From positions 1 to 64,000 of the forward strand of contig NZ_JANFQO010000021.1 of assembly GCF_024437735.1 (NCBI RefSeq): a stretch of 64,000 bases of DNA. Reading direction: 5' to 3'. The stretch is from Tahibacter harae. Its GTDB lineage: Bacteria; Pseudomonadota; Gammaproteobacteria; Xanthomonadales; Rhodanobacteraceae. Both the position numbers and the translations under genes were made by a program. Within the stretch, counting starts at the first letter, position 1, and the number at the start of each line of letters is the position of its first letter. Below are positions 1 to 64,000 of this stretch, in pieces. The notes below the pieces were generated by a model. That model worked only from the letters and a program-made list of their open reading frames with translations. It was not told the DNA's origin and made no database searches.

Positions 1-2313
1 GCCGAAGTTCCAGCTGCGCGAGACGATGCTGCCGTCGGAATCAGTGGAGCTGTCGGTGAAGTTCGCCGTCAGGCCGCTGGTGCTGCTGCTGAAGTTCGCC
101 ACCGGCGGCACGTTGGTGGTGCCCGTGGTGAAGGCGCCGCTGGCGGCCAGCGCGTACTTCTGCGGGCCGGTCGGCACGTTGATGCCGCGCACGCGCACGG
201 TGTAGGTGCCGGCGGCCGGGCTGGCGAAGCTGATGCGGTGGACGTTGTTGCGGTTGTCGTAGTTGGTGGTCGTGGTGCTCTGGCTCGGATTGGCGTTGCT
301 GACGCTGACGCCGGACGGCAGCTTCTGCGTCCACACATCGCCGTTGGGCGCGACCACTTCCAGGCGCAGGCTGTTGACCAGGGCCGGGTTGGCGTTGACC
401 GCGGCGGCGACGTCGGTCCAGGTCAGCGTGACATTCAGCGGCTGGCCGGCGGCGACGTTGAGGGTGTGGGTGTCCACGCCGCTGGTCTGCAGGCCGGTCG
501 GCGCATCGTGCACGTACAGGCGCAGGCCGTCGCCGTTGAAGTACAGCGAGTCGTCGAGCAGGATGCGGCCCCAGCCCTGCGACTGGCCCGGCGAGGTGCC
601 GGCGCCGCTGCCGGTCATCGGCATCGCGCCGTTGATCAGGATGGCCTTGATCAGCGCGCCGGACGGATTGGCGATGGCGTCGGCGGCGTTCTTCTGGCCG
701 CTGGGATAGAAGCCGCGCTGCAGGTATTCGCGCACCAGGGCGGCGAGACCGGCGGCGGTCGGCGTGGCCATGGAGGTGCCGCTCATGCTCAGCGTGCCGC
801 AGGCGTTGCGCGCGGCGGAGATGATGCCGTTGCCCTGGGCGGTGATGTCGGGCTTGGTGCGGGCGTCGTTGGTCGGGCCGCGCGAGGAGAAGCTGGCCAT
901 GGCGCTGGCCGACGTGCCGCGCATGGTGGCGCCGACGGTGATCACGTTCTTGGCGTTGCCCGGGCTGCCGACGTTGTAGCCGGCCGGGGCGATGCTGCCG
1001 TCATTGCCGGCGGCGAACAGCAGCACCAGGTCGCTGCGGTCGCGGGTGACGTTGTCGGCGTCGCGGGCCTGGGCGTCATAGGTGACGGTACAGCCGGAGA
1101 TGTACTGGCCGAGCTGGTTGACGCAGCCGCCGCCCCAGGAGTTGCTGTGCAGGCGCGCGCCGTTGCTGTAGGCCGTGTTGGCGGCGTGGTACGGATTGCC
1201 GCCGTGGCTGTTGAGATAGGCCAGGTCGCCGCCGGATTCCTGCATCACCAGCTTGGCGCCGGGGGCGGTGCCGTCCAGGTCGGTGTTGCCGCCCGGGGTG
1301 GTGAAGGTGTTGCAGTCCACCGGATTGGCGCTGTTGTTGCCGGCGATGGAGCCGGCGACGTGGGTACCGTGACCGTGGTTGTCGGTCGGCGTGGTGCCGG
1401 TCAGGCCGGACCACTTGTAGTACGCGATCACCTTGCGCGCATTGTTGTTCGGGCTGGCGATCGGCGCGCAGCTGGCGCCGCTGGTGCAGTTCACCACCGG
1501 GGTGGTCTGCGCCGGATCGTTGAACGAGCAGTGCGCCATGTGGATGCCGGTATCCAGCTCGCCGATGATCTGGCCGCAGCCGTACAGGCCGCGGTTGAAC
1601 ACCGGCAGCAGCGGCGAGGGCGAGTTCACATTGCTCTGGTGCAGCCAGTCGGCCTGCGAGTTCAGCAGGCGCATGGGCCAGCGGAAGCCGATTGCCGACA
1701 CGCCCGGATCCTGCGCCAGCTGCAGCACGGCCTGCTGCAGCTGGGCGCGCTCGAAGCGCGCGAGCAGGCGGGTTTCGTTGCCGGCTTCCACCGTGCTGGT
1801 GAAGCTCAGGCCCGGCGTGCTGGCAAGGCGCGCCTGCACGCTGCTGCGGTCGCTGTTGCTGTTGAGGCTGATGACCAGTTCCTGGATCTCGCCTTCGCGC
1901 ACGATGTTGCCGTCGCGCAGTTCCACCGCCACGTTCGGATCGATCTTGAAGGCCGGCAGGAACGGGCCGTGCCAGATCACGCCGCGCATGCCGTTCAGCC
2001 GGGTGCTCGCGTCCGGACTCATGCGCACGATGTAGGCGTAGTGCGGTGCATAGCCGATGATCTGTGCGCCGAGCTGTTCCACCGAGCGGCGGGTGCTGTC
2101 GCTGATCGGACCGCTGAACTTGATCAGGCGCAGATCGGAATTCTTGTACAGATCGACATTGCCCAGTTCCTGCAACGCCGGGTTGATCATGGTGACCTTG
2201 CCGGAGCACACATCCTGCTCGGCGCCGGCGAAGCTGACCAGGCATCGCTCGTCGGCGGCGTGAGCCGAAAATGACAAGGCGAGCGTGATGCCGATAAACA
2301 ATGACTTACGCAT
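1..2313 (-). CDS. Secreted subtilisin-like (S8) serine protease with C-terminal PKD-like domain, partial
   Basis: The frame is open from the ATG at 2313 to the left edge, 771 codons with no stop, so the C-terminus is missing. An 'AGGGA' ribosome site sits 7 bases upstream. Residues 1-20 form a signal peptide ending in AHA. A propeptide-like region of about 230 residues follows, then the S8 triad: Asp in GELDTG near residue 254, His in HGHGTHVAG near 317, and Ser in SGTSMATP near 512. A beta-sandwich region typical of Kp43-like S8 proteases follows, and the visible end (PVANFSSSTSG, then SWNFG) reads as the start of a PKD domain. It should be exported as a proenzyme and degrade extracellular protein. 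Substrate unknown. The long plus-strand open frame over the same bases is a shadow. Confidence 0.93.
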   Translation of the reverse strand, partial: MRKSLFIGITLALSFSAHAADERCLVSFAGAEQDVCSGKVTMINPALQELGNVDLYKNSDLRLIKFSGPISDSTRRSVEQLGAQIIGYAPHYAYIVRMSPDASTRLNGMRGVIWHGPFLPAFKIDPNVAVELRDGNIVREGEIQELVISLNSNSDRSSVQARLASTPGLSFTSTVEAGNETRLLARFERAQLQQAVLQLAQDPGVSAIGFRWPMRLLNSQADWLHQSNVNSPSPLLPVFNRGLYGCGQIIGELDTGIHMAHCSFNDPAQTTPVVNCTSGASCAPIASPNNNARKVIAYYKWSGLTGTTPTDNHGHGTHVAGSIAGNNSANPVDCNTFTTPGGNTDLDGTAPGAKLVMQESGGDLAYLNSHGGNPYHAANTAYSNGARLHSNSWGGGCVNQLGQYISGCTVTYDAQARDADNVTRDRSDLVLLFAAGNDGSIAPAGYNVGSPGNAKNVITVGATMRGTSASAMASFSSRGPTNDARTKPDITAQGNGIISAARNACGTLSMSGTSMATPTAAGLAALVREYLQRGFYPSGQKNAADAIANPSGALIKAILINGAMPMTGSGAGTSPGQSQGWGRILLDDSLYFNGDGLRLYVHDAPTGLQTSGVDTHTLNVAAGQPLNVTLTWTDVAAAVNANPALVNSLRLEVVAPNGDVWTQKLPSGVSVSNANPSQSTTTTNYDNRNNVHRISFASPAAGTYTVRVRGINVPTGPQKYALAASGAFTTGTTNVPPVANFSSSTSGLTANFTDSSTDSDGSIVSRSWNFG

Positions 2314-3114
2314 GTGGACATTCCCTCGGTGGTGTCGACTGCGGCCTATGCATGCACCACCCCCGTGATGGCGTGCAGCGGCGTTGGATTCCGGCGGCGG
2401 CGGCGCCGCCGCCGGAGTGGGCCCACCGGATGCGCCGGCCGCCCCGCTGCGGCCGGTGTTCCGTGCGCCGGCGTCCGGCGCATCCGGTGGGAAAGTCATT
2501 CGGTCGTTGTTCGCGTGTTGCCGTTCCGCCGGCGCCTGCCGTCATGTCGGCGCGCGGTCGCTGCCCCCCGGCAGGTCGCGCCGTTCTATCCACTCGGCTT
2601 TCGGAGCCGCGGCAGCTCAGCGCCGCGGCCCGGCGCAGGCGTCCTGGCCGGCTTCCCCTCCGCCGCCGGACCGCGGGTGCCGTTGGCCGGGTGGGAATCA
2701 CCCGAGCATGGGTGCTTCGGCGTGGAGTGGCATTGAAGAATTTCTAGGAAATTTATTTTTCTTGCAGGTGTTTGATAGTGCTGACTTATTTTGCGCAGCG
2801 CAGGGCGCCGGCGGGCGTGGGGCGGGCCGGCGCGGCCGGCGCCGGGGGGCCGTAAGGATTGGCGTCGCCAGTCTGCATGGCTGAGGCCGGCTTCATCCGC
2901 GGCCGTCTGGCCGCCGCGCAGAGCCGGGCCTGGGGCGGGCACGGAAGCCGGCAACGCCGTACCGGAGCGACAGTCCGCGGCGGTACGGGCGCGCCGCTGC
3001 CGCCGGCGCTGCCAGGCGGCGATGCCGCCGCCCGGCCGCTGCCGCAGCGGTAGCGGCGAGCCGGGGCCGGCATTGCAATCTGCGCTGGCGGATCGCCCAC
3101 GTCGCCGCGTGCTG
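2314..3114. other. Long intergenic region between protease and histidine kinase genes
   Basis: Eight hundred bases with no credible gene; the open frames here are GC-rich shadows without ribosome sites. It holds a 17-bp perfect inverted repeat (2422-2491) and an AT-rich island at about 2735-2800, striking in this GC-rich DNA. The island contains the inverted repeat AATTTC-TAG-GAAATT (2739-2753). The protease gene lies downstream on minus, so the island could hold its promoter, but it is over 400 bases from the start codon and a small RNA is equally possible. Confidence 0.5.
2422..2491. repeat. 17-bp perfect inverted repeat with inner hairpin
   Basis: CCCACCGGATGCGCCGG at 2422-2438 is exactly inverted at 2475-2491, with a 36-base spacer. 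Inside it, TGCGCCGG-cgt-CCGGCGCA (2464-2482) can form an alternative 8-bp hairpin. No T-tract follows on either strand. It resembles a REP/BIME-type palindromic element more than a terminator. Confidence 0.7.
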
Positions 3115-4488
3115 TCAGTCCACCGCCGCCCAGCACAACAGCGACACCTTGGCGCCGCCGCCGGCGCATTCGCCGATCTCCAGGCGGAAACTGTGCAGCC
3201 GCACGATGGCCGCGACGATGGCCAGGCCCAGGCCCTGGCCGGCCTCGGCCTGGGCGGTGGCGCCGCGGTAGAAACGCTGCACCACTGCGCCGCGGTCGCA
3301 GGCGCGGATGCCCGGGCCGTTGTCGATCACGTCGATGCGCGGTCCCTGCGCCTCCAGGGTGGTGCGCACGCGCACCTTGCCCTGGGGCGGGGTGAACTTG
3401 ATCGCGTTGTCCACCAGGTTGGAAAGCGCCTCGAATACCAGGTGCGGATCGCCACGCACGCCGGGCACGGCGGCGGGCGTTTCCAGGCTGAAGCTGATCT
3501 GGCGGTCCTCGGCCAGCGGCGCGTAGATCTCGCCCACATGCTTGAGCGTCGCGATCAGGTCGACCTGGTCGAAGCCGGCGCGGCGGTGCATGTCCTCCAG
3601 CTCGGAGATGCGCAGCAGGGCGCGGAAACGGTCGAGCAGGGCGTCGGCATCGGCGATGGTGCGTTCGATCAGGGCGTGGCGCGCGTCTGCGGGCGGGGTT
3701 TCGTGCTGCAGCGCATGCAGCTGGGCGCGCAGCCGGGTCAGCGGCGTGCGCAGGTCGTGGGCGATGTTGTCGCAGACGCCCTTGACCTCGCCCATCAGCC
3801 GCTCGATCTCGGCCAGCATGGTGTTGACGATGCCGGCGAGCAGGTCCAGTTCGTCGCGGCGCGGCGATACCGGCAGGCGCTGGCGCAGATCGCCGCGCAT
3901 AATGGGCTGTACCGCGGTCTCGATATGGCGCACGCGGCGCAGCGGCTGGCGGCTCAGCAGCAGCGCGCCGACGAGGCCCGGCAGCACGATCAGCGGCAGG
4001 CCCCACAGCGCGGCGCGCTGGATGATGGCGCCGACCGCGTCGACCACGCTGGTGTCGCGCGCCAGCACCAGCAGCTCGCCGCTGGTCAGGTGCACGGCGA
4101 TGGCGCGGGCGCGGCGCGGATGGTGGCCCTGCACGCGCTGCACGCCGTCGCGCAGCAGGTGGACTTTTTCATCCAGCGGCAGATCCGGCGGAATGCGCGC
4201 GAGATTGCCTTCCAGCAACCTGCCGGCGCCGTCGAACAGGCCGTAGGAAATCACGTCGCGCAAATCCAGCGACTGCGTCACCGCCATGGCCTCGGGCAGG
4301 CGCGAGCGGTCGATAGTGCGGAAATAGCCGGTGATGTTGTCGAGCTTGATGTCGACCACGTTGGACAGGTAGCGCGTGGTATTCCACTGGATAACGCCCA
4401 CCAGGGCCGCGCACCACAGCGCGAACAGGCCGCCATAGACCAGCAGCAGGCGGCTGCTGCTGGAGCGCCACAGATCAGTCAGCTTCAA
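3115..4488 (-). CDS. Two-component sensor histidine kinase (EnvZ/QseC type)
   Basis: A 457-residue inner-membrane kinase. TM1 is about residues 13-33, then a periplasmic sensor region of about 120 residues, TM2 about 160-180 and a HAMP-like linker. The HisKA H-box is NIAHDLRTP with the phospho-accepting His at 244. The HATPase_c domain shows N-box NLVDNAIKF (Asn361), DNGPGI and GQGLGLAI. It overlaps the response regulator gene upstream by 14 bases (4475-4488), so the pair is translationally coupled and it should phosphorylate that regulator. The ligand cannot be told: the sensor region matches no motif I recognise. Confidence 0.93.
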   Translation of the reverse strand: MKLTDLWRSSSSRLLLVYGGLFALWCAALVGVIQWNTTRYLSNVVDIKLDNITGYFRTIDRSRLPEAMAVTQSLDLRDVISYGLFDGAGRLLEGNLARIPPDLPLDEKVHLLRDGVQRVQGHHPRRARAIAVHLTSGELLVLARDTSVVDAVGAIIQRAALWGLPLIVLPGLVGALLLSRQPLRRVRHIETAVQPIMRGDLRQRLPVSPRRDELDLLAGIVNTMLAEIERLMGEVKGVCDNIAHDLRTPLTRLRAQLHALQHETPPADARHALIERTIADADALLDRFRALLRISELEDMHRRAGFDQVDLIATLKHVGEIYAPLAEDRQISFSLETPAAVPGVRGDPHLVFEALSNLVDNAIKFTPPQGKVRVRTTLEAQGPRIDVIDNGPGIRACDRGAVVQRFYRGATAQAEAGQGLGLAIVAAIVRLHSFRLEIGECAGGGAKVSLLCWAAVD

Positions 4489-5152
4489 GCAGATATCCCG
4501 AGCCGCGCACCGTGCGGATCAGCGCCGCGCTGCCGGGCGGGTCGATCTTGCGGCGCAGGCGGCCTATGTGCACTTCGATGACATTGGTGCCGGGGTCGAA
4601 GTGATAGCCCCAGACGGCTTCAAAGATCATGGTGCGGGTCAGCACCTGGCCGCTCTGCCGCACCAGGAATTCGAGCAGGCGGAATTCGGTCGGCAGCAGT
4701 TCCAGTTCCACCCCGCCGCGGCGCGCGACGCGGCCGATCAGGTCCAGCTCCAGGTCGGCCACGCGCAGCGTGGTCTCGCGCGCGGCCTGGCCGTGGCGGC
4801 GCAGCAGCACTTCCACCCGCGCGGCCATCTCGTCGGGGCTGAAGGGCTTGGTCAGGTAGTCGTCGCCGCCGGCGCGCAAGCCGCGCACGCGCTCGTCCAC
4901 GTCCGACAGCGCGCTGATCATCAGCACCGGCGTCTGCACGCCGCTTTCGCGCAGGCGCGTGACCAGGGCCAAGCCGTCCAGCTCCGGCAGCATGCGGTCC
5001 AGGGTGATGGCGTCGTAGGCGCCGTCACGGGCGCGCTCGAAGCCGGCGCGGCCGTTGTCGGCCCAGTCCACGCTGAGGCCGCGGCGGGTCAGTTCCGCCA
5101 CGATTTCCCGCGCCGTCACGGTGTCATCTTCGATGGTGAGCACGCGGGGCAT
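4475..5152 (-). CDS. OmpR-family response regulator
   Basis: 225 residues, full length for the family. The receiver domain (about 1-118) has the acidic pocket EDD at 8-10, phospho-acceptor Asp52 (TLDRMLPELDG), Ser80 and Lys102 (LTKPF). The C-terminal winged helix (about 130-223) has the usual LLPTEFRLLEFL and EVHIGRLRRKID segments. It is first gene of a two-gene operon with the histidine kinase downstream. A short AT-rich inverted repeat 80-100 bases upstream of the start could be an autoregulatory site. Target genes are unknown; the secreted protease downstream is a possible candidate by proximity only. Confidence 0.94.
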   Translation of the reverse strand: MPRVLTIEDDTVTAREIVAELTRRGLSVDWADNGRAGFERARDGAYDAITLDRMLPELDGLALVTRLRESGVQTPVLMISALSDVDERVRGLRAGGDDYLTKPFSPDEMAARVEVLLRRHGQAARETTLRVADLELDLIGRVARRGGVELELLPTEFRLLEFLVRQSGQVLTRTMIFEAVWGYHFDPGTNVIEVHIGRLRRKIDPPGSAALIRTVRGSGYLLEAD

Positions 5153-5233
5153 GGACGGGACGGGCGGCGGCAGGGCGGGGCGCCCATATTCCCGCGCGCC
5201 GCGGCCGCGTGCAATTCGCGGCCGCGGCGCGCG

Positions 5234-5251
5234 GATGAAGAATTTTTCATC
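5234..5251. promoter_or_regulatory. AT-rich inverted repeat upstream of the response regulator
   Basis: GATGAA-gaattt-TTCATC has 6-bp arms and a 6-base centre in an otherwise GC-rich gap. It lies about 85-100 bases upstream of the regulator start on minus, a plausible operator or promoter-proximal site. No binding protein can be assigned from sequence. Confidence 0.35.
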
Positions 5252-5293
5252 GGGCGGCCGGAAGCGTACCGCCGGGCCGGCCGCTGCGGCAGC

Positions 5294-6196
5294 TCAGAGC
5301 CACTCGCGCCGCGCGGTGAACACGATGGTCAGCCATTCGGCGCGGATATCGCTGCCCAGCTGGGCGGCGATCTCGGCGCGCACGCTGTCGATGTCGGCCA
5401 TGCGCCCCAGCGCCGCGTCGGCGGGCAGCAGGATGACGATGTCGATGAAACGCATGCGCCCGACCTTGGCCACATAGCTCTGGTAGCCGAGATAGCCGCG
5501 CGCGGCGACCACGGCGTCCATCACCGTGCGCACCTTGGCGTCCAGCGCATCGGGTGCCAGTTGCAGCACTTCGCGCAGGGCACGGCCCAGGCTGGCCAGG
5601 GGCAGCGGCAGCAGGCCCAGGGTCAACGCCAGCAGCACGCCGGAGTCGATGTAGCGATTCCAGTGCGCCAGGCCGCTGCCGGCGAACAGCGCGGCCAGGG
5701 CGAAGCCCAGCAGCACGGCGAAATTGATGCAGCCGCCGATCAGCCAGCCGCGCGCATCCAGGGCCAGCAGCGTGGACTTGAGCTGGCGCCCCTTGCGGCG
5801 CAGGCGGGCGGCCATGGCCAGGCTGAACACGCCGACCAGGCCCGCCCAGGCCGCGCCGGCGCCGAAGGCGAAATCATGGCCGCCGTCGATCAGGTCCTGC
5901 AGGGCGCTGACCGCGGCATAGGCGCAGGTGGTCGCCATCACCGCGGAATTGAATACCACGATCAGCGGTTCCAGATGCCAGTGGCCGAACTGGAAGCGCC
6001 GGCTGCCGCCGCTGGCGACCAGGCGCGACACTGCCAGCGCGGCGGTGGTCAGCACCACGTCGATCAGCGAATAGAAGCCGTCGAAGGCCAGCGCCTGGGA
6101 ACGCAGGATCAGGCCGGCGGCGACGCAGGTCGCGCCGACGATGAAGGTGGCAACGATGGAAAGGCGCAGCTGGCGCTGTTCCTGCAGCGTATCCAT
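5294..6196 (-). CDS. Cation diffusion facilitator-like transporter (predicted Co/Zn/Cd type)
   Basis: 300 residues with about six hydrophobic segments and a C-terminal soluble domain ending AEWLTIVFTA, the layout of cation efflux proteins. TM2 carries FDGFYSLIDVV, giving the paired Asp positions of the metal site. The matching TM5 segment reads RGWLIGGCINFAVL and lacks the usual HxxxD/DxxxD pair. As far as I recall this fits the COG3965 branch, whose substrate is not established. Start ATG at 6196. It follows the decarboxylase gene by 10 bases on the same strand, so the two are probably co-transcribed. Metal transport is therefore family inference rather than shown by a complete site. Confidence 0.78.
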   Translation of the reverse strand: MDTLQEQRQLRLSIVATFIVGATCVAAGLILRSQALAFDGFYSLIDVVLTTAALAVSRLVASGGSRRFQFGHWHLEPLIVVFNSAVMATTCAYAAVSALQDLIDGGHDFAFGAGAAWAGLVGVFSLAMAARLRRKGRQLKSTLLALDARGWLIGGCINFAVLLGFALAALFAGSGLAHWNRYIDSGVLLALTLGLLPLPLASLGRALREVLQLAPDALDAKVRTVMDAVVAARGYLGYQSYVAKVGRMRFIDIVILLPADAALGRMADIDSVRAEIAAQLGSDIRAEWLTIVFTARREWL

Positions 6197-6206
6197 GGGG
6201 CCGGCC

Positions 6207-8507
6207 TCACTGCTTGAGCACTTCGACCAGATAGCGCGGGCCTGCGGGAGTCTGCTCCGCGATCAGTCCGTGGATATCCGACTCGAAGCCGGGAAACTGG
6301 CGGTTCTGCGCCCGTGCGATGCGCAGCGATTCGAGGATGGCCGAGTCGCGCGCGCCGAAGCGTTCGCCCGGCATGATGGTGGGAATGCCCGGCGGATACG
6401 GCACCAGCATGGTTGCGGCGATGCGGCCTTCGAGCTTGTCGATCTCCACCCGCTCGACTTCGCCGCGCACCAGGCAGTCGTAGGCCTCGGCCGGGATCAT
6501 GGCCGGCTCGGGCAGGTCCACGTACATGTCGCGCATCACCGTGGGCACCTTGTGCGTCTTGTTGAAGGCGTGCAGCGCGCTGCACAGGTCGTGCAGGCCC
6601 ATGCCGGCATAGGCCTGCGGGTGTTCCTCGACCAGGTGCGGCAGCGCATCGGCCAGCGGCGCGTTGGCGTCGTAGAGATCCTTGAACGCCAGCAGCTCGG
6701 TGGTCAGCGTGCTCCATTTGCCCTTGGTGATGCCCAGCGAGAACAGCACCAGGAACGAATACAGATTGGTCTTTTCCACCGTGATGCCGCGGCCCCAGAG
6801 GAAGCGGCTGACGACGCAGGCGGGAATGCCGGTCTTGCCCAGGCGCCCGTCCATGGACAGACCCGGCGTGAGCAGGGTGACCTTGATCGGGTCGATCAGC
6901 ACATAGTCCCGCGGCAGCTCGCCGAAGCCGTGCCAGGCGGCGCCGGGTTCCAGCTTCCAGTCGTCCTGGCGCGTGGACACCGGCACGGCGGCGCGCTCGC
7001 CCTGTTCAAAACGTGTATGCAGCGATTCCGGCTCCCACACCTCGAACCACCAGTCGTGATCTTCCAGCTCGCCGCCGACATGCAGCATGGCGCGGCGGAA
7101 GGCGATGGCCTCCTTGTGCATCTGCTCGACCAGGCTGCGCCCGGCACGGCCGCGCATCATGCGCGAGGCGATGTCGCAGGAGGCGATCAGGCCGTAATGC
7201 GGCGATGTGGAGGTGTGCATCATGTAGGCTTCGTTGAAGCGCTCCACGTCCAGCGCGCGGCCGCGGCCGTTGCGCGCGTGGATCATCGAGGCTTGCGAGA
7301 ACGCCGCCAGCAGCTTGTGAGTGGAATGGGTGGCGAAGATGACCGCGTCCTGCTCGCGCGGCTTGCCCTTGGCCATGGCGTAGTGGTTTTCATACAGCTC
7401 GTGGAAGGCGGCGTAGGCGTACCAGGCTTCGTCGAAATGCAGGTAGTCCACGCCGTCGCCGATGTCCTCGGCGATCTTCTCGGCGTTGTAGCACAGGCCG
7501 TCGTAGGTGGAATTGGTGACCACGGCGATGCGCGGCCGCGCACCGCGCGCGGCCTTCTTCGCCGCCTTGCGCGCCAGCGGATTGGCGGCAATGGCGCGGG
7601 CCATGGCGGCGGGGCTGAACTGGTCCAGGCTGATGGGCCCGATGATGCCGTGGGCGTTGCGGCTGGGGCGGAAATAGACCGGCACCGCGCCGGTCATGAT
7701 CAGCGCATGCAGCAGCGATTTGTGGCAGTTGCGGTCGACGAAGACGATGTCGCCGCGGGCCACGGTCGCATGCCAGATGATCTTGTTCGAGGTCGAGGTG
7801 CCGTTGGTGACGAAGAAGGTGTGGTCGGCGCCGAAATTGCGCGCGGCCTCGTTCTCGGCGGCCTTGATGGGCCCCGTGTGGTCCAGCAGCGAGCCCAGTT
7901 CCGGCACCGAGACGGAAAGATCGCTGCGCAAAGTGTTCTCGCCGAAGAACTGGTGCAGGGCGCGGCCCACCGCCGACTTGGTGAAAGCCACGCCGCCACC
8001 GTGGCCGGGCGTGTGCCAGGAATAGTTCGACTGCGCCGCATGGGTGATCAGCGCCTTGAAGAACGGCGGCAGCAGGTTGTTCATGTATTCGTCGGCGGCG
8101 CGCAGCACCTGGCGCGCGATGAAGCTCTTGGTGTCCTCGAACAGGAAGGTGAAGCCGTGCACCATGCTCAGCAGCTTGGTCGGGATCTGCTCCACCGTGC
8201 GGCGTTCGCCGTAGAGGAAGATGGGCAGGTTGTCGCGCACGACCAGCTGCGTTTCCAGCAGGGCGTGCAGGCGGTCGAACTGGTGCGCACTGTCTTCGCT
8301 GCCGTCAATGGAGATCATCACCGCCGAGGCGGCGTTGTAGGCGCGGGCGCCGGCCTCGGCGTCGTCCATGGTCAGGCCGGTCAGCACGCGCTGGCCGTGG
8401 GCGCGGATTTCCTCGGCCAGGGCGCGGATCAGGATGCCGTTGATGCGCGGCGAATCGTAGTCGCCGTCGATGATGACGATGGGATAGTCGAGCGAATTGA
8501 AGTACAC
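6207..8507 (-). CDS. PLP-dependent Orn/Lys/Arg decarboxylase, probably arginine decarboxylase
   Basis: 766 residues, slightly longer than enterobacterial inducible decarboxylases (about 715-755). The N-terminal wing domain spans about 1-130 (VIIDGDYDSPRINGI). The PLP domain shows SWHTPGHGGGVAF, TNGTSTSNKI, HFDEAWYAY and ATHSTHKLLAAFSQ, whose Lys is the Schiff-base residue. The start is a GTG at 8507 with GGGAG upstream. It removes the alpha-carboxyl of a basic amino acid. Sequence alone does not settle the substrate, but agmatine deiminase and N-carbamoylputrescine amidase are encoded at 44.5-46.5 kb and need agmatine, so arginine is favoured; lysine or ornithine remain possible. It leads the cation-transporter gene by 10 bases. 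Confidence 0.85.
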   Translation of the reverse strand: MYFNSLDYPIVIIDGDYDSPRINGILIRALAEEIRAHGQRVLTGLTMDDAEAGARAYNAASAVMISIDGSEDSAHQFDRLHALLETQLVVRDNLPIFLYGERRTVEQIPTKLLSMVHGFTFLFEDTKSFIARQVLRAADEYMNNLLPPFFKALITHAAQSNYSWHTPGHGGGVAFTKSAVGRALHQFFGENTLRSDLSVSVPELGSLLDHTGPIKAAENEAARNFGADHTFFVTNGTSTSNKIIWHATVARGDIVFVDRNCHKSLLHALIMTGAVPVYFRPSRNAHGIIGPISLDQFSPAAMARAIAANPLARKAAKKAARGARPRIAVVTNSTYDGLCYNAEKIAEDIGDGVDYLHFDEAWYAYAAFHELYENHYAMAKGKPREQDAVIFATHSTHKLLAAFSQASMIHARNGRGRALDVERFNEAYMMHTSTSPHYGLIASCDIASRMMRGRAGRSLVEQMHKEAIAFRRAMLHVGGELEDHDWWFEVWEPESLHTRFEQGERAAVPVSTRQDDWKLEPGAAWHGFGELPRDYVLIDPIKVTLLTPGLSMDGRLGKTGIPACVVSRFLWGRGITVEKTNLYSFLVLFSLGITKGKWSTLTTELLAFKDLYDANAPLADALPHLVEEHPQAYAGMGLHDLCSALHAFNKTHKVPTVMRDMYVDLPEPAMIPAEAYDCLVRGEVERVEIDKLEGRIAATMLVPYPPGIPTIMPGERFGARDSAILESLRIARAQNRQFPGFESDIHGLIAEQTPAGPRYLVEVLKQ

Positions 8508-8582
8508 GGGCGGACTCCCTGCCGGAAAGCGCGAACAGGGCCGGAGTATGGCGGTTCTACCCCGGCGTGCGGCAGCCGGCGC

Positions 8583-8608
8583 GGTGGCGTTGTGTCACAA
8601 ACGCCACC
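8583..8608. promoter_or_regulatory. 9-bp-arm inverted repeat upstream of the decarboxylase
   Basis: GGTGGCGTT and AACGCCACC are perfect arms around the 8-base centre GTGTCACA. It lies 76-101 bases upstream of the GTG start on minus. No T-tract follows on either strand, so an operator is as likely as a terminator of the DUF4199 gene. The TTGTGTCACAA core vaguely recalls CRP/FNR-type half-sites. Confidence 0.45.
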
Positions 8609-8670
8609 GATGTGAATTCCGCGTGTGCGCAGCGCCCTCCCGCTCCCGGATCCAGGCCGGCCCCGTTCTT

Positions 8671-8687
8671 CCCACTCCCGAATCCCC
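8671..8687. repeat. Dispersed repeat CCCACTCCCGAATCCC, copy 1
   Basis: Directly abuts the TAA stop (8688-8690) of the DUF4199 gene. The same 16 bases occur inverted at 47078-47094. Related CCCGAATCCC strings are, as I recall, common in intergenic DNA of xanthomonads. Confidence 0.55.
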
Positions 8688-9206
8688 TTACCCCGACTTC
8701 TTCCACCGCGCGACCAGCACCGCACCCGGCACACTGATAAGAAGGCCGATCAGAAACACCGTCGCCGCCATCACCGCAGCCTGCAGCGGGTAGTTGTAGA
8801 AGAAGGGCCGCATGGCTTCCAGTTCCTGCAATTGACGGGCGATGGCCGCCGGCGCGGCGCCGGAATCGCGGATCTGCGCGGCGTAGAACGCGATCAGGGC
8901 CTCGGGCAGGGCGTCGCCGGCCAGGGCGTAGAACAGCCAGGTCGCCAGGCCGAACAGCAGGCCGGCGACCAGGCTGGTGCCGGCGCCTACGGCCAGCGCG
9001 GCGCCGAAACCCAGTCCGCCGCGGCGCTCGGCTTCGCGGCGCATGGCGAAGTAGGCGCAGCTCATGCACAGGAACATGCTGGCGTAGCCGACGATCTCGC
9101 CGACCTTCATCCACTCCGGCCGCGTGCCGAACAGGAAGTACGGGGCGAACAGCAGGACGGCAATCAGCACGCCGCCGATCAGGCCGTAGCGCAGACAGGT
9201 GTTCAT
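8688..9206 (-). CDS. DUF4199 membrane protein
   Basis: 172 residues with four predicted membrane helices: about 6-28, 38-55, 68-95 and 140-165. The order of helices, the FYAAQIRDSGAAP loop between TM3 and TM4 and the short basic tail (ARWKKSG) fit the DUF4199 family, which has no established function. Start ATG at 9206 with GGAGC about 8 bases upstream. It lies alone on minus downstream of the LuxR-type gene, with a 165-base gap. Confidence 0.75.
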   Translation of the reverse strand: MNTCLRYGLIGGVLIAVLLFAPYFLFGTRPEWMKVGEIVGYASMFLCMSCAYFAMRREAERRGGLGFGAALAVGAGTSLVAGLLFGLATWLFYALAGDALPEALIAFYAAQIRDSGAAPAAIARQLQELEAMRPFFYNYPLQAAVMAATVFLIGLLISVPGAVLVARWKKSG

Positions 9207-9371
9207 CGGGCTTGCTCCGGTGATGGAAAGTGGCTGCAGGGTAGCCGCGGAGCAGGGGCGGGCGGCATCGCCCGGACGGGTGATTCACGTACGGGTGGCG
9301 GGTGAAAACCGGCGCGATCCGGGCCGGGACGGCGCTGACCGGGTCCGGTCGGCGCGCCACGCCCGCTTCAA

Positions 9372-9896
9372 TCAGGCCAGCCCCTGCTGCCGCGCCACCT
9401 TCAGCGCCTCGGTGCGCCGGCCCACGCCGAGCTTGGCGTAGACATTGGCCAGGTGCGTCTTGACGGTGTTTTCCGACAGCGACAGCGTGCGCGCGATTTC
9501 CTTGTTGCTCAGGCCCTGGGCCAGCCAGTGCAGCACTTCGCGCTCGCGCTGGCTGAGTTGGCTGGCCGTACCCGCTGCTCCGGCGGCGGAGCCGGACAGT
9601 GGCGGGACGCCGGTAGCGTCTGGCGGGGCGACAGGGACGGCCTCGGGCTCGGCGCTGTCTTGCGGTTCGGCGGCGGAGATCGCCACCGGCGGCTGCGCTG
9701 CCGGCGCCGGAACCTGCGGCTTCCGCGCCAGGTGCAGCCCCACGCACAGCGCGACCGTCGCTATCGCCGCGCCGACCAGCTCGCGGCCCCAGCCCAGGCG
9801 CAACGGCGCGAGGCTGACCAGCCACAGACAGGCCAGCACCAGCGCGGCAAGGCCGCCGTAGCCCAACAGCAGCCGGACCGTCGTAAGTGAGCGCAT
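9372..9896 (-). CDS. Membrane-anchored LuxR-type helix-turn-helix protein
   Basis: 174 residues. Two hydrophobic helices at the N-terminus (about 8-27 and 38-58) are followed by an Ala/Pro-rich linker (about 60-108) and a GerE/LuxR DNA-binding domain (about 110-174). The signature LSQREREVLHWLAQGLSNKE and ENTVKTHLANVYAKLG is intact. No receiver or autoinducer domain is present, so the usual phospho- or ligand switch is missing. It may act as a membrane-tethered regulator. Targets unknown. Start ATG at 9896. Confidence 0.8.
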   Translation of the reverse strand: MRSLTTVRLLLGYGGLAALVLACLWLVSLAPLRLGWGRELVGAAIATVALCVGLHLARKPQVPAPAAQPPVAISAAEPQDSAEPEAVPVAPPDATGVPPLSGSAAGAAGTASQLSQREREVLHWLAQGLSNKEIARTLSLSENTVKTHLANVYAKLGVGRRTEALKVARQQGLA

Positions 9897-10046
9897 GGGG
9901 CGAGGATAGCGCGGGCATCCGCCGCGGTGGACGCGGGAGACAGTTCACGCGCGCCGCCGCGGTCGGGCGCCAGACGTCCGATGGCGGCACCGGGCCGGAT
10001 CCGGCAGGGCGCGGGGCGCCGCGGTCGGTCCGGTTCGCGCCCGCAA

Positions 10047-10074
10047 GCGCCCCGCGCCGTGAAGCGCGGGGCGC
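10047..10074 (-). terminator. GC-rich hairpin downstream of the lipoprotein gene
   Basis: GCGCCCCGCGC at 10047-10057 pairs perfectly with 10064-10074 (11-bp stem, 6-base loop), just past the lipoprotein stop codon. On minus only TT follows, so it is a weak candidate for factor-independent termination or a 3'-protecting stem. Confidence 0.5.
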
Positions 10075-10083
10075 GCAGCGGCA

Positions 10084-11682
10084 TCACGGCTCGCCGCAGT
10101 CGTACGTCTTCGCCGAGCAGGCGGCGATGTCCAGCTTGCGCTTGCCCGCGAGGGCGAGCAGCGCCGCGTCGGCGGAGTCGTCCTGCGGCGTGCCCGGATT
10201 GATCCGTTCCTTGTATGCCTTGATCGCCGCGCGCGTCTTGCGGCCCATGAGGCAATCGGGTTTCTCCGCGCCCACGGTGCATTGCACGGCGAGTATGTGC
10301 AGCGGATTCTGCAGGAAACCCGCATCCTCGCCGGCGCGGGGCGCGGCAGGGCTGTTCTTTGCCGGAGCCGCGGGCGCGTCGTCGGCGTCGGCCGGAGCTG
10401 CCGGGGCGGAAACCATCACGGTGACCGCGACCACCTTGACGCCGTTGGACTCGCGGATCAGCAAGGTCGGGCCCTTGCTGCCGGTGGCTTTCCGGCCCTT
10501 GACCACGACTTTGTACTTGCTGCTGTTGTCCTCGATGCTGTGCACCGGCTGCAGCTCGACATTCCCCACGCTGTCGCCGCTCAGCTTCGCGCTGGGATGG
10601 CCGCGTTCGTCGGTGACCAGGAAATCGAAGGTCTTGCCCGCCTCGACGGTGACCGTGGCATCGCCCGGTTCGACCTTGAAATTGTCCGCGATGCCGTCCG
10701 GGTTGCAGGCGCCGACTTCGTCGAACGATTGCGCGGCGACGCTGGCGAACTGCAGGTGCTGCTGCACGGCGGCGGTGGCGTCGAGCAGTTCCCGGGACGG
10801 ATCGCTTTTGTCGCTGCCCCGCACGTTCATGCCCCGTGCTGCCAGGTCTGCAGGTGTCGCGCCGTCCGGTGCCGGCACCGCCGCGGGCGCCGCGAGCCGG
10901 CCGCTGCCGAACCCTTGCGCGAAGCCGGACATCGAGCCCGCCAGCGCGTAGAGGCTGGCCAGATCGGGCAGCTGCGCCAGCACCTGCTTGTTGACTTCGT
11001 TCGCCAGTAACGCGATGCGCGCGTGCAGCACGAAGCCCGAGCGCAGCAAATTGGCCTGCATCACCGTGCCGTCCCGGTAGGCATTCTCGCCCGCGGCAAT
11101 TGCGTCGAGCATTTTCGCCGAGGCCGTGACACTGCGGCTTCGCTCACTGTCACTCGCCAGCGCGCCGGCGAGCCTGGCAAGATCGTCGCGCAGCGCGGCG
11201 GCGCGGCCCCTGGGCACCATCAGCGGCGCCGCGGCGATCACCGCGCAGCTCATCGCCGTGGCCCCGTGCAGATAGACCTGCTGGCGTGGGCTGGACGAAA
11301 AATAAGTGCCGGTCGCATAACTGGCGGCGCCCAGGGTGCCCAGCCGCAGCACGCGGTCCTTGAAGACTTCGCGCCCGCTCAGGCCGTAGTAGAGCGTCGC
11401 CGTCGCGGCGGCCAGTCCGGTCAGTGCGATGCCGCTGCGGAACTTCTGCTGGTTGGCGGCGGCGCGCAGATAGGCCAGCCGGTAGCCTTCCGCCAGCAGC
11501 AGCGCCTCGCACAACTGCGGCTCCAGTTCGGCGCAGCCGAGATTGGCCCCGCTCCTGTCGGCCGGATCGGCCGGCACCTCGAACAACCGGCGCTGGTCCA
11601 GCTCCGGCTTCACGTACGGATTGAAAACACCGGCGCAGCCCGTGAGCACCAGCGCAGCGGCAACCAGCATGACCCGGATCAT
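10084..11682 (-). CDS. Large lipoprotein of unknown function with a peptidoglycan-binding-like C-terminus
   Basis: 532 residues. The signal peptide ends in the lipobox LTGC (Cys16), so it should be lipidated. Residues about 70-90 and 100-150 are hydrophobic and alanine-rich, possibly membrane-associated helices. An Ala/Pro/Asp-rich linker (about 425-450) precedes a C-terminal segment with NPLHILAVQCTVG, DCLMGRKTRAAIKAYKERIN, which resembles the PG_binding_1 fold. Several cysteines near the end could form disulfides. The ribosome site GGGGAGGAAAGG is strong. No function is recognised; a cell-envelope role is inference from anchoring and the C-terminal domain. Confidence 0.8.
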   Translation of the reverse strand: MIRVMLVAAALVLTGCAGVFNPYVKPELDQRRLFEVPADPADRSGANLGCAELEPQLCEALLLAEGYRLAYLRAAANQQKFRSGIALTGLAAATATLYYGLSGREVFKDRVLRLGTLGAASYATGTYFSSSPRQQVYLHGATAMSCAVIAAAPLMVPRGRAAALRDDLARLAGALASDSERSRSVTASAKMLDAIAAGENAYRDGTVMQANLLRSGFVLHARIALLANEVNKQVLAQLPDLASLYALAGSMSGFAQGFGSGRLAAPAAVPAPDGATPADLAARGMNVRGSDKSDPSRELLDATAAVQQHLQFASVAAQSFDEVGACNPDGIADNFKVEPGDATVTVEAGKTFDFLVTDERGHPSAKLSGDSVGNVELQPVHSIEDNSSKYKVVVKGRKATGSKGPTLLIRESNGVKVVAVTVMVSAPAAPADADDAPAAPAKNSPAAPRAGEDAGFLQNPLHILAVQCTVGAEKPDCLMGRKTRAAIKAYKERINPGTPQDDSADAALLALAGKRKLDIAACSAKTYDCGEP

Positions 11683-11724
11683 GGCCTTTCCTCCCCTGTC
11701 GAGCGGCTGCCCGTGCCTTTCCTA

Positions 11725-11752
11725 GTGTCCTGAGACACCGCGATCTCTCAGG
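11725..11752. promoter_or_regulatory. Overlapping short hairpins upstream of the lipoprotein gene
   Basis: GTGTC-ctga-GACAC (11725-11738) overlaps CCTGAGA...TCTCAGG (11729-11752), two mutually exclusive stems about 45-70 bases upstream of the ATG at 11682. They may be an operator or an alternating leader structure. Confidence 0.3.
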
Positions 11753-11975
11753 GGCGATGCAACTTTTTCCACCCTGCGGCCTTGTGCGGCGAGGTGCGGG
11801 TTTTGTGGCGATGGGGCGGTGAGGAACCGGCCTGCCGGCACAGCCGCTGCCGGGCGGCGCAACCGCCCGCTGCAGCGCCGCCGGGATGAGTCCGCGGCGA
11901 GCTGCTTTTCTGAAGCATCGACACCGGCTCTGAGGCGGAAGCGCCTCTGTCGCGCACGCAGATCCGCGGCGGTTC

Positions 11976-12836
11976 TCAGCCCGCCCGCCGCACCTGGATC
12001 AGCTGCGCCAGTATGCTGACCGCGATTTCCTGCGGCGTCTCGGCCTGGATCTCGATGCCGACGGGCGCCTGAAGCCGCTGCAGTGCGGCGGCGTGGTGCG
12101 GCAGGGCCTCGACCACTTCGCGTATGCGCCGGCGGCTGCCCATCATGCCGATGAAGCGCGGCGGGCGGTGGCAGAGCACGTCCAGTGTGGCGATGTCGGC
12201 GTGGAAATCGCGGTTGAGCAGTACCGCGTCCACGGTGCGTCCGGTGTCCAGCGCCATTGCCAGCCGGGCGTAGTCGCCGCTGAACACGGTGGCGCCGGCA
12301 AACAGGGCGGGATCGGCGACTTCGCCGCGGGAATCGAAGATCCAGATATTGAAATCGAGCTGGCGCGCGAGCTGGTACAAAGCCGCGCCGCAATGGCCGG
12401 CGCCGACGATCAGCAGGCGCGGATTGGGCCGCAGCCATTGCACGGCGCCGGCTGTTTCCGCGGGCAGCGCAGCCGCATGGCCGGCCTGCAGCTGCCCCGC
12501 GATCCGCTGCGCCAGCGCCAGATCCGCCGCGCCGTGCCAGCGCCGCAGCTCCAGCTGCATGCTGCCGCCGCAGATGCCGGCCGCGCCGCTGCCGCCGCCG
12601 AGATCGATTTCCAGCGACTCGCCAAGGCCGTCGGACGACAGCAGCTGCCGCGCGGCGGCGGTCACGCGCGCCTCGGCCAGGCCGCCGCCGACGCTCCAGG
12701 CGGTGCGGCCCCGCGCGATCAGCATGCGGCTGCCGGCCTTGCGCGGCGTGGCGCCGCGGGTCGCGGTCACCGTGGCCAGTACGACGGGTTCTGCCGCCAG
12801 CCACTGCGCCAGGCAGGAAAACAGCGCCTCATCCAT
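11976..12836 (-). CDS. xdhC: Xanthine dehydrogenase accessory protein XdhC
   Basis: 286 residues. The N-terminal XdhC/CoxI domain (about 10-90) includes TATRGATPRKAGSRM and GGGSGAAGICGG. The C-terminal Rossmann-type domain has LLIVGAGHCGAAL near residue 140. XdhC binds molybdenum cofactor, promotes its sulfuration and inserts it into XdhB. It is last in the xdhA-xdhB-xdhC order, starting 4 bases after the xdhB stop, which fits one transcript and a chaperone role for the enzyme upstream. Confidence 0.93.
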   Translation of the reverse strand: MDEALFSCLAQWLAAEPVVLATVTATRGATPRKAGSRMLIARGRTAWSVGGGLAEARVTAAARQLLSSDGLGESLEIDLGGGSGAAGICGGSMQLELRRWHGAADLALAQRIAGQLQAGHAAALPAETAGAVQWLRPNPRLLIVGAGHCGAALYQLARQLDFNIWIFDSRGEVADPALFAGATVFSGDYARLAMALDTGRTVDAVLLNRDFHADIATLDVLCHRPPRFIGMMGSRRRIREVVEALPHHAAALQRLQAPVGIEIQAETPQEIAVSILAQLIQVRRAG

Positions 12837-12840
12837 GGAT

Positions 12841-15170
<2,330 letters not shown>

Positions 15171-15174
<4 letters not shown>

Positions 15175-16556
15175 GGCGCGGCTCCGGGCAGGTGTTCGGC
15201 CGCGAACTTGGCGAACAGGCTGGCGCAGAGCGCGCGGCGGTAGCCCGCGCCGGCGCGGTGGTCGCTGAGCGGCTGGAATTCCTCGCGCAGCAGGGCGAGG
15301 GCTTGGCCGAGCAGGGCCTGATCGAACACCTTGCCCAGCAGCAGGTCTTCCACGCGCCGGGCGCGCCGTGGGATCGCGGCCACGCCGCCGTAGGCCAGGC
15401 GCGCATGCCGCACCGTGCGCTGCGCATCCAGTTCCAGCGCGAACGCGGCGGCGACGATGCTGATGTCGTCGGTCTGGCGCTTGGCCACCTTGTACGCGGC
15501 GCTGAGTACGTGCGCGCGCCGCGGCAGGGTGACGGCGCAGATCAGTTCCTCGGGCTGGCGCGCGGTCTTGCGGTAGTCGAGGAAGAAATCGGCGATGGCC
15601 AGATCGCGCGCGCCCTGCGGGCTGCGCACCTGCACCGTCGCATCCAGCGCCAGCAGTACCGGCAGCAGGTCGCCGATGGGCGAGGCCGTGCCGAGATTGC
15701 CGCCCAGCGTGGCGCGGTTGCGCACCTGACGCGCGGCGAACCAGGGCAGCATCTGGTCCAGCGCCGGGAACAGGCCGGCCAGACGGCTTTCCAGCACCGA
15801 CAGCGCGACGCCGGCGCCGATCTGCACGGCGTCGTCGCCGATGTGCAACTGCCTGAGTTCGGCGATGCGGTCCAGCGCGATGAAAACCGGCGCGACGCGC
15901 TTGCCGTGGCTGAGTTCCACCCCCAGGTCCGTGCCGCCGCCTATCCAGGCCGCGTCGGCGTGCTGCGCGCGCAGGGCGAGCGCCTCATCTACCGTCGCCG
16001 GGCTGAAATAGCTGCCGAGTGCGGCGCTGCCCGGCTGTGCTGCGTGTTCCAGTTCGGCGCTGAAGCGGTCCGCCGTGGGCGCCAGCGCGGCGAGCTGCTG
16101 CGTCGCCGCGCGGATCGGCCGGTAGCCGGTGCAGCGGCACAGATTGCCTTCGGTGGTGGTGTCGTCCAGTTCGCCGCCGTAGTAGCCGGCAAACAGGCTC
16201 ATGACGAAGCCCGGCGTGCAATAGCCGCACTGCGAGCCGGCGCAGTCGACCAGGGCCTGCTGCACCGGATGCAGGCAGGTTTCGTCCGCGGCCAGGGCTT
16301 CCACCGTGAACACGCAGCGGCCGGGCAGGGCGCCCATGGGCAGCAGGCAGCTGTTGACCGCCCGGTAGTGCGCCTTGCCGGCGGCATCGGTCTCCAGCAG
16401 GGCGACGGTGCAGGCGCCGCAGTCGCCGTCGGCACAGCCTTCCTTGGTGCCGGCCAGGCGCCGGCGCTTGAGCCAGCGCAGCAGGGATTCGGTGGGATCG
16501 GTGTCGCGCAGGGCGACGCTTTCGCGGTTGAGCTGGAACTGGCAATCGGTCGTCAT
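15171..16556 (-). CDS. xdhA: Xanthine dehydrogenase, Fe-S/FAD small subunit
   Basis: 461 residues from the ATG at 16556 (MTTDCQFQLN); frame upstream is open but runs into the divergent promoter region, and this start gives the standard N-terminus. The [2Fe-2S] plant-type domain has CADGDCGAC, the helical second cluster has GSQCGYCTPG and LCRCTGYRP, and the FAD domain has IGGGTDLG and LGGNLGTASPIGD. It accepts electrons from the molybdenum subunit and passes them to NAD+. First gene of xdhABC, divergent from adenine deaminase across 121 bases. Confidence 0.96.
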
Positions 16557-17723
<1,167 letters not shown>

Positions 17724-17724
<1 letters not shown>

Positions 17725-18722
17725 TGCCGCAGGCGCGGTGGCGGTTGCTGCCGCTGCTGGCGGCCGCACTGGCCGGGCCGGCCGCCGCGGCCGGGCCGCT
17801 GCTGCTGGGCGTGCTGCGCGGCGGCGACGATCCGCCGCTGCTGCGCCCCGCGCTGAGCCTGCAGGATGGGCAGTGGACCGGACTGGACAACAAGCTGGGC
17901 GAATCCGCCCGCGCCACCGGCCTGCCGGATTTTGCAAGAAGCAACAAAGCGGCGCCGGCCGCGGCCACGCCGCAGCAACTGGGCCATGTTCTGTCCGCCG
18001 CCGCCGCGGATCTGCGCCAGTGGCAGGGCCGCGACGGCGCGGGCCGGCCGCTGATGCGCAAGGCCGTGGCCGCGCGGGAGATGCAATGGAGCTGCGAACG
18101 CAGCTGGGGCTTGCAGCTGGACCGGCCTGCCGGCGGCGCCGGCGACTTCGTGCTGCTGGCCAATCGCGCGCTGGAACTGCGCGCGTTCGGGGCCATCGCC
18201 GCGGTCGATGCCGCCGATCCGGCCTGGCGCGCAGCCACGCCGGAGCAGCAGGGCGCCGCGGTCGATTTCTACCTGAGCACGGCGGCGCCGCGGCCGGGTG
18301 CCGCGGACGCCGCTGCATTGAAGACACAGCTGGCCGCGGCCACCGCGCAGACCGTGCGTACCTCGCGCGTCACGCTGGGTGACGGACGCCAGCTCGTCGC
18401 CGTGGTGCAGCAGCGCCAGGCCGGTGCGCCGGAGGACAGCTGTGCCGCGCCGGTGCTGGTCGACAGCGCGTTTTTCCGTATCGGCAGGGACGGCAGGCCG
18501 CAGCGCGTGGCCAGCCAGTCGGAAGTGCAGGACTGCGCCGACGGCTGGCAGCCGGGGGCGCGGGAAGAGCCGTGGATGTGGCTGGAAGCCGAGGGCCAGC
18601 CTTATCTGCTGCAATGGAACTACGGCGTCGAAGCCCGGCGCCTGGGTGTGTACAAGGTGGATGCGCGCACACTCGCACCGGGCGAGTTCGCGCTGGCCAG
18701 CGGCGGCGAAAGCGGCTGCTGA
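17724..18722 (+). CDS. Secreted protein of unknown function coupled to adenine deaminase
   Basis: 332 residues from the ATG overlapping the adenine deaminase stop by one base. Residues 1-22 form a signal peptide (RWRLLPLLAAALAGPAAAAG). No domain is recognised. There are four cysteines in the mature part (near CERSWG, SCAAP, DCADG and the C-terminal Gly-Cys), consistent with a periplasmic disulfide-bearing protein. It sits between adenine deaminase and 5-hydroxyisourate hydrolase in one plus-strand run, so it is expressed with purine catabolism; whether it takes part is open. An export signal is unexpected in an otherwise cytoplasmic pathway. Confidence 0.8.
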
Positions 18723-18767
18723 TTCCTGTCTGGCGGGCACCGGCCGTCACGGCGGTTGGGGAGGATT

Positions 18768-19121
18768 ATGGGAAAGCTGACCACACATGTGCTGGATACG
18801 GCCCACGGCCGTCCCGGCGCGAACATGGCGATAGAACTGTACGGCATCGCCGCCGGCGCGCGCCTGCTGCTGCGCCGCGCGGTGACCAATTCCGACGGGC
18901 GCTGCGAATCGCCGCTGCTCTACGGCGTGGAAGTGCAGGCCGGCATCTACGAGCTGGATTTCCAGGTCGGCGATTATTTCGCCGCGCTGGGCGTGGAGTT
19001 GCCGCAGCCGCGCTTTCTCGACGTGGTCACCCTGCGCATAGGCATCAGCGATCCCGGCGGCAACTACCATGTGCCGCTGCTGGTGTCGCCGTACAGCTAC
19101 AGCACCTATCGCGGCAGCTGA
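18768..19121 (+). CDS. uraH: 5-hydroxyisourate hydrolase (transthyretin-like)
   Basis: 117 residues, the usual length without a signal peptide. It begins [17 protein letters not shown], with the conserved His7, and ends in the family tetrapeptide YRGS (114-117). It hydrolyses 5-hydroxyisourate, the urate oxidase product, to OHCU. Start ATG at 18768 with GGGGAGGA 4 bases upstream. The urate oxidase gene follows after 10 bases, so the two successive steps are co-transcribed. Confidence 0.95.
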
Positions 19122-19131
19122 GGCGGGCGGC

Positions 19132-20355
19132 GTGGGCGACTACTTGATCGAGTGCCTGACCTTCCTGCTGCGCTGGCTGCATGTGGTCGCGGCCATCGCC
19201 TGGATCGGCGAATCCTTCTACTTCGTCGCGCTGGACCGCGGCCTCAAGCCGCCGCGCCAGGCCGAGCCCAATCTTTACGGCGAATCCTGGTCGGTGCACG
19301 GCGGCGGCTTCTACCGCAAGCAGAAATACCTGCCGGCGCCGCTGCAGCTGCCCGAGGACGTGCATTGGTCCAAATGGAAATCGTATACGACCTGGATGTC
19401 GGGCTTCGCCCTGTTCACGTTTCTCTATCTGCTGTCACCGCGGATCTACCTGATCGACCCGGCCGTCGCGGCCTGGACGCCGGGCCAGGCCGTGGCGCTG
19501 GCGGTGGCCTTTCCCGTGCTGGGCTGGCTGGCCTACGACGGCCTGTGCCGCCTGCTGCATGACCGCGAAGACATGCTCGGCGCCGCCATCGCCGGCCTGG
19601 TGCTGCTGCTGTGCTATGCGGCGACGCAGATCTTCGCCGGCCGTGCGGCCTTCCTCATCGCCGGCGCGGTGCTGGGCAGCATCATGTCGGCCAATGTGTT
19701 CTTCGTGATCATTCCCGGGCAGAAAAAGATCATCGCCGCGCTGCAGCGCGGCGAGGCGCCGGATCCGCGGCCCGGCCAGCGCGGCAAGCAGCGTTCGGTG
19801 CACAACACCTATTTCACCTTGCCGGTGGTGTTCGCGATGCTGAGCACGCACTACGCCACGGCCTATGCGCATGCGGATGCCTGGCTGGTGCTGGCCGCGT
19901 TCATGGCTGCCGGCGCGCTGATCCGCCAGTTCTTCGTGCTGTGGCACAGCGGCGGCCGCGCCTGGTGGATGCTGGGCGTGGCGGCACTGGTGCTGGTCGG
20001 CGTTTTTGCGTGGATCAAGCCGCGGGCGCCGGCTATCGTCCCGGCGGCGGCCGCGCCTTCGGCCGCTGCGGACACCGCGGCGTTGCCGGCGGCAGTGCCC
20101 GCGAACCTGCCTGCGCCCGACAGCGCCGCCGTGCTGCCGCTGGTGGCGAAGCACTGTGCAGTCTGCCATTCCGCGCATCCGCAGCTGATGGGCGCGGCGC
20201 CCAAGGGCGTGCTGCTGGACAGCGTCGAACAGCTGGATGCGCACAGGGCGGCGATAGGCCGCCAGGTCGGTGTGCTGCGCGTGATGCCGCCGGGGAATCT
20301 CACCCAGTTGTCCGAGGACGAGCGGGCGCTGATCGCGCGCTGGGCGGGGCAGTAG
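19132..20355 (+). CDS. puuD: Membrane-bound urate oxidase (PuuD type) with C-terminal cytochrome c domain
   Basis: 407 residues from the GTG at 19132 (GAGGCGGGCGG upstream). The N-terminal urate_ox_N domain (about 1-300) has many membrane helices and the conserved LHVVAAIAWIGESFYFVALD and HNTYFTLPVVFAMLS segments. After an Ala/Pro-rich linker (about 300-330), the tail carries a haem c motif CAVCHSAH and distal VMPPGN, whose Met is the likely axial ligand. PuuD proteins oxidise urate to 5-hydroxyisourate and pass electrons into the respiratory chain, unlike cofactor-free uricase. It is last in this purine run. Confidence 0.94.
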   Translation: MGDYLIECLTFLLRWLHVVAAIAWIGESFYFVALDRGLKPPRQAEPNLYGESWSVHGGGFYRKQKYLPAPLQLPEDVHWSKWKSYTTWMSGFALFTFLYLLSPRIYLIDPAVAAWTPGQAVALAVAFPVLGWLAYDGLCRLLHDREDMLGAAIAGLVLLLCYAATQIFAGRAAFLIAGAVLGSIMSANVFFVIIPGQKKIIAALQRGEAPDPRPGQRGKQRSVHNTYFTLPVVFAMLSTHYATAYAHADAWLVLAAFMAAGALIRQFFVLWHSGGRAWWMLGVAALVLVGVFAWIKPRAPAIVPAAAAPSAAADTAALPAAVPANLPAPDSAAVLPLVAKHCAVCHSAHPQLMGAAPKGVLLDSVEQLDAHRAAIGRQVGVLRVMPPGNLTQLSEDERALIARWAGQ

Positions 20356-20366
20356 GCAACGCAGCG

Positions 20367-20401
20367 CCGCTGCTGTGTCGACACACGCGCATTCGCAGCG
20401 G
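20367..20401 (+). terminator. Stem-loop just after puuD
   Basis: CCGCTGC (20367-20373) pairs with GCAGCGG (20395-20401) around the 12-bp palindrome TGTGTCGACACA (20374-20385). It lies 12 bases past the puuD stop and could end or protect the transcript, but no T-tract follows. Confidence 0.4.
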
Positions 20402-20510
20402 AGCCGCGGGGCGTGTCGGTTTCCGCTGCAGCGGGTTGCCGGATCGCCGGTACGCGAATTCTTCGGCCGGCCCCGGGCGCAGCGGCTCGCGTCAGCTCAC
20501 GCAGCGCGCA

Positions 20511-20562
20511 GAAACAAAACGGGCGGGCTGCAAGGATCGCCGCGATCCTCGCGTCCCGCCCG
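20511..20562 (-). terminator. Rho-independent terminator of the DUF3060 gene
   Basis: Read on minus, the outer stem CGGGCGGG (20562-20555) pairs with 20527-20520. It encloses the inner stem GGATCGC-g-GCGATCC (20548-20534) and is followed by TTTTGTTT (20519-20512). It lies 18 bases past the DUF3060 stop. As convergent genes meet here it may also block readthrough from puuD. Confidence 0.85.
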
Positions 20563-20579
20563 CCGCCGTGCCGCGGCGC

Positions 20580-21041
20580 TTACATCACCTTGTTGCCGCT
20601 GCCTTCGTCCACCGTTTCCGGCTTGTTGCTGCTGTTGACCGTATTGTCCTTGCCGCGGAAATGCACGCGGCCATAGTCCGTACCCAGCAGCAGGTTGCGG
20701 TCGCCGGCCACCACGGCCGCGCCGACCTCGGTCATGTTCAGGGTGTTGTCCGAGCCGTCCACCGTCAGCGATTGCGTCTTCTGGTTCAGCACGGTGACGC
20801 CGCTGCCGATCACCTGGATGGCCTTGGCCTCGTCGACGTTCACCGATCCCTTGGAGGCACGCACGGTGATCGTGCCGCATGCTCCTTCGAGCACGGTGCT
20901 GAAGCCGTCGCGCGTAATCAGCACATCCTGACCGTCGGTACACGTGGCGCCGCTGGCCGGATCGGTCAGCGTGCCGGCCCAGGCCGGCAGCACAGCCAGG
21001 GCGAGCAGGGCGCAGGAGAGCGGCAAATGGAATCGGCGCAT
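20580..21041 (-). CDS. DUF3060 secreted protein
   Basis: 153 residues. Signal peptide about 1-22 (LALAVLPAWAG). The mature part is a short run of beta-helix-like repeats (ITVRASKGSVNVDEAKAIQV, LTVDGSDNTLNM, VVAGDRNLLLG) typical of DUF3060, a family without known function. Two cysteines (Cys34 and Cys55) could pair. The start has AAGGAAGTG upstream and a candidate -10 TATGCT about 30 bases before the ATG. It ends in a good terminator, so it is a single-gene unit convergent with puuD. Confidence 0.82.
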   Translation of the reverse strand: MRRFHLPLSCALLALAVLPAWAGTLTDPASGATCTDGQDVLITRDGFSTVLEGACGTITVRASKGSVNVDEAKAIQVIGSGVTVLNQKTQSLTVDGSDNTLNMTEVGAAVVAGDRNLLLGTDYGRVHFRGKDNTVNSSNKPETVDEGSGNKVM

Positions 21042-21371
21042 GAATCACTTCCTTGGTGATGGGAAAAACCGAGCATAGCCGGCCTGCCGGCGGCAGGACC
21101 GCGGCGGCGGTCGCAGTTGAGGCGTGCGCGGTCCGGGTTCGGGCGGCGGCGAGGGTCGTGGCGGTCGCGCTTGTGGCCGGTTCATTGCAGCAGTGCGGCC
21201 AGCCCCATGCGGTTCGGCAATGGGGCCGTCGGCGTGGCGAGGGCGGCAATAGCTGAACTCTGCGCAAGGCGCCGGATGTGCCGGCGGCGCGAACTTCAAC
21301 CCGCCGTGCCAGTTTCCCGCGCCGATTCCCGTCTTTCCCGGATCGTTCCGGAAATCCTGCAAGGGCAGCCC
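21042..21371. other. Intergenic region between divergent secreted-protein genes
   Basis: 330 bases. Near the DUF3060 end is a candidate minus -10 (TATGCT, about 21073-21078) and a hairpin CCTGCCG-g-CGGCAGG (21083-21097). At the far end AAGGGCAG precedes the 21372 ATG. The rest is GC-rich with no gene or recognisable site. Confidence 0.45.
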
Positions 21372-22172
21372 ATGAATCTCCGTGCCTCAGTCCTGTTCTC
21401 CGCCGGCCTGGCCGCCGCGCCGGCATTGGCCATGGACTACAGCGACCACTGGTGGAACCCGGCCGAATCCGGCCGCGGCATCATGATCGAGCAGCGCGGC
21501 GCGCGCGCTTACGCCATCGTCTACGACTTCCGCGACAACGGCCTGCCGGTCTGGTACATCGCGCCCGGACTGAGCGTGCGCAGCGCCGCGGCGGATGCGC
21601 CGCCGGTGCTGAGCGGCGCGCTGTTCCGTGCCTTCGACAACGGCCCCGGCACCACGCCGCGGATCGAGGCCGACCAGGTCGGCGAAATCACCATCGAGGG
21701 CGAGAGCGTATCCACGGCACGCGCGGTCTACACGGTATCCGGCCGGCGCAGCGAACAGCCGCTGCAGCGGCTGGACTTTGCCGATACCCGGCCCGAAGGC
21801 CGCTACCTCGCGACTGTCGCGACCGCCGATACCGCGGCATCGGTCCAACCGGCCGCGGATGTCGCCAGCGTGCTCTTCACCGCCGCGACCACGCCGCAGG
21901 GCGAATTCGTGCTCAGCTCAGAAAGCGCCGGCGCGGCCGGCGTCGTGCGCTGCAGCTACAGCGGCGACGGCGGCCCGCTGTATGTGCAGACCGGCCGCAC
22001 GGCGGCGATCCGCGCGCGTTCGCTGTGCAATGGCGCCGCCGGCACGCTGCTGCTGCGCGAGATCGAATTCACTTCGGCCGGATTCACCGCCCGCATCGAC
22101 GAAACCGGCGCCAGGAACATAGCGGGCGGCCGGCTGGCCGCGCTCCGGCTGGGACCTGTGCCGGCGCAGTGA
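21372..22172 (+). CDS. Secreted protein with HWWNPAESGRG motif
   Basis: 266 residues from ATG 21372; the frame is open further upstream but signal peptide and ribosome site fix this start. Signal peptide about 1-20 (LFSAGLAAAPALA). The mature N-terminus YSDHWWNPAESGRGIMIEQRG is a motif I recall as common in secreted proteins of Xanthomonadales, usually W(W/Y)NPxESGWG; its function is not known. The rest is beta-rich with two cysteines (VVRCSY, RSLCNG). No operon partner. Confidence 0.78.
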   Translation: MNLRASVLFSAGLAAAPALAMDYSDHWWNPAESGRGIMIEQRGARAYAIVYDFRDNGLPVWYIAPGLSVRSAAADAPPVLSGALFRAFDNGPGTTPRIEADQVGEITIEGESVSTARAVYTVSGRRSEQPLQRLDFADTRPEGRYLATVATADTAASVQPAADVASVLFTAATTPQGEFVLSSESAGAAGVVRCSYSGDGGPLYVQTGRTAAIRARSLCNGAAGTLLLREIEFTSAGFTARIDETGARNIAGGRLAALRLGPVPAQ

Positions 22173-22506
22173 ACATCGTGGCGGCAGGAAACCGCGGAAA
22201 CGGCCTGCGGCCTGTTCGCTGGCACCGCTGCGGACAGGCCGCGCTGATCGTCCCTGGCGGATTGCGTTGTAAAAGACGCGTTTCTTTCACGCTGTGCCGC
22301 GGTTGCCGCACCCGGCGGCGTATGCCGGCGAGGGCCGGCTTCGCGGCAGCGCCGGAGCTTGCGCGCCGGTACGAACGCCGCCGCGGCCCTGCCATCGCCG
22401 CTGCTGCCGGCAGAGCGTTCTGAAGACGTTGGCCGGCCCTGTTCTCTCGCTTCCGCGGTATCGCGCCGATTCACAGCCGCGGCATTTTGCCGATAATGCG
22501 CGGATC
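22173..22506. other. Intergenic region upstream of the wHTH-TPR regulator
   Basis: 334 bases with no credible gene. The inverted repeat CGGCA-ttt-TGCCG (22480-22492) lies 15-27 bases before the regulator's ATG, where it could serve as an autoregulatory operator or block the ribosome site. The rest shows nothing I recognise. Confidence 0.4.
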
Positions 22507-25131
22507 ATGCAGGTCTCTGTTTATCGCGTCGGCGATTTCGCAATCCATGTCACGCAGCGCCGCCTGATGCGCCTGGGCCAGCCGGTCGAGTGCGAGCCGC
22601 GCGTGTTCGATCTGATCGTCTACCTCATCGGGCAGCGCGAGCGCGCAGTCGACAAGAACGAGCTGATCGCCCACCTCTGGAACGGCCGGCCGGTCAGCGA
22701 TGCGTCGCTGTCGCAGGTGGTCTACAAGGCGCGCAAGGTGCTGGGCGGCGATACCAACGCCTGCATACAGACGGTGCACGGGCATGGCTTCCGCTGGATT
22801 GCCGCGGTTGTGCCGGTTGCGGCATCGCCGGCCGCCGCGGCCGCCGCCGCCGCGCCGCAGCCCGCCGTTGCCACGGCGGCTGCACAGCCCGCGCTGCCTG
22901 GTGCGGCGCAAGCGGCGGCACTGGCCGCCGCGGCTGGCGACGATTGCGGCGCGCTCCGTGTACCGGCTTCGCCCGCTGTGCAAATGGCCGCTGGAACAGG
23001 GTTGCCGGCTGCGTTCGCGACGGCGATGCCGGCCGTCGCGCCGATGCCGTCTCCGTTGGCGGCGCCGACGCCGGCCGCGGCGCAGACACCGACTGCACCA
23101 GAGACCCCGACGCCGGCTCCGCCGCGCACATCGGCTGCGCCCGCACCGCCGCGAATCCGCTACCGCCGCTGGCTCGGCGCCGCGGCCGCCGTGCTGCTGG
23201 CCGGCCTCATCCTGACCGGCTGGCCCGTGGTCCGCCACCGCGCCGATGCGGCGGCACCGGCGCGCCTGCTGGTGCTGCCGGTGGACGTTGCCGGCGGGCT
23301 GGAGGAATTGAGCTGGGCGCGGCTGGGCATGATGGGGCTGGTCGCCAACGCGCTGGAGACCGAGGCGGGCCTGGCCATCGTCGATCCGGCCATCGTGCGC
23401 CGTCTGGCCGTCGGCGATGCCGGCTCGCCGGTGCGGCGCCGCACCTGGCGCGAGGCCACCGGTGCCGGCTACTCGCTGACCCTGCGCCTGAGCCGCGCCG
23501 GCCCGCTGCTGCAGCTGGATGCAACACTGGACGGCGCGGAGGGCACGCAGCAGCGCAGCCTGTTCGGCGAAGAAGCCGGCCGCCTGGCGCTGGACATGAG
23601 CGCCGTCGTGCGCGGCTGGCTGGATCCGCGTCCGCGCGGCGAAGCGCCGCCGGGCGAACTGGACGGCGAAGTCGCCGCGACCTATGCGCTGGGCACCGAC
23701 GCCTACCTGCGCGGCGACCTCGACGCGGCGCGGCGCTATTTCACGCTTTGCGTCGCGCGCAGCCCGGAGGCGCTGCAGCCGCGTCTGCAACTGGCGGCGG
23801 TCGAACTGAAATATGCCGCCGTGCAGCGCGCGGCCGAACTGGTCGAGGAAGTGCTGCAGCGTGTCGATGCCGCGCACCCGCCGCAATTCGCCGTCGATGC
23901 GCAGCGCATGCTCGGCGAGGTCGAGCTGCAGCGCGGCCGCATCGATGCGGCACAGGCGGCACTCGAACGCGCCCGCGCGCTGCTGCCGGCCGCGGCGGCG
24001 CCGGCCCAGCGTGCCGCAATCCTGGAAAGCCTGGCCCATGTCGCCGCACGCAGCGGACGCTATGCCGAAGCCGCGGCACAGCTGCAACAGGCGCAGGCGC
24101 TGTTCAGCGCCGCCGGCAACGCGGTCGGCGAAACCCAGGTCTGGATCAGCATGGGCGTGCTCGAACGCATGCGCGGCCGCACCGGCGCTTCCGAGGCCGC
24201 ACTGTTGCGCGCCCTGGGCCTAGCCCGCGCCAGCGATGTGCCCTGGCAGCAGTCGCTGGCCGTGGCGCGCCTGGTGCAGTTGTGGGTCAACCAGCGGCGT
24301 TTCCGCGAGGCGGTGCAGCTGGGCGAGCCGGCGTTGCGGCAACTGCAGCCGCCGGCGCCGCGCGATACCCGCACCGAGCGCCTGCTGTTGCTGGAAATTG
24401 CCAATGCGCGGCTGGAGCTGGGCCAGGCCGCCGTCGCCTACGGCTATGCAACACGCGCGCTGACGTTGGCGGAGAAGGGCGCGGATGCGACCGGCGCGGC
24501 GATGGCGCGCGTGATGCTGGCCCAGGCCGGGGTCGCGCTGCAGCAGCCGCGGGCGCTGGAGATCTACCGCAAGGCCATCGACGACTGCGTAGTTACCGGC
24601 CAGCTGCCGCGCGCGGCCTATCACATCGCGGTGCTGGCCAGGCTGCAGCGCCGCGCCGGCGATGCGGAAGGCCTGCGTGCGTCGGTGGCCTGGGTGCAGC
24701 GCCTGGCCGCTTCGGCCCAGGCCTCCGACATGAGCGCTTATGCCGCCGCGGCCCAGGCCCAGCTCGCGGCGCACGACGGCCGCGGCGGGGAAGCCCTGCA
24801 GCGCTTGCGCGATGCGCGCAGCACGGCGCTGCAGGCCGAAGACCGCGTCAGCGCCGAGGACCTGGCCCTGGAACACACGATGCTGGCCCTGGAACTGGAT
24901 CAGCCCGAAGCGGCCGGCGCGACCCTGGCCGAACTCGGCCCGGAGAGCGAAGCCGAAGGCGATGCCCTGGCCCTGGCCGAGGCCTGGCGCCGCGCGCGCG
25001 GCGAGCTGGCCGATGCCGACAGGCTGTTCCGGCGCCGCGATGAACTCGATGCGCAGCTGCCGCGGCCGGACGCGGCGCTGCTCGACGGCGCCGCGGCCGT
25101 GCTGGACGACACCGCGGGTCCGGAAATCTGA
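22507..25131 (+). CDS. Winged-helix, single-TM, TPR-domain transcriptional regulator (CadC/ToxR-like)
   Basis: 874 residues from ATG 22507; longer upstream frames have no support. Residues about 1-100 are a Trans_reg_C winged helix (VECEPRVFDLIVYLI...IQTVHGHGFRWIA). An Ala/Pro-rich linker of about 115 residues follows, then one membrane helix (about 222-242, WLGAAAAVLLAGLILTGW), then a long helical region with TPR-like repeats to the end (about 390-870). The DNA-binding part is cytoplasmic and the TPR part should be periplasmic, a one-component design that senses something outside. Ligand and target genes unknown; the surface-protein gene directly downstream is a possible target. Confidence 0.88.
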   Translation: MQVSVYRVGDFAIHVTQRRLMRLGQPVECEPRVFDLIVYLIGQRERAVDKNELIAHLWNGRPVSDASLSQVVYKARKVLGGDTNACIQTVHGHGFRWIAAVVPVAASPAAAAAAAAPQPAVATAAAQPALPGAAQAAALAAAAGDDCGALRVPASPAVQMAAGTGLPAAFATAMPAVAPMPSPLAAPTPAAAQTPTAPETPTPAPPRTSAAPAPPRIRYRRWLGAAAAVLLAGLILTGWPVVRHRADAAAPARLLVLPVDVAGGLEELSWARLGMMGLVANALETEAGLAIVDPAIVRRLAVGDAGSPVRRRTWREATGAGYSLTLRLSRAGPLLQLDATLDGAEGTQQRSLFGEEAGRLALDMSAVVRGWLDPRPRGEAPPGELDGEVAATYALGTDAYLRGDLDAARRYFTLCVARSPEALQPRLQLAAVELKYAAVQRAAELVEEVLQRVDAAHPPQFAVDAQRMLGEVELQRGRIDAAQAALERARALLPAAAAPAQRAAILESLAHVAARSGRYAEAAAQLQQAQALFSAAGNAVGETQVWISMGVLERMRGRTGASEAALLRALGLARASDVPWQQSLAVARLVQLWVNQRRFREAVQLGEPALRQLQPPAPRDTRTERLLLLEIANARLELGQAAVAYGYATRALTLAEKGADATGAAMARVMLAQAGVALQQPRALEIYRKAIDDCVVTGQLPRAAYHIAVLARLQRRAGDAEGLRASVAWVQRLAASAQASDMSAYAAAAQAQLAAHDGRGGEALQRLRDARSTALQAEDRVSAEDLALEHTMLALELDQPEAAGATLAELGPESEAEGDALALAEAWRRARGELADADRLFRRRDELDAQLPRPDAALLDGAAAVLDDTAGPEI

Positions 25132-25135
25132 TCTT

Positions 25136-25164
25136 TTGAAATCAAAGGGTTGGTGAGAATAAGA
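25136..25164 (+). promoter_or_regulatory. Candidate promoter of the choice-of-anchor Q gene
   Basis: TTGAAA (25136-25141), 17 bases, then ATAAGA, in an AT-rich pocket just after the regulator stop and about 90 bases before the next start. The -10 is weak. Confidence 0.3.
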
Positions 25165-25253
25165 AATTCTTGAAACGAGCGTGAAGCGGCGCCGCCCGGC
25201 GCCGGCTCTACTGGCCGGACCGCGCCGTGAGGCGCCTGTTCCGAGTCTCGTTC

Positions 25254-26708
25254 ATGCTTCTGTCCCGTTTCCTCCTGATCGCCGCGTTCGCGGCCGCTCC
25301 GGCTTTGGCTGCCGACTACACCGTCAACACCGCCGCCGACAGTGGCCCGGGTTCCCTGCGCCAGGCCATCGCCGACGCCAACAGCCATCCCGGCGCCGAC
25401 ACCATCACCCTGGGCAATGTCGGCACCATTGCACTGACCGGCGGCACCTTGCTGGTCACCGACGACCTGACCGTGCGCAGCAGCGGCGGCGCCCAGGTCG
25501 GCCTGCGCAACGCCGCCGCCGCTCAGTCCGTCGCGGCCTACGACCCGGGCCGCATCTTCCTGCTGCGCGGCACGGTGGACCGCAACATCACGGTCACGCT
25601 GGAGGGCCTGGTGCTCAGCAATGGCCTGACCCGGGGCACCGTCGATGCGAACGGCATCGTCACCGACAACGGCGACGGCGGCGCGGTGCGCAGCGAATAC
25701 GTACACCTCACCCTGCGCCAGTGCACCCTGGCCAGCAACCAGTCCGCCAACGATGGCGGCGCGCTGTGGCATTACGTGGGCAACCTGCTGATCCAGGACA
25801 GCCATGTTTCCGCCAACAGCGCCGATTTCCACGGCGGCGGCGCGCATATCGCCGGCGGCCAGATCAACCTGCAGCGCGTGCGCTTCTACGGCAATACCGC
25901 GCCGTTCGGCGGCGGCCTGGCGACGATCGACATCGGTACCTACGTCTCCATCCAGGACGCTCACTTCGACAACAACGAGGCGCTGCACACCGGCGGCGGC
26001 GGCTATCTTCTGCTGGCCTCGCTGGACATGGCGCGGACCACGGTCAGCGGCAACAGCTCGGGACAGGCGCAGGGCGCGGGCTTTTACCTGGTGGCGCCCA
26101 CCGATGCGCCGGGCACACCGCTGCACATCGCCAACAGCACGTTCTCCGGCAATGGCACGGCCAATGCCACGGGTTCCGGCGCCGGTGCTGGTATCACCCT
26201 GAGTGGCGGCCGCATGCTGCTGCGCAACAGCACCGTCTACGGCAATCCCCCGGCCGGCGGTGCTGCGCGCATCGGCGGCGGCATCTTCGTGCGTGCGGGC
26301 GACAATCACCTGGAACTGGAAAGCGTGCTGGTGGCCGCCAGCGACGTCGCCCGCGAAGTCGACGAGGAGAACCCGGACAACAGCATCCGCGCGCGCCACA
26401 GCCTGATCCAGGCCGTACCGGCCATGGGCACGCTCAACGCCGGCGACAGCGAAAACCGGGTCGGCGTGGATCCGCAGGTCGCCCCGCTGGCCAACAACGG
26501 CGGCTACGCGCCCACCCATGCGATCGCGGCGGACAGCCCGGCGCGCGATGCGGGCGACAACATCCTGCCGTTCCTGTGGACCGACCAGCGCGGCGTGGAC
26601 ACCACGCTGGGCAAGACCTTCAACCGCTACTACGGCCGTCCGGATATCGGTGCCTACGAATATCTGGGCGAGGACACGATCTTCTTCCACGACCACGAAG
26701 AACACTGA
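25254..26708 (+). CDS. Secreted beta-helix protein with choice-of-anchor Q-like C-terminus
   Basis: 484 residues from ATG 25254; an in-frame GTG at 25227 would add nine residues and is possible. Signal peptide MLLSRFLLIAAFAAAPALA. The mature N-terminus has TVNTAADSGPGSLRQAIADAN, like CSLREA-type surface proteins. The middle is a right-handed beta-helix of short repeats (GGALWHYVGNLLIQDS, GGGAHIAGGQINLQRV). The end (VDPQVAPLANNGGYAPTHAI, SPARDAG, DQRGVD, DIGAYE) matches the choice-of-anchor Q pattern. It is probably surface-displayed or released. Function unknown. A clean terminator follows. Confidence 0.85.
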   Translation: MLLSRFLLIAAFAAAPALAADYTVNTAADSGPGSLRQAIADANSHPGADTITLGNVGTIALTGGTLLVTDDLTVRSSGGAQVGLRNAAAAQSVAAYDPGRIFLLRGTVDRNITVTLEGLVLSNGLTRGTVDANGIVTDNGDGGAVRSEYVHLTLRQCTLASNQSANDGGALWHYVGNLLIQDSHVSANSADFHGGGAHIAGGQINLQRVRFYGNTAPFGGGLATIDIGTYVSIQDAHFDNNEALHTGGGGYLLLASLDMARTTVSGNSSGQAQGAGFYLVAPTDAPGTPLHIANSTFSGNGTANATGSGAGAGITLSGGRMLLRNSTVYGNPPAGGAARIGGGIFVRAGDNHLELESVLVAASDVAREVDEENPDNSIRARHSLIQAVPAMGTLNAGDSENRVGVDPQVAPLANNGGYAPTHAIAADSPARDAGDNILPFLWTDQRGVDTTLGKTFNRYYGRPDIGAYEYLGEDTIFFHDHEEH

Positions 26709-26716
26709 TCTGCGGG

Positions 26717-26762
26717 ACGGTGCCGCAGCCCGGTTCGGGAAGCGGACTGCGGCACCGTTTTT
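26717..26762 (+). terminator. Rho-independent terminator
   Basis: ACGGTGCCGCAG (26717-26728) pairs perfectly with CTGCGGCACCGT (26747-26758) across an 18-base loop and ends in TTTTT (26758-26762). It ends the beta-helix gene 9 bases upstream. Confidence 0.9.
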
Positions 26763-26825
26763 GCGCACCGCTGCAAGTCGCGCTCATCGACAGGCGCGCG
26801 GACAAGCAGCGCAGCCAGCCTGCCG

Positions 26826-27089
26826 CTAGCGCCGGCGCCCGGCGCGCGCCAGCCAGTAGCCCAGATAAGCGCCCAGCAGGGCCATGAGCACCACGACGAG
26901 AATCTCCCAGGGCGCGGGCAGGCTGGCCTTGCCGTGCCGGCGGGAGCCCAGGTCTGCCGAGAAAAAGGGCAGCATCTTCTTTCCGAGATAGCCCATTCCC
27001 AGCGCGCAGGAGGGCATCAGCAGCAATGTGCGCAGGCCGCGGGCGCGGGCTGCGGCAGTTTCCCTGGCGCGGGTTTTTTCATCGTCCAT
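26826..27089 (-). CDS. Small membrane protein of unknown function
   Basis: 87 residues. A charged N-terminus (MDDEKTRARETAAARARG) is followed by a moderately hydrophobic segment (about 20-43) and a clear membrane helix (about 64-82, ILVVVLMALLGAYLGYWLA) with a basic tail. It matches no family I recognise. No strong ribosome site is visible, so the gene is likely but not certain. Confidence 0.5.
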   Translation of the reverse strand: MDDEKTRARETAAARARGLRTLLLMPSCALGMGYLGKKMLPFFSADLGSRRHGKASLPAPWEILVVVLMALLGAYLGYWLARAGRRR

Positions 27090-27215
27090 AGCGGCTCGGT
27101 CGTCGTCACGTGCGGCATCTGCTGCGCCGGGGGTATCGGTACGAAAGGCGCTGGCTGGGATTATTCACCGGGCAGAGCGTGTGCGTCCGCACAAGCCCCG
27201 TGCGCCGGCCTTTTT

Positions 27216-27608
27216 TCAGAAACCCAGGTCTTTCCAGGCGTAGTACATGCCTTGGCTGAAAAGCCGCGCCTGATTGTCCGCGTCCACCCAGGGATAGCGT
27301 GCGTGCAGGGCCGCAGCGAAATCCTCGCGCCGTGCGTTCGGGCCGGCGGCTTCGGCCAGCGCGTAGACCGTCTGATGCCCGAAGCGCATCGCCGCCTGGC
27401 AGATTGCATTGATCGCGTCGCGCTCGGCCGCCGACAGCGCGGGCTGCCGCTGGGCCAGGCGTTCCTGGATGGGCTGGAGCCAGTCGCTGCCCCATTCCAT
27501 GGCCAGATTCAGGCCCTGATTGAGTACGGCATCGCGCGCCGCCGCGGCGGTTGCCGTCGCCGGCGCCGGCGCCGGCGGCGTGCCGCAGTTTTTCAGCCAG
27601 GTGAACAT
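27216..27608 (-). CDS. Hypothetical protein
   Basis: 130 residues, mostly helical, no signal peptide or membrane helix. Visible features are an Ala/Pro linker (about 10-25) and conserved-looking aromatic positions near the end (HARYPWVDADNQARLFSQGMYYAWKDLGF). A good ribosome site (GGGAGAGG) precedes the ATG at 27608. Not recognised; cytoplasmic and single-gene by context. Confidence 0.65.
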   Translation of the reverse strand: MFTWLKNCGTPPAPAPATATAAAARDAVLNQGLNLAMEWGSDWLQPIQERLAQRQPALSAAERDAINAICQAAMRFGHQTVYALAEAAGPNARREDFAAALHARYPWVDADNQARLFSQGMYYAWKDLGF

Positions 27609-27762
27609 GATGCGGCCTCTCCCGCTGATCGCAGTACGTGGAGGCCCGTGGGTTGGGAGCGCCGGCGTGCCGAGTATCGGCGGTTTGCCGGGAGAGTTCG
27701 AGCTGCCAGGCCGCCGCGCCGGCGGTGCGCGATCCGGCCGACCGCGCGCCGGTGTGTGGGGC

Positions 27763-28776
27763 TCAATCCACCGCGATCACGACCTTGCCGAAATGGCTGC
27801 CGCTGGCCAGGTATTCATAGGCGGCGCGCGCCTGGTCGAAGCGGAAGACGCGGTCGACGGCGGGCCTGATCCGGTGCAGCGCGACGAAGCGCGCCAGGTC
27901 CTCCAGCATCGCGCGGCTGCCGACGTAGATGCCGGTCACATGCCGTGCGCCGCGGATCATCTGCGACGGATCGACTTCGCTGCCCCAGCCGGAAACGCCG
28001 CCGACGACGGCGACCGTGCCGCCCATGCGGGTGGACAGCAGCGACTTGCGGAAGGTGCCGGCGCCGCCGACCTCGATCACCACTTCCACACCGTTGCCGC
28101 CGGTGGCGCGCAGGACGTGCTCGTGCCATTCCGGCGTGGCGGTGTAGTTGATCGTCACATCGGCGCCGAGCTGGCGTGCGCGCTCCAGCTTGGCGTCGCT
28201 GGAGGACGTGATGATGGTGTGCAGCCCGGCCGCCTTGGCCAGTTGCAGGCCCCAGACGGAAACGCCGCCCGTGCCCAGCAGCAGCACGCTGTCGCCGGGC
28301 CGCACGCGGCCTTCGACAAAGAGCGAATTCCAGGCCGTGGCGCCGGCACAGGTCAGCGTGGCGGCTTCGGCGTAGTCCAGGTGATCGGGCACCTTGAACA
28401 GGGAATCCTGCGAAACCACGATCTCCTGCGCCAGCGTGCCGTCGATCAGGCCGCCGAAGGAATGGCGCGAGTTTTCCGGCGTCTGGCGGCCGTCGATCCA
28501 GGCCTGGAAGAAAGTGGTCGCGACGCGGTCGCCGGCCTGGAAGCGCGTGACCCCGGCACCGACTTCGACCACTTCGCCGGCGCCGTCGGACGCCGGAATC
28601 ACCGGTCCGGAAGGGCCGCCGTTGTAGTCGCCGCGAATCATCATCAGGTCGCGGTAGTTCAGCGCCACCGCGCGCACGCGCACACGCACCTCGTGCGGGC
28701 CGGGCGCGGGCAGCTCGCGCGTGATCGGCACTATGCCGTCGAAATGCTTGCCGGGATGTACGTGATACGCCTTCAT
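27763..28776 (-). CDS. NAD(P)-dependent medium-chain dehydrogenase/reductase, zinc-free type
   Basis: 337 residues. The N-terminal GroES-like domain (PASDGAGEVVEVG) is followed by a Rossmann domain with LLLGTGGVSVWGLQLAKAAG. The Cys and His that bind catalytic zinc in classical alcohol dehydrogenases are absent: Asp follows Ser where the Cys/His pair is expected. This places it with quinone-oxidoreductase-like enzymes that reduce activated C=C or C=O bonds with NADPH. Substrate unknown. It is divergent from a LysR regulator across 131 bases holding two inverted repeats, so it is probably that regulator's target. Confidence 0.88.
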   Translation of the reverse strand: MKAYHVHPGKHFDGIVPITRELPAPGPHEVRVRVRAVALNYRDLMMIRGDYNGGPSGPVIPASDGAGEVVEVGAGVTRFQAGDRVATTFFQAWIDGRQTPENSRHSFGGLIDGTLAQEIVVSQDSLFKVPDHLDYAEAATLTCAGATAWNSLFVEGRVRPGDSVLLLGTGGVSVWGLQLAKAAGLHTIITSSSDAKLERARQLGADVTINYTATPEWHEHVLRATGGNGVEVVIEVGGAGTFRKSLLSTRMGGTVAVVGGVSGWGSEVDPSQMIRGARHVTGIYVGSRAMLEDLARFVALHRIRPAVDRVFRFDQARAAYEYLASGSHFGKVVIAVD

Positions 28777-28856
28777 GTCGTGCTCCGCTGGGGATGGACC
28801 GGTCCGCGGCGGAAAACCGCGCCGGAATGGCTGCGCACGATATAGGTTCTTGAATG

Positions 28857-28885
28857 TCTCCAGTGGAGATATTCAGTACTATCTC
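28857..28885. promoter_or_regulatory. Two overlapping inverted repeats in the LysR / oxidoreductase divergent region
   Basis: TCTCCA-g-TGGAGA (28857-28869) overlaps GAGATA-ttcagtac-TATCTC (28866-28885). The second has the partial dyad and spacing expected of a LysR-type box. They sit 23-51 bases before the LysR start and about 80-110 bases upstream of the oxidoreductase start, an arrangement suited to autorepression and divergent activation. Confidence 0.55.
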
Positions 28886-28907
28886 TGTATCCATAAGGGA
28901 ACCAATT

Positions 28908-29819
28908 ATGGCGATGAACGACCGGCTTACCGGCATAGACACCTTCGTCCAGGCCGTGGACGCGGGCAGCTTCGCCCTGGCCGCCGAGCGCCTGGGCCTG
29001 ACCCGTTCTGCCGTCGGCAAGGCCGTTGCGCGGCTGGAACGCCGCCTGGGCACGCGGCTGTTCCAGCGCACCACGCGCCAGCAGAGCCTGACCGAGGACG
29101 GCCAGGCCTATTACGAGCGCTGCGTGCGCGCCCTGGCCGAACTCGATGCCGCTGCGGCCGCCTTCGACAGCGGCCGGCGCGAACCGGCCGGCCGCCTGCG
29201 CGTGAGTGTGCCGCTGCTGTTCGGGCGTCATTGCGTGGCGCCGGTGCTGGCAGGGCTGGCCGAGAAGTATCCGAAGCTACAGGTGGAAATTTCCTTCAGC
29301 GACCGTGTGGTCGACCTGGTCGAGGAGGGCTTCGATCTCGCCGTGCGCATAGGCCCGCTGCGCGACAGCGCTACGCTGGCGGCGCGGCGGCTGGGCTCGC
29401 AGGCCATGGGCATCTGCGCGGCGCCGGCGTATCTGGCGCGGCGCGGCACGCCGCGCACCCCGGCGGAATTCGAGGGACATACCGCCATCGTCTACGGGTT
29501 GAACGGCTCGTCCGCGCAATGGCGCATCCGCGATGAGAGCGGCGCGCTGCAGGAGCCCGTGATCGCGAGCCGGTTGCGCCTGGACGACGTACAGGCCATC
29601 GCCGATGCCGCCGTGGCCGGACACGGCCTGGCCTGGCTGCCGTGCTGGCTGATGGCGCGCTACCTGGCCAGCGGCGAACTGGTGCTGGTGACCGGCAGCC
29701 GCAACACCGTGGCCGCCGACGTGCATGCGGTATGGCCGCAGTCGCGCTATCTGCCGACGCGGACGCGGGTGGCGATTGATGGGCTGGTGGAGAAGGTGGC
29801 TGGGGTTCTGGGTGCCTGA
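28908..29819 (+). CDS. LysR-family transcriptional regulator
   Basis: 303 residues from ATG 28908 (AAGGGA upstream). The N-terminal winged helix (about 8-66) has VDAGSFALAAERLGLTRSAVGKAVARLERRLGTRLFQRTTR; the C-terminal LysR substrate domain spans about 95-295 with GLAWLPCWLM. The subgroup resembles single-target LysR proteins adjacent to a divergent oxidoreductase (here 27763-28776). It would bind the inverted repeats between the two genes; the inducer is unknown. Confidence 0.93.
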   Translation: MAMNDRLTGIDTFVQAVDAGSFALAAERLGLTRSAVGKAVARLERRLGTRLFQRTTRQQSLTEDGQAYYERCVRALAELDAAAAAFDSGRREPAGRLRVSVPLLFGRHCVAPVLAGLAEKYPKLQVEISFSDRVVDLVEEGFDLAVRIGPLRDSATLAARRLGSQAMGICAAPAYLARRGTPRTPAEFEGHTAIVYGLNGSSAQWRIRDESGALQEPVIASRLRLDDVQAIADAAVAGHGLAWLPCWLMARYLASGELVLVTGSRNTVAADVHAVWPQSRYLPTRTRVAIDGLVEKVAGVLGA

Positions 29820-29916
29820 AGCCGCGGCCCCGCGCTGCAGTGTTTTGTGCGCTCGGACCGCATGGGCAGGGGGCATGCAGCAAAGCGGGATTCGGACTCG
29901 CCAAGCCGGTGCCGGT

Positions 29917-30438
29917 TCAGCGGCCCAATGCCTTTCCGATTTTCAGGCGGATACCGGAAACCTGTCCTTTCTGGTTGTAGAAGATTTCCCCGCAGACGAA
30001 ATCCGACGAGTACGAAAACTCGTCGAACGCTATCTCCAGGGATCCGCTCAGCGCGTACCAGTGCGTGGTGAATTGCCGCGACTGACGGATTGTCGTCAGA
30101 TTGACCGTGGTATCTGAATCGGGCCCGTCCAGTTCCATGGACAGCAGCGGTATTTCCCGGGTGCGCGGAATCTCCCTTGAATAATGCCGCCGCGTTTCAT
30201 CCCAGTTTCCGGGATAGATCCCCAGCAGCTCGACGCCTGAAATCACGCCGCCGCGCATTTCAAGGCTGACGATTTCCCCGGATTTCCTGATGGCCCGCAA
30301 TCCCGTGAGGCGCCTTTCCTGGGACTCGTGCCAGCCGCCAAGATCGAAACTGATATCGATGAGGCTTGCGTCGTTGTACACGGACAAGGACGGATCCTGG
30401 TCCAGCCAGAACGCCCCGGTGCGCAGGAGCTGGATCAT
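29917..30438 (-). CDS. Hypothetical cytoplasmic protein, base composition unlike its neighbours
   Basis: 173 residues, no signal peptide or membrane helix, aromatic- and acid-rich (FWLDQDPSLSVYND, DFVCGEIFYNQKGQVSGIRLKIGK). Codons use A/T far more than flanking genes; by eye it is about 55% GC against about 70%. It sits alone in the gap between a LysR gene and the second purine block. Composition and the small acidic beta-rich look would fit a horizontally acquired gene, for example an orphan immunity protein, but no family is recognised and no toxin gene is adjacent. Confidence 0.65.
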   Translation of the reverse strand: MIQLLRTGAFWLDQDPSLSVYNDASLIDISFDLGGWHESQERRLTGLRAIRKSGEIVSLEMRGGVISGVELLGIYPGNWDETRRHYSREIPRTREIPLLSMELDGPDSDTTVNLTTIRQSRQFTTHWYALSGSLEIAFDEFSYSSDFVCGEIFYNQKGQVSGIRLKIGKALGR

Positions 30439-30549
30439 GACGGCGGTCTCCGGATGGCTGTGCGCGTGCGCGGCGATGAGCGCCTGCAGGGAAGTGCGTA
30501 GATGCGGCGTCGAAGGCGTGGTTCCGCAGCGCTAGATCCGGCAGCCTCG

Positions 30550-31071
30550 TCAGATTGCCGCCGCGACTATCCGATAGGCCGCGGAAAGCTCCACTTCATC
30601 GCAATTGTTCCCCGGCCCGGCCCGGTCGATCACCAGGAAATCGCTGGTTTGTTCCAGCGCCAGCAGCGGGTAATGCCAGGTTCCCGGCCGGTAATTCACG
30701 CCCTGGCCGTCGCGCGCGAGAAACGCCCGCGGTACAGCCGCCGGATCCTCGGCGACCACGACGAGGTACGGTCGCTGCGACAGCGGCACAAAGGCCTGGC
30801 TGCCCAGCGGATGGCGTTCCAGCATGGTCACGGTGAAGGGCAGTTCGCGCGGCTGGGCGCGGAACAGGCTGAGTACGGGGCGGCCGCCTTCGCGGCTGGT
30901 GTCGATGGCGGCCAGGTCGTGGAAGCGCGTGGTGGTGCCGGCGTTGATGGCGTAGTGGCTGGCCGCGGCGGCGGCTTCGATCACGTCGCCGAACGGGGCG
31001 AAGGCGGCGCGGGTCAGCGGTTCCACGCGCAGCGTGACAAGGTCGGCCGCGGTGGCGGTAGCGGGATTCAT
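30550..31071 (-). CDS. allA: Ureidoglycolate lyase
   Basis: 173 residues from the ATG at 31071. Family landmarks are [49 protein letters not shown] and a C-terminal DFLVIDRAG. It splits ureidoglycolate into glyoxylate and urea, the last step of this route. It lies 49 bases after the allantoicase stop on the same strand and ends the minus purine block. Confidence 0.93.
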
Positions 31072-31120
31072 GCGCTGCGGTCCTGGCGGCGGCAGGGAGC
31101 GTAAACGCAGGCCGCGCGCA

Positions 31121-32128
31121 TCATGCCGGCCTGCCGCGCAGGCGCAGGCGCGAGACGCCGCCGTCCGGGTGGATGTTGAAGCGCACATGCGTGATCGGCG
31201 CATGCGCCAGTATCTCGCCGCGGAAATGGTGCTGGTGATCCATCTGCAGTTTCTGCTCGGGCAGCAGCAGCGGCCAGAACATGGCCTGGGTCACCAGCGA
31301 CTGCGGCGTGCCGGCGGCGACGCTGGCGCCCTGTAGCGAGCAGCGGTCGGGGAAATTGCCTTTGAAATGGCAGGTGTCCACTTCAATCGCCTCGATGCTG
31401 CCGGGCAGGGCCAGGGCGATGATGCACCAGTCGTTGCCGGGCTCGCGCCGGCGCCGGGTTTCCCAGCCGTCGCCCATGTTGACGCCGCGGCCGGGCAGCA
31501 GCAGGCGGCTGGCCAGACCGAAATGTTCGTTGTTGGCGGCGACTACATGCGCGCCGTTGAGTGCGCTGGCCAGATCGACCAGGCCGTCTTCCTCCGGTTC
31601 GCCGCCGAACTGCGGCGTGGCGAAGACGCGCAGCCGCGCCAGGCCGCCATCGGGATACAGGTTCACGCGCAGGTGCGTGCAGGGCGTCTCGTCGCCGATG
31701 GCGAAGTAATGATGGCTGTTGCCGCCGAGGTTCACCGGCGGCAGCAGCGGCGTCCATTCGGTGCTGGCATCCGGATCGCTGCCGATCAGGTAGCAAGCCT
31801 CGATCGAAGCCGCCGGCGGAAAATTGCCGGTGAAATGGCTGGTATCCAGATCCACGCCGTGGACGCGGCCGGGCCGGGCCAGGCGCACCACGCACCAGTC
31901 GTGGCCGCTTGTGCGCTTGCGCCGCGATTCCCAGCCGTCCATCCATTTGCCGTTGTCGTCGTACTTGCCGGGAATGAACACGGCGGGCTCGGGATTGAGC
32001 ATGCGCGACTTGTCGGCGAAAAAATCGTCGCTGGCCGCCAGTGCGACCGCGCCCAGGCGCGCATCGGCCAGGTTCACATGGCGGCGGACGAATTCGGGGG
32101 CGGCGGGATCGGCGGCGGCGACGGCCAT
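31121..32128 (-). CDS. alc: Allantoicase
   Basis: 335 residues from ATG 32128, preferred over an in-frame TTG at 32146 because GAGG sits 8 bases before the ATG. The protein is two allantoicase repeats: each carries a W-E-(S/T)-R-R segment (DGWESRRKR and DGWETRRRR), a D-W-C segment ([10 protein letters not shown] and [10 protein letters not shown]), an H-F-x-G-N-F-P segment and a closing HxR(V/F)N-(L/I) strand with PDGG. It hydrolyses allantoate to ureidoglycolate and urea. Genes before and after act on its substrate chain. Confidence 0.94.
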
Positions 32129-32231
32129 GCGGGACAACCTCGGCAATGCGGATGGTGCCGCGATCCTGCACCGGCCGGGAAAAAAGGTCGAGAGGCGCGC
32201 GGCCGCGGCGGCGCGGTACCGCCGTGCCTTG

Positions 32232-33026
32232 CTAGGCCTGGCCTTGCTGATACTTGCGCGAGGACTGCTCCCAGCTCAGCAGCGGTGCATGCAGCACACC
32301 GTCGCTGTCGAGCTGCGCCGCGAGCGGGTCCACCAGTTCGAGGGCGAACGCGCGGCCGTTGGCGTCGATGTCCTGCACGATCACGTCCAGTGTGGCCGAA
32401 GCGTCCTGCTCGGCGACGAACCAGTGCACATTGCCTTCGCGCGCGCTGATCGCGGCGCTGAAGCCGGGGCCGGCACGGGTGTCCAGGCGCGGGCGCAGGC
32501 GCAGCGCGCCGGCATCGCGGCCCAGCCTGTCATAGGTGCGCACGTGCAGCTTGCCGGCGACCACGGTATGCGCCGAGACCATGCCGCGATGGCCGTGCGG
32601 CGTGATGACCTGGCCCTTGGCGAAGACGAAATACGCCGCGGCGAAGGCGGCGCGGCGAAGGCTGCCGTCGACGTCGGCCAGCGTGACGAAGCTCTTCACC
32701 GGATCTTTGCCAGTGCGCGTCAGGGTTTCGAGCGCGCGCTGGAATTGCAGTTGCGGCAGGAATTCTTGCAGTGCCGTGGCGCCGTTGAGCGCATCAATTT
32801 CGCGGCGCCAGCCGGCGCTGGCGATGCGGGCGGCCTTGAGCTGCTGCGACAGGTGTTCCACGCGCTGCAGCCAGTCGCGTGCATCGCGCGCGCCGGCCAT
32901 GCGCGGGTCGGCGCGCAGCAGCGGGGCGAGGGCGCAGGCGCTGGCGAACAGGCCGATTTCAGCCAGGAAGCGGCGGCGCGGAATGGCCGCGGCGGTTTCG
33001 GAGGCAGCTTGCTTTTTCCTGGCCAT
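32232..33026 (-). CDS. Exported cupin-like protein of unknown function in the purine block
   Basis: 264 residues from ATG 33026; the longer open frame upstream has no ribosome site. The N-terminus [28 protein letters not shown] looks like a twin-arginine or Sec signal. The later part has [27 protein letters not shown], with the spaced histidines and beta-strand pattern of a cupin metal site. It lies 103 bases upstream of allantoicase in the same direction and may be co-transcribed. I know of no purine enzyme of this type; an exported metal-dependent dioxygenase-like fold is inference. Confidence 0.7.
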
Positions 33027-33251
33027 GGCGCGTGCGAAGTCGGCGGAGACGTCGGCCAAACTGTCTGCGCGGCCGGCCCGGCGCGGGCCGGAAATCTGGC
33101 TTTTTCCGGGCGCGGCGCGGTGATTGTCGAAATCCCGCCGCGTCACCTCGAACGCCGGGGGCCGGTGCGCCACGACGCACTGCACCGGCGGTCGTTCCGC
33201 CGGCGCAGATGCGGCAGAGCGCGGATGCCTGCCCCGCGTTGTTGCGTCGGC

Positions 33252-34559
33252 TCAGAAACCGCTGCGGAAGATCCCGTCGCCGTCCAGCCAGGCGCCGGCA
33301 TAGTGCGTGCGGCCGTTGCCGCCGTTGTAGATGCCGGCCAGGATCAGGCGGCCGGGCGCTAGCATCACGCCGGCCAGGGTCAGCAGCGGATAGCCCGATC
33401 CGGTCAGCACGCTGCGCTTTCCCTGCACGCCGAAGGTTTCGTCGGGCTGGCCGTTGGCGAGCAGGCGTACCAGGCGCACGGCGCGCTCGGGTTCGACCAC
33501 GGGACGGCCTATCACCAGTTTGCCGTCGGCGCCCAGGGCGGCCATGACGTCGTAGACCGCGCCAGAGCGTTCCTCGCCGGCGAAATCGACGATGCGCACG
33601 CCGCCGTTGCCGTAGCTGGTATCGGGCTGGCCGTCGGCGAGCAGGCGCAGCACGGTGATGCGGCCTACGTTGCTGGCGCCGGCGGCGAGGTTGCTGGTGC
33701 CTATGGCCAGGATGCGGCCGTCGGGCAGCGGCAGGAGCTTTTTCACGTAGCCGCGCTGGTCCGGCGTGAAGCTGGCCGTGCCCTGCGTGCCGAAGCTGGT
33801 GTCCAGGCTGCCGTCGGGCAGCAGCCGGCGCACGATCATGGGATATTCGTTGGCCGTGAATGTCGCGCCGCCGAGCAGGATGCGGCCCTGGGCATCGCGC
33901 GCGAAGCTGAGTATGGCGGCGTTGTTGGGCAGGTTGAGCTGGCCCGTGCCGTTCCAGCTGGTATCGAGCTGGCCGGCGGCATCGAAGCGCACGATGGCGT
34001 CGGGCACCTTGTCGATCAGCAGCCAGGCGCGGCCGCTTTCGTCGACCTGCATATCCGCAAGTACGTCCTGGCTGGTGCCGGGATCGATCTGGTTGCGGCC
34101 GAGGTTGCCGTAGCTCTGGTCCAGCGCGCCGTTGGGCAGCAGCCGCGCGATGCCCACGTCATAGCTGCTGCCGACGCGGCCGGCGACCAGCCATTTGCCG
34201 CCGGGGGCGCGCACGATGCGGTTGCCGTAGGCCGGATAGTCCGCGGCGCCGTTGCTGAAATCCACCTGGGCGAAGCCGCCGCTGCCGAAGCCGCTGTCGA
34301 TGGCGCCGTTGGGCAGGAACCGGGCCACGGCAAAGCGCGCGGCGATGCTGCCGTTGGTGACGCCGGTCACGCCGGCTACGACGATGCTGCCGTCCTCGCC
34401 CAGTGCCGCGCCGGATTCGCCGAGCTGGTACAGCGGTCCCTGGATGCTGTTGATCGCCAGATTGCCGGAAGCGAAGCCGGGATCGGGGTCGCCGTCGGCG
34501 GCCAGCAGCGGTGCGGCGGCGCCGCACAGGGCGGCGAAGAGCAGGGGGCGCATTTTCAT
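33252..34559 (-). CDS. Secreted delta-60 repeat protein
   Basis: 435 residues. Signal peptide MKMRPLLFAALCGAAAPLLA. The mature protein is about seven tandem blade-like repeats of 50-60 residues with the delta-60 pattern: L-(L/P)-(N/D)-G-x-(I/L/P)-D-x-(S/G)-(F/Y)-G-x-x-G, e.g. LLPNGALDQSYGNLG, LLPDGSLDTSFGTQG and LLANGQPDETFGVQG. The fold is likely a beta-propeller. Function unknown; probably periplasmic or surface. It sits between uraD and the cupin-like gene with no obvious purine link. Confidence 0.85.
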   Translation of the reverse strand: MKMRPLLFAALCGAAAPLLAADGDPDPGFASGNLAINSIQGPLYQLGESGAALGEDGSIVVAGVTGVTNGSIAARFAVARFLPNGAIDSGFGSGGFAQVDFSNGAADYPAYGNRIVRAPGGKWLVAGRVGSSYDVGIARLLPNGALDQSYGNLGRNQIDPGTSQDVLADMQVDESGRAWLLIDKVPDAIVRFDAAGQLDTSWNGTGQLNLPNNAAILSFARDAQGRILLGGATFTANEYPMIVRRLLPDGSLDTSFGTQGTASFTPDQRGYVKKLLPLPDGRILAIGTSNLAAGASNVGRITVLRLLADGQPDTSYGNGGVRIVDFAGEERSGAVYDVMAALGADGKLVIGRPVVEPERAVRLVRLLANGQPDETFGVQGKRSVLTGSGYPLLTLAGVMLAPGRLILAGIYNGGNGRTHYAGAWLDGDGIFRSGF

Positions 34560-34655
34560 CGGACTTGCCTTTCTGTCGCGCAGGGCGGAAGTGCTGCCTG
34601 CGCAGGCAAGGACGGAACCGCGTCGCGGAAACCGTCGCGGCTTGCCGAGGTGCGG

Positions 34656-35162
34656 TCAGGCCTGCAACAAGGCCTCCAGGCGCAGGCGCGCAATGCGTTC
34701 GACCTGATGCAGGGCTTCGGCGAATTCCTCGTCGCGCGGGTTGTCCACGCGCGCGGCCATGTTGGCCAGGATGCTGTCGCGGGTATGGCCGCGCACCGCC
34801 AGGATGAAGGGAAAGCCGAAGCGTTGCTCGTACTGTGCGTTGAGTTCGTGCAGGCGCGCATATTCCCCGGGGCTGCACTGGTCCAGGCCGGCGCCCTGCT
34901 GTTCCCGGGTGGACGATTCCGTCAGCTCGCCGCGCAGCGCGGCCTTGCCGGCCAGCTGCGGATGGGCGCGCAGCAGGGCGAGCTGGGCTTCCTCGCCCGC
35001 ATCGACCACGGCCTTGCACATGGCCGCATGCAAGGCATCGAGGCTGGCAAAGGGACGCAGCGGCCAGGCTTCCTCGGCTACCCAGGGCGAATGTTCGAAG
35101 ATGCCGCCCAGCGTGGCGCGGAACGCGGCGAGATCCAGCTGATCGAGTTCGTCCAGGGTCAT
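34656..35162 (-). CDS. uraD: OHCU decarboxylase
   Basis: 168 residues from the ATG at 35162, which overlaps the puuE stop (ATGA at 35159-35162). Motifs include GGIFEHSPWVAEEAW with the catalytic His, LRAHPQLAGKAAL, and NAQYEQRFGFPFILAVRG, all characteristic. It decarboxylates OHCU to S-allantoin, the substrate of the coupled allantoinase. It completes the urate-to-allantoin step begun by PuuD and UraH in the other block. Confidence 0.95.
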   Translation of the reverse strand: MTLDELDQLDLAAFRATLGGIFEHSPWVAEEAWPLRPFASLDALHAAMCKAVVDAGEEAQLALLRAHPQLAGKAALRGELTESSTREQQGAGLDQCSPGEYARLHELNAQYEQRFGFPFILAVRGHTRDSILANMAARVDNPRDEEFAEALHQVERIARLRLEALLQA

Positions 35163-36091
35163 GCGGCCTCCACAAAAGGATGACGGCGTATCCAATGCTG
35201 AGCGATGTCGATGCGGCGGCAGACCCACACGTGTTCGTGCCGCGCGATGTGATCGAGGAAGCGCTGCAGCGCGATGAAACGGCCGGGCCGGCCGAGCAGG
35301 CGGCAGTGCATGCCTACCGACAGCATGCGCGGCGTATGTTCACCCTCGGCGTAGAGCACGTCGAAGCTGTCGCGCAGGTAGTCGTAGAACTGGGTCGCGG
35401 TGTTGAAGCCCTGTGGCGTGGCGAAGCGCATGTCGTTCACGTCCAGCGTATATGGCACCACCAGATGCGGCTTGCGGCTGCCGTCGGCGAGCGTCACCTG
35501 CGTCCAGAAGGGCAGGTCGTCGCCGTAGTAGTCCGAGTCGTAGACGAAGCCGCCGTGTTCCACCACCAGGCGCCGCGTGTTCGGGCTGTCGCGCCCGGTA
35601 TACCAGCCCAGCGGCGCGCTGCCGGTGAGTTCGCGCTGTATCGCCACGGCGCGCTGCAGGTGTTCGCGTTCCTGCGCCTCGTCCATGTGCTGGTAATGGA
35701 TCCAGCGCCAGCCGTGCGAGGCGATTTCGTGGCCGGCCTCGACGCAGGCGCGGGTGAATTCGGGATTGCGCTGCAGCGCCATGGCCACGCCGAATACGGT
35801 CAGCGGCAGGCCGCGGCGCCCGAACTCGCGCAGGATGCGCCAGGCGCCGACGCGCGAGCCGTATTCGTAGATCGATTCCATGCTCATGTGACGCGCCGGA
35901 TAGCTGGCCGCGCCGACGATCTCGGACAGGAACTGTTCGCTGCCGGCGTCGCCGTGCAGCACGCAGTTCTCGCCGCCTTCCTCGTAATTGAGCACGAACT
36001 GCACGGCGATGCGCGCGCCGCCGGGCCAGTCGGCCCGGGGCGGATTCGCGCCGTAGCCGACGAGGTCGCGCGGGTAGTCGGATGAGGCCAT
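35159..36091 (-). CDS. puuE: Allantoinase, polysaccharide-deacetylase fold
   Basis: 310 residues, the length of PuuE. Diagnostic segments are YPRDLVGYGANPP, QFVLNYEEGGENCVLHGD, ASHGWRWIHYQ, GWYTGRDSPNTRRL and SVGMHCRLLGRPGR. Unlike amidohydrolase-type allantoinases it belongs to the NodB/polysaccharide-deacetylase fold. It opens the allantoin ring to give allantoate. First gene of the minus purine block and translationally coupled to uraD; the block continues toward alc and allA. Confidence 0.95.
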   Translation of the reverse strand: MASSDYPRDLVGYGANPPRADWPGGARIAVQFVLNYEEGGENCVLHGDAGSEQFLSEIVGAASYPARHMSMESIYEYGSRVGAWRILREFGRRGLPLTVFGVAMALQRNPEFTRACVEAGHEIASHGWRWIHYQHMDEAQEREHLQRAVAIQRELTGSAPLGWYTGRDSPNTRRLVVEHGGFVYDSDYYGDDLPFWTQVTLADGSRKPHLVVPYTLDVNDMRFATPQGFNTATQFYDYLRDSFDVLYAEGEHTPRMLSVGMHCRLLGRPGRFIALQRFLDHIARHEHVWVCRRIDIAQHWIRRHPFVEAA

Positions 36092-36198
36092 GGGCGCTGC
36101 TCTGGCTGAACGAACGCGCAGTGTCGGCGCTGCCGCGTCCGCTGCGCAAGCTGCGGCGCGGCCGCAAGGCCGGCGCGAGTTGCTAGAGTTGCGTTTTC

Positions 36199-38085
36199 AT
36201 GACAGCGAACCGATCCATGCCGGAAGTCATGCCGTCGTTCCGCTCGCGCCGCGCCGCAGCGCTGCTGCGCGCCTGCGCGCCGCTGGCCGGCTGGCCACTG
36301 CTGGCCCTGTTGCTGGCGACCGCGGCCGCGCTGTGGCTGGATCCGCTGTTTGCGCACAGCGGCGACAGCCTTGGCGGCTGGCTGGTGCTGGCGCTGCTCA
36401 ATGCGCTGCCGTGCGCGCTGCTGCTGGTGCTGCTGCTGGCACTGAGCCGGCGCCTGCTGGTTTCGGCGGTTGCCGCGGCGGCGCTGTATGCGGTGCTGGT
36501 CGCGGTCAGCGCGGTCAAGCTGGAGCAACTGGGACTGCCGTTATTGCCGGCGGATTTCGGTTTTCTCGGCAGCGGCGGCGGCCTCAGCCTGTTCTGGCAT
36601 TACGTCGAAGCCCGCCAGGTGCTGCTGCTGGGCGGCCTGGTCCTGCTGCTGCTGGCAGCGGCCTGGGCCGAACCGGCGCAGCGGCTGCCGCTGCGCCTGC
36701 GCGCCGGTCTTGCTGTGGTCGCGCTCGCCGGGCTCGGCAGCCTGCTCGCGGGCGCCCCGTTCTGGCGCGAACGCTACGACGGCTGGAATCGCGGCTTCGA
36801 GCCCTGGTCGCCGGCGGAAACCGTGGCCCGCCTCGGCGTGGTGCCGACCTTGCTGATGTACCGCTGGGAACTCACCCACGCCGACCGCCAGGCGCCGGAC
36901 CGCGACCGCGTCCTTGAATTCATCGCCGAGCATGCCGCTGCCTTTGGCCGCAGCGCCGCGCTGGAACCCGCGGCGCAGGCGCCGGACATCATCGTGGTGC
37001 AGAGCGAATCCTTTTTCGATCCGGCCCGCCTGGTCGGCCTGGAGCCGGCCGACAGCCTGCCGAATTTCCGCCGCCTCGCCGCCGAATCCTGGTCCGGCGA
37101 GATGCAGGTGCCCACGTTTGCCGGCGGCACCATCCGCACCGAGTTTGAAGTACTCAGCGGCGTGCCGCTGGCTGCCTTCCGCGGCGTGGAATATCCGTAT
37201 TTCGAGCTGGTCGACGCGCCCATGCCCGGGCTGATGCGCACCCTGGCCGAGCATGGCTACCGTACCAGCGTGCTGCACCCCAACGACGCGGCGTTCTGGA
37301 ACCGGCGCGAAGCGCTGCGGCATCTCGGTGCGCAGCGCTTTCTCGCGCTGCCGGAATTCGCCGGCGCGCCCAAGTCCGGCCTGTTCATCGCCGATGCGGC
37401 GCTGACCGACCGCGTGCTGGCGGAGCTGTCCGACGACGGTCCGCCGCAGTTCCTGTTTGCCATCAGCATGGAAGCGCACGGCCCCTACGAGGTGAGCCCC
37501 GGCCTGGATCCCGCCGCGCTGGCCGAGATCGTGCTTCCCGAGGCGCTGGACGAATACGGCGCGCGCACCCTGCGCCATTTCCTGTTCCATCTGGCCGCCG
37601 CCGACCACGAGCTGGGCCGTCTGGCCGCTTTCGTGCAGCAGCGCGAGCGGCCCACGCTGCTGCTGTTCTACGGCGATCATCTGCCGGGGCTGCATTCCAG
37701 TTTTGCGCAACTGGGATTTGTGGACGGAAATTCCGCACGCAGCCAGCCGGTGCCGTATCTGATCGTGCACAACCAGCGCAAGGAGCAGCGCCTGGAGCAG
37801 ACCTGGTCGTGGATGCTGCCGGGCCTGCTGCTGGAAGCGGCTGAAGTTGCGCCGGACGCCTATCTCGCCCTGGTCGCCGCGCTGCGCCACGAACCCGCCG
37901 CGCTGCTGCCGCAGGGCGCCGGCGCGGCGCTGGATCCGCGCTTCGTCGAGCTGGCCAAGCTGCGCGTGCGCGACGAGTTCGACGCGGGCGAGTTCGCCGC
38001 CGCGCTGGCACCGGCGCCGGAAGGCCCGGCCGGCGCACCGGAATCCCCGCTGGATGCCGGCGCCGAATCCGCCGCGACCAACTGA
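36199..38085 (+). CDS. LTA-synthase-like membrane sulfatase-fold transferase
   Basis: 628 residues. About four or five membrane helices in residues 20-190 precede a periplasmic sulfatase-fold domain (about 255-560). The domain has VVQSESFFDP (metal Glu), FAGGTIRTEFEVLSG (the Thr is the predicted nucleophile), MEAHGPYE and FYGDHLPGL (metal Asp/His). This is the LtaS/OpgB type of phosphoglycerol or phosphoethanolamine transfer to envelope glycans or lipids. In a Gram-negative the acceptor may be periplasmic glucan; not shown here. Start ATG 36199 is uncertain: ATG 36217 is also possible. The C-terminal tail is Ala/Pro-rich. Confidence 0.88.
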   Translation: MTANRSMPEVMPSFRSRRAAALLRACAPLAGWPLLALLLATAAALWLDPLFAHSGDSLGGWLVLALLNALPCALLLVLLLALSRRLLVSAVAAAALYAVLVAVSAVKLEQLGLPLLPADFGFLGSGGGLSLFWHYVEARQVLLLGGLVLLLLAAAWAEPAQRLPLRLRAGLAVVALAGLGSLLAGAPFWRERYDGWNRGFEPWSPAETVARLGVVPTLLMYRWELTHADRQAPDRDRVLEFIAEHAAAFGRSAALEPAAQAPDIIVVQSESFFDPARLVGLEPADSLPNFRRLAAESWSGEMQVPTFAGGTIRTEFEVLSGVPLAAFRGVEYPYFELVDAPMPGLMRTLAEHGYRTSVLHPNDAAFWNRREALRHLGAQRFLALPEFAGAPKSGLFIADAALTDRVLAELSDDGPPQFLFAISMEAHGPYEVSPGLDPAALAEIVLPEALDEYGARTLRHFLFHLAAADHELGRLAAFVQQRERPTLLLFYGDHLPGLHSSFAQLGFVDGNSARSQPVPYLIVHNQRKEQRLEQTWSWMLPGLLLEAAEVAPDAYLALVAALRHEPAALLPQGAGAALDPRFVELAKLRVRDEFDAGEFAAALAPAPEGPAGAPESPLDAGAESAATN

Positions 38086-38173
38086 ACCGTAGCCCGCCGC
38101 GGCCGTCCGCCCGCGCTTGCCGCCGCGGCGGCCTGTGGCACACTCGCCGCCCGTTGCCGCTACAGGAGTTGCC

Positions 38174-39823
38174 ATGAGCGATGCGAACCCGGCCCGGGCC
38201 GGCCAGCCGGCCGACGCGGCCCGACTGGTGGATCTGGACGCGCTGCAGCAGGCCTATTACACGCGCCGGCCCGATCCGCAGGACCCGGCCCAGCGCGTCG
38301 CCTTCGGCACCTCGGGACATCGCGGCACATCGTTCGCCGCCAGCTTCAACGAAGATCACGTGCTGGCCATCACCCAGGCCATCTGCGAATACCGCGCGCA
38401 GCGCGGCATCGACGGTCCGCTGTTCCTGGGCATGGATACGCACGCGCTGTCGCGGCCCGCGCTGCGGACGGCGCTGGAAGTACTGGCCGCCAACGGCGTG
38501 GAGACGCGCATCGCCGCGGGCGACGAATACACGCCGACACCGGCGATCTCCCACGCCATCCTGGTACACAACCGCGGCCGCGAGCGCGGCCTTGCCGATG
38601 GCATCGTGGTGACGCCGTCGCACAATCCGCCGGAAGACGGCGGCTTCAAATACAACCCGCCCAACGGCGGCCCGGCCGATACCGCGGTCACCGGTGCGAT
38701 CGAGCAGCGCGCCAATGCGCTGCTCGCCGCCGGCCTGGCCGGCGTGCGCCGGCTGCCGTACGAACAGGCGCGGCGTGCGTCCACTACGCGCGAACATGAT
38801 TTCGTCGCCGCCTACGTGGGCGAACTGGACCAAGTGCTGGATCTGGATGCGATCCGCGCTTCCGGCATACGCCTGGGCGTGGATCCGCTGGGCGGCGCTG
38901 GCCTGGCGTACTGGCAGCGCATCGCCGAGCAGCACCGTCTGCCGCTCCAGATCGTCAACACGCGCATCGATCCGCGCTTCGGTTTCATGACGCTGGACTG
39001 GGATGGCCGCATCCGCATGGATCCGTCCTCGCGCCACGCCATGCGCGGGCTGATCGATCTGCGCGAGCGTTTCGACGTGGCCTTCGCCTGCGATCCCGAC
39101 CACGACCGCCACGGCGTGGTCACGCCCAGCGGCGGCCTGATGCTGCCGAACAACTACCTTGCCGTGATGGCGGATTACCTGTTCACCACGCGCGGCGGCT
39201 GGTCGCCGTCCGCGGCGGTGGGCAAGACCCTGGTATCCAGCGCGCTGATCGACCGTGTGGCCGCGCGGCTGGGCCGCGCGCTGTACGAGACCCCGGTGGG
39301 CTTCAAATGGTTTGTCGATGGCCTGTGCGCCGGTACGCTGGGCTTCGGCGCTGAAGAAAGCGCCGGCGCTTCGTTCCTGCGCCGGGACGGCGGTGTCTGG
39401 AGTACGGACAAGGACGGCATCGCGCCCGCGCTGCTCGCGGCGGAAATCACGGCGCGCCTGGGCAAGGATCCGTACCAGCGCTATCGCGAACTGTGCAGCG
39501 AACTGGGCGAGCCGCACAGCGACCGCGTCGATGCGCCGGCCACGGCGGAGCAGAAGAAAAAGCTGTCCAAGCTGAGCCCCGCGCAGATCAGCGCGACGGA
39601 ACTGGCGGGCGAGCCGATCACCGCCGTGCTGGACAAGGCGCCGGGCAACGGTGCCGGCATAGGCGGCATCAAGGTCACCTGCGCCAACGGCTGGTTCGCC
39701 GCGCGGCCTTCAGGCACCGAGGCGATCTACAAGATCTATGCGGAAAGCTTCCGCGGGCCGGAGCATCTGCAGCGGATACTGGCCGAGGCGCAGCAGGTGG
39801 TGGATGCGACGCTGGCGGAGTGA
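38174..39823 (+). CDS. pgm: Phosphoglucomutase, alpha-D-glucose phosphate-specific
   Basis: 549 residues, matching E. coli Pgm in length. Active-site elements are all present: GTSGHRG (44-50), [12 protein letters not shown] with phospho-Ser149, the metal loop DPDHDRHG, sugar loop GAEESAG, and phosphate loop RPSGTEA near the end. It interconverts glucose-1-phosphate and glucose-6-phosphate for glycogen, UDP-glucose and envelope sugars. Start ATG has ACAGGAG 5 bases upstream. It follows the LTA-synthase-like gene by 88 bases and ends before a strong terminator-like palindrome. Confidence 0.96.
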
Positions 39824-40019
39824 GTGGGGTTGGTGAGCGCGGTTGTACGCAATTGCTGTCGAGGCCGCGGGGATGGCGGCGATTGGCTGCTGTCGAAGCA
39901 GCGGGTCCATAGCGTGATCGGTGCTGTGGACGCGCAGGTTTGCGCTGGATCTTTCTTTGCGCGGAGAGCTGGCGAAAAACGCGCTTCGCTGCGGGCTGAT
40001 CCGTCGCCCCCTCACCCAA

Positions 40020-40062
40020 CCCTCTCCCCAAGCGCGTAAACGCGCTTGGGGAGAGGGCTTTT
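40020..40062 (+). terminator. 17-bp-stem terminator after pgm, REP-like
   Basis: CCCTCTCCCCAAGCGCG (40020-40036) and its perfect complement (40041-40057) surround a TAAA loop and are followed by CTTTT. The left flank CCCCCTCACCCAACCCTCTC is a string I recall as dispersed in proteobacterial genomes, so this may be both a mobile palindrome and the working pgm terminator. Confidence 0.8.
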
Positions 40063-40087
40063 CCGCTGGCGGATCACCGGTTTCGCG

Positions 40088-40361
40088 GCAATACGCACTC
40101 GTTGCGGCATCCGTCAGTTGCAGGGGCCGTCTGTTGCAACCTCCGTTTGCCGCAACACCCATTCGCTGTGGCGTCCGTTCGTTGCAGCGTCCGTCGGTTG
40201 TACAACCTCCGTTTGCCGCAACGTTCATTCGCTGTGGCATCCGTTCGTTGCAACGTCCGTCTCATGCAACATCCATTCGCCACGCCACTCGTTCATTGCA
40301 ACGTGCGGGCTGCGCGATGTCCATTCGCTGCCGCGTCCTTTCGCGCCAGCATCCGCTTCGA
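40088..40361. repeat. Degenerate 16-bp tandem repeat array, about 17 units
   Basis: Units read GCAACGTCCGTTCGTT by consensus and run without spacers; all are 16 bases except unit 8 (18 bases, 40200-40217). A higher-order period of four units is visible: 40136-40199 and 40200-40265 are close copies. Unit junctions form CGTTGCAACG (exact at 40246-40255) and units contain AACG-tc-CGTT. The array is about 56% GC in a 70% GC setting. Several frames stay open through it but none has a ribosome site, so it is treated as non-coding. Confidence 0.9.
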
Positions 40362-40395
40362 CAGGCCAACGCCGGCGCAGGCATCGGCCGGTCGA

Positions 40396-43224
40396 TCAAT
40401 GCACCTGCGCCAGCACCGCGTCCACCGCGCGGGCGAAGCGGCCCTGCCATTCCGCGGCGTCGGACTTGGGCAGGGGGCCGAGTTCCACCCAGCGCTGCAG
40501 CAGTGCCAGCAGTTCTTCGCGGGGCGAGGTATTCGCGTTGCCGCTGAGGCGGCGGGACAGGCGGGTCACTTGCAGATCCATGCGGCGCGCCTTGTCGGCG
40601 GCGGGGCTTTCCACCGCGCCCAGGAATTCCAGCGTGACCAGCAGTTCGCGCCGCGCGTCGTCGCTGCCGGCGGTTTCGCCGTTCGCGGACGGGTTTGCGC
40701 GCGCCGCGCCGGTGGCACCATCGGCAGCGGCGGTATTGTCCGCGTCGCCGGCAGCGTCGGCTCCGCTAGCGGCGCCGCTGGCGTCGCCTGTTGCACTGGC
40801 GTTGACGCCGCTGCTACCCGCCGCCGCCTTGAAGCGTTGCTGCAGCGCCTGTGCCAGCGGCGTGTTGGCGCCGTCCGCCGGCCACTCCTGGCTGGCGGCG
40901 GCTGCGCCGATGCGGCCCAGTTCCACGCTTTCGCACAGCGCCAGGCGCGCCAGCGCATCGCGGAACACGGCTTCGCGGCGCTGGCGCTGGACATCTTTCT
41001 GCACCGCGTCCAGGGCCTCCAGCTGCTGCTGCCAGCGGCGCTGCTGTTCGCGGTCGCGCACGTCCAGGCCGGACCAGCGCTGCTCCAGTTCGCGCCGCTG
41101 CGCCGGCTGGTTTTCCGCCGGCAGCTGCGCGGCCTGGGCCAGCTCGCCGAGCAGGGCTTCGGCCTGGGCGCGTGCGGCGGTCTCGGCTTCCTCGCGCTCG
41201 CGGCGGGCGCCGTCGAGGCGGGCGAAGATCGCGTCGCAATGGCCGCGGAATTCCTTCCACTGTGCCTCGTCGGTGCGGCGGCGCCCGTTGCCGGCGGCCT
41301 TCCAGCGCGTTTGCAGGTCGCGCACCTCGCGCGCGGCGGCCGCGGCATCGGCGGCACCCGCCAGGCGTTCGGCTTCGGCGATCAGGCGGCGCTTGGCTGC
41401 TTCGACGCCGGCGGCCTGTTCGTCCAGGCGCGCGTCGATGCGTGCCAGCACGTCCTTGAGCCGCTGCGCCAGCGCCTTGCGCTCGCGCGGATCCACGCCG
41501 TCCAGCGCGCGCAGCGCCTCGGCGATTTCGCGGCGCTGTTTGGCCAGGGCGCCGATGTCGCTGCCCGCCGTGGCTTCGGCGCCGGTCGCGCTTTCCACGG
41601 CGACGAGCAGGGTCTCGATTTCCTGCTGGTTGGATTTGCGCAATTCATCGCGCTTGCTGAAATAGCCCTGCGCCGGTTTCAGCGCCTGTGCGCACAGGGC
41701 CTGGAAACGGCGGCCCAGGCCCTGGCTGCCGCGGGCGTCGCGGTCGGCTTCCTGGGCTTCCAGCTGCTGCCACTCGGCGCGGGCTTCGCGCACGCGCGTG
41801 GCCACGGCGTCGGGATGCAGACCCTGGCCGGGCAGGGCTTCGATCGCTTCGCACAGCTGCTTGCGCCGCTCGTTGTTGGACCAGCGCTGCCAGCGCTTGA
41901 GTTCGGCCAGGCGCGCTTCGGCGTTGGCCAGGCGCTTGTCGTGGCGGGCGATGGCCGGCAGGCCTTCGAGCAGGTTGGTGATGCGCGCATGCGTGGCCAC
42001 GGCCTGGGCTAGGTCGCCGGCTTCCAGCTCGCTTTCCAGCGCGATGACCAGCGCGTCCAGATCGCGGCGCAGGGCCTGGTGCTGTTCGCGCTGTTTTTCC
42101 TTGTCGGCCTGGGCGCGTTCCAGCGCGGCCTCGAAACGCGCCTGGGCGGCCAGGGCTTCCAGATTGGGCTCGCTGCGCTCGGGTTCGGGTGCGGGTGCGG
42201 CTTCCGCGGCGGCGGCCTGTTCGGCCGCCCGGGCGGCGAGCACGGCGCGCAGGGCCAGTTTCTGCGTCAGTTGCACCAGCAGGACTTCCACCGGCTCGCG
42301 CTCGGGCAGTTCCAGGCGGTTGGCGGCCAGCTCGGTGCGCACGGCGGCGACGGTGGCCTCCAGTTCGGCGGTGTCGCTGTCCGGTCCGGCCAGGCTGCGT
42401 TCCAGGCGCGCGCGCGCGGCGCGCAGGCGGCTGCGTTCCTGCGCGGCCTCGTCGGTGTCCATGCGCAGGAAATTGCGCGTGGATTCGAAGCGTTCGGCGA
42501 ATTGCCGCGGCGCCTTGCCGGCCAGCGTGGCCCAGGCCTGGTCCAGCGCGGCCAGTTCCTCGGCGCGTTCGCTGCGCGGGCGCTGCAGCAGCGCATCCAC
42601 GCGCTCGCACAGCTGGCGCGCGCGCGCTTCGATCGCGGCGCTGTCGCCGGCGGCGATGCGGCCGGCTTCGGCGCGTTCGCGCGCGAGGCGGCTGACGATC
42701 TTGTCGGTCTTGCGCGTGCGCTCGGCGATGCGGGTCAGCGCGTCCAGGTCGTTGATGCGCGACAGCGCGACCAGGCGCAGCTTGGGATCGGCGTCGTTGA
42801 CCGCGACATCGGCCAGCAGGCTGGGGCGCGTGGCGCGTTCCAGCGCCGCGCTGCGCAGGGCCGGATCGCTGGCCTGGCCGACCAGGCGTTCGATTTCCTC
42901 GCCGGACAAGGTATCCAGCTCGGCGATGCGCCGCTCCAGCGGCGGCAGATCGGCGCTGTTGCCGCTGAGCATGGCCAGGTAGGCCGCGCGCGCGACGCTG
43001 CGCAGATTGCTGTCGGCGTCGCCGGTGGAGCGTTCGCGCCAGGCTTCGTACTGGTTGAGCCGGCGCAGCGCGGCCAGGCGCACGCCGGCGTCGGCGTCGT
43101 TGCGCGCAATCGTGGGCAGGGCGGCGATCAGCTCGGCGTCGCTGAGTTCGGCCACGGCGCCGCGGCGCGTCGCCACATCCTTGCTTTGCCAACGCGGTTT
43201 GAACAGGAAGCGGGCAAGTTTCAT
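40396..43224 (-). CDS. Large coiled-coil DUF349 protein
   Basis: 942 residues, no signal peptide or membrane helix. The N-terminal part (about 1-170) has HEAT-like repeats (AELSDAELIAALPTIARNDADAGVRLAALRRL). The rest is almost wholly charged helix/coiled coil with several DUF349 modules (e.g. WKEFRGHCDAIFARLDGARREREE and the RWSGLDVRDREQQRRWQQQLEALDAV region). An Ala/Gly/Ser/Thr linker lies near residues 805-865. The family has no established function; a scaffold or nucleic-acid role is guesswork. It lies downstream of and possibly co-transcribed with the TraB-family gene (73-base gap). Confidence 0.85.
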   Translation of the reverse strand: MKLARFLFKPRWQSKDVATRRGAVAELSDAELIAALPTIARNDADAGVRLAALRRLNQYEAWRERSTGDADSNLRSVARAAYLAMLSGNSADLPPLERRIAELDTLSGEEIERLVGQASDPALRSAALERATRPSLLADVAVNDADPKLRLVALSRINDLDALTRIAERTRKTDKIVSRLARERAEAGRIAAGDSAAIEARARQLCERVDALLQRPRSERAEELAALDQAWATLAGKAPRQFAERFESTRNFLRMDTDEAAQERSRLRAARARLERSLAGPDSDTAELEATVAAVRTELAANRLELPEREPVEVLLVQLTQKLALRAVLAARAAEQAAAAEAAPAPEPERSEPNLEALAAQARFEAALERAQADKEKQREQHQALRRDLDALVIALESELEAGDLAQAVATHARITNLLEGLPAIARHDKRLANAEARLAELKRWQRWSNNERRKQLCEAIEALPGQGLHPDAVATRVREARAEWQQLEAQEADRDARGSQGLGRRFQALCAQALKPAQGYFSKRDELRKSNQQEIETLLVAVESATGAEATAGSDIGALAKQRREIAEALRALDGVDPRERKALAQRLKDVLARIDARLDEQAAGVEAAKRRLIAEAERLAGAADAAAAAREVRDLQTRWKAAGNGRRRTDEAQWKEFRGHCDAIFARLDGARREREEAETAARAQAEALLGELAQAAQLPAENQPAQRRELEQRWSGLDVRDREQQRRWQQQLEALDAVQKDVQRQRREAVFRDALARLALCESVELGRIGAAAASQEWPADGANTPLAQALQQRFKAAAGSSGVNASATGDASGAASGADAAGDADNTAAADGATGAARANPSANGETAGSDDARRELLVTLEFLGAVESPAADKARRMDLQVTRLSRRLSGNANTSPREELLALLQRWVELGPLPKSDAAEWQGRFARAVDAVLAQVH

Positions 43225-43297
43225 TGCGTTGCGAACCTCGCAATTGCATCGAGGAGCCGCGCCGGCAGCACGCCGCGCGGCGGTGAGGAAGGGGAGT

Positions 43298-44530
43298 TCA
43301 GGCCAGGCTCTTGAGGATACGGAAACCCGCCAGCCAGACGCCGATCATGCCGCCGAAATTGGTCAGCAGGAAAACCAGCAGCGTGCGCGAAATGCGGTTC
43401 TTCCACCAGCCGGTCCAAACGCTGACATCGTGGCGCAGGCTGTCGAAGTCGGCCACGCGCGGTTTGCGCAGCCACACTTCCACGCCGGCGCTGGCCACGC
43501 CCGGCGGTATGCCCGGACGGAACGGTTTCAGCGGCGCGACGATGGCCGCCGCCAGCACCGACAGCGGATGGCCGCCGCCGAGCAGGGCGCCCAGGCCGGC
43601 CAGGCCGCCGGTGAACAGGATCCAGTCGCGCAGCGCGCCGGCGCCCAGGCCGGCATCGCGCTTGAACAGCAGGCCTATGGCCACCGCGATCGCGACGAAC
43701 ATGCCCAGCGCCAGCCACTTCGGCCAGCGCGAGCCCGGCGGCACCACATCGAGCGTGGCGCGCAGCGGCACCGGCGGCTGCTTCTGTTCGGTGAGTTCGC
43801 GCTCCAGACCGGCCAGATGCCCGGCGCCGACCACGGCCAGCACGCGCCTGACCGGCGTCTTGACCTGTTCCTCGCGCAGGCGCGCGGCCATGTAGGCGTC
43901 GCGCTCGGCGATCAGGCTGCGGTACAGCGGCTCGGATTCGCGCGCGAACTCGGAGAACGCGCTTTCCAGCATGTCACCGCGCTTGAGCTTTTCTATGTCC
44001 TGCTCGCCGATCTCGTCGCTGGACAGCACGCTGGCGCCCAGGCCGCTGATGATGCCCATGCGGTCCCAGAAGCCGACACTGCGGTAAGCGCGCTTGAGCG
44101 TGACGCCGATGTCGCGGTCGATCAGCCAGACCGGGATGGCGCGCGCCTCGGCCGCCTCGAACGCGGCCTTGAGTTCGGCGCCGGCCTCGATGCCGTACTG
44201 CTCGGCCAGGCGGCGCTGGAACGCCGACAGCGCCAGGTTGGCCGCGACCAGGCCGGCCTTGCCCTGGCGTATCACCTGGAACAAATCCATTTTGCGCAGG
44301 AGTTCCGGATCGCGCATGGAGGCGTGGCGGTTGGTGTCCAGCTCCACCGCGATGGCGTCGAACGGCTCGCGCTCGATCAGCGCCTGCACCGCCGCGACGC
44401 TGGCGCGGGAAACGTGGGCGGTGCCCAGCAGCACGAATTCGGTATCGCCCAGGGTGACACGGCGGATGGGCTGGTCCTGCAGCGGATCGGGCGGGCCGAA
44501 TTCTTCCGCACGGTGTTGTTCAGTGGTCAT
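43298..44530 (-). CDS. TraB/PrgY-family membrane protein
   Basis: 410 residues. The N-terminal TraB domain (about 25-260) has LLGTAHVSRASVAAVQALI, AVELDTNRH, and the conserved VVGAGHLAGL, residues of the predicted metal-dependent hydrolase site. The C-terminal part (about 285-410) has three or four membrane helices. Founding members reduce peptide pheromone activity; the role in Proteobacteria is unknown. It starts 9 bases past the aguB stop, so it is probably co-transcribed with aguAB, with no evident functional link. Confidence 0.88.
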   Translation of the reverse strand: MTTEQHRAEEFGPPDPLQDQPIRRVTLGDTEFVLLGTAHVSRASVAAVQALIEREPFDAIAVELDTNRHASMRDPELLRKMDLFQVIRQGKAGLVAANLALSAFQRRLAEQYGIEAGAELKAAFEAAEARAIPVWLIDRDIGVTLKRAYRSVGFWDRMGIISGLGASVLSSDEIGEQDIEKLKRGDMLESAFSEFARESEPLYRSLIAERDAYMAARLREEQVKTPVRRVLAVVGAGHLAGLERELTEQKQPPVPLRATLDVVPPGSRWPKWLALGMFVAIAVAIGLLFKRDAGLGAGALRDWILFTGGLAGLGALLGGGHPLSVLAAAIVAPLKPFRPGIPPGVASAGVEVWLRKPRVADFDSLRHDVSVWTGWWKNRISRTLLVFLLTNFGGMIGVWLAGFRILKSLA

Positions 44531-44539
44531 GTAGTGGGT

Positions 44540-45427
44540 TCAGTCGCGGAAGCGGCGCAGCAGGTCGTCGTAGGCATCAATGCGGCGGTCGCGCAGGAAG
44601 GGCCAGATGCGGCGCACGTTCTCGCTGCGCCTGAGGTCGATGTCGGCCAGCAGCAGCTCGCGCGCCTCGGTGCCGGCCTGGGCCAGGAATTCGCCCTGCG
44701 GTCCGGCGACGAAGCTGGTGCCCCAGAACTGCAGGCCGCGGCCGCCGTCGGGCGCGGCCTCGAAGCCGGTGCGGTTGCAGGCCAGCAGGGGCAGGCCGTT
44801 GGCGACGGCATGGCCGCGCTGCACCGTGACCCAGGCATCGCGCTGGCGCTGCTTCTCGGCGTCCTCGTCGGTCGGGTCCCAGCCGATCGCGGTGGGGTAG
44901 AGCAGCAGTTCCGCGCCGGCCAGCGCCATCAGGCGCGCGGCTTCCGGATACCACTGGTCCCAGCACACCAGCACGCCGAGCTTGCCCACCGAGGTCTGCA
45001 CCGGTTCAAAGCCCAGATCGCCCGGGGTGAAATAGAACTTCTCGTAGAAGGCTGGATCGTCCGGAATGTGCATCTTGCGATAGCGGCCGGCGATGGCGCG
45101 CGAACGGTCGAAGACCACCGCGGTGTTGTGGTACAGGCCGGCGGCGCGGCGCTCGAACAGCGAGGCCACCACCACCAGCTTCAGTTCCTCGGCCAGCGCG
45201 CCGATGCGCTCGGTGCTGGGGCCGGGAATGGTCTCGGCGCGGTCGAATTCGCCCACGCTCTCGTGCTGGCAGAAATATGGGCCGTTGTGCAGTTCCTGCA
45301 GCAGCACCAGCTGCGCGCCGGCGGCGGCGGCTTCGCGCAGGCCGGCCTCGATGGCATCCAGATTGGCGGCGACGCTGCCGCGGTCGGTTTCCTGCAGCAG
45401 TGCCACGCGCAGATTGTTCGGTTTCAT
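44540..45427 (-). CDS. aguB: N-carbamoylputrescine amidase
   Basis: 295 residues from the ATG at 45427 (MKPNNLRVALLQ), which overlaps the aguA stop by ATGA. The nitrilase-fold triad is visible: Glu45 (LLQELHNGPYF), Lys118 (YRKMHIPDD) and Cys155 (VLVCWDQWYPE). The HNGPYFCQ and DDPAFYEKFYFTPGD segments are typical of N-carbamoylputrescine amidases. It hydrolyses N-carbamoylputrescine to putrescine, CO2 and ammonia. Coupling to aguA fits the agmatine-to-putrescine route. Confidence 0.95.
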   Translation of the reverse strand: MKPNNLRVALLQETDRGSVAANLDAIEAGLREAAAAGAQLVLLQELHNGPYFCQHESVGEFDRAETIPGPSTERIGALAEELKLVVVASLFERRAAGLYHNTAVVFDRSRAIAGRYRKMHIPDDPAFYEKFYFTPGDLGFEPVQTSVGKLGVLVCWDQWYPEAARLMALAGAELLLYPTAIGWDPTDEDAEKQRQRDAWVTVQRGHAVANGLPLLACNRTGFEAAPDGGRGLQFWGTSFVAGPQGEFLAQAGTEARELLLADIDLRRSENVRRIWPFLRDRRIDAYDDLLRRFRD

Positions 45428-46461
45428 GCGACCACTCCTCGCGGCAGCTGCATGGTGACGCAGTGCAGGCTGCCGTTCTGCCAGATCAGGGGACGGCACG
45501 GCACGGCGACGATCTCGCGGCCCGGATGGGCCAGGCCGATCACGCGCGCCGCTTCCGCATCGGCGGCATCGCCATAGGCCGGAATCAGCACCGCGCCGTT
45601 GACGATGAGGTAATTCGCGTACGAGGCCGCCAGGCGGCGCTCGCCGTCGCGTATGGGTTGGGGCCAGGGCAGCGGAAACAAGCGGTAGGGCCTGCCGTCG
45701 GCGGTGCGCAGCGCGGCCAGTTCCTGCGCCATGGCGGCGAGTTCGGCGTGATGCGGGTCGGAGGCGTCGTCGCAGGCCTGATAGACGATGGCGTCGTCCG
45801 GTGCGAAGCGCGCCAGGGTGTCGATGTGGGCATCGGTGTCATCGCCTTCGAGGTAGCCGTGGTCCAGCCACAGCACGCGGCGGGCTTCCAGGCTGTCGAT
45901 CAGCTTCTTGTCCATCTCCGCGCGGCTGAGCTGCGGATGGCGCTGATGCAGGCATTTCCAGGTGGTGAGGATGGTGCCGGCACCGTCGGATTCGATGCCG
46001 CCGCCTTCCAGCGCCCAGTCCACGCGGCGGTGCGCCGCCGGCACGAACAGGCCGCGCTGGATCAGGCCCTGCACCAGCAGATCGTCGCGGCTGGCCTCGA
46101 ACTTGCCGCCCCAGCCGGTGAAGCGGAAGTCGGTGAGCTGGAACTGCTTGCGGTCGGCCAGGGTGATGGGACCGGAGTCGCGCAGCCAGGTGTCGTCGTA
46201 TTCGATTTCGATGAAGCGCACGCGGCCCAGGTTCGCCTGCGCGGTCTTGAGCAGGGTTTCCGCGTGTTCACGCACCGCGGCCGAGGCGACGCAGACGATG
46301 GCGTTCTCGAAACGGGTGATGGCGCCGACCAGGGCGACGTAGGTCTGCTCGACCTGATCCAGGCGCTCGGCCCAGTCGGTGTCCGCATGCGGCCAGGCCA
46401 GCAATACGGCGGACTGCGCCTCCCATTCGGCGGGCAGGCGCAAGGCATTGGTCGTCACCAC
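45424..46461 (-). CDS. aguA: Agmatine deiminase
   Basis: 345 residues. Pentein-fold motifs are present: EYDDTWLRDSGP, ALEGGGIESDG, DTDAHIDTLARF, and the nucleophilic Cys334 in GSLHCVTMQLPRG. It converts agmatine to N-carbamoylputrescine and ammonia. First gene of the aguA-aguB pair. The likely source of agmatine is the decarboxylase at 6207-8507, far away but in this window. Confidence 0.95.
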   Translation of the reverse strand: MVTTNALRLPAEWEAQSAVLLAWPHADTDWAERLDQVEQTYVALVGAITRFENAIVCVASAAVREHAETLLKTAQANLGRVRFIEIEYDDTWLRDSGPITLADRKQFQLTDFRFTGWGGKFEASRDDLLVQGLIQRGLFVPAAHRRVDWALEGGGIESDGAGTILTTWKCLHQRHPQLSRAEMDKKLIDSLEARRVLWLDHGYLEGDDTDAHIDTLARFAPDDAIVYQACDDASDPHHAELAAMAQELAALRTADGRPYRLFPLPWPQPIRDGERRLAASYANYLIVNGAVLIPAYGDAADAEAARVIGLAHPGREIVAVPCRPLIWQNGSLHCVTMQLPRGVVA

Positions 46462-46552
46462 GGCATTCCTCTGAATAGGGCAGGGCGCGCGGCGGGCTGC
46501 GGACCTGCGCCGGCGCGGAATCGCGCAGCATAGCGGAGCGCAAAGCCACTAC

Positions 46553-46577
46553 CAAGCCCTTGAGTGACAAGGGCTTG
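46553..46577. terminator. 10-bp perfect hairpin between the small secreted-protein gene and aguA
   Basis: CAAGCCCTTG (46553-46562) and CAAGGGCTTG (46568-46577) pair perfectly around a 5-base loop. On minus it lies 57 bases past the 46634 stop and about 90 bases upstream of aguA. No T-tract follows, so it may be an intrinsic stop for the upstream gene or a leader structure of aguA. Confidence 0.5.
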
Positions 46578-46633
46578 CGCTCAGGCGGCCGGAGTGCGGC
46601 GGCGGCGGCCGGACGGGCCGGCCGCGGCGGGGT

Positions 46634-46969
46634 TCAGCGCACCGGCTTGGGGCCGATCTCGTTCGCGTCGGCGCGCTTGGCCACCGCGTCGATCACGTGG
46701 GTTTTCTCGAAATAGACAATGAAATTGTCGTATTCCCAGCGGTTGATCACCGGATGCTGCGGGCGGTTGCCGCCGCGCGGATCCAGCTTGGCGCGGGGTT
46801 CGCCGAAGCGGCTTTCGACCTGGGCCATGGACATGCCGCGGCTGGGCAGGTTCATGCCGGCTTCTTTCTGGGTGCGCTGCATGAGCAAGGTATCGGCCGT
46901 CGCTGCGGGCGCGGCGGCGAACATGGCCAGACCCAGGGCGGCGAGCAGCGGGAACAGGCGGTTGGACAT
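46634..46969 (-). CDS. Small secreted protein of unknown function
   Basis: 111 residues. Signal peptide about 1-25 (LFPLLAALGLAMFAAAPAATA). The mature part (PSRGMSMAQVESRFGEPRAKLDPRG, then INRWEYDNFIVYFEKTHVIDAV) has the pattern of small SmpA/OmlA-like modules, where 'GMSxxxVxxxFGEP' leads into a strand with Trp-x-Tyr. The likeness is weak and the protein lacks a lipobox. Start ATG 46969 has AGGAGAATTCCC upstream. Function unknown. Confidence 0.75.
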   Translation of the reverse strand: MSNRLFPLLAALGLAMFAAAPAATADTLLMQRTQKEAGMNLPSRGMSMAQVESRFGEPRAKLDPRGGNRPQHPVINRWEYDNFIVYFEKTHVIDAVAKRADANEIGPKPVR

Positions 46970-47077
46970 GGGAATTCTCCTCGGCCTTCAGGGGCCAGAT
47001 GCGGCAACCCGCGTTTTAACAGAAGGTTGCGCGAACTTCCATGAAGCGGTCTCCGCTTTGGTTCAGGTCGGCAAGCT

Positions 47078-47094
47078 GGGATTCGGGAGTGGGG
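47078..47094. repeat. Dispersed repeat CCCACTCCCGAATCCC, copy 2 (inverted)
   Basis: The complement of the element at 8671-8687, sharing 16 identical bases. A second GGGGATTCGGG follows at once, so the element is partly duplicated here. Confidence 0.55.
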
Positions 47095-47211
47095 ATTCGG
47101 GCTCGGGCTGGCGGCGCTGGAGTTTCTGGAAGGAGGGCGGCTGCCTGGCGTCGAACCCGGAAAACGAAAGGCTGCCGCTGAGCCATTGACGCAGACAAGC
47201 ACGCGGCTATC

Positions 47212-47524
47212 AGGCCCGGAAGACAAGGCGCCGCAACAAGGCGGTGGCTGAGTCGAAGAAAGCAAAGCATACAGAGCTGGACAGGCCGGCGACCTGAGTG
47301 CGGAAACGCAAAAGGACGCGCAAGGCGGCGACTGGGCTCAGAAAAGCAAAGGGCCGCACAAGGCGGCGGCTGGACCCAGAAAAGCTAAAGGGCCGCACAA
47401 GGCGGCGGCTGGAACCAGAAAAGCAAAGGGCCGCACAAGGCGGCGGCTGGAACCAGAAAAGCAAAGGGCCGCACAAGGCGCGGCTGGAACCAGAAAAGCA
47501 AAGGGCCGCACAAGGCGGCCCTTT
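47212..47524. repeat. 38-bp tandem repeat array, about eight units
   Basis: Nearly identical units lie at about 47336-47524, with more diverged units back to about 47212. Unit lengths in the good part are 38, 39, 38 and 37 bases, then a final partial unit. Each contains AGAAAAGCAAAGGGCCGC followed by ACAAGGCGGC. Read on minus, each unit is a GCCGC-cttgt-GCGGC stem followed by CCTTTGCTTTTC, a copy of the rpmJ terminator. Confidence 0.88.
47493..47524 (-). terminator. Rho-independent terminator of rpmJ
   Basis: On minus, AAAGGGCCGC (47524-47515) pairs with GCGGCCCTTT (47509-47500) around CTTGT and is followed by GCTTTTC. It lies 27 bases past the rpmJ stop. Incomplete copies repeat downstream in the 38-bp array. 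Confidence 0.85.
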
Positions 47525-47551
47525 CAGCAGCATACGGCGATTGCCGTGATC

Positions 47552-47677
47552 TCAGCGCTGGCGCGCCTTGAAGCGCGGGTTGCTCTTGCAGATCACGAAA
47601 ACCTTGCCGCGGCGGCGCACGACTTTGCAGTCGCGGTGGCGCTGCTTCGCGGACTTCAGCGAATTCAACACTTTCAT
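47552..47677 (-). CDS. rpmJ: Ribosomal protein L36, zinc-free type
   Basis: 41 residues from ATG 47677; upstream in-frame extension is not supported, since [20 protein letters not shown] is the standard start and GAGGAGCTATCCC precedes it. The family core [25 protein letters not shown] is present. Only two cysteines (17 and 30) remain: the CxxC pair and the His of zinc-binding L36 are missing, so this is the C-minus (YkgO-like) form that does not need zinc. A component of the 50S subunit. Single gene, divergent from the DUF2239 gene, with its own terminator. Confidence 0.95.
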
Positions 47678-47793
47678 GGGATAGCTCCTCGAAACAGCTT
47701 GCACAAAGACGCGCGAGGATAGCAGGCGCGGCACGGCAATGCAAAGCCCCGGGGCGGCGGGCGTGGAGCGGCCGGCAATGATCGGCAGGTGCA

Positions 47794-47858
47794 TGACAGT
47801 TGTCACGCAGAATTATTTACCCGGGTAATATTGACGACGTAAATATCACCCGGGTAAA
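47794..47858 (+). promoter_or_regulatory. Promoter with two ACCCGGGT palindromes upstream of the DUF2239 gene
   Basis: The palindrome TTACCCGGGTAA (47817-47828) and a second copy, ACCCGGGTAAA (47848-47858), have centres 29 bases apart. Between and into them fit a -35 TTGACG (47830-47835) and -10 TAAATT (18-base spacing), so one palindrome is upstream of -35 and the other covers -10. A further dyad TGACA-gt-TGTCA lies at 47794-47805. The layout is typical of a TetR- or MarR-type repressor; which one is unknown. Confidence 0.65.
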
Positions 47859-47887
47859 TTGTGGCCACTGGAACGACAGGAGCACGC

Positions 47888-48472
47888 ATGCACCCCCTCA
47901 GCCCCATCTACTGCATCATCTTCCACCACCAGCGCCGCATTGCCGCGGGCGAACTGGCCGAGGCGGCGCGGCTGGCCCATAGCCAGCTCGGTCCGCAGGC
48001 GGTGGCCGAAACCCAGGTGTTCGACGCGCAGAGCAGCCGCCCCATCGACATCGACTGGCGCGGCAGTGCCGACGACGTCGCCGCGCGCCTGCAGCCGGCC
48101 GCGGCGACGGAATCCGGACCGGCTGCCCGCGGACGCCCGCGCCTGGGGGTGGTTTCGCGTGAGGTGACCTTGCTGCCGCGGCACTGGGAATGGCTGGGCG
48201 AACAGCCCGGCGGTGCCTCGGTCACGCTGCGCAAGCTGATCGACCAGGCGCGCCAGGCCGACGAGGCCCAGGGGCAGGGCGCCCGCCGCCGCGCGCAGGA
48301 ATCAGCGCACCGTTTCATGACGGCCATGGCCGGCGATGCCCCCGGTTTTGAAGAGGCCCTGCGCGCCCTGTTTGCCGGCGACCGTCAGCGTTTTGAGCAG
48401 TTCACCGGTGAATGGCCGCCGGATGTACGGGAACACAGCCGGCAGCTGGCCGCCGTGGCGTTTGCCGCGTGA
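47888..48472 (+). CDS. DUF2239 family protein
   Basis: 194 residues from ATG 47888 (ACAGGAG 6 bases upstream). The family core GRPRLGVVSREVTLLPRHWEWLGEQPGGASVTLRKLIDQAR (about 82-122) is clear. The rest is helical, cytoplasmic and without known enzymatic motifs. Function not established. The strong two-palindrome operator implies tight inducible control; it is a single-gene unit between divergent rpmJ and the convergent tetR gene. Confidence 0.85.
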   Translation: MHPLSPIYCIIFHHQRRIAAGELAEAARLAHSQLGPQAVAETQVFDAQSSRPIDIDWRGSADDVAARLQPAAATESGPAARGRPRLGVVSREVTLLPRHWEWLGEQPGGASVTLRKLIDQARQADEAQGQGARRRAQESAHRFMTAMAGDAPGFEEALRALFAGDRQRFEQFTGEWPPDVREHSRQLAAVAFAA

Positions 48473-48649
48473 GCGGCACTGGCCCGCGCAGCGGCGGTCC
48501 GCGGCGCCGTGTCGTCCGTACAGGCGCAAGCCTGGGGTCGGCGCCGCTGGCGCAGGCCATGGTTCTGCGTCATCCGCACAAGCGGTGCCGCCTGGGCGGT
48601 TACAGGCCCCGCATGGCCGGGCTTTGCCGCCGCGGCAGTCGGCGCGGTC

Positions 48650-49282
48650 TCAGCGCCGGTAGGCCTGGGCCAGCGTATTCAGATGCAGCCGCTCCGCATC
48701 GCGCAGGAACGGCGCGATCAGCAGCATGACCTGGTAGATGCCCTGGTTGAGGTCTTCTTCGTTGGGATCGGCGCGGGAATTGCGCACCGCGTTGAAGTTC
48801 AGCCAGAAGGTGGTCAGCAGCAGCACGTTCTCGGCGCTGGCGCGGATCTCGTCGGCGGTGGCGCGCAGGATCTCGGCCTGGGCCAGCCCCTTGAGCACCT
48901 CGGTGGCGCTGCTCGCGGCGCGGTTGAGCATGCGGCCGAAGTGCAGCTTGAGCTTGCGGTTGCGCGAGAGAATGTCGACCAGGTCGCGGTAGAGGAAGCG
49001 GTAGTCCCACATGCAGCCGAACACGCTGTGCAGCTGCATCCAGATGTCTTCCAGGTTGGGCAGGCGGTCCTGCGGCACCTGCAGAGCCTGGTCCATGCGC
49101 TGCTCATACACCGCGAACAGCTGTTCGACGATGTCGTCCTTGTTGCGGAAGTGGTAGTACAGATTGCCGGGGCTGATCTCCAGCTCGTCGGCGATATGGT
49201 TGGTGGTGACGTTCGGCTCGCCCTGGGAATTGAACATCACCAGGGCGATCTCGAGGATGCGCTCGCGCGTGCGTCGGGCCAT
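48650..49282 (-). CDS. TetR/AcrR-family transcriptional regulator
   Basis: 210 residues from ATG 49282 (GGAGATCGCAG upstream). The N-terminal HTH (about 1-50) has TTNHIADELEISPGNLYYHFRNKDDIVEQLF. The C-terminal ligand domain is all-helical and aromatic-rich (WDYRFLYRDLVDILSRN), common in regulators binding acyl or other hydrophobic ligands. It starts 32 bases after the acyl-CoA-binding protein stop on the same strand. Control of its own operon and of the divergent acyl-CoA reductase, with acyl-CoA as signal, is inference from context. Confidence 0.9.
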   Translation of the reverse strand: MARRTRERILEIALVMFNSQGEPNVTTNHIADELEISPGNLYYHFRNKDDIVEQLFAVYEQRMDQALQVPQDRLPNLEDIWMQLHSVFGCMWDYRFLYRDLVDILSRNRKLKLHFGRMLNRAASSATEVLKGLAQAEILRATADEIRASAENVLLLTTFWLNFNAVRNSRADPNEEDLNQGIYQVMLLIAPFLRDAERLHLNTLAQAYRR

Positions 49283-49314
49283 CTGCGATCTCCGCGCAGC
49301 CGTGGGGGCCGGCC

Positions 49315-49572
49315 TCAGCCGCCCAGCTTCTTCACGAGGTCGACGTACTTCTGCTGCGCCTCTTCCTGCTTGGTGCCCTTGAGCTTGGCCCAGGCTTCGT
49401 ACTTGGCCGTGCCGACGAAATCGAAGAAGCCGGGCTTGGGACCGGACACGTCGCCTGCGGAGCCCTGCTTGTACAGTGCGTACAGTTTCAGCAGCGTGTC
49501 GTTGTCGGGGCGCTCGGGCAGGTTCATCGCCTTCTTTGCCGCTTCCTCGAATTTGCTGGTCAGGTCGGACAT
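49315..49572 (-). CDS. Acyl-CoA-binding protein
   Basis: 85 residues, the standard size of a four-helix ACBP. Ligand-site segments are DTLLKLYALYKQGSAGDVSGPKPGFFDFVGTAKYEAWAKLKG, with the Tyr/Lys pair of LYALYKQ and the aromatic of KYEAW. It binds long-chain acyl-CoA in the cytoplasm. It heads a two-gene unit with a TetR regulator and is divergent from a fatty acyl-CoA reductase that uses the same ligand. Confidence 0.94.
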   Translation of the reverse strand: MSDLTSKFEEAAKKAMNLPERPDNDTLLKLYALYKQGSAGDVSGPKPGFFDFVGTAKYEAWAKLKGTKQEEAQQKYVDLVKKLGG

Positions 49573-49667
49573 GGTTCGCTCTCGGTGATCGGATCCCGCA
49601 TCTGCGCGTGCGGTGAATGCGAGCTTGTATCACGCGACTCCGGGACGGTCAACGCGATCAATTAGGC

Positions 49668-49710
49668 GTTTGAAACCCGCTTGGAAAGCGCCCGCCGGCA
49701 GGTCTATCTT
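49668..49710 (+). promoter_or_regulatory. Promoter and palindrome in the ACBP / acyl-CoA reductase divergent region
   Basis: The palindrome GTTTgAAAC (49668-49676) sits just before a plausible plus promoter: -35 TTGGAA (49681-49686), 18 bases, -10 TATCTT (49705-49710). It is a natural site for the neighbouring TetR protein. Confidence 0.45.
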
Positions 49711-49740
49711 ATGACCCGGAAGGAGAGAAGTGAGGGGATG

Positions 49741-49787
49741 CGGAATGATCCGCAGCAGGCGCCCGCAGGGCGCTGCGGTCCATTCCG
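49741..49787 (+). other. Structured leader of the acyl-CoA reductase mRNA
   Basis: CGGAATG (49741-49747) pairs with CATTCCG (49781-49787); after a 2x2 internal loop CCGCAGC (49750-49756) pairs with GCTGCGG (49772-49778). An alternative inner stem GCGCCC-gca-GGGCGC is also possible. It lies between the predicted promoter and the start codon. No T-tract follows, so it looks like a 5'-UTR stem rather than a terminator. Confidence 0.55.
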
Positions 49788-49859
49788 GCTGACTCACTCC
49801 CAACGGATACCAGTCCAGGGCGCGCCGCTGTGCCGGTGCGACATCGCAAGGGGAAACGA

Positions 49860-51848
49860 ATGACCTATTTCGTCACCGGCGCCACCGGCTTCATCGGTCG
49901 TCACCTCGTCGCCAATCTGCTAAAGCGCAAGGGCACCATCTATTGCCTGGTGCGCAAGGGCTCCAGCGACAAGTTCGAGCAGCTGCGCGAGAGCCTCGGC
50001 GCCGACGACAAGCGTCTGGTCGCAGTCAGCGGCGATCTGGCCAAGCCCAGGCTGGGCGTCAGCCCGGCCATGCTCAAGACTTTGAGCGGCAAGGTGCAGC
50101 ACTTTTTCCATCTTGCCGCCTTGTACGACCTCTCCGCCGATGCCGAGAGCCAGCACGTGGCCAATATGGACGGCACCCGCCACGCCATGGAGCTGGCCGA
50201 GGCGGTCAAGGCGGGCTGCTTCCACCACACCAGCTCCATCGCCGCGGCCGGCCTGTATCCCGGCGTGTTCCGCGAGGACATGTTCGACGAGGCCGAGGAA
50301 CTGGACAACCCATACTTCCGCACCAAGCACGATTCCGAGGGCCTGGTGCGCAAGGAATACCCGCGGCCCTGGCGCATCTACCGCCCCGGCATCGTCATCG
50401 GCAACTCGGCCAATGGCGAGATGGACAAGATCGACGGGCCGTACTACTTCTTCCGCCTGATCAAGAAACTGCGCCAGGCCCTGCCGCCCTGGGTGCCGAC
50501 CGTCGGCCTGGAGGGCGGCCGCCTGAACCTGGTGCCGGTGGACTGGGTCGCCGCGGCCATGGACCACATCGCGCACAAGACCGGCCTGGACGGGCACTGT
50601 TTCCATCTGACCGATCCGGCGCCGCGGCGCATCGGCGAAGTGCTCAACATCTTCGCCCGCGCCGGCCACGCGCCGCAGATGACCATGCGCCTGGATGCGC
50701 GCATGTTCGCCTTCATTCCCCAGGGCATACGTGCGGCGCTGAGCAGCCTGCCGCCGATCCGCCGCTTCACCAATGTGGTACTGCGCGATTTCGGCATTCC
50801 GCGCGAAGTGATGAAGTTCATCAACTATCCCACCCGCTTCGACTGCCGCGAGACCGAGCGCGCGCTGAAGGGGTCCAGGATCAAGCTGCCCAAGCTGGAG
50901 GACTACGCCTGGCGCATCTGGGATTACTGGGAACGCCACCTGGATCCGGACCTCTTCGTCGATCATTCGCTCAGCGGCAAGGTCAAGAACCGCGTCGTCG
51001 TGGTCACCGGCGGCTCCTCGGGCATAGGCAAGGCGGTCGCGCTGAAGATCGCCGCGGCCGGCGCCAAGGTGGTGATCTGCGCCCGCGGCGAGGAAGAGCT
51101 GGCCGTGGCCAAGAAGGAGATCGAGGCCGCCGGCGGCACCTGCTTCACGTATATCGTCGATCTGTCCGACATGGGCAGCTGCGATGCTTTCGTCAAGCAG
51201 GTGGTGGCCGACCATGGCGGCGTGGACGTGCTGGTCAACAACGCCGGCCGCTCGATACGCCGCTCCATCGCGCTGAGCTTCGACCGCTTCCACGATTTCG
51301 AGCGCACCATGCAGCTGAATTACTTCGGCGCGCTGCGGCTTATCATGGGCTTCCTGCCGGTGATGTCGGAGAAGCGCCGCGGCCACATCATCAATATCTC
51401 GTCCATCGGCGTGCTGACCAATGCGCCGCGCTTCTCGGCCTATGTCGCTTCCAAGGCGGCGCTGGATGCGTTCTCGCGCTGCGCCCAGGCCGAGTATTCC
51501 GACCTGGGCATCCACTTCACCACGATCAACATGCCGCTGGTGAAGACGCCGATGATCGCGCCGACCAAGATGTACGACCACGTGCCCACGCTGTCGCCGG
51601 ACGAGGCGGCCGATCTGGTGGTCGAGGCCATCGTCGAGCGGCCGGTGCGCATCGCCACGCGCCTGGGCATCTTCGCCTCCATCCTGTATGCGCTGGCGCC
51701 GCGCATGTACGAGATCATCATGAACAGCGCCTTCCGCCTGTTCCCGGATTCGGCCGCGGCCAAGGGCATGGCCGGGCGCGCCGAGCTGGAGCAGCCGACC
51801 AACGAGCAGATCGCCGTGGCCGCGCTGATGCGCGGCGTGCATTGGTGA
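49860..51848 (+). CDS. Two-domain fatty acyl-CoA reductase (alcohol-forming)
   Basis: 662 residues from ATG 49860 (AAGGGGAAACGA upstream). The N-terminal extended-SDR reductase domain (about 1-365) has TGATGFIGRHL, HFFHLAALYDL and NPYFRTKHDSEGLV (Tyr-x-x-x-Lys). The C-terminal classical SDR domain (about 380-600) has VTGGSSGIGKAVA, NNAGRSI and SAYVASKAAL. Architecture and many stretches match, from memory, the Marinobacter bifunctional acyl-CoA reductase (about 661 residues), which reduces acyl-CoA via aldehyde to fatty alcohol with NADPH. The likely role is wax-ester or fatty-alcohol synthesis or aldehyde handling. No wax synthase is seen here. It ends in a clear terminator. Confidence 0.9.
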   Translation: MTYFVTGATGFIGRHLVANLLKRKGTIYCLVRKGSSDKFEQLRESLGADDKRLVAVSGDLAKPRLGVSPAMLKTLSGKVQHFFHLAALYDLSADAESQHVANMDGTRHAMELAEAVKAGCFHHTSSIAAAGLYPGVFREDMFDEAEELDNPYFRTKHDSEGLVRKEYPRPWRIYRPGIVIGNSANGEMDKIDGPYYFFRLIKKLRQALPPWVPTVGLEGGRLNLVPVDWVAAAMDHIAHKTGLDGHCFHLTDPAPRRIGEVLNIFARAGHAPQMTMRLDARMFAFIPQGIRAALSSLPPIRRFTNVVLRDFGIPREVMKFINYPTRFDCRETERALKGSRIKLPKLEDYAWRIWDYWERHLDPDLFVDHSLSGKVKNRVVVVTGGSSGIGKAVALKIAAAGAKVVICARGEEELAVAKKEIEAAGGTCFTYIVDLSDMGSCDAFVKQVVADHGGVDVLVNNAGRSIRRSIALSFDRFHDFERTMQLNYFGALRLIMGFLPVMSEKRRGHIINISSIGVLTNAPRFSAYVASKAALDAFSRCAQAEYSDLGIHFTTINMPLVKTPMIAPTKMYDHVPTLSPDEAADLVVEAIVERPVRIATRLGIFASILYALAPRMYEIIMNSAFRLFPDSAAAKGMAGRAELEQPTNEQIAVAALMRGVHW

Positions 51849-51878
51849 GCTGAGCGCAGTTTCCAGGAAGCGATGGTG

Positions 51879-51914
51879 CGGGCCGCGGCGTGAGCCGCGG
51901 CCCGTTTGATTTTT
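51879..51914 (+). terminator. Rho-independent terminator after the acyl-CoA reductase
   Basis: CGGGCCGCGGC (51879-51889), loop GTGA, its perfect complement (51894-51904), then TTTGATTTTT. It separates the reductase transcript from the cyd operon. Confidence 0.9.
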
Positions 51915-52131
51915 GCGCCTGATCTGCAGTGCCCGCCGGCGGCGCGAGCCGCCGCCGGCCGTTGCGCCGCGGCCGTCGATTTATGCGGCCGGCGTCTCGC
52001 ACCGCGCCGCGCAACGCGGTAGCCTTGTCCCAATTGCTCCATTGCATGCGGCGGCCGGCCGCGTGCGCGGCGGCAACCGCCGCCGGTTCCATCGCCGCTT
52101 TCCCGACACCGCCGTTGAAGGATGCCTGTCG

Positions 52132-53685
52132 ATGATCTCGGACACCCTGGTCGACCTCTCGCGTCTGCAGTTCGCCGCCACTGCGCTCTATCACTTCCTG
52201 TTCGTGCCGCTGACCCTGGGGCTGTCCTTCCTGCTGGCGATCATGGAGTCGGTCTACGTCATGACCGGCAAGGAGATCTACCGGCAGATGACCAAGTTCT
52301 GGGGAAAGCTATTCGGCATCAATTTCGCCCTGGGCGTGGCCACCGGCATCACCATGGAATTCCAGTTCGGCACGAACTGGTCGTACTACTCGCAATACGT
52401 CGGCGACATCTTCGGCACGCCGCTGGCGATCGAGGGCCTGATGGCCTTCTTCCTCGAATCCACTTTCGTCGGCCTGTTCTTCTTCGGCTGGGAGCGGCTG
52501 AGCAAGGTGCAGCATCTGCTGGTGACCTGGCTGGTCGCGCTGGGCTCGAATTTTTCCGCGCTGTGGATCCTGGTCGCCAACGGCTGGATGCAGTATCCGG
52601 TCGGCGCCGAATTCAACCCCGACACCCTGCGCATGGAGCTGACCAGCTTTGCCGAGGTGTTCTTCAGCCCCGTGGCCCAGGTCAAGTTCGTGCACACGGT
52701 TTCGGCCGGCTATGTCACCGGATCGTGCTTCGTGCTGGGCATCAGCGCCTGGTACCTGCTGAAGAACCGGCATGTGGCCTTCGCCCAGCGCTCCTTCGCC
52801 ATCGCCGCGGCCTTCGGTCTGGCCTCGGTGCTGTCGGTGATTACCCTGGGCGACGAAAGCGGCTACGAACTGGGCCATGTGCAGAAGGTCAAGCTGGCCG
52901 CGATCGAAGGCATGTGGGAGACGCATCCGCCGCCGGCGCCGTTCACCGTGGTCGGCTTCATCGACCAGGAGAACCTGCGCACCAACCATGCGCTGGAAAT
53001 TCCCTGGATGATGGGCCTGATCGCGACGCGTTCGCTGAGCGAGCCGGTGACCGGGCTCAAGGAGCTCATCGCCGGGCACGAGCCGCGCATACGCAACGGC
53101 ATGCAGGCCTACGCCGCGCTGCAGCAGCTGCGCGCCAATCCTGGCGATACGGCGGCCAGGGAAATCCTGCGCGAACACGGCGGCGACCTGGGCTACGGCC
53201 TGCTGCTCAAGCGCCGCGCGCCGAACGTGGTCGACGCGACCGACGCGCAGATCGCGCAGACCGCACGCGATGCCATCCCGCCGGTGGCGCCGCTGTTCTG
53301 GGCCTTCCGCATCATGGTCGGCGCCGGTGTGTTCATGCTGGTGACCTTCGCGCTGGCCCTGCTGTCCACCACGCGGCGGCAGCTGATGCGCCAGCGCTGG
53401 CTGCTCAAGCTGGCCGTGGTCACGCTGCCCATGCCGTGGATCGCCTCGGAAGCGGGCTGGCTGGTGGCCGAGCTGGGCCGCCAGCCCTGGACCGTGGCCG
53501 AGGTGTTGCCGACCTGGATGAGCGTATCCAGCCTGAGCGTCGGCGACCTGATCTTCAGCTTCTGCGGCTTTGTGATCCTGTATACGGCGCTGCTGGTGGT
53601 GGAGCTGTATCTGATGGTCAAGTTCGCGCGCAAGGGGCCGGGCGACGCGCCGGGCTCTTCCGCATCGTCCGCCACGCCGGCCTGA
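52132..53685 (+). CDS. cydA: Cytochrome bd ubiquinol oxidase subunit I
   Basis: 517 residues with about nine membrane helices. Haem ligands can be placed: His21 ([13 protein letters not shown], haem b595), the His of [12 protein letters not shown] and the Met of FRIMVGAG (haem b558). The conserved quinol-loop and Glu-rich helices ([12 protein letters not shown]-like segment, here [24 protein letters not shown]) are intact, and the loop before TPRVAPLF-type sequence ([12 protein letters not shown]) is long, as in bd-I enzymes. It oxidises quinol and reduces oxygen with high affinity. First gene of cydABXDC; no clear FNR/Anr box was found upstream. Confidence 0.96.
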
Positions 53686-53695
53686 GGAGAACACC

Positions 53696-54850
53696 ATGGG
53701 CGAACTGCTGGACTTCCTCATGAGCTACGAGACCCTGCGCCTGGTCTGGTGGCTGTTCCTGGGCGTGCTGCTGATCGGCTTCGCGGTGATGGACGGCTTC
53801 GATCTCGGCGTCGGCGTGCTGCTGCCCGTGGTCGCGCGCGAGGACGCGGAGCGCCGCGTGCTGCTCAATGCGATCGGGCCGACCTGGGAGGGCAACCAGG
53901 TCTGGTTCGTGCTCGGCGGCGGCGCCATCTTCGCCGCGTTTCCGCTGATTTACGCGGCGGCGTTCTCGGGCTTTTTCGTCGCGCTGATCCTGGTGCTGTT
54001 CGCGCTGATCCTGCGTCCGGTCGGCTTCGACTACCGCAGCAAACTGGCCGATCCGCGCTGGCGCGGGTTGTGGGACTGGTGCCTGTTCGTCGGCGGCTTC
54101 GTGCCGGCGCTGGTGTTCGGCGTGGCCTTCGGCAACCTGCTGCAGGGCGTGCCGCTGCGCTTCGATCCGGACCTGCGCGTGCATTACGACGGCGGCTTTT
54201 TCGGCCTGCTCAATCCGTATGGCTTGCTTTGTGGCGCGGTCAGCCTGTCCATGCTGGTGATGCACGGCGCGGCCTTCCTGCAATTGAAGACCGTGGGCGA
54301 GCTGCGCGAACGCGCGCGGCGCTGGCTGGGCCTGGCCGCGCTGGTATACGTGATCGCCTTTGCCGCGGCCGGCGTATGGCTGGCGCTGGGCGTGGAGGGC
54401 TACCGCCTGCTCAGCTTCGCAGGCAAGGCGGGTGTGTCCGATCCGCTGGCCAAGACCGTCGCGGTCGAGGCCGGCGCCTGGTTCGCCAACTATTACGATG
54501 CGCCCGTGCTGTGGCTGATTCCGCTGCTGGCCTTCGCCGGCGCCGGCCTGGCCTGGTATCTGGCGCCGCGCCGGCCCGGCTACGCCTTCATCGCCTCGGC
54601 CACGGCGGTGGGCTGCACCATACTGACCGCCGGCGTGGGCATGTTCCCGTTCATGCTGCCGTCCAGCCTGCAGCCTTCGCACAGCCTCACCGTATGGGAT
54701 TCGACTTCCAGCCTGCTCACTCTGCGCTGGATGTTCTGGCTGACCGTGTTCTTCCTGCCGCTGATCATCGCCTATACCAGCTGGGTGTTCCGCGTGATGC
54801 GCGGGCCGGTGACGGTGGAAGAGGTGCGGCATTCCGACGCGCATTACTGA
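53696..54850 (+). CDS. cydB: Cytochrome bd ubiquinol oxidase subunit II
   Basis: 384 residues, eight or so membrane helices, typical N-terminus LVWWLFLGVLLIGFAVMDGFDLGVG and NAIGPTWEGNQVWFVLGGGAIFAAFP. It pairs with CydA to form the oxidase. The gap from cydA is 10 bases and the ATG is preceded by GAGGAGAACACC. CydX follows after 12 bases, so all three structural subunits are in one translation unit. Confidence 0.96.
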   Translation: MGELLDFLMSYETLRLVWWLFLGVLLIGFAVMDGFDLGVGVLLPVVAREDAERRVLLNAIGPTWEGNQVWFVLGGGAIFAAFPLIYAAAFSGFFVALILVLFALILRPVGFDYRSKLADPRWRGLWDWCLFVGGFVPALVFGVAFGNLLQGVPLRFDPDLRVHYDGGFFGLLNPYGLLCGAVSLSMLVMHGAAFLQLKTVGELRERARRWLGLAALVYVIAFAAAGVWLALGVEGYRLLSFAGKAGVSDPLAKTVAVEAGAWFANYYDAPVLWLIPLLAFAGAGLAWYLAPRRPGYAFIASATAVGCTILTAGVGMFPFMLPSSLQPSHSLTVWDSTSSLLTLRWMFWLTVFFLPLIIAYTSWVFRVMRGPVTVEEVRHSDAHY

Positions 54851-54862
54851 GGAGTCGCGCAG

Positions 54863-54976
54863 ATGTGGTATTTCGCCTGGATCCTGGGCGTGCTCATGGC
54901 CTGCTTCGCCGCGATCATCAACGCGATGTGGCTGGAATTCGAAGGCTATCCGGCCGACGGAGACGAGTCGCGCTGA
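54863..54976 (+). CDS. cydX: Cytochrome bd oxidase small subunit CydX
   Basis: 37 residues: MWYFAWILGVLMACFAAIIN then AMWLEFEGYPADGDESR. One membrane helix begins with the invariant WYFAWILG, with the conserved Glu in MWLEFE. GAGGAGTCGCGCAG precedes the ATG. CydX stabilises the haem b595/d site of CydAB. It is easily missed because of its size; position directly after cydB and the motif make it secure. Confidence 0.96.
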   Translation: MWYFAWILGVLMACFAAIINAMWLEFEGYPADGDESR

Positions 54977-55006
54977 CGCCGCGGCGCGGCTGCGATACGA
55001 GGTGGG

Positions 55007-56959
55007 ATGAGCGCTACCCCCGAAGGCCAGGCCCTTGCGCTGGCCTGGTTGAATCGAGTTTGCGCCGGCGTGCGCCGCTGGAGCCTGCTGGCTGTGGCCG
55101 CCGGCGTGGCGGCGAGCCTGGCCTTTGCCGGTTTCGCCTTCGCCGTCGCCGCGCTGGTCGCGGCCTGGCTGGGGCCGCCGGCGGCGCCGGACTGGCGCCT
55201 GCTGCTGCTGATACCGCTATTGTTGCTGCTGCGCAGCGCCTTGCTCGCCCTGCGCGACTGGGCCGGCGCGCGCGCCGCAGTGGCGTTGCGCGGACAGGTG
55301 CGCGGCGAGTTGCTGGATGCGCTACAGCGGCTGGGTCCGCTGCGCAGGCGCGCCGGTGACGACGGCGCGCTGGCGGCGCTGGTGCTGGAGCAGGTCGATG
55401 CGCTGGACGGCTATGTGTCGCGCTATCTGCCACAGCGCCATATCGCCGCGCTGGTGCCGTTGCTGCTGATGCTGCTGGCCCTGCCGCAGAGCTGGCTCGC
55501 GGCGCTGCTGCTCGCGGTCACCGCGCCCCTGATTCCCGTGTTCATGACCCTGGTCGGCTGGGGCGCGGCCGCGGCGGCCCAGGCCCAGGCCGCGGCGCTG
55601 GCGCGGCTCAGCGGCCAGTTCCTGGATCTGGTGCGCGGCCTGCCGACCTTGCGCCTGCTCGGCGCGGTCGAGCGCGGCGCGCAGCGCCTGGCGGCGACTG
55701 CGGCGGAATTCCGCCAGCGCAGCCTGGCGGTGCTGCGGCTGGCGTTCCTGTCTTCGGCGGTACTGGAGCTGTTCGCCGCAGTCAGCATCGCCATGCTCGC
55801 GCTGTATCTGGGCCTGGCCCTGCTGGGACGCATCGACATAGGCCATTACGGCCGGCCGTTGCGCCTGGATACCGCGCTGTTTCTGCTGCTGCTGGCGCCG
55901 GAATTCTTCGCGCCGCTGCGCCAGCTCGGCAGCGACTACCACGCCCGCGCCGACGCCTTGGCCGCGGCGGAAGCCCTGGCGGGTTTGCAGGCGAGGGCGG
56001 CGGAACGGGACGCGGCGCCGGCGAGTGCCACAGGGACGCCGGACGATTCGGCGGCGAAGCCGATGCCCATGGCATCGGAGCGGACTGCAGCGATGCCGGC
56101 CGAGCGGGCGCGGACTGCTGCGGCCGATGCATCGGCCGCAACGCTGGAACCCGCAGCGCCCGATGAGCGCAAGGTGCAGCGCAAGACGCCGGCACCGGAT
56201 GCCCCTTCCGCGCCGGCTCGCGCTGGTGGCGTTGAAACCAGTCGCTACGATTCAACGCCGGCGGCCGCCGCGCCGGGCATCGAATTCGACCACGTCAGCC
56301 TGCGCTATCCCGACGGCCGCCACGGCCTGTACGAGGTGAGCTTCCGCATCGGCGCCGGCGAGCACGTGCTGCTGCGCGGGCCCAGCGGCTCGGGCAAGAC
56401 CTCGGTGCTGGCCCTGCTGGCCGGATTTATCGCGCCCACCAGCGGGCGCATCCTCATCGACGGCCAGGACCTGGCCACGCTGGACCGCGCCACCTGGTGG
56501 CGCCGCCTGGGCTGGCTGGAACAGCGCCCGGAATGGTTCCGTCTGGCGCTGCGCGACAACGTGCTGCTGGGCCTGGAGCGCGGCGACGAAGACCGGTTGT
56601 GGGCTGCGCTGCGGCAGGCCGGCCTGGACGCGGTGGTGCGCGCGCTGCCGCAGGGCGCGGACAGCGTGGCCGGCACCGCGGACGGCAGCCTTTCCGGCGG
56701 CCAGTTGCAGCGCCTGGCCCTGGCCCGCGCGCTGGCGCGCGATGCGCGGCTGTGGCTGCTGGACGAACCGCTGGCGCATCTGGATGCGGAAACCGCGCAG
56801 GAACTGCGCAGCACACTGGCGGCCGCCGGCCGCGGCCGCACCGTGCTGCTGGCCAGTCATGCGCCGGCGGAAAGCCGCTGGATCGCGCGGGAATTGCGCC
56901 TGGAACGCGGGCGCCTGTGTCACGACGGCGTGCCGGCGGCGCGGCAGGGTTGGATATGA
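55007..56959 (+). CDS. cydD: Thiol reductant ABC exporter subunit CydD
   Basis: 650 residues, longer than E. coli CydD (588). Six membrane helices in about 1-310. The ABC domain starts near residue 425, with Walker A GPSGSGKTS, signature LSGGQLQRLALARAL, Walker B LWLLDEPLAHLD and the switch His (SHAP). The extra length is an Ala/Pro/charged low-complexity linker of about 95 residues (about 325-420) between the two parts. With CydC it exports cysteine/glutathione to the periplasm, needed for bd oxidase assembly. It overlaps cydC by ATGA. Confidence 0.94.
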   Translation: MSATPEGQALALAWLNRVCAGVRRWSLLAVAAGVAASLAFAGFAFAVAALVAAWLGPPAAPDWRLLLLIPLLLLLRSALLALRDWAGARAAVALRGQVRGELLDALQRLGPLRRRAGDDGALAALVLEQVDALDGYVSRYLPQRHIAALVPLLLMLLALPQSWLAALLLAVTAPLIPVFMTLVGWGAAAAAQAQAAALARLSGQFLDLVRGLPTLRLLGAVERGAQRLAATAAEFRQRSLAVLRLAFLSSAVLELFAAVSIAMLALYLGLALLGRIDIGHYGRPLRLDTALFLLLLAPEFFAPLRQLGSDYHARADALAAAEALAGLQARAAERDAAPASATGTPDDSAAKPMPMASERTAAMPAERARTAAADASAATLEPAAPDERKVQRKTPAPDAPSAPARAGGVETSRYDSTPAAAAPGIEFDHVSLRYPDGRHGLYEVSFRIGAGEHVLLRGPSGSGKTSVLALLAGFIAPTSGRILIDGQDLATLDRATWWRRLGWLEQRPEWFRLALRDNVLLGLERGDEDRLWAALRQAGLDAVVRALPQGADSVAGTADGSLSGGQLQRLALARALARDARLWLLDEPLAHLDAETAQELRSTLAAAGRGRTVLLASHAPAESRWIARELRLERGRLCHDGVPAARQGWI

Positions 56960-58671
56960 AAAAAGCAACTTTGCCGCAGAATTTCAATCTCGCCGGTCTG
57001 CTGCGGCGGCAGTGGCCGCGGCTGGCGCTGGCCCTGCTGCTGGGCAGCGGCGCGCTGCTCGCGGCGCTGGCGCTGCTGGCCTATTCCGGACACTTCATCA
57101 CCGCCACGGCCCTGGCCGGACTGGCCGCCGCGCCGCTGTTCGAGATCTTCCGGCCCGGCGCCATCATCCGTTTCCTCGCCCTGGCGCGCACCGCCGGACG
57201 CTACGGCGAGCGCCTGGTCGCGCACGATGCGGTGCTGGGCCTGATGGCGCAGTTGCGCGGCGAGCTGTACGCGCGCCTGGCGCGGCTGGCGCCGGAGCCG
57301 CTGGGGCGCTGGTCCGACGGCGACCTGCTGCAGCGCATCGTGGCCGATGTGGAACTGCTGACCCAGGCGCCGCTGCGCGCGGCCCTGCCGCTGCTGGGCG
57401 CGGTGCTGGTGCTGTCGCTGACGCTCGCGTTCCTGCTGCTCGTCGATGCGCACGCCGGCCTGGCGGCGGCGCTGTGCCTGCTGACCGCCGCCGTCGCGGT
57501 GCCGGCCTTCGCCGCGCGGCGCAGCCGGCGCGACGGCGCCGCGCTGGTGGCGCGCTATGCGCAGCGGCGCGAGGATCTGGTCGATGTCCTGCGCGGCCTG
57601 ACCACGCTGCTGCTTTGCGGCGCCTGGCCGCAGCGGCGCGCGCAGTGGCAGCGGCAGGATCGCGCGGTGATCCGCGCGGAGCTGGCGCAGCGTCTGCGCG
57701 AATCATTCGGCATCAGCCTGGTCGTGCTGCTGGCCGGGATGGCCGCCTGGAGTTTCCTCGCCGTGGCGCGGCCGCAGTCCACCGCGCAGGCGCCGCTGCT
57801 GGCCGCGGCCGTGCTCGCCGCGGTGGCCGCGCTGGAAGCGCTGGCGCCGGTCAGCGGCGCGCTGCTGGCCTGGGGCCGGGCGCGTGCGGCGGCGGCGCGG
57901 ATCGACGCCTTGCTGCAGCAAGAGCCGGCGGTGCATTTTTCGCCGGCGTCTGCGCCGGTGTCGGGATCCCACGCCGGCGCTGTCGCCACAGCACCGGCGC
58001 ATTCCGCCACGCTGCCCGCCGCTTGCGGCGCCGTGCAGTTGCGTGGCGTGCGCTATACCTATCCCGGCCGCCGCAGCGGCGTGATCGTGCCGGACCTGCG
58101 GCTGCCGGCCGGCGGCCGCCTGCTCGTCAGCGGTCCCAGCGGCGCGGGCAAGAGCACGCTGGCGGCGCTGCTGGCGCGGCTGATGGATGCCGACAGCGGC
58201 GCGATCGAACTGGACGGCGTCGATCTGCGCGACTACGACGAAGCTTCGCTGCGCCAGCGCGTGGCGTTGCAGCCGCAGCGGCCGCACCTGTTCGCGGCGT
58301 CGCTGGCAGAGAACCTGCGCCTGGCCGATCCCGGCGCCGACGAGGCGCGGTTGCGCGCGGTGCTGCGCGCGGTGGCGCTGGAGGAATTTCTCGCCGGCCT
58401 GCCGCAGGGGCTGGATACGCCGATCGGCGAATACGGCGCCGGGCTTTCCGGCGGCGAGGCGCGCCGGCTGGCGCTGGCGCGCACCTTGCTGCGCCCGGCG
58501 GCGCTGTTCGTGCTGGACGAACCGTTCGAGGGCCTGGACGAATCCACCCGGCAGCAGGTAGCCGCCGGCATCGAAGGCTGGCTGGCGGGGGCCTCGCTGG
58601 TGGTGATCTCCCATCAGGATGTGGCGTTGTCGGGCAGCGTCGTGCGACTGCGCCTGTCGGCGGCGCAATGA
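56956..58671 (+). CDS. cydC: Thiol reductant ABC exporter subunit CydC
   Basis: 571 residues from ATG 56956, overlapping the cydD stop; longer in-frame extension into cydD is not real. Six membrane helices (about 20-300), then an ABC domain with Walker A GPSGAGKST, LSGGEARRLALARTL, FVLDEPFEGLD and ISHQD. A short Ala/Ser/His-rich linker replaces the long one in CydD. Heterodimer partner of CydD and last gene of cydABXDC. Confidence 0.94.
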   Translation: MKKATLPQNFNLAGLLRRQWPRLALALLLGSGALLAALALLAYSGHFITATALAGLAAAPLFEIFRPGAIIRFLALARTAGRYGERLVAHDAVLGLMAQLRGELYARLARLAPEPLGRWSDGDLLQRIVADVELLTQAPLRAALPLLGAVLVLSLTLAFLLLVDAHAGLAAALCLLTAAVAVPAFAARRSRRDGAALVARYAQRREDLVDVLRGLTTLLLCGAWPQRRAQWQRQDRAVIRAELAQRLRESFGISLVVLLAGMAAWSFLAVARPQSTAQAPLLAAAVLAAVAALEALAPVSGALLAWGRARAAAARIDALLQQEPAVHFSPASAPVSGSHAGAVATAPAHSATLPAACGAVQLRGVRYTYPGRRSGVIVPDLRLPAGGRLLVSGPSGAGKSTLAALLARLMDADSGAIELDGVDLRDYDEASLRQRVALQPQRPHLFAASLAENLRLADPGADEARLRAVLRAVALEEFLAGLPQGLDTPIGEYGAGLSGGEARRLALARTLLRPAALFVLDEPFEGLDESTRQQVAAGIEGWLAGASLVVISHQDVALSGSVVRLRLSAAQ

Positions 58672-58728
58672 CGAGTTCCAGCTTTGTATTTCCGGTGGAT
58701 TCGATTCCGGCAAGGCGGCGGACTGCGT

Positions 58729-59385
58729 TCAATCCGGCGCGGACCTTCCCCTGGCCATGCTGGAAAACACGCCGTCCCGCCGCACCCAGGCGTGGAACAG
58801 CGCCGCGGCCAGGTGCAAGAGCACTGTCGCGAACAGCAGTTTCGCCAGCCAGCCATGCGCCGTGCGCAGTACGGCGTACAGCGTGACGTCCTGCGGCAGC
58901 AGCGGCGGCAGATGCAAGCCGCCGATCATTTCCACCGGATAGCCGCCGGCCGACAGCATGGCCCAGCCGATCAGCGGCATGGCGATGAACAGCGCATACA
59001 GCAGCCAGTGCGAGGCGACGGCGGCGCGGGCCTGCCAGCGCGGCAGGTCCGCCGGCAGCGGCGGCGGCGGATGGCGCAGGCGGTTGCCCAGGCGCAGCAG
59101 GGCGAGCGCGAGGATGGCGATGCCCAGCGGCCGGTGCAGGTCCACCATCCAGGGGCGGTTGTGCACCGAGGCCATCATGGCGACGCCGACGAACAGCATG
59201 GCCAGGATCAGCGGCGCCATCAGCCAATGCAGCAGGCGGGCGGCGGCGTTGAAATGGGCGGGTACCGGAAGCTGCGTCGGCGCGCCCGCAACGGCGGCGC
59301 CCTGTGCAGAGGGGGCAGACGACGGCGCCGATGCGGCAGGGATGGAGTGCACGGCCGCTGCGGCGGTGCTTTCGTCGGTGCTCAT
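58729..59385 (-). CDS. Cytochrome b561 family protein
   Basis: 218 residues from ATG 59385, which overlaps the stop of the peroxidase gene (ATGA at 59382-59385). An Ala/Ser-rich N-terminal stretch of about 45 residues precedes four membrane helices. The haem-binding histidines are visible in RLLHWLMAP, MVDLHRPLGIA, VASHWLLYA and RTAHGWLAK/LLHLAAALFH. Such proteins move electrons from quinol across the membrane. Tight coupling to the catalase-fold peroxidase suggests it is that enzyme's electron donor, as inference. Confidence 0.92.
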   Translation of the reverse strand: MSTDESTAAAAVHSIPAASAPSSAPSAQGAAVAGAPTQLPVPAHFNAAARLLHWLMAPLILAMLFVGVAMMASVHNRPWMVDLHRPLGIAILALALLRLGNRLRHPPPPLPADLPRWQARAAVASHWLLYALFIAMPLIGWAMLSAGGYPVEMIGGLHLPPLLPQDVTLYAVLRTAHGWLAKLLFATVLLHLAAALFHAWVRRDGVFSSMARGRSAPD

Positions 59386-60521
59386 TGCTGCGCTCCCGTT
59401 GCGGTCGCCTGTGTCCTGCCGAAGGCAATCTCGCGCTCGCGCCGGTTGAACGAATGCGCATACACGGCCGAGCGCGCGGCCAGGACGGGATCGTCCGAGG
59501 CGCTGATGCCGCGCGGGAGGATCAGCGGATCGTAGTTGATGTCGCGGCAGGGGCCGCCGGCCTGGGGCTGGCTGGCGTCCAGCGTCAGCGTGCCGGCGAC
59601 GATCTGCTCGCGCGCTTCGGGCCAGGGCTGGGACGGATCGTTGACCGGATCGCCGGGCGCGGCGACGGTCAGCACCAGATCCCAGCGCAGCGGGCCCTGG
59701 GCGAGACGCGCGGCCAGATCCTGCTGCAGGAAATCCGCATCGGCCTGTTCGCGCTGTTCGGGGCTCAGCGGCTCGAACGCGGCCTGCGGACGGAATGACC
59801 AGCGCACGAAATGTTCGCTGCCGTCGGCGGCGTGGAAGCGGAAGGCGTTGACGCCGTTGTACGGCGTATTGGCCCAGCTGTTGGACCAGGGCGCGCTCCT
59901 GGCCCACTCCTGGAATTTGCGGGCTTCGGGAAAGCGCCGCGCGAAGTCGGCCTGGCGCGCGGGATCGGGTTTGCCGGTGGCGGGGTCGGGCAGGCTGGCT
60001 TCGGCCTGGGCCTGGAAACCTTCGGGCGTGGCGACGACGAAGAACGGAAAACTGTTCATGGCCGTGCGCCATTCCTGGCCGTCGTCGCTGCGCAGCAGCA
60101 GGGCCAGGCTGCGCACGCGCGCCTTGGCCTCGGGCGCCTGCGGACTGCCGCCGCCGATGGACAGGCGGCCCAGCACCGGCGTTTCCGTCTGGGCGAACAC
60201 GCGCGCCGTGGAGAGCTTCTGCGCCGCGCCGTTGCCGCGGAAAACGCCGCTGACGCAGACCCCTTTGCTGTGTGCGCGGCGGAAGCCGGGGTGATTGCCG
60301 CCGCCGGCTTCGATGGTGTCGGTCATCTGCTGCGCCGTGAGGCGGCCGCCGGTCCAGCCGGCGGCCCAGGCCAGCGCAGCGCCCAGGCTCAGCACGATGG
60401 CGCCTATGCCCAGCAGCGGCAGCAGTGGCGGGCGCGGAGTGGATCCGCCGCCGCCGGCCGCGGCCGGCGGGCGTGGATGATCCGGCGCAGGAGCGGGCGG
60501 TGCGGTATCGGGCTCGGGCAT
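59382..60521 (-). CDS. Membrane-anchored catalase-fold peroxidase (SrpA-like)
   Basis: 379 residues from ATG 60521. A Pro/Ala-rich cytoplasmic N-terminus (about 1-35) is followed by one membrane helix (about 36-60, LLPLLGIGAIVLSLGAALAWAAG) and a periplasmic domain related to catalase: HPGFRRAHSKGVCVSGVF with the distal His, RSLALLL, and the proximal region VLAARSAVYAHSFNRRERE with the likely haem-ligand Tyr. Catalase-related proteins of this size lack the long arms of true catalase and act as peroxidases. Coupled to cytochrome b561, it would reduce peroxide in the periplasm with quinol electrons. Confidence 0.88.
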   Translation of the reverse strand: MPEPDTAPPAPAPDHPRPPAAAGGGGSTPRPPLLPLLGIGAIVLSLGAALAWAAGWTGGRLTAQQMTDTIEAGGGNHPGFRRAHSKGVCVSGVFRGNGAAQKLSTARVFAQTETPVLGRLSIGGGSPQAPEAKARVRSLALLLRSDDGQEWRTAMNSFPFFVVATPEGFQAQAEASLPDPATGKPDPARQADFARRFPEARKFQEWARSAPWSNSWANTPYNGVNAFRFHAADGSEHFVRWSFRPQAAFEPLSPEQREQADADFLQQDLAARLAQGPLRWDLVLTVAAPGDPVNDPSQPWPEAREQIVAGTLTLDASQPQAGGPCRDINYDPLILPRGISASDDPVLAARSAVYAHSFNRREREIAFGRTQATATGAQQ

Positions 60522-60732
60522 GGCGTGATCCTCGGATCGGCGGGGCACGGAATTCGGGCGCTGCCGGTTGCCGCGACCGGCAGCCGGCTAGTGGGCCGCA
60601 CGCGATCCGGTGTCAAGCACCCGCTGTCTGGGCCGGATCGGCGGCGGCACGTTGCCGCGGGCGCGCACGGCGCGCCGTTCGCCGCATAGGAACGGCGCAG
60701 GCGGCGATTTCTTTCAGGCGAGAACGGCGCCG

Positions 60733-62049
60733 TTACTTCGCCGCCGGCGTCACCCGCCAGATCACGTTGCCCACGTCGTCGGCCACCAGCAGCGCGCCCT
60801 TGCGGTCCAGCGCCACGCCGACCGGGCGGCCCTGGGCGTTGCCTTTGTCGTCGAGGAAGCCGCCCAGCACGTCGCGCGGCACGCCGCTGGGCTTTCCATT
60901 GGAAAAAGGCACAAAAATAACCTTGTAGCCGCTGGGCGGCTTGCGGTTCCACGAGCCGTGCTGGCCGATGAAGGCGCCGGCGCCGAACGGTGCGGCGAGC
61001 AGGCCGTCGCCGTTGAAGGCCAGGCCCAGCGAGGCGGTATGCGCGCCCAGGGCGTAGTCCGGCACCACGGTCTTGGCGACCAGTTCGGGCTGCTGCGGTT
61101 CCACGCGCTTGTCCACGTGGGCGCCGAAATAGCTGTACGGCCAGCCGTAGAAGGCACCGTCGCGCACCGCGGTCAGATAGTCGGGCACCAGGTCGTTGCC
61201 CAGCTCGTCGCGTTCGTTGACCACGGCCCAGAGCGCGCCGCTGTGCGGCTCCCAGTCCAGGCCCACGGGATTGCGCAGGCCGGTGGCGTAGGGCCGGGTT
61301 TCGCCGCTGACGCGGTCTATCTGCAGGATGCGCGCGCGATCGCCTTCCTTGTCGATGCCGCCTTCGGCGATGTTGCTGTTGGAACCGACGCCGACGTACA
61401 GATACTTGCCGTCCTTGCTCGCGAGCAGGCTCTTGGTCCAGTGGTGGTTGAGCGGGCCGGGACCGTGCGGCAGCTCGGCCACTTTCGTCGCTGCCGCGCC
61501 GATCTGGGTTTCGCCGGCGCGGTAGGCGTAGCGGACCAGCGAATCCGCATTGGCGACGTAGAGGCTGCCGTCGACCAGGGTCATGCCGAAGGGCGAGCTG
61601 AGGCCCTGCAGCAGTACGCTGCGCTGCTCGGCCGTGCCGTCGCCGTCGGCATCGCGCAGCAGGGTGATGCGGTTGGGGCTGGGCACGGCGGCGCCGGCCT
61701 TCTGCGAGGCGGATTTCATCACCGTGCCCTTGATGCCCTTGGTCGCGCGCGAATCGGGCGGCGCGTTGGTCTCGGCCACGAGCACGTCGCCGTTGGGCAG
61801 CACGTACAGCCAGCGCGGATGGTCCAGGCCGCGGGCGAAGGCCTGCACGCTCAGGCCGGCGGCGGCGCGGGGCTTGGCCTCGCCCGACCAGCCGGTGGCC
61901 GGGGCGATGTCCACCACGGGGATCAGGGAGCGGTCGGGCTCGGGCAATTCCGGATCCGGGCCGTAGCCGGCCGGCATGTCCTGGGCCTGCGCGGCGGCGG
62001 CCGGCAGTGCGAGCAGCATGTGCAGGATTGCCAATTTATAGTTTTTCAT
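60733..62049 (-). CDS. Sorbosone/glucose dehydrogenase-like secreted beta-propeller protein
   Basis: 438 residues. Signal peptide about 1-22 ([17 protein letters not shown]). The propeller shows family landmarks: [81 protein letters not shown] and [21 protein letters not shown]. Related soluble glucose and sorbosone dehydrogenases use PQQ in the periplasm. Substrate not assignable and PQQ synthesis genes are not in the window. Single-gene unit. Confidence 0.9.
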
Positions 62050-62176
62050 GAGCGTGCTCCTGGCGTCGCGGACGGCGGGAGACGCGGCCGCACGGCACAG
62101 GCGCGGCCGGTCGGCTGCATACGCTGCGCCGCGCGGCGTTGGCGCGGCGTGATTGCGGAGTCAGGCGTGGATGCGC

Positions 62177-62683
62177 TCAGCCGGCCTCGTCGTAGTCGAT
62201 GGCGAGCACGACATAGCTCATGCGGCCGCCCGGCAGCTCCGCGCCGAACTCGTCGTCGACGCGCTTCTTCAGCGCGGCGCGGGCGAGCGGGGAGTCAATG
62301 CTGATCCAGCCCCTGGGCGCGTCGGTCTCGTCCGGACCTACGATGCGCAGGCGCTGCTCGCGGCCGGCCTGGTCCTCCAGCGTGATCCAGGCGCCGAAGT
62401 AGATCGCGCCGCGGTCGCTGGGGGCGGGCGGGGCTATGCGCAGGGATTCCAGGCGCTTGCCCAGGTAGCGCACGCGCCGGTCGATCTCGCCGAGTTGCTT
62501 TTTGCGATAGGTGTACTCGGCGTTCTCCGAGCGGTCGCCCTCGGCCGCGGCGGCGGCCAGGGCGCGCACCACTTCCGGGCGGCGTTCGCGCCAGAGGTGA
62601 TCCAGCTCGGCCTTGAGTCGTTCATGGCCTTCGCGCGTGATCAGGGCGGTGGAGGCGGCTTGCGGCGGGCGCCAGCGTCCCAT
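62177..62683 (-). CDS. greB: Transcription elongation factor GreB
   Basis: 168 residues from ATG 62683 (GGAGAGAAACGTC upstream); longer frame upstream is not supported. The N-terminal coiled coil carries the tip [16 protein letters not shown] with the acidic Asp50 and Glu53 that reach the polymerase active site. The C-terminal FKBP-like domain ends [12 protein letters not shown]. It rescues backtracked RNA polymerase by stimulating transcript cleavage. Divergent from the rhomboid gene across 112 bases. Confidence 0.94.
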
Positions 62684-62795
62684 GACGTTTCTCTCCGGAA
62701 CGGGGAGCGGAGAGTAGGAGCCTGCCGGGGCCGAATGCAACGCCGCGCCGCGGCGGCGTTGCGCGTAGAATCCGCCCGTTCCCGGGGGAATCCAC

Positions 62796-64000
62796 TTGCT
62801 CATCCTGCCGCTGCACCGCCCGTTCAGCCGGGCGAATTTCCCGTTCGCGACCATCGCCCTGGTGCTGGCCAACGTCTTCGTCTTCCTGTTCCTGCAGGGG
62901 CCGGACGATGCGCTTGCCGAAAAGGCCATGACCTACTACGGCCAGACCGGGTTGGGACGGGTGGAAATGCCGCTGTACCAGCAATGGCTGCAGCAGCACC
63001 CGGACAAGCGGCGCGAGGAAATGCTCGCGCGACTGGGGGACGAGGGCTCCGGCCTGGTCGGCTATCTGATCCAGCACGATGCTGCCTTCCTCGCCGAGCT
63101 GCGCGGCGACCGCCTGATAACGCCGGCGGATGAGCGCTACGCGCAGTGGAAACCGGCGCGGAGCGAGTTCGACCGCCTGTGGAGCCTGCGCTTCGAGGAC
63201 CGGCATGTGCTGCACTACTCGGAGCTGGAACCCGCGCGCCTGTTCAGTGCGATGTTCCTGCATGGGGATTTCGGTCATCTGTTCGGCAACATGCTGTTCC
63301 TGGTGTTGCTGGGGTTGCTGGTCGAAGGCGCGCTGGGGCCGGGGCTGTTCCTGGCGGTGTATCTGCTCGGCGGCGTGGGCGGTTCGCTGTTTTCGCTGTG
63401 GTGGCGCTGGGGCGACAGCGGCGCCATGCTCGGCGCTTCCGGCGCCATCGCCGCACTGATGGGCGCCTATTGCGTGCTGTGGGGCCTGCGCAAGGTGCGC
63501 GTGTTCTGGTGGGCCTTCGTGGTGTTCGATTATTCCCGCATCACCGCGCTGTGGCTGCTGCCATTCTGGCTGGGCTGGGAGCTGTTCAACCTGCTCGCCA
63601 ACGGCGATGCCGGCGTGGGCTTCGACGCCCATGCCGGCGGCATCATGAGCGGCGCCCTGCTGGCCTGGGGCGTGCGCGCGCTGGGCTGGGAGCGGCGCGA
63701 CTTCCTGGATGAAGACGTCAAGGCCGACGCCGCCCAGGCCCATGCCGACACGCTCAAGCTCGCCCACGGCCACCTGGGCAAGCTGGAAGTGGTGCAGGCG
63801 CGCAAGCTGCTGGAGGAACTGGACCAGGCCGGCCCGCCGTCGCTGGATGTGCGCGTCGCGCTGTACCGCTGCGCGCGTTATGCGCGCCAGCCCGCGGCAC
63901 TGCGCGAGGCGGTGAAGCGTGTGCTCGAACTGCCGCTGGTCGACGCGGCGACGGTGCACAAGGTCAAGAGCGTGCTGGATGATTTCCGCAAGGTCGAGCC
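62796..64000 (+). CDS. Rhomboid-family intramembrane serine protease, partial
   Basis: The frame is open from the TTG at 62796 (GGGGGAATCCAC upstream) to the right edge, 401 codons, so the C-terminus is missing. Membrane helices start near residues 15-30 and continue from about 145. Rhomboid motifs are present: [15 protein letters not shown] (Asn/His), [13 protein letters not shown] with the nucleophile Ser near 216, and [16 protein letters not shown] with the catalytic His near 278. A large soluble insertion (about 35-135) follows TM1, and a helical cytoplasmic tail begins near residue 300. Substrate unknown. Confidence 0.9.

Follow-up and report, generated by a model that had tools for sequence, protein, structure and literature searches.

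A degenerate 16-bp tandem array beside a dispersed triplex-motif-like element in Tahibacter harae

Organization of the pgm–DUF349 intergenic region

The array described here is located in a 64,000-nucleotide stretch of Tahibacter harae DNA (hereafter the window), between pgm and a DUF349 gene. The two genes are convergent, as initially annotated, with pgm ending at 39823 on the plus strand and the DUF349 gene at 40396 on the minus strand, which leaves a gap of 572 bp. The gap contains a copy of a dispersed element that includes a strong hairpin, a short linker and the tandem array itself.

38117–39823, plus strand: pgm, phosphoglucomutase/phosphomannomutase gene (ORF as listed), the left neighbour
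39928–40066, plus strand: copy of the dispersed element, with one palindrome and about 80 bp of half-symmetrical core (nhmmer E 3e-24)
40009–40057, minus strand: hairpin and third strand of the dispersed element, arranged as CCCTCTCCC, a 20-nt loop, GGGAGAGGG, a 2-nt loop and GGGTGAGGG
40058–40084, no strand assigned: 27-bp linker from the hairpin to the array
40085–40360, no strand assigned: degenerate tandem array of 17 head-to-tail units of about 16 bp, with a higher-order period of 64–66 bp
40396–43224, minus strand: DUF349 gene, the convergent right neighbour

With the hairpin ending at 40057 and the array beginning at 40085, the 40–50 bases first placed between them are corrected to 27. 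The GC content of the array is 0.60 compared with 0.70 for the window, in line with the lower value noted initially.

The flanking genes were followed into seven other genomes of the genus, six of which contain DUF349 and six pgm. Named relatives of the DUF349 protein come from T. aquaticus and T. soli. In all five relatives with both genes (G002, G004, G005, G006, which is a fragmentary genome, and G007), the two lie on different contigs. The pgm–DUF349 gap therefore seems to be private to this species. Four of the five DUF349 flanks of the relatives run, by eye, into a comEC-like gene, in one of which (L012) a Competence domain was confirmed; the T. harae counterpart of this gene is on another contig, C7. 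The flanks of L012, L013 and L014 are identical to those of G005, G002 and G004, with which they seem to be the same genomes, and they are accordingly not independent of them. A rearrangement at the dispersed element might lie behind the pgm–DUF349 adjacency, but the pgm flanks of the relatives differ among themselves as well.

No array was detected by chained unit score in the five DUF349 flanks, and none was seen by eye in six pgm flanks of the relatives. The initial annotation had proposed that absence of the unit elsewhere and a gap free of repeats in every close relative would mark the array as a private neutral minisatellite. The array-free DUF349 flanks agree with this as far as the gaps can be compared, pgm and DUF349 not being neighbours in the five relatives with both genes.

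A degenerate array with a higher-order period

The initial annotation of a tandem 16-bp array with about 17 units was supported by Tandem Repeats Finder (TRF) and by parsing, which gave 17 units. Fourteen of them are exactly 16 bp long and the remaining three measure 19, 18 and 15 bp; the fourteen exact units define the majority consensus GCAACGTCCGTTCGTT. TRF called the 16-bp period over 40133–40279 (9.1 copies, score 64) and a 66-bp period over 40080–40261 (2.8 copies, 83% matches, score 225). The self-identity of the array at lag 16 was 0.527, compared with a maximum of 0.409 in 2000 dinucleotide shuffles, for each of which the best of lags 5–59 was taken. Units at an offset of four showed the fewest differences (mean 4.58), against means of 6.0–7.7 at the other offsets from one to eight. 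The repetition in fours over 64–66 bp that had been pointed out is thus reproduced by two measures, and the greater likeness of units four apart indicates that blocks of four units were duplicated.

The spacer-free, head-to-tail arrangement and a unit length within the range of roughly 10–100 bp make the array a minisatellite. A CRISPR was ruled out, as the units are degenerate and have no spacers between them. Differences from the consensus number 61, of which 45 are transitions, and they are spread over the 16 columns with no significantly conserved core (chi2 21.1, 15 df). Such a predominance of transitions, together with the absence of a significantly uneven spread over the columns, is the pattern expected from drift.

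Search for the 16-bp unit elsewhere

A blastn search of the T. harae genome (5.99 Mb, 79 contigs) found other matches to the array only at E ≥ 0.1, and among eight same-genus genomes including T. harae only T. harae itself matched at E 0.001. A three-unit profile scored 22–39 bits along its own array, falling to 20–21 bits where the array is ragged, and did not exceed 18.8 bits anywhere else in the genus. Its weak matches at 15 places in T. harae had chained scores of no more than 19.5, within the range of the array-free parts of the window, which reach 22.4. The same profile returned one other match, in G015, from 398 genomes of the order, searched at E 5e-4 with stricter filters and 15 candidates scored per genome, settings under which weak arrays could be missed. 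The G015 match looks like coding DNA by eye, as does a match in the window at 21740–21781; both were discarded. Blastn in 147 genomes of the family added a single 28-bp match, in G140. On viral contigs, an 18-base unit pattern occurred as nine single matches, with chained unit scores of at most 26.5 compared with 244 for the array, and a distant-mode search of a plasmid collection returned 15 records, all with less than 80% coverage of the query. The consensus search suggested by the initial annotation thus places the unit, at the sensitivity used and apart from single weak matches, only at this locus.

Symmetry, folding and coding potential of the array

The units had been described as carrying a palindrome each. 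This is not what the parsed array contains: AACGTCCGTT is never exact and occurs seven times at one or two mismatches, and CGTTGCAACG is exact once and occurs four times at up to two mismatches. The palindromes of the array are mostly a property of its consensus. Folding was compared with null arrays in which the 16 columns were permuted alike in all units, keeping the repeat structure. The real array was equalled or surpassed in folding by seven of 300 such arrays on the plus strand and by 11 of 300 on the minus strand, a slight folding excess over the permuted set. Covariation of pairing positions was absent both within units (31 of 60 pairs form, 31.8 expected, p 0.75) and across unit junctions (31 of 52 pairs, 26.6 expected, p 0.11), and selection for stems in the array is thus unsupported by this test.

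An iterated site for a nucleoid, partition or replication-control protein was among the roles first proposed. A short, partly symmetrical unit in many copies is what such a site would look like, and the slight folding excess would suit it. The searches, however, found no other copy of the unit in the genome or in relatives, the unit has no significantly conserved core, and the 45 transitions among the 61 differences lend the proposal no support. A 16-bp spacing, about one and a half helical turns, would moreover put adjacent sites on opposite faces of the DNA. The four neighbouring genes tested (pgm, DUF349, a TraB-family gene and a sulfatase-domain gene) include no replication or partition gene. 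We consider a binding site very unlikely. An array of iterons or a partition site in particular was rejected, given the degenerate units and the absence of replication and partition genes among these four neighbours.

The array could alternatively act as an attenuator or other structured RNA where pgm or DUF349 transcripts end (3′). The segment 40000–40370, which includes the strong hairpin, folds with a z-score of −6.5 on the plus strand, and the array itself with one of −3.5 on the minus strand; both values would fit such a role. Against it, repeats whose consensus is partly palindromic need no selection to fold well, the units show no covariation, and Rfam gave three matches at 39600–40700, all far under threshold. 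An RNA function is therefore judged highly improbable. A decayed or hidden coding repeat was also weighed, as three plus-strand ORFs (208, 539 and 636 aa) cross the array. A 16-bp unit lacking plus-strand stop words, however, opens every frame by arithmetic; the 19-, 18- and 15-bp units shift the frame, and identity at lag 48 (0.49) is not above that at lag 16 (0.53). A coding origin was rejected on these grounds and is scarcely credible.

The hairpin belongs to a dispersed triplex-motif-like element

The hairpin at 40020–40057 has a 17-bp stem and a z-score of −9.2 (Watson–Crick fold, computed). It had been called a strong palindromic terminator. The strength of the hairpin is confirmed; a simple scan of 39700–40500 for at least five T in eight bases found no terminator-like site, and the hairpin is instead part of a copy of a dispersed element. 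The assignment of the window copy is based on an nhmmer model built from 65 other copies, and a model of the core only matched it at E 7.7e-7. Among 66 copies oriented in T. harae, 53 have paired palindromes, often facing each other around the half-symmetrical core. The window copy is classed as unpaired, with no further palindrome of the family detected towards pgm. The sequence CCCTCACCCNNNCCCTCTCCC occurs at 47 places in T. harae at up to one mismatch, the window copy, with its 2-base spacer, not being among them. The 27-bp linker has no detectable homology to the linker of copies that bear heptamer arrays. Amplification of the 16-bp unit from the small linker hairpin of other copies was considered and dropped: in a Smith–Waterman comparison 282 of 500 shuffles scored at least as high, and nhmmer found no match there.

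The palindrome pattern is found 76 times in T. harae, compared with 0 to 211 times in seven other genomes of the genus. The highest count belongs to G004; the six others have 0 to 15. Expansion of the palindrome within the genus is strong and uneven.

The element resembles TM_ECO (earlier PIT), an intrastrand triplex motif (Holder et al., 2015; PMC4666352). The window hairpin shares with TM_ECO the order of its three 9-nt stems, an intergenic and dispersed distribution and the frequent occurrence of copies in facing pairs. The stems CCCTCNCCC, GGGNGAGGG and GGGNGAGGG follow one another on one strand and are exact in the window copy; they are exact in 41 of the 66 T. harae copies and within one mismatch in 58. 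The loops differ. TM_ECO has a first loop of 3–6 nt and a second of 3 nt, whereas those of the window copy are 20 and 2 nt; in the 41 exact-stem copies the first loop is 12–22 nt and the second is 2 nt in 21, 3 nt in 19 and 4 nt in one. In T. harae the motif is also set in a longer element, with a core of roughly 100 bp. As the published loop lengths are not matched, we regard the element as TM_ECO-like rather than as a strict member. Of 398 genomes of the order, 63 match the strict stem pattern with both loops variable, and many of these have the classical 3-nt first loop.

According to the accessible text of the same report, the flanks of TM_ECO are more variable between E. coli strains than control sites are, by a mechanism that Holder et al. 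found unclear, a stable triplex in vivo is unsupported, and an earlier study detected no promoter or terminator activity (PMC4666352). Tandem arrays flanking TM_ECO are not mentioned in that part of the text.

Dispersed intergenic palindromes, often in facing dimers, are likewise typical of REP/BIME elements with GTAG or CGTC tags, at least in the part of the source available (PMC3733652). The stem of CGTC-tagged REPs given there is 8–9 bp, against 17 bp in the window hairpin. REP/BIME palindromes that go with a RAYT flank the transposase, whereas the only Y1_Tnp match of the T. harae genome has no element palindromes in the 1.7 kb around it. By eye, this Y1-transposase match (L210; G000:C11:85858-86124) is bounded by an inverted repeat, GGGGTCAGGTTAACTT and AAGTTAACCTGACCCC.

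Tandem arrays are frequent on the hairpin side of the element in T. harae

Flanking arrays were scored within 250 bp of each copy at a TRF score of at least 50, using the 66 distinct copies that could be oriented from the fetched stretches; copies whose side could not be determined were left out. Half of them (33 of 66) have a tandem array on the outer, hairpin-side flank and 6 of 66 on the inner flank, compared with 19 of 363 control flanks, taken from other hairpins, including some within genes. Arrays with periods that are not multiples of three are found at 26 of 66 outer flanks, 6 of 66 inner flanks and 4 of 363 other hairpin flanks. A better control is provided by gene 3′ ends that face motif-free gaps of 200 bp or more, with genes called by a simple GC-frame method: an array starts within 130 bp at 32 of 66 motif flanks and at 7 of 169 such gene ends.

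The 33 arrays comprise 13 of a heptamer type with one shared linker, which are probably related by descent, seven more that look heptamer-like by eye and 13 with other units. These last 13, the window array included, have periods of 6 to 66 bp, and about five of them contain only some two unit copies; one, at L193 (period 18), might be coding. Besides the common heptamer, about a dozen mutually unrelated units are represented. After removal of the window copy and of the 20 heptamer-type copies that have arrays, the excess persisted, with arrays starting within 130 bp at 11 of 45 motif flanks versus 7 of 169 gene ends (p 1.2e-4; this and the other p-values for copies treat them as independent, which related copies are not).

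The preference for the outer flank is mainly carried by the paired copies. In the 13 unpaired copies, six have an outer and one an inner array, which is suggestive (p 0.07). When the inner flank was extended to 380 bp, 15 of 66 copies had an inner array; 14 of the 15 are paired copies, and the inner arrays of paired copies may belong to the partner palindrome.

Whole gaps, that of the 16-bp array among them, were compared in the window plus 788 kb at a TRF score of 60, weak arrays included; in T. harae, the analysis covered the fetched element loci and, besides these, about 13% of the genome. Arrays are present in 4 of 17 gaps with the motif and 12 of 283 without it, in 4 of 14 versus 9 of 185 when gaps of at least 200 bp are counted, and in 2 of 12 versus 8 of 142 for gaps of at least 300 bp, where the excess is weak.

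Beyond T. harae, arrays beside the motif are uncommon, with 3 of 32 copies in three same-genus relatives (the side being undetermined in 11 of the 32) and 2 of 35 copies in other genomes of the order. Counting only non-heptamer arrays, 12 of 46 copies in T. harae compare with 5 of 67 in relatives (p 0.014). The rarity of arrays beside the motif in relatives indicates that the motif is not sufficient, and the link between element and array looks lineage-specific.

One composite repeat recurs in T. harae. It begins with the triplex-motif hairpin, continues through a shared linker some 65 bp long and ends in (CGAATCC)n, with about 4 to 18 units that start about 78 bases after the hairpin. The shared linker was found in 17 of the 66 copies, 13 of these with an array; composite loci include L135, L140, L141, L150, L156, L157, L159, L202 and others.

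Origin of the 16-bp array

We favor the reading that the array is a neutral, decaying minisatellite that arose by tandem duplication beside a dispersed hairpin/triplex-motif-like element whose copies are array hot spots in this species, and consider this reading probable. Most likely, the array is one of many array births beside the element in T. harae. It would have been born and grown in intergenic DNA through tandem duplication by replication slippage or template switching, and at least one round of duplication would have proceeded in blocks of four units. The element could take part if a replication fork stalls at the hairpin or triplex and then slips backward to leave an array, and some lineage-specific factor may let such arrays grow. 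The array itself is presumed to have no function. A neutral minisatellite had been among the roles considered initially and is the one best supported, the unit being absent elsewhere at the sensitivity used and the five DUF349 flanks being free of the array. The recombination hot spot, also considered then, was right in spirit: the element is of a kind linked in print to local variability, and tandem arrays of other units occupy the same position at half of the copies examined in T. harae.

Alternatively, the array might be an ordinary private minisatellite, generated by neutral slippage and unrelated to the hairpin, the array and the element merely being tolerated in the same gaps. Arrays do form where the motif is absent, as the 12 of 283 gaps, the 7 of 169 gene ends and the 38-bp-unit array at 47303–47519 show, and relatives with the motif are mostly without arrays. 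The excess at motif flanks that persists when neither the window copy nor any heptamer-type array is counted (11 of 45 versus 7 of 169) is at odds with this explanation, which we regard as rather unlikely.

The favored origin, in which the element copies are array hot spots, can be extended. Triplex-motif-like elements could be minisatellite factories, each copy being able to turn the sequence on its hairpin side, whatever that may be, into an array, after a change in replication or repair specific to this lineage; the 16-bp array would be one such birth, now decaying. This wider proposal is tentative, and we hold it to be possible rather than likely. If it were true, arrays would have been born independently at least a dozen times in T. 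harae, at nearly the same position with respect to a known motif. The array itself is an ordinary repeat; what makes the case interesting is that element and arrays are linked, apparently in this lineage specifically. The T. harae genome would make it possible to follow how arrays arise next to a defined non-B DNA motif, and the genetic cause could be sought by comparing repair genes between species.

Two published systems combine some of these features. In the related genus Xanthomonas, heptameric GGGAATC arrays are intergenic and often occur as two facing arrays, according to the part of the source available (PMC4692102). Several T. harae element copies carry heptamer arrays too, (CGAATCC)n; the 16-bp unit is unrelated to the Xanthomonas heptamer and is not G-rich, and a link of the heptamers to triplex-motif palindromes is not mentioned in that part of the source. 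BrickBuilt is a minisatellite within a MITE of Porphyromonas gingivalis; according to the accessible text, its units follow one another without spacers, and the dispersed inverted-repeat element to which it belongs is always intergenic (PMC4596501). One 23-nt unit is common to all BrickBuilt copies, whereas the units in T. harae vary by copy and the 16-bp unit is confined to one locus. Titles and the opening lines of abstracts in the open-licence literature yielded no case in this group of a tandem array next to a triplex motif or palindrome.

The second intergenic minisatellite of the window, at 47303–47519, lies 7 kb from the 16-bp array, next to a small gene that appears rpmJ-like by eye. 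It has 5.7 copies of the 38-bp unit with 93% matches. Its last unit runs into the hairpin AAAGGGCCGCACAAGGCGGCCCTTT, and the unit thus repeats one arm of a terminator-like hairpin.
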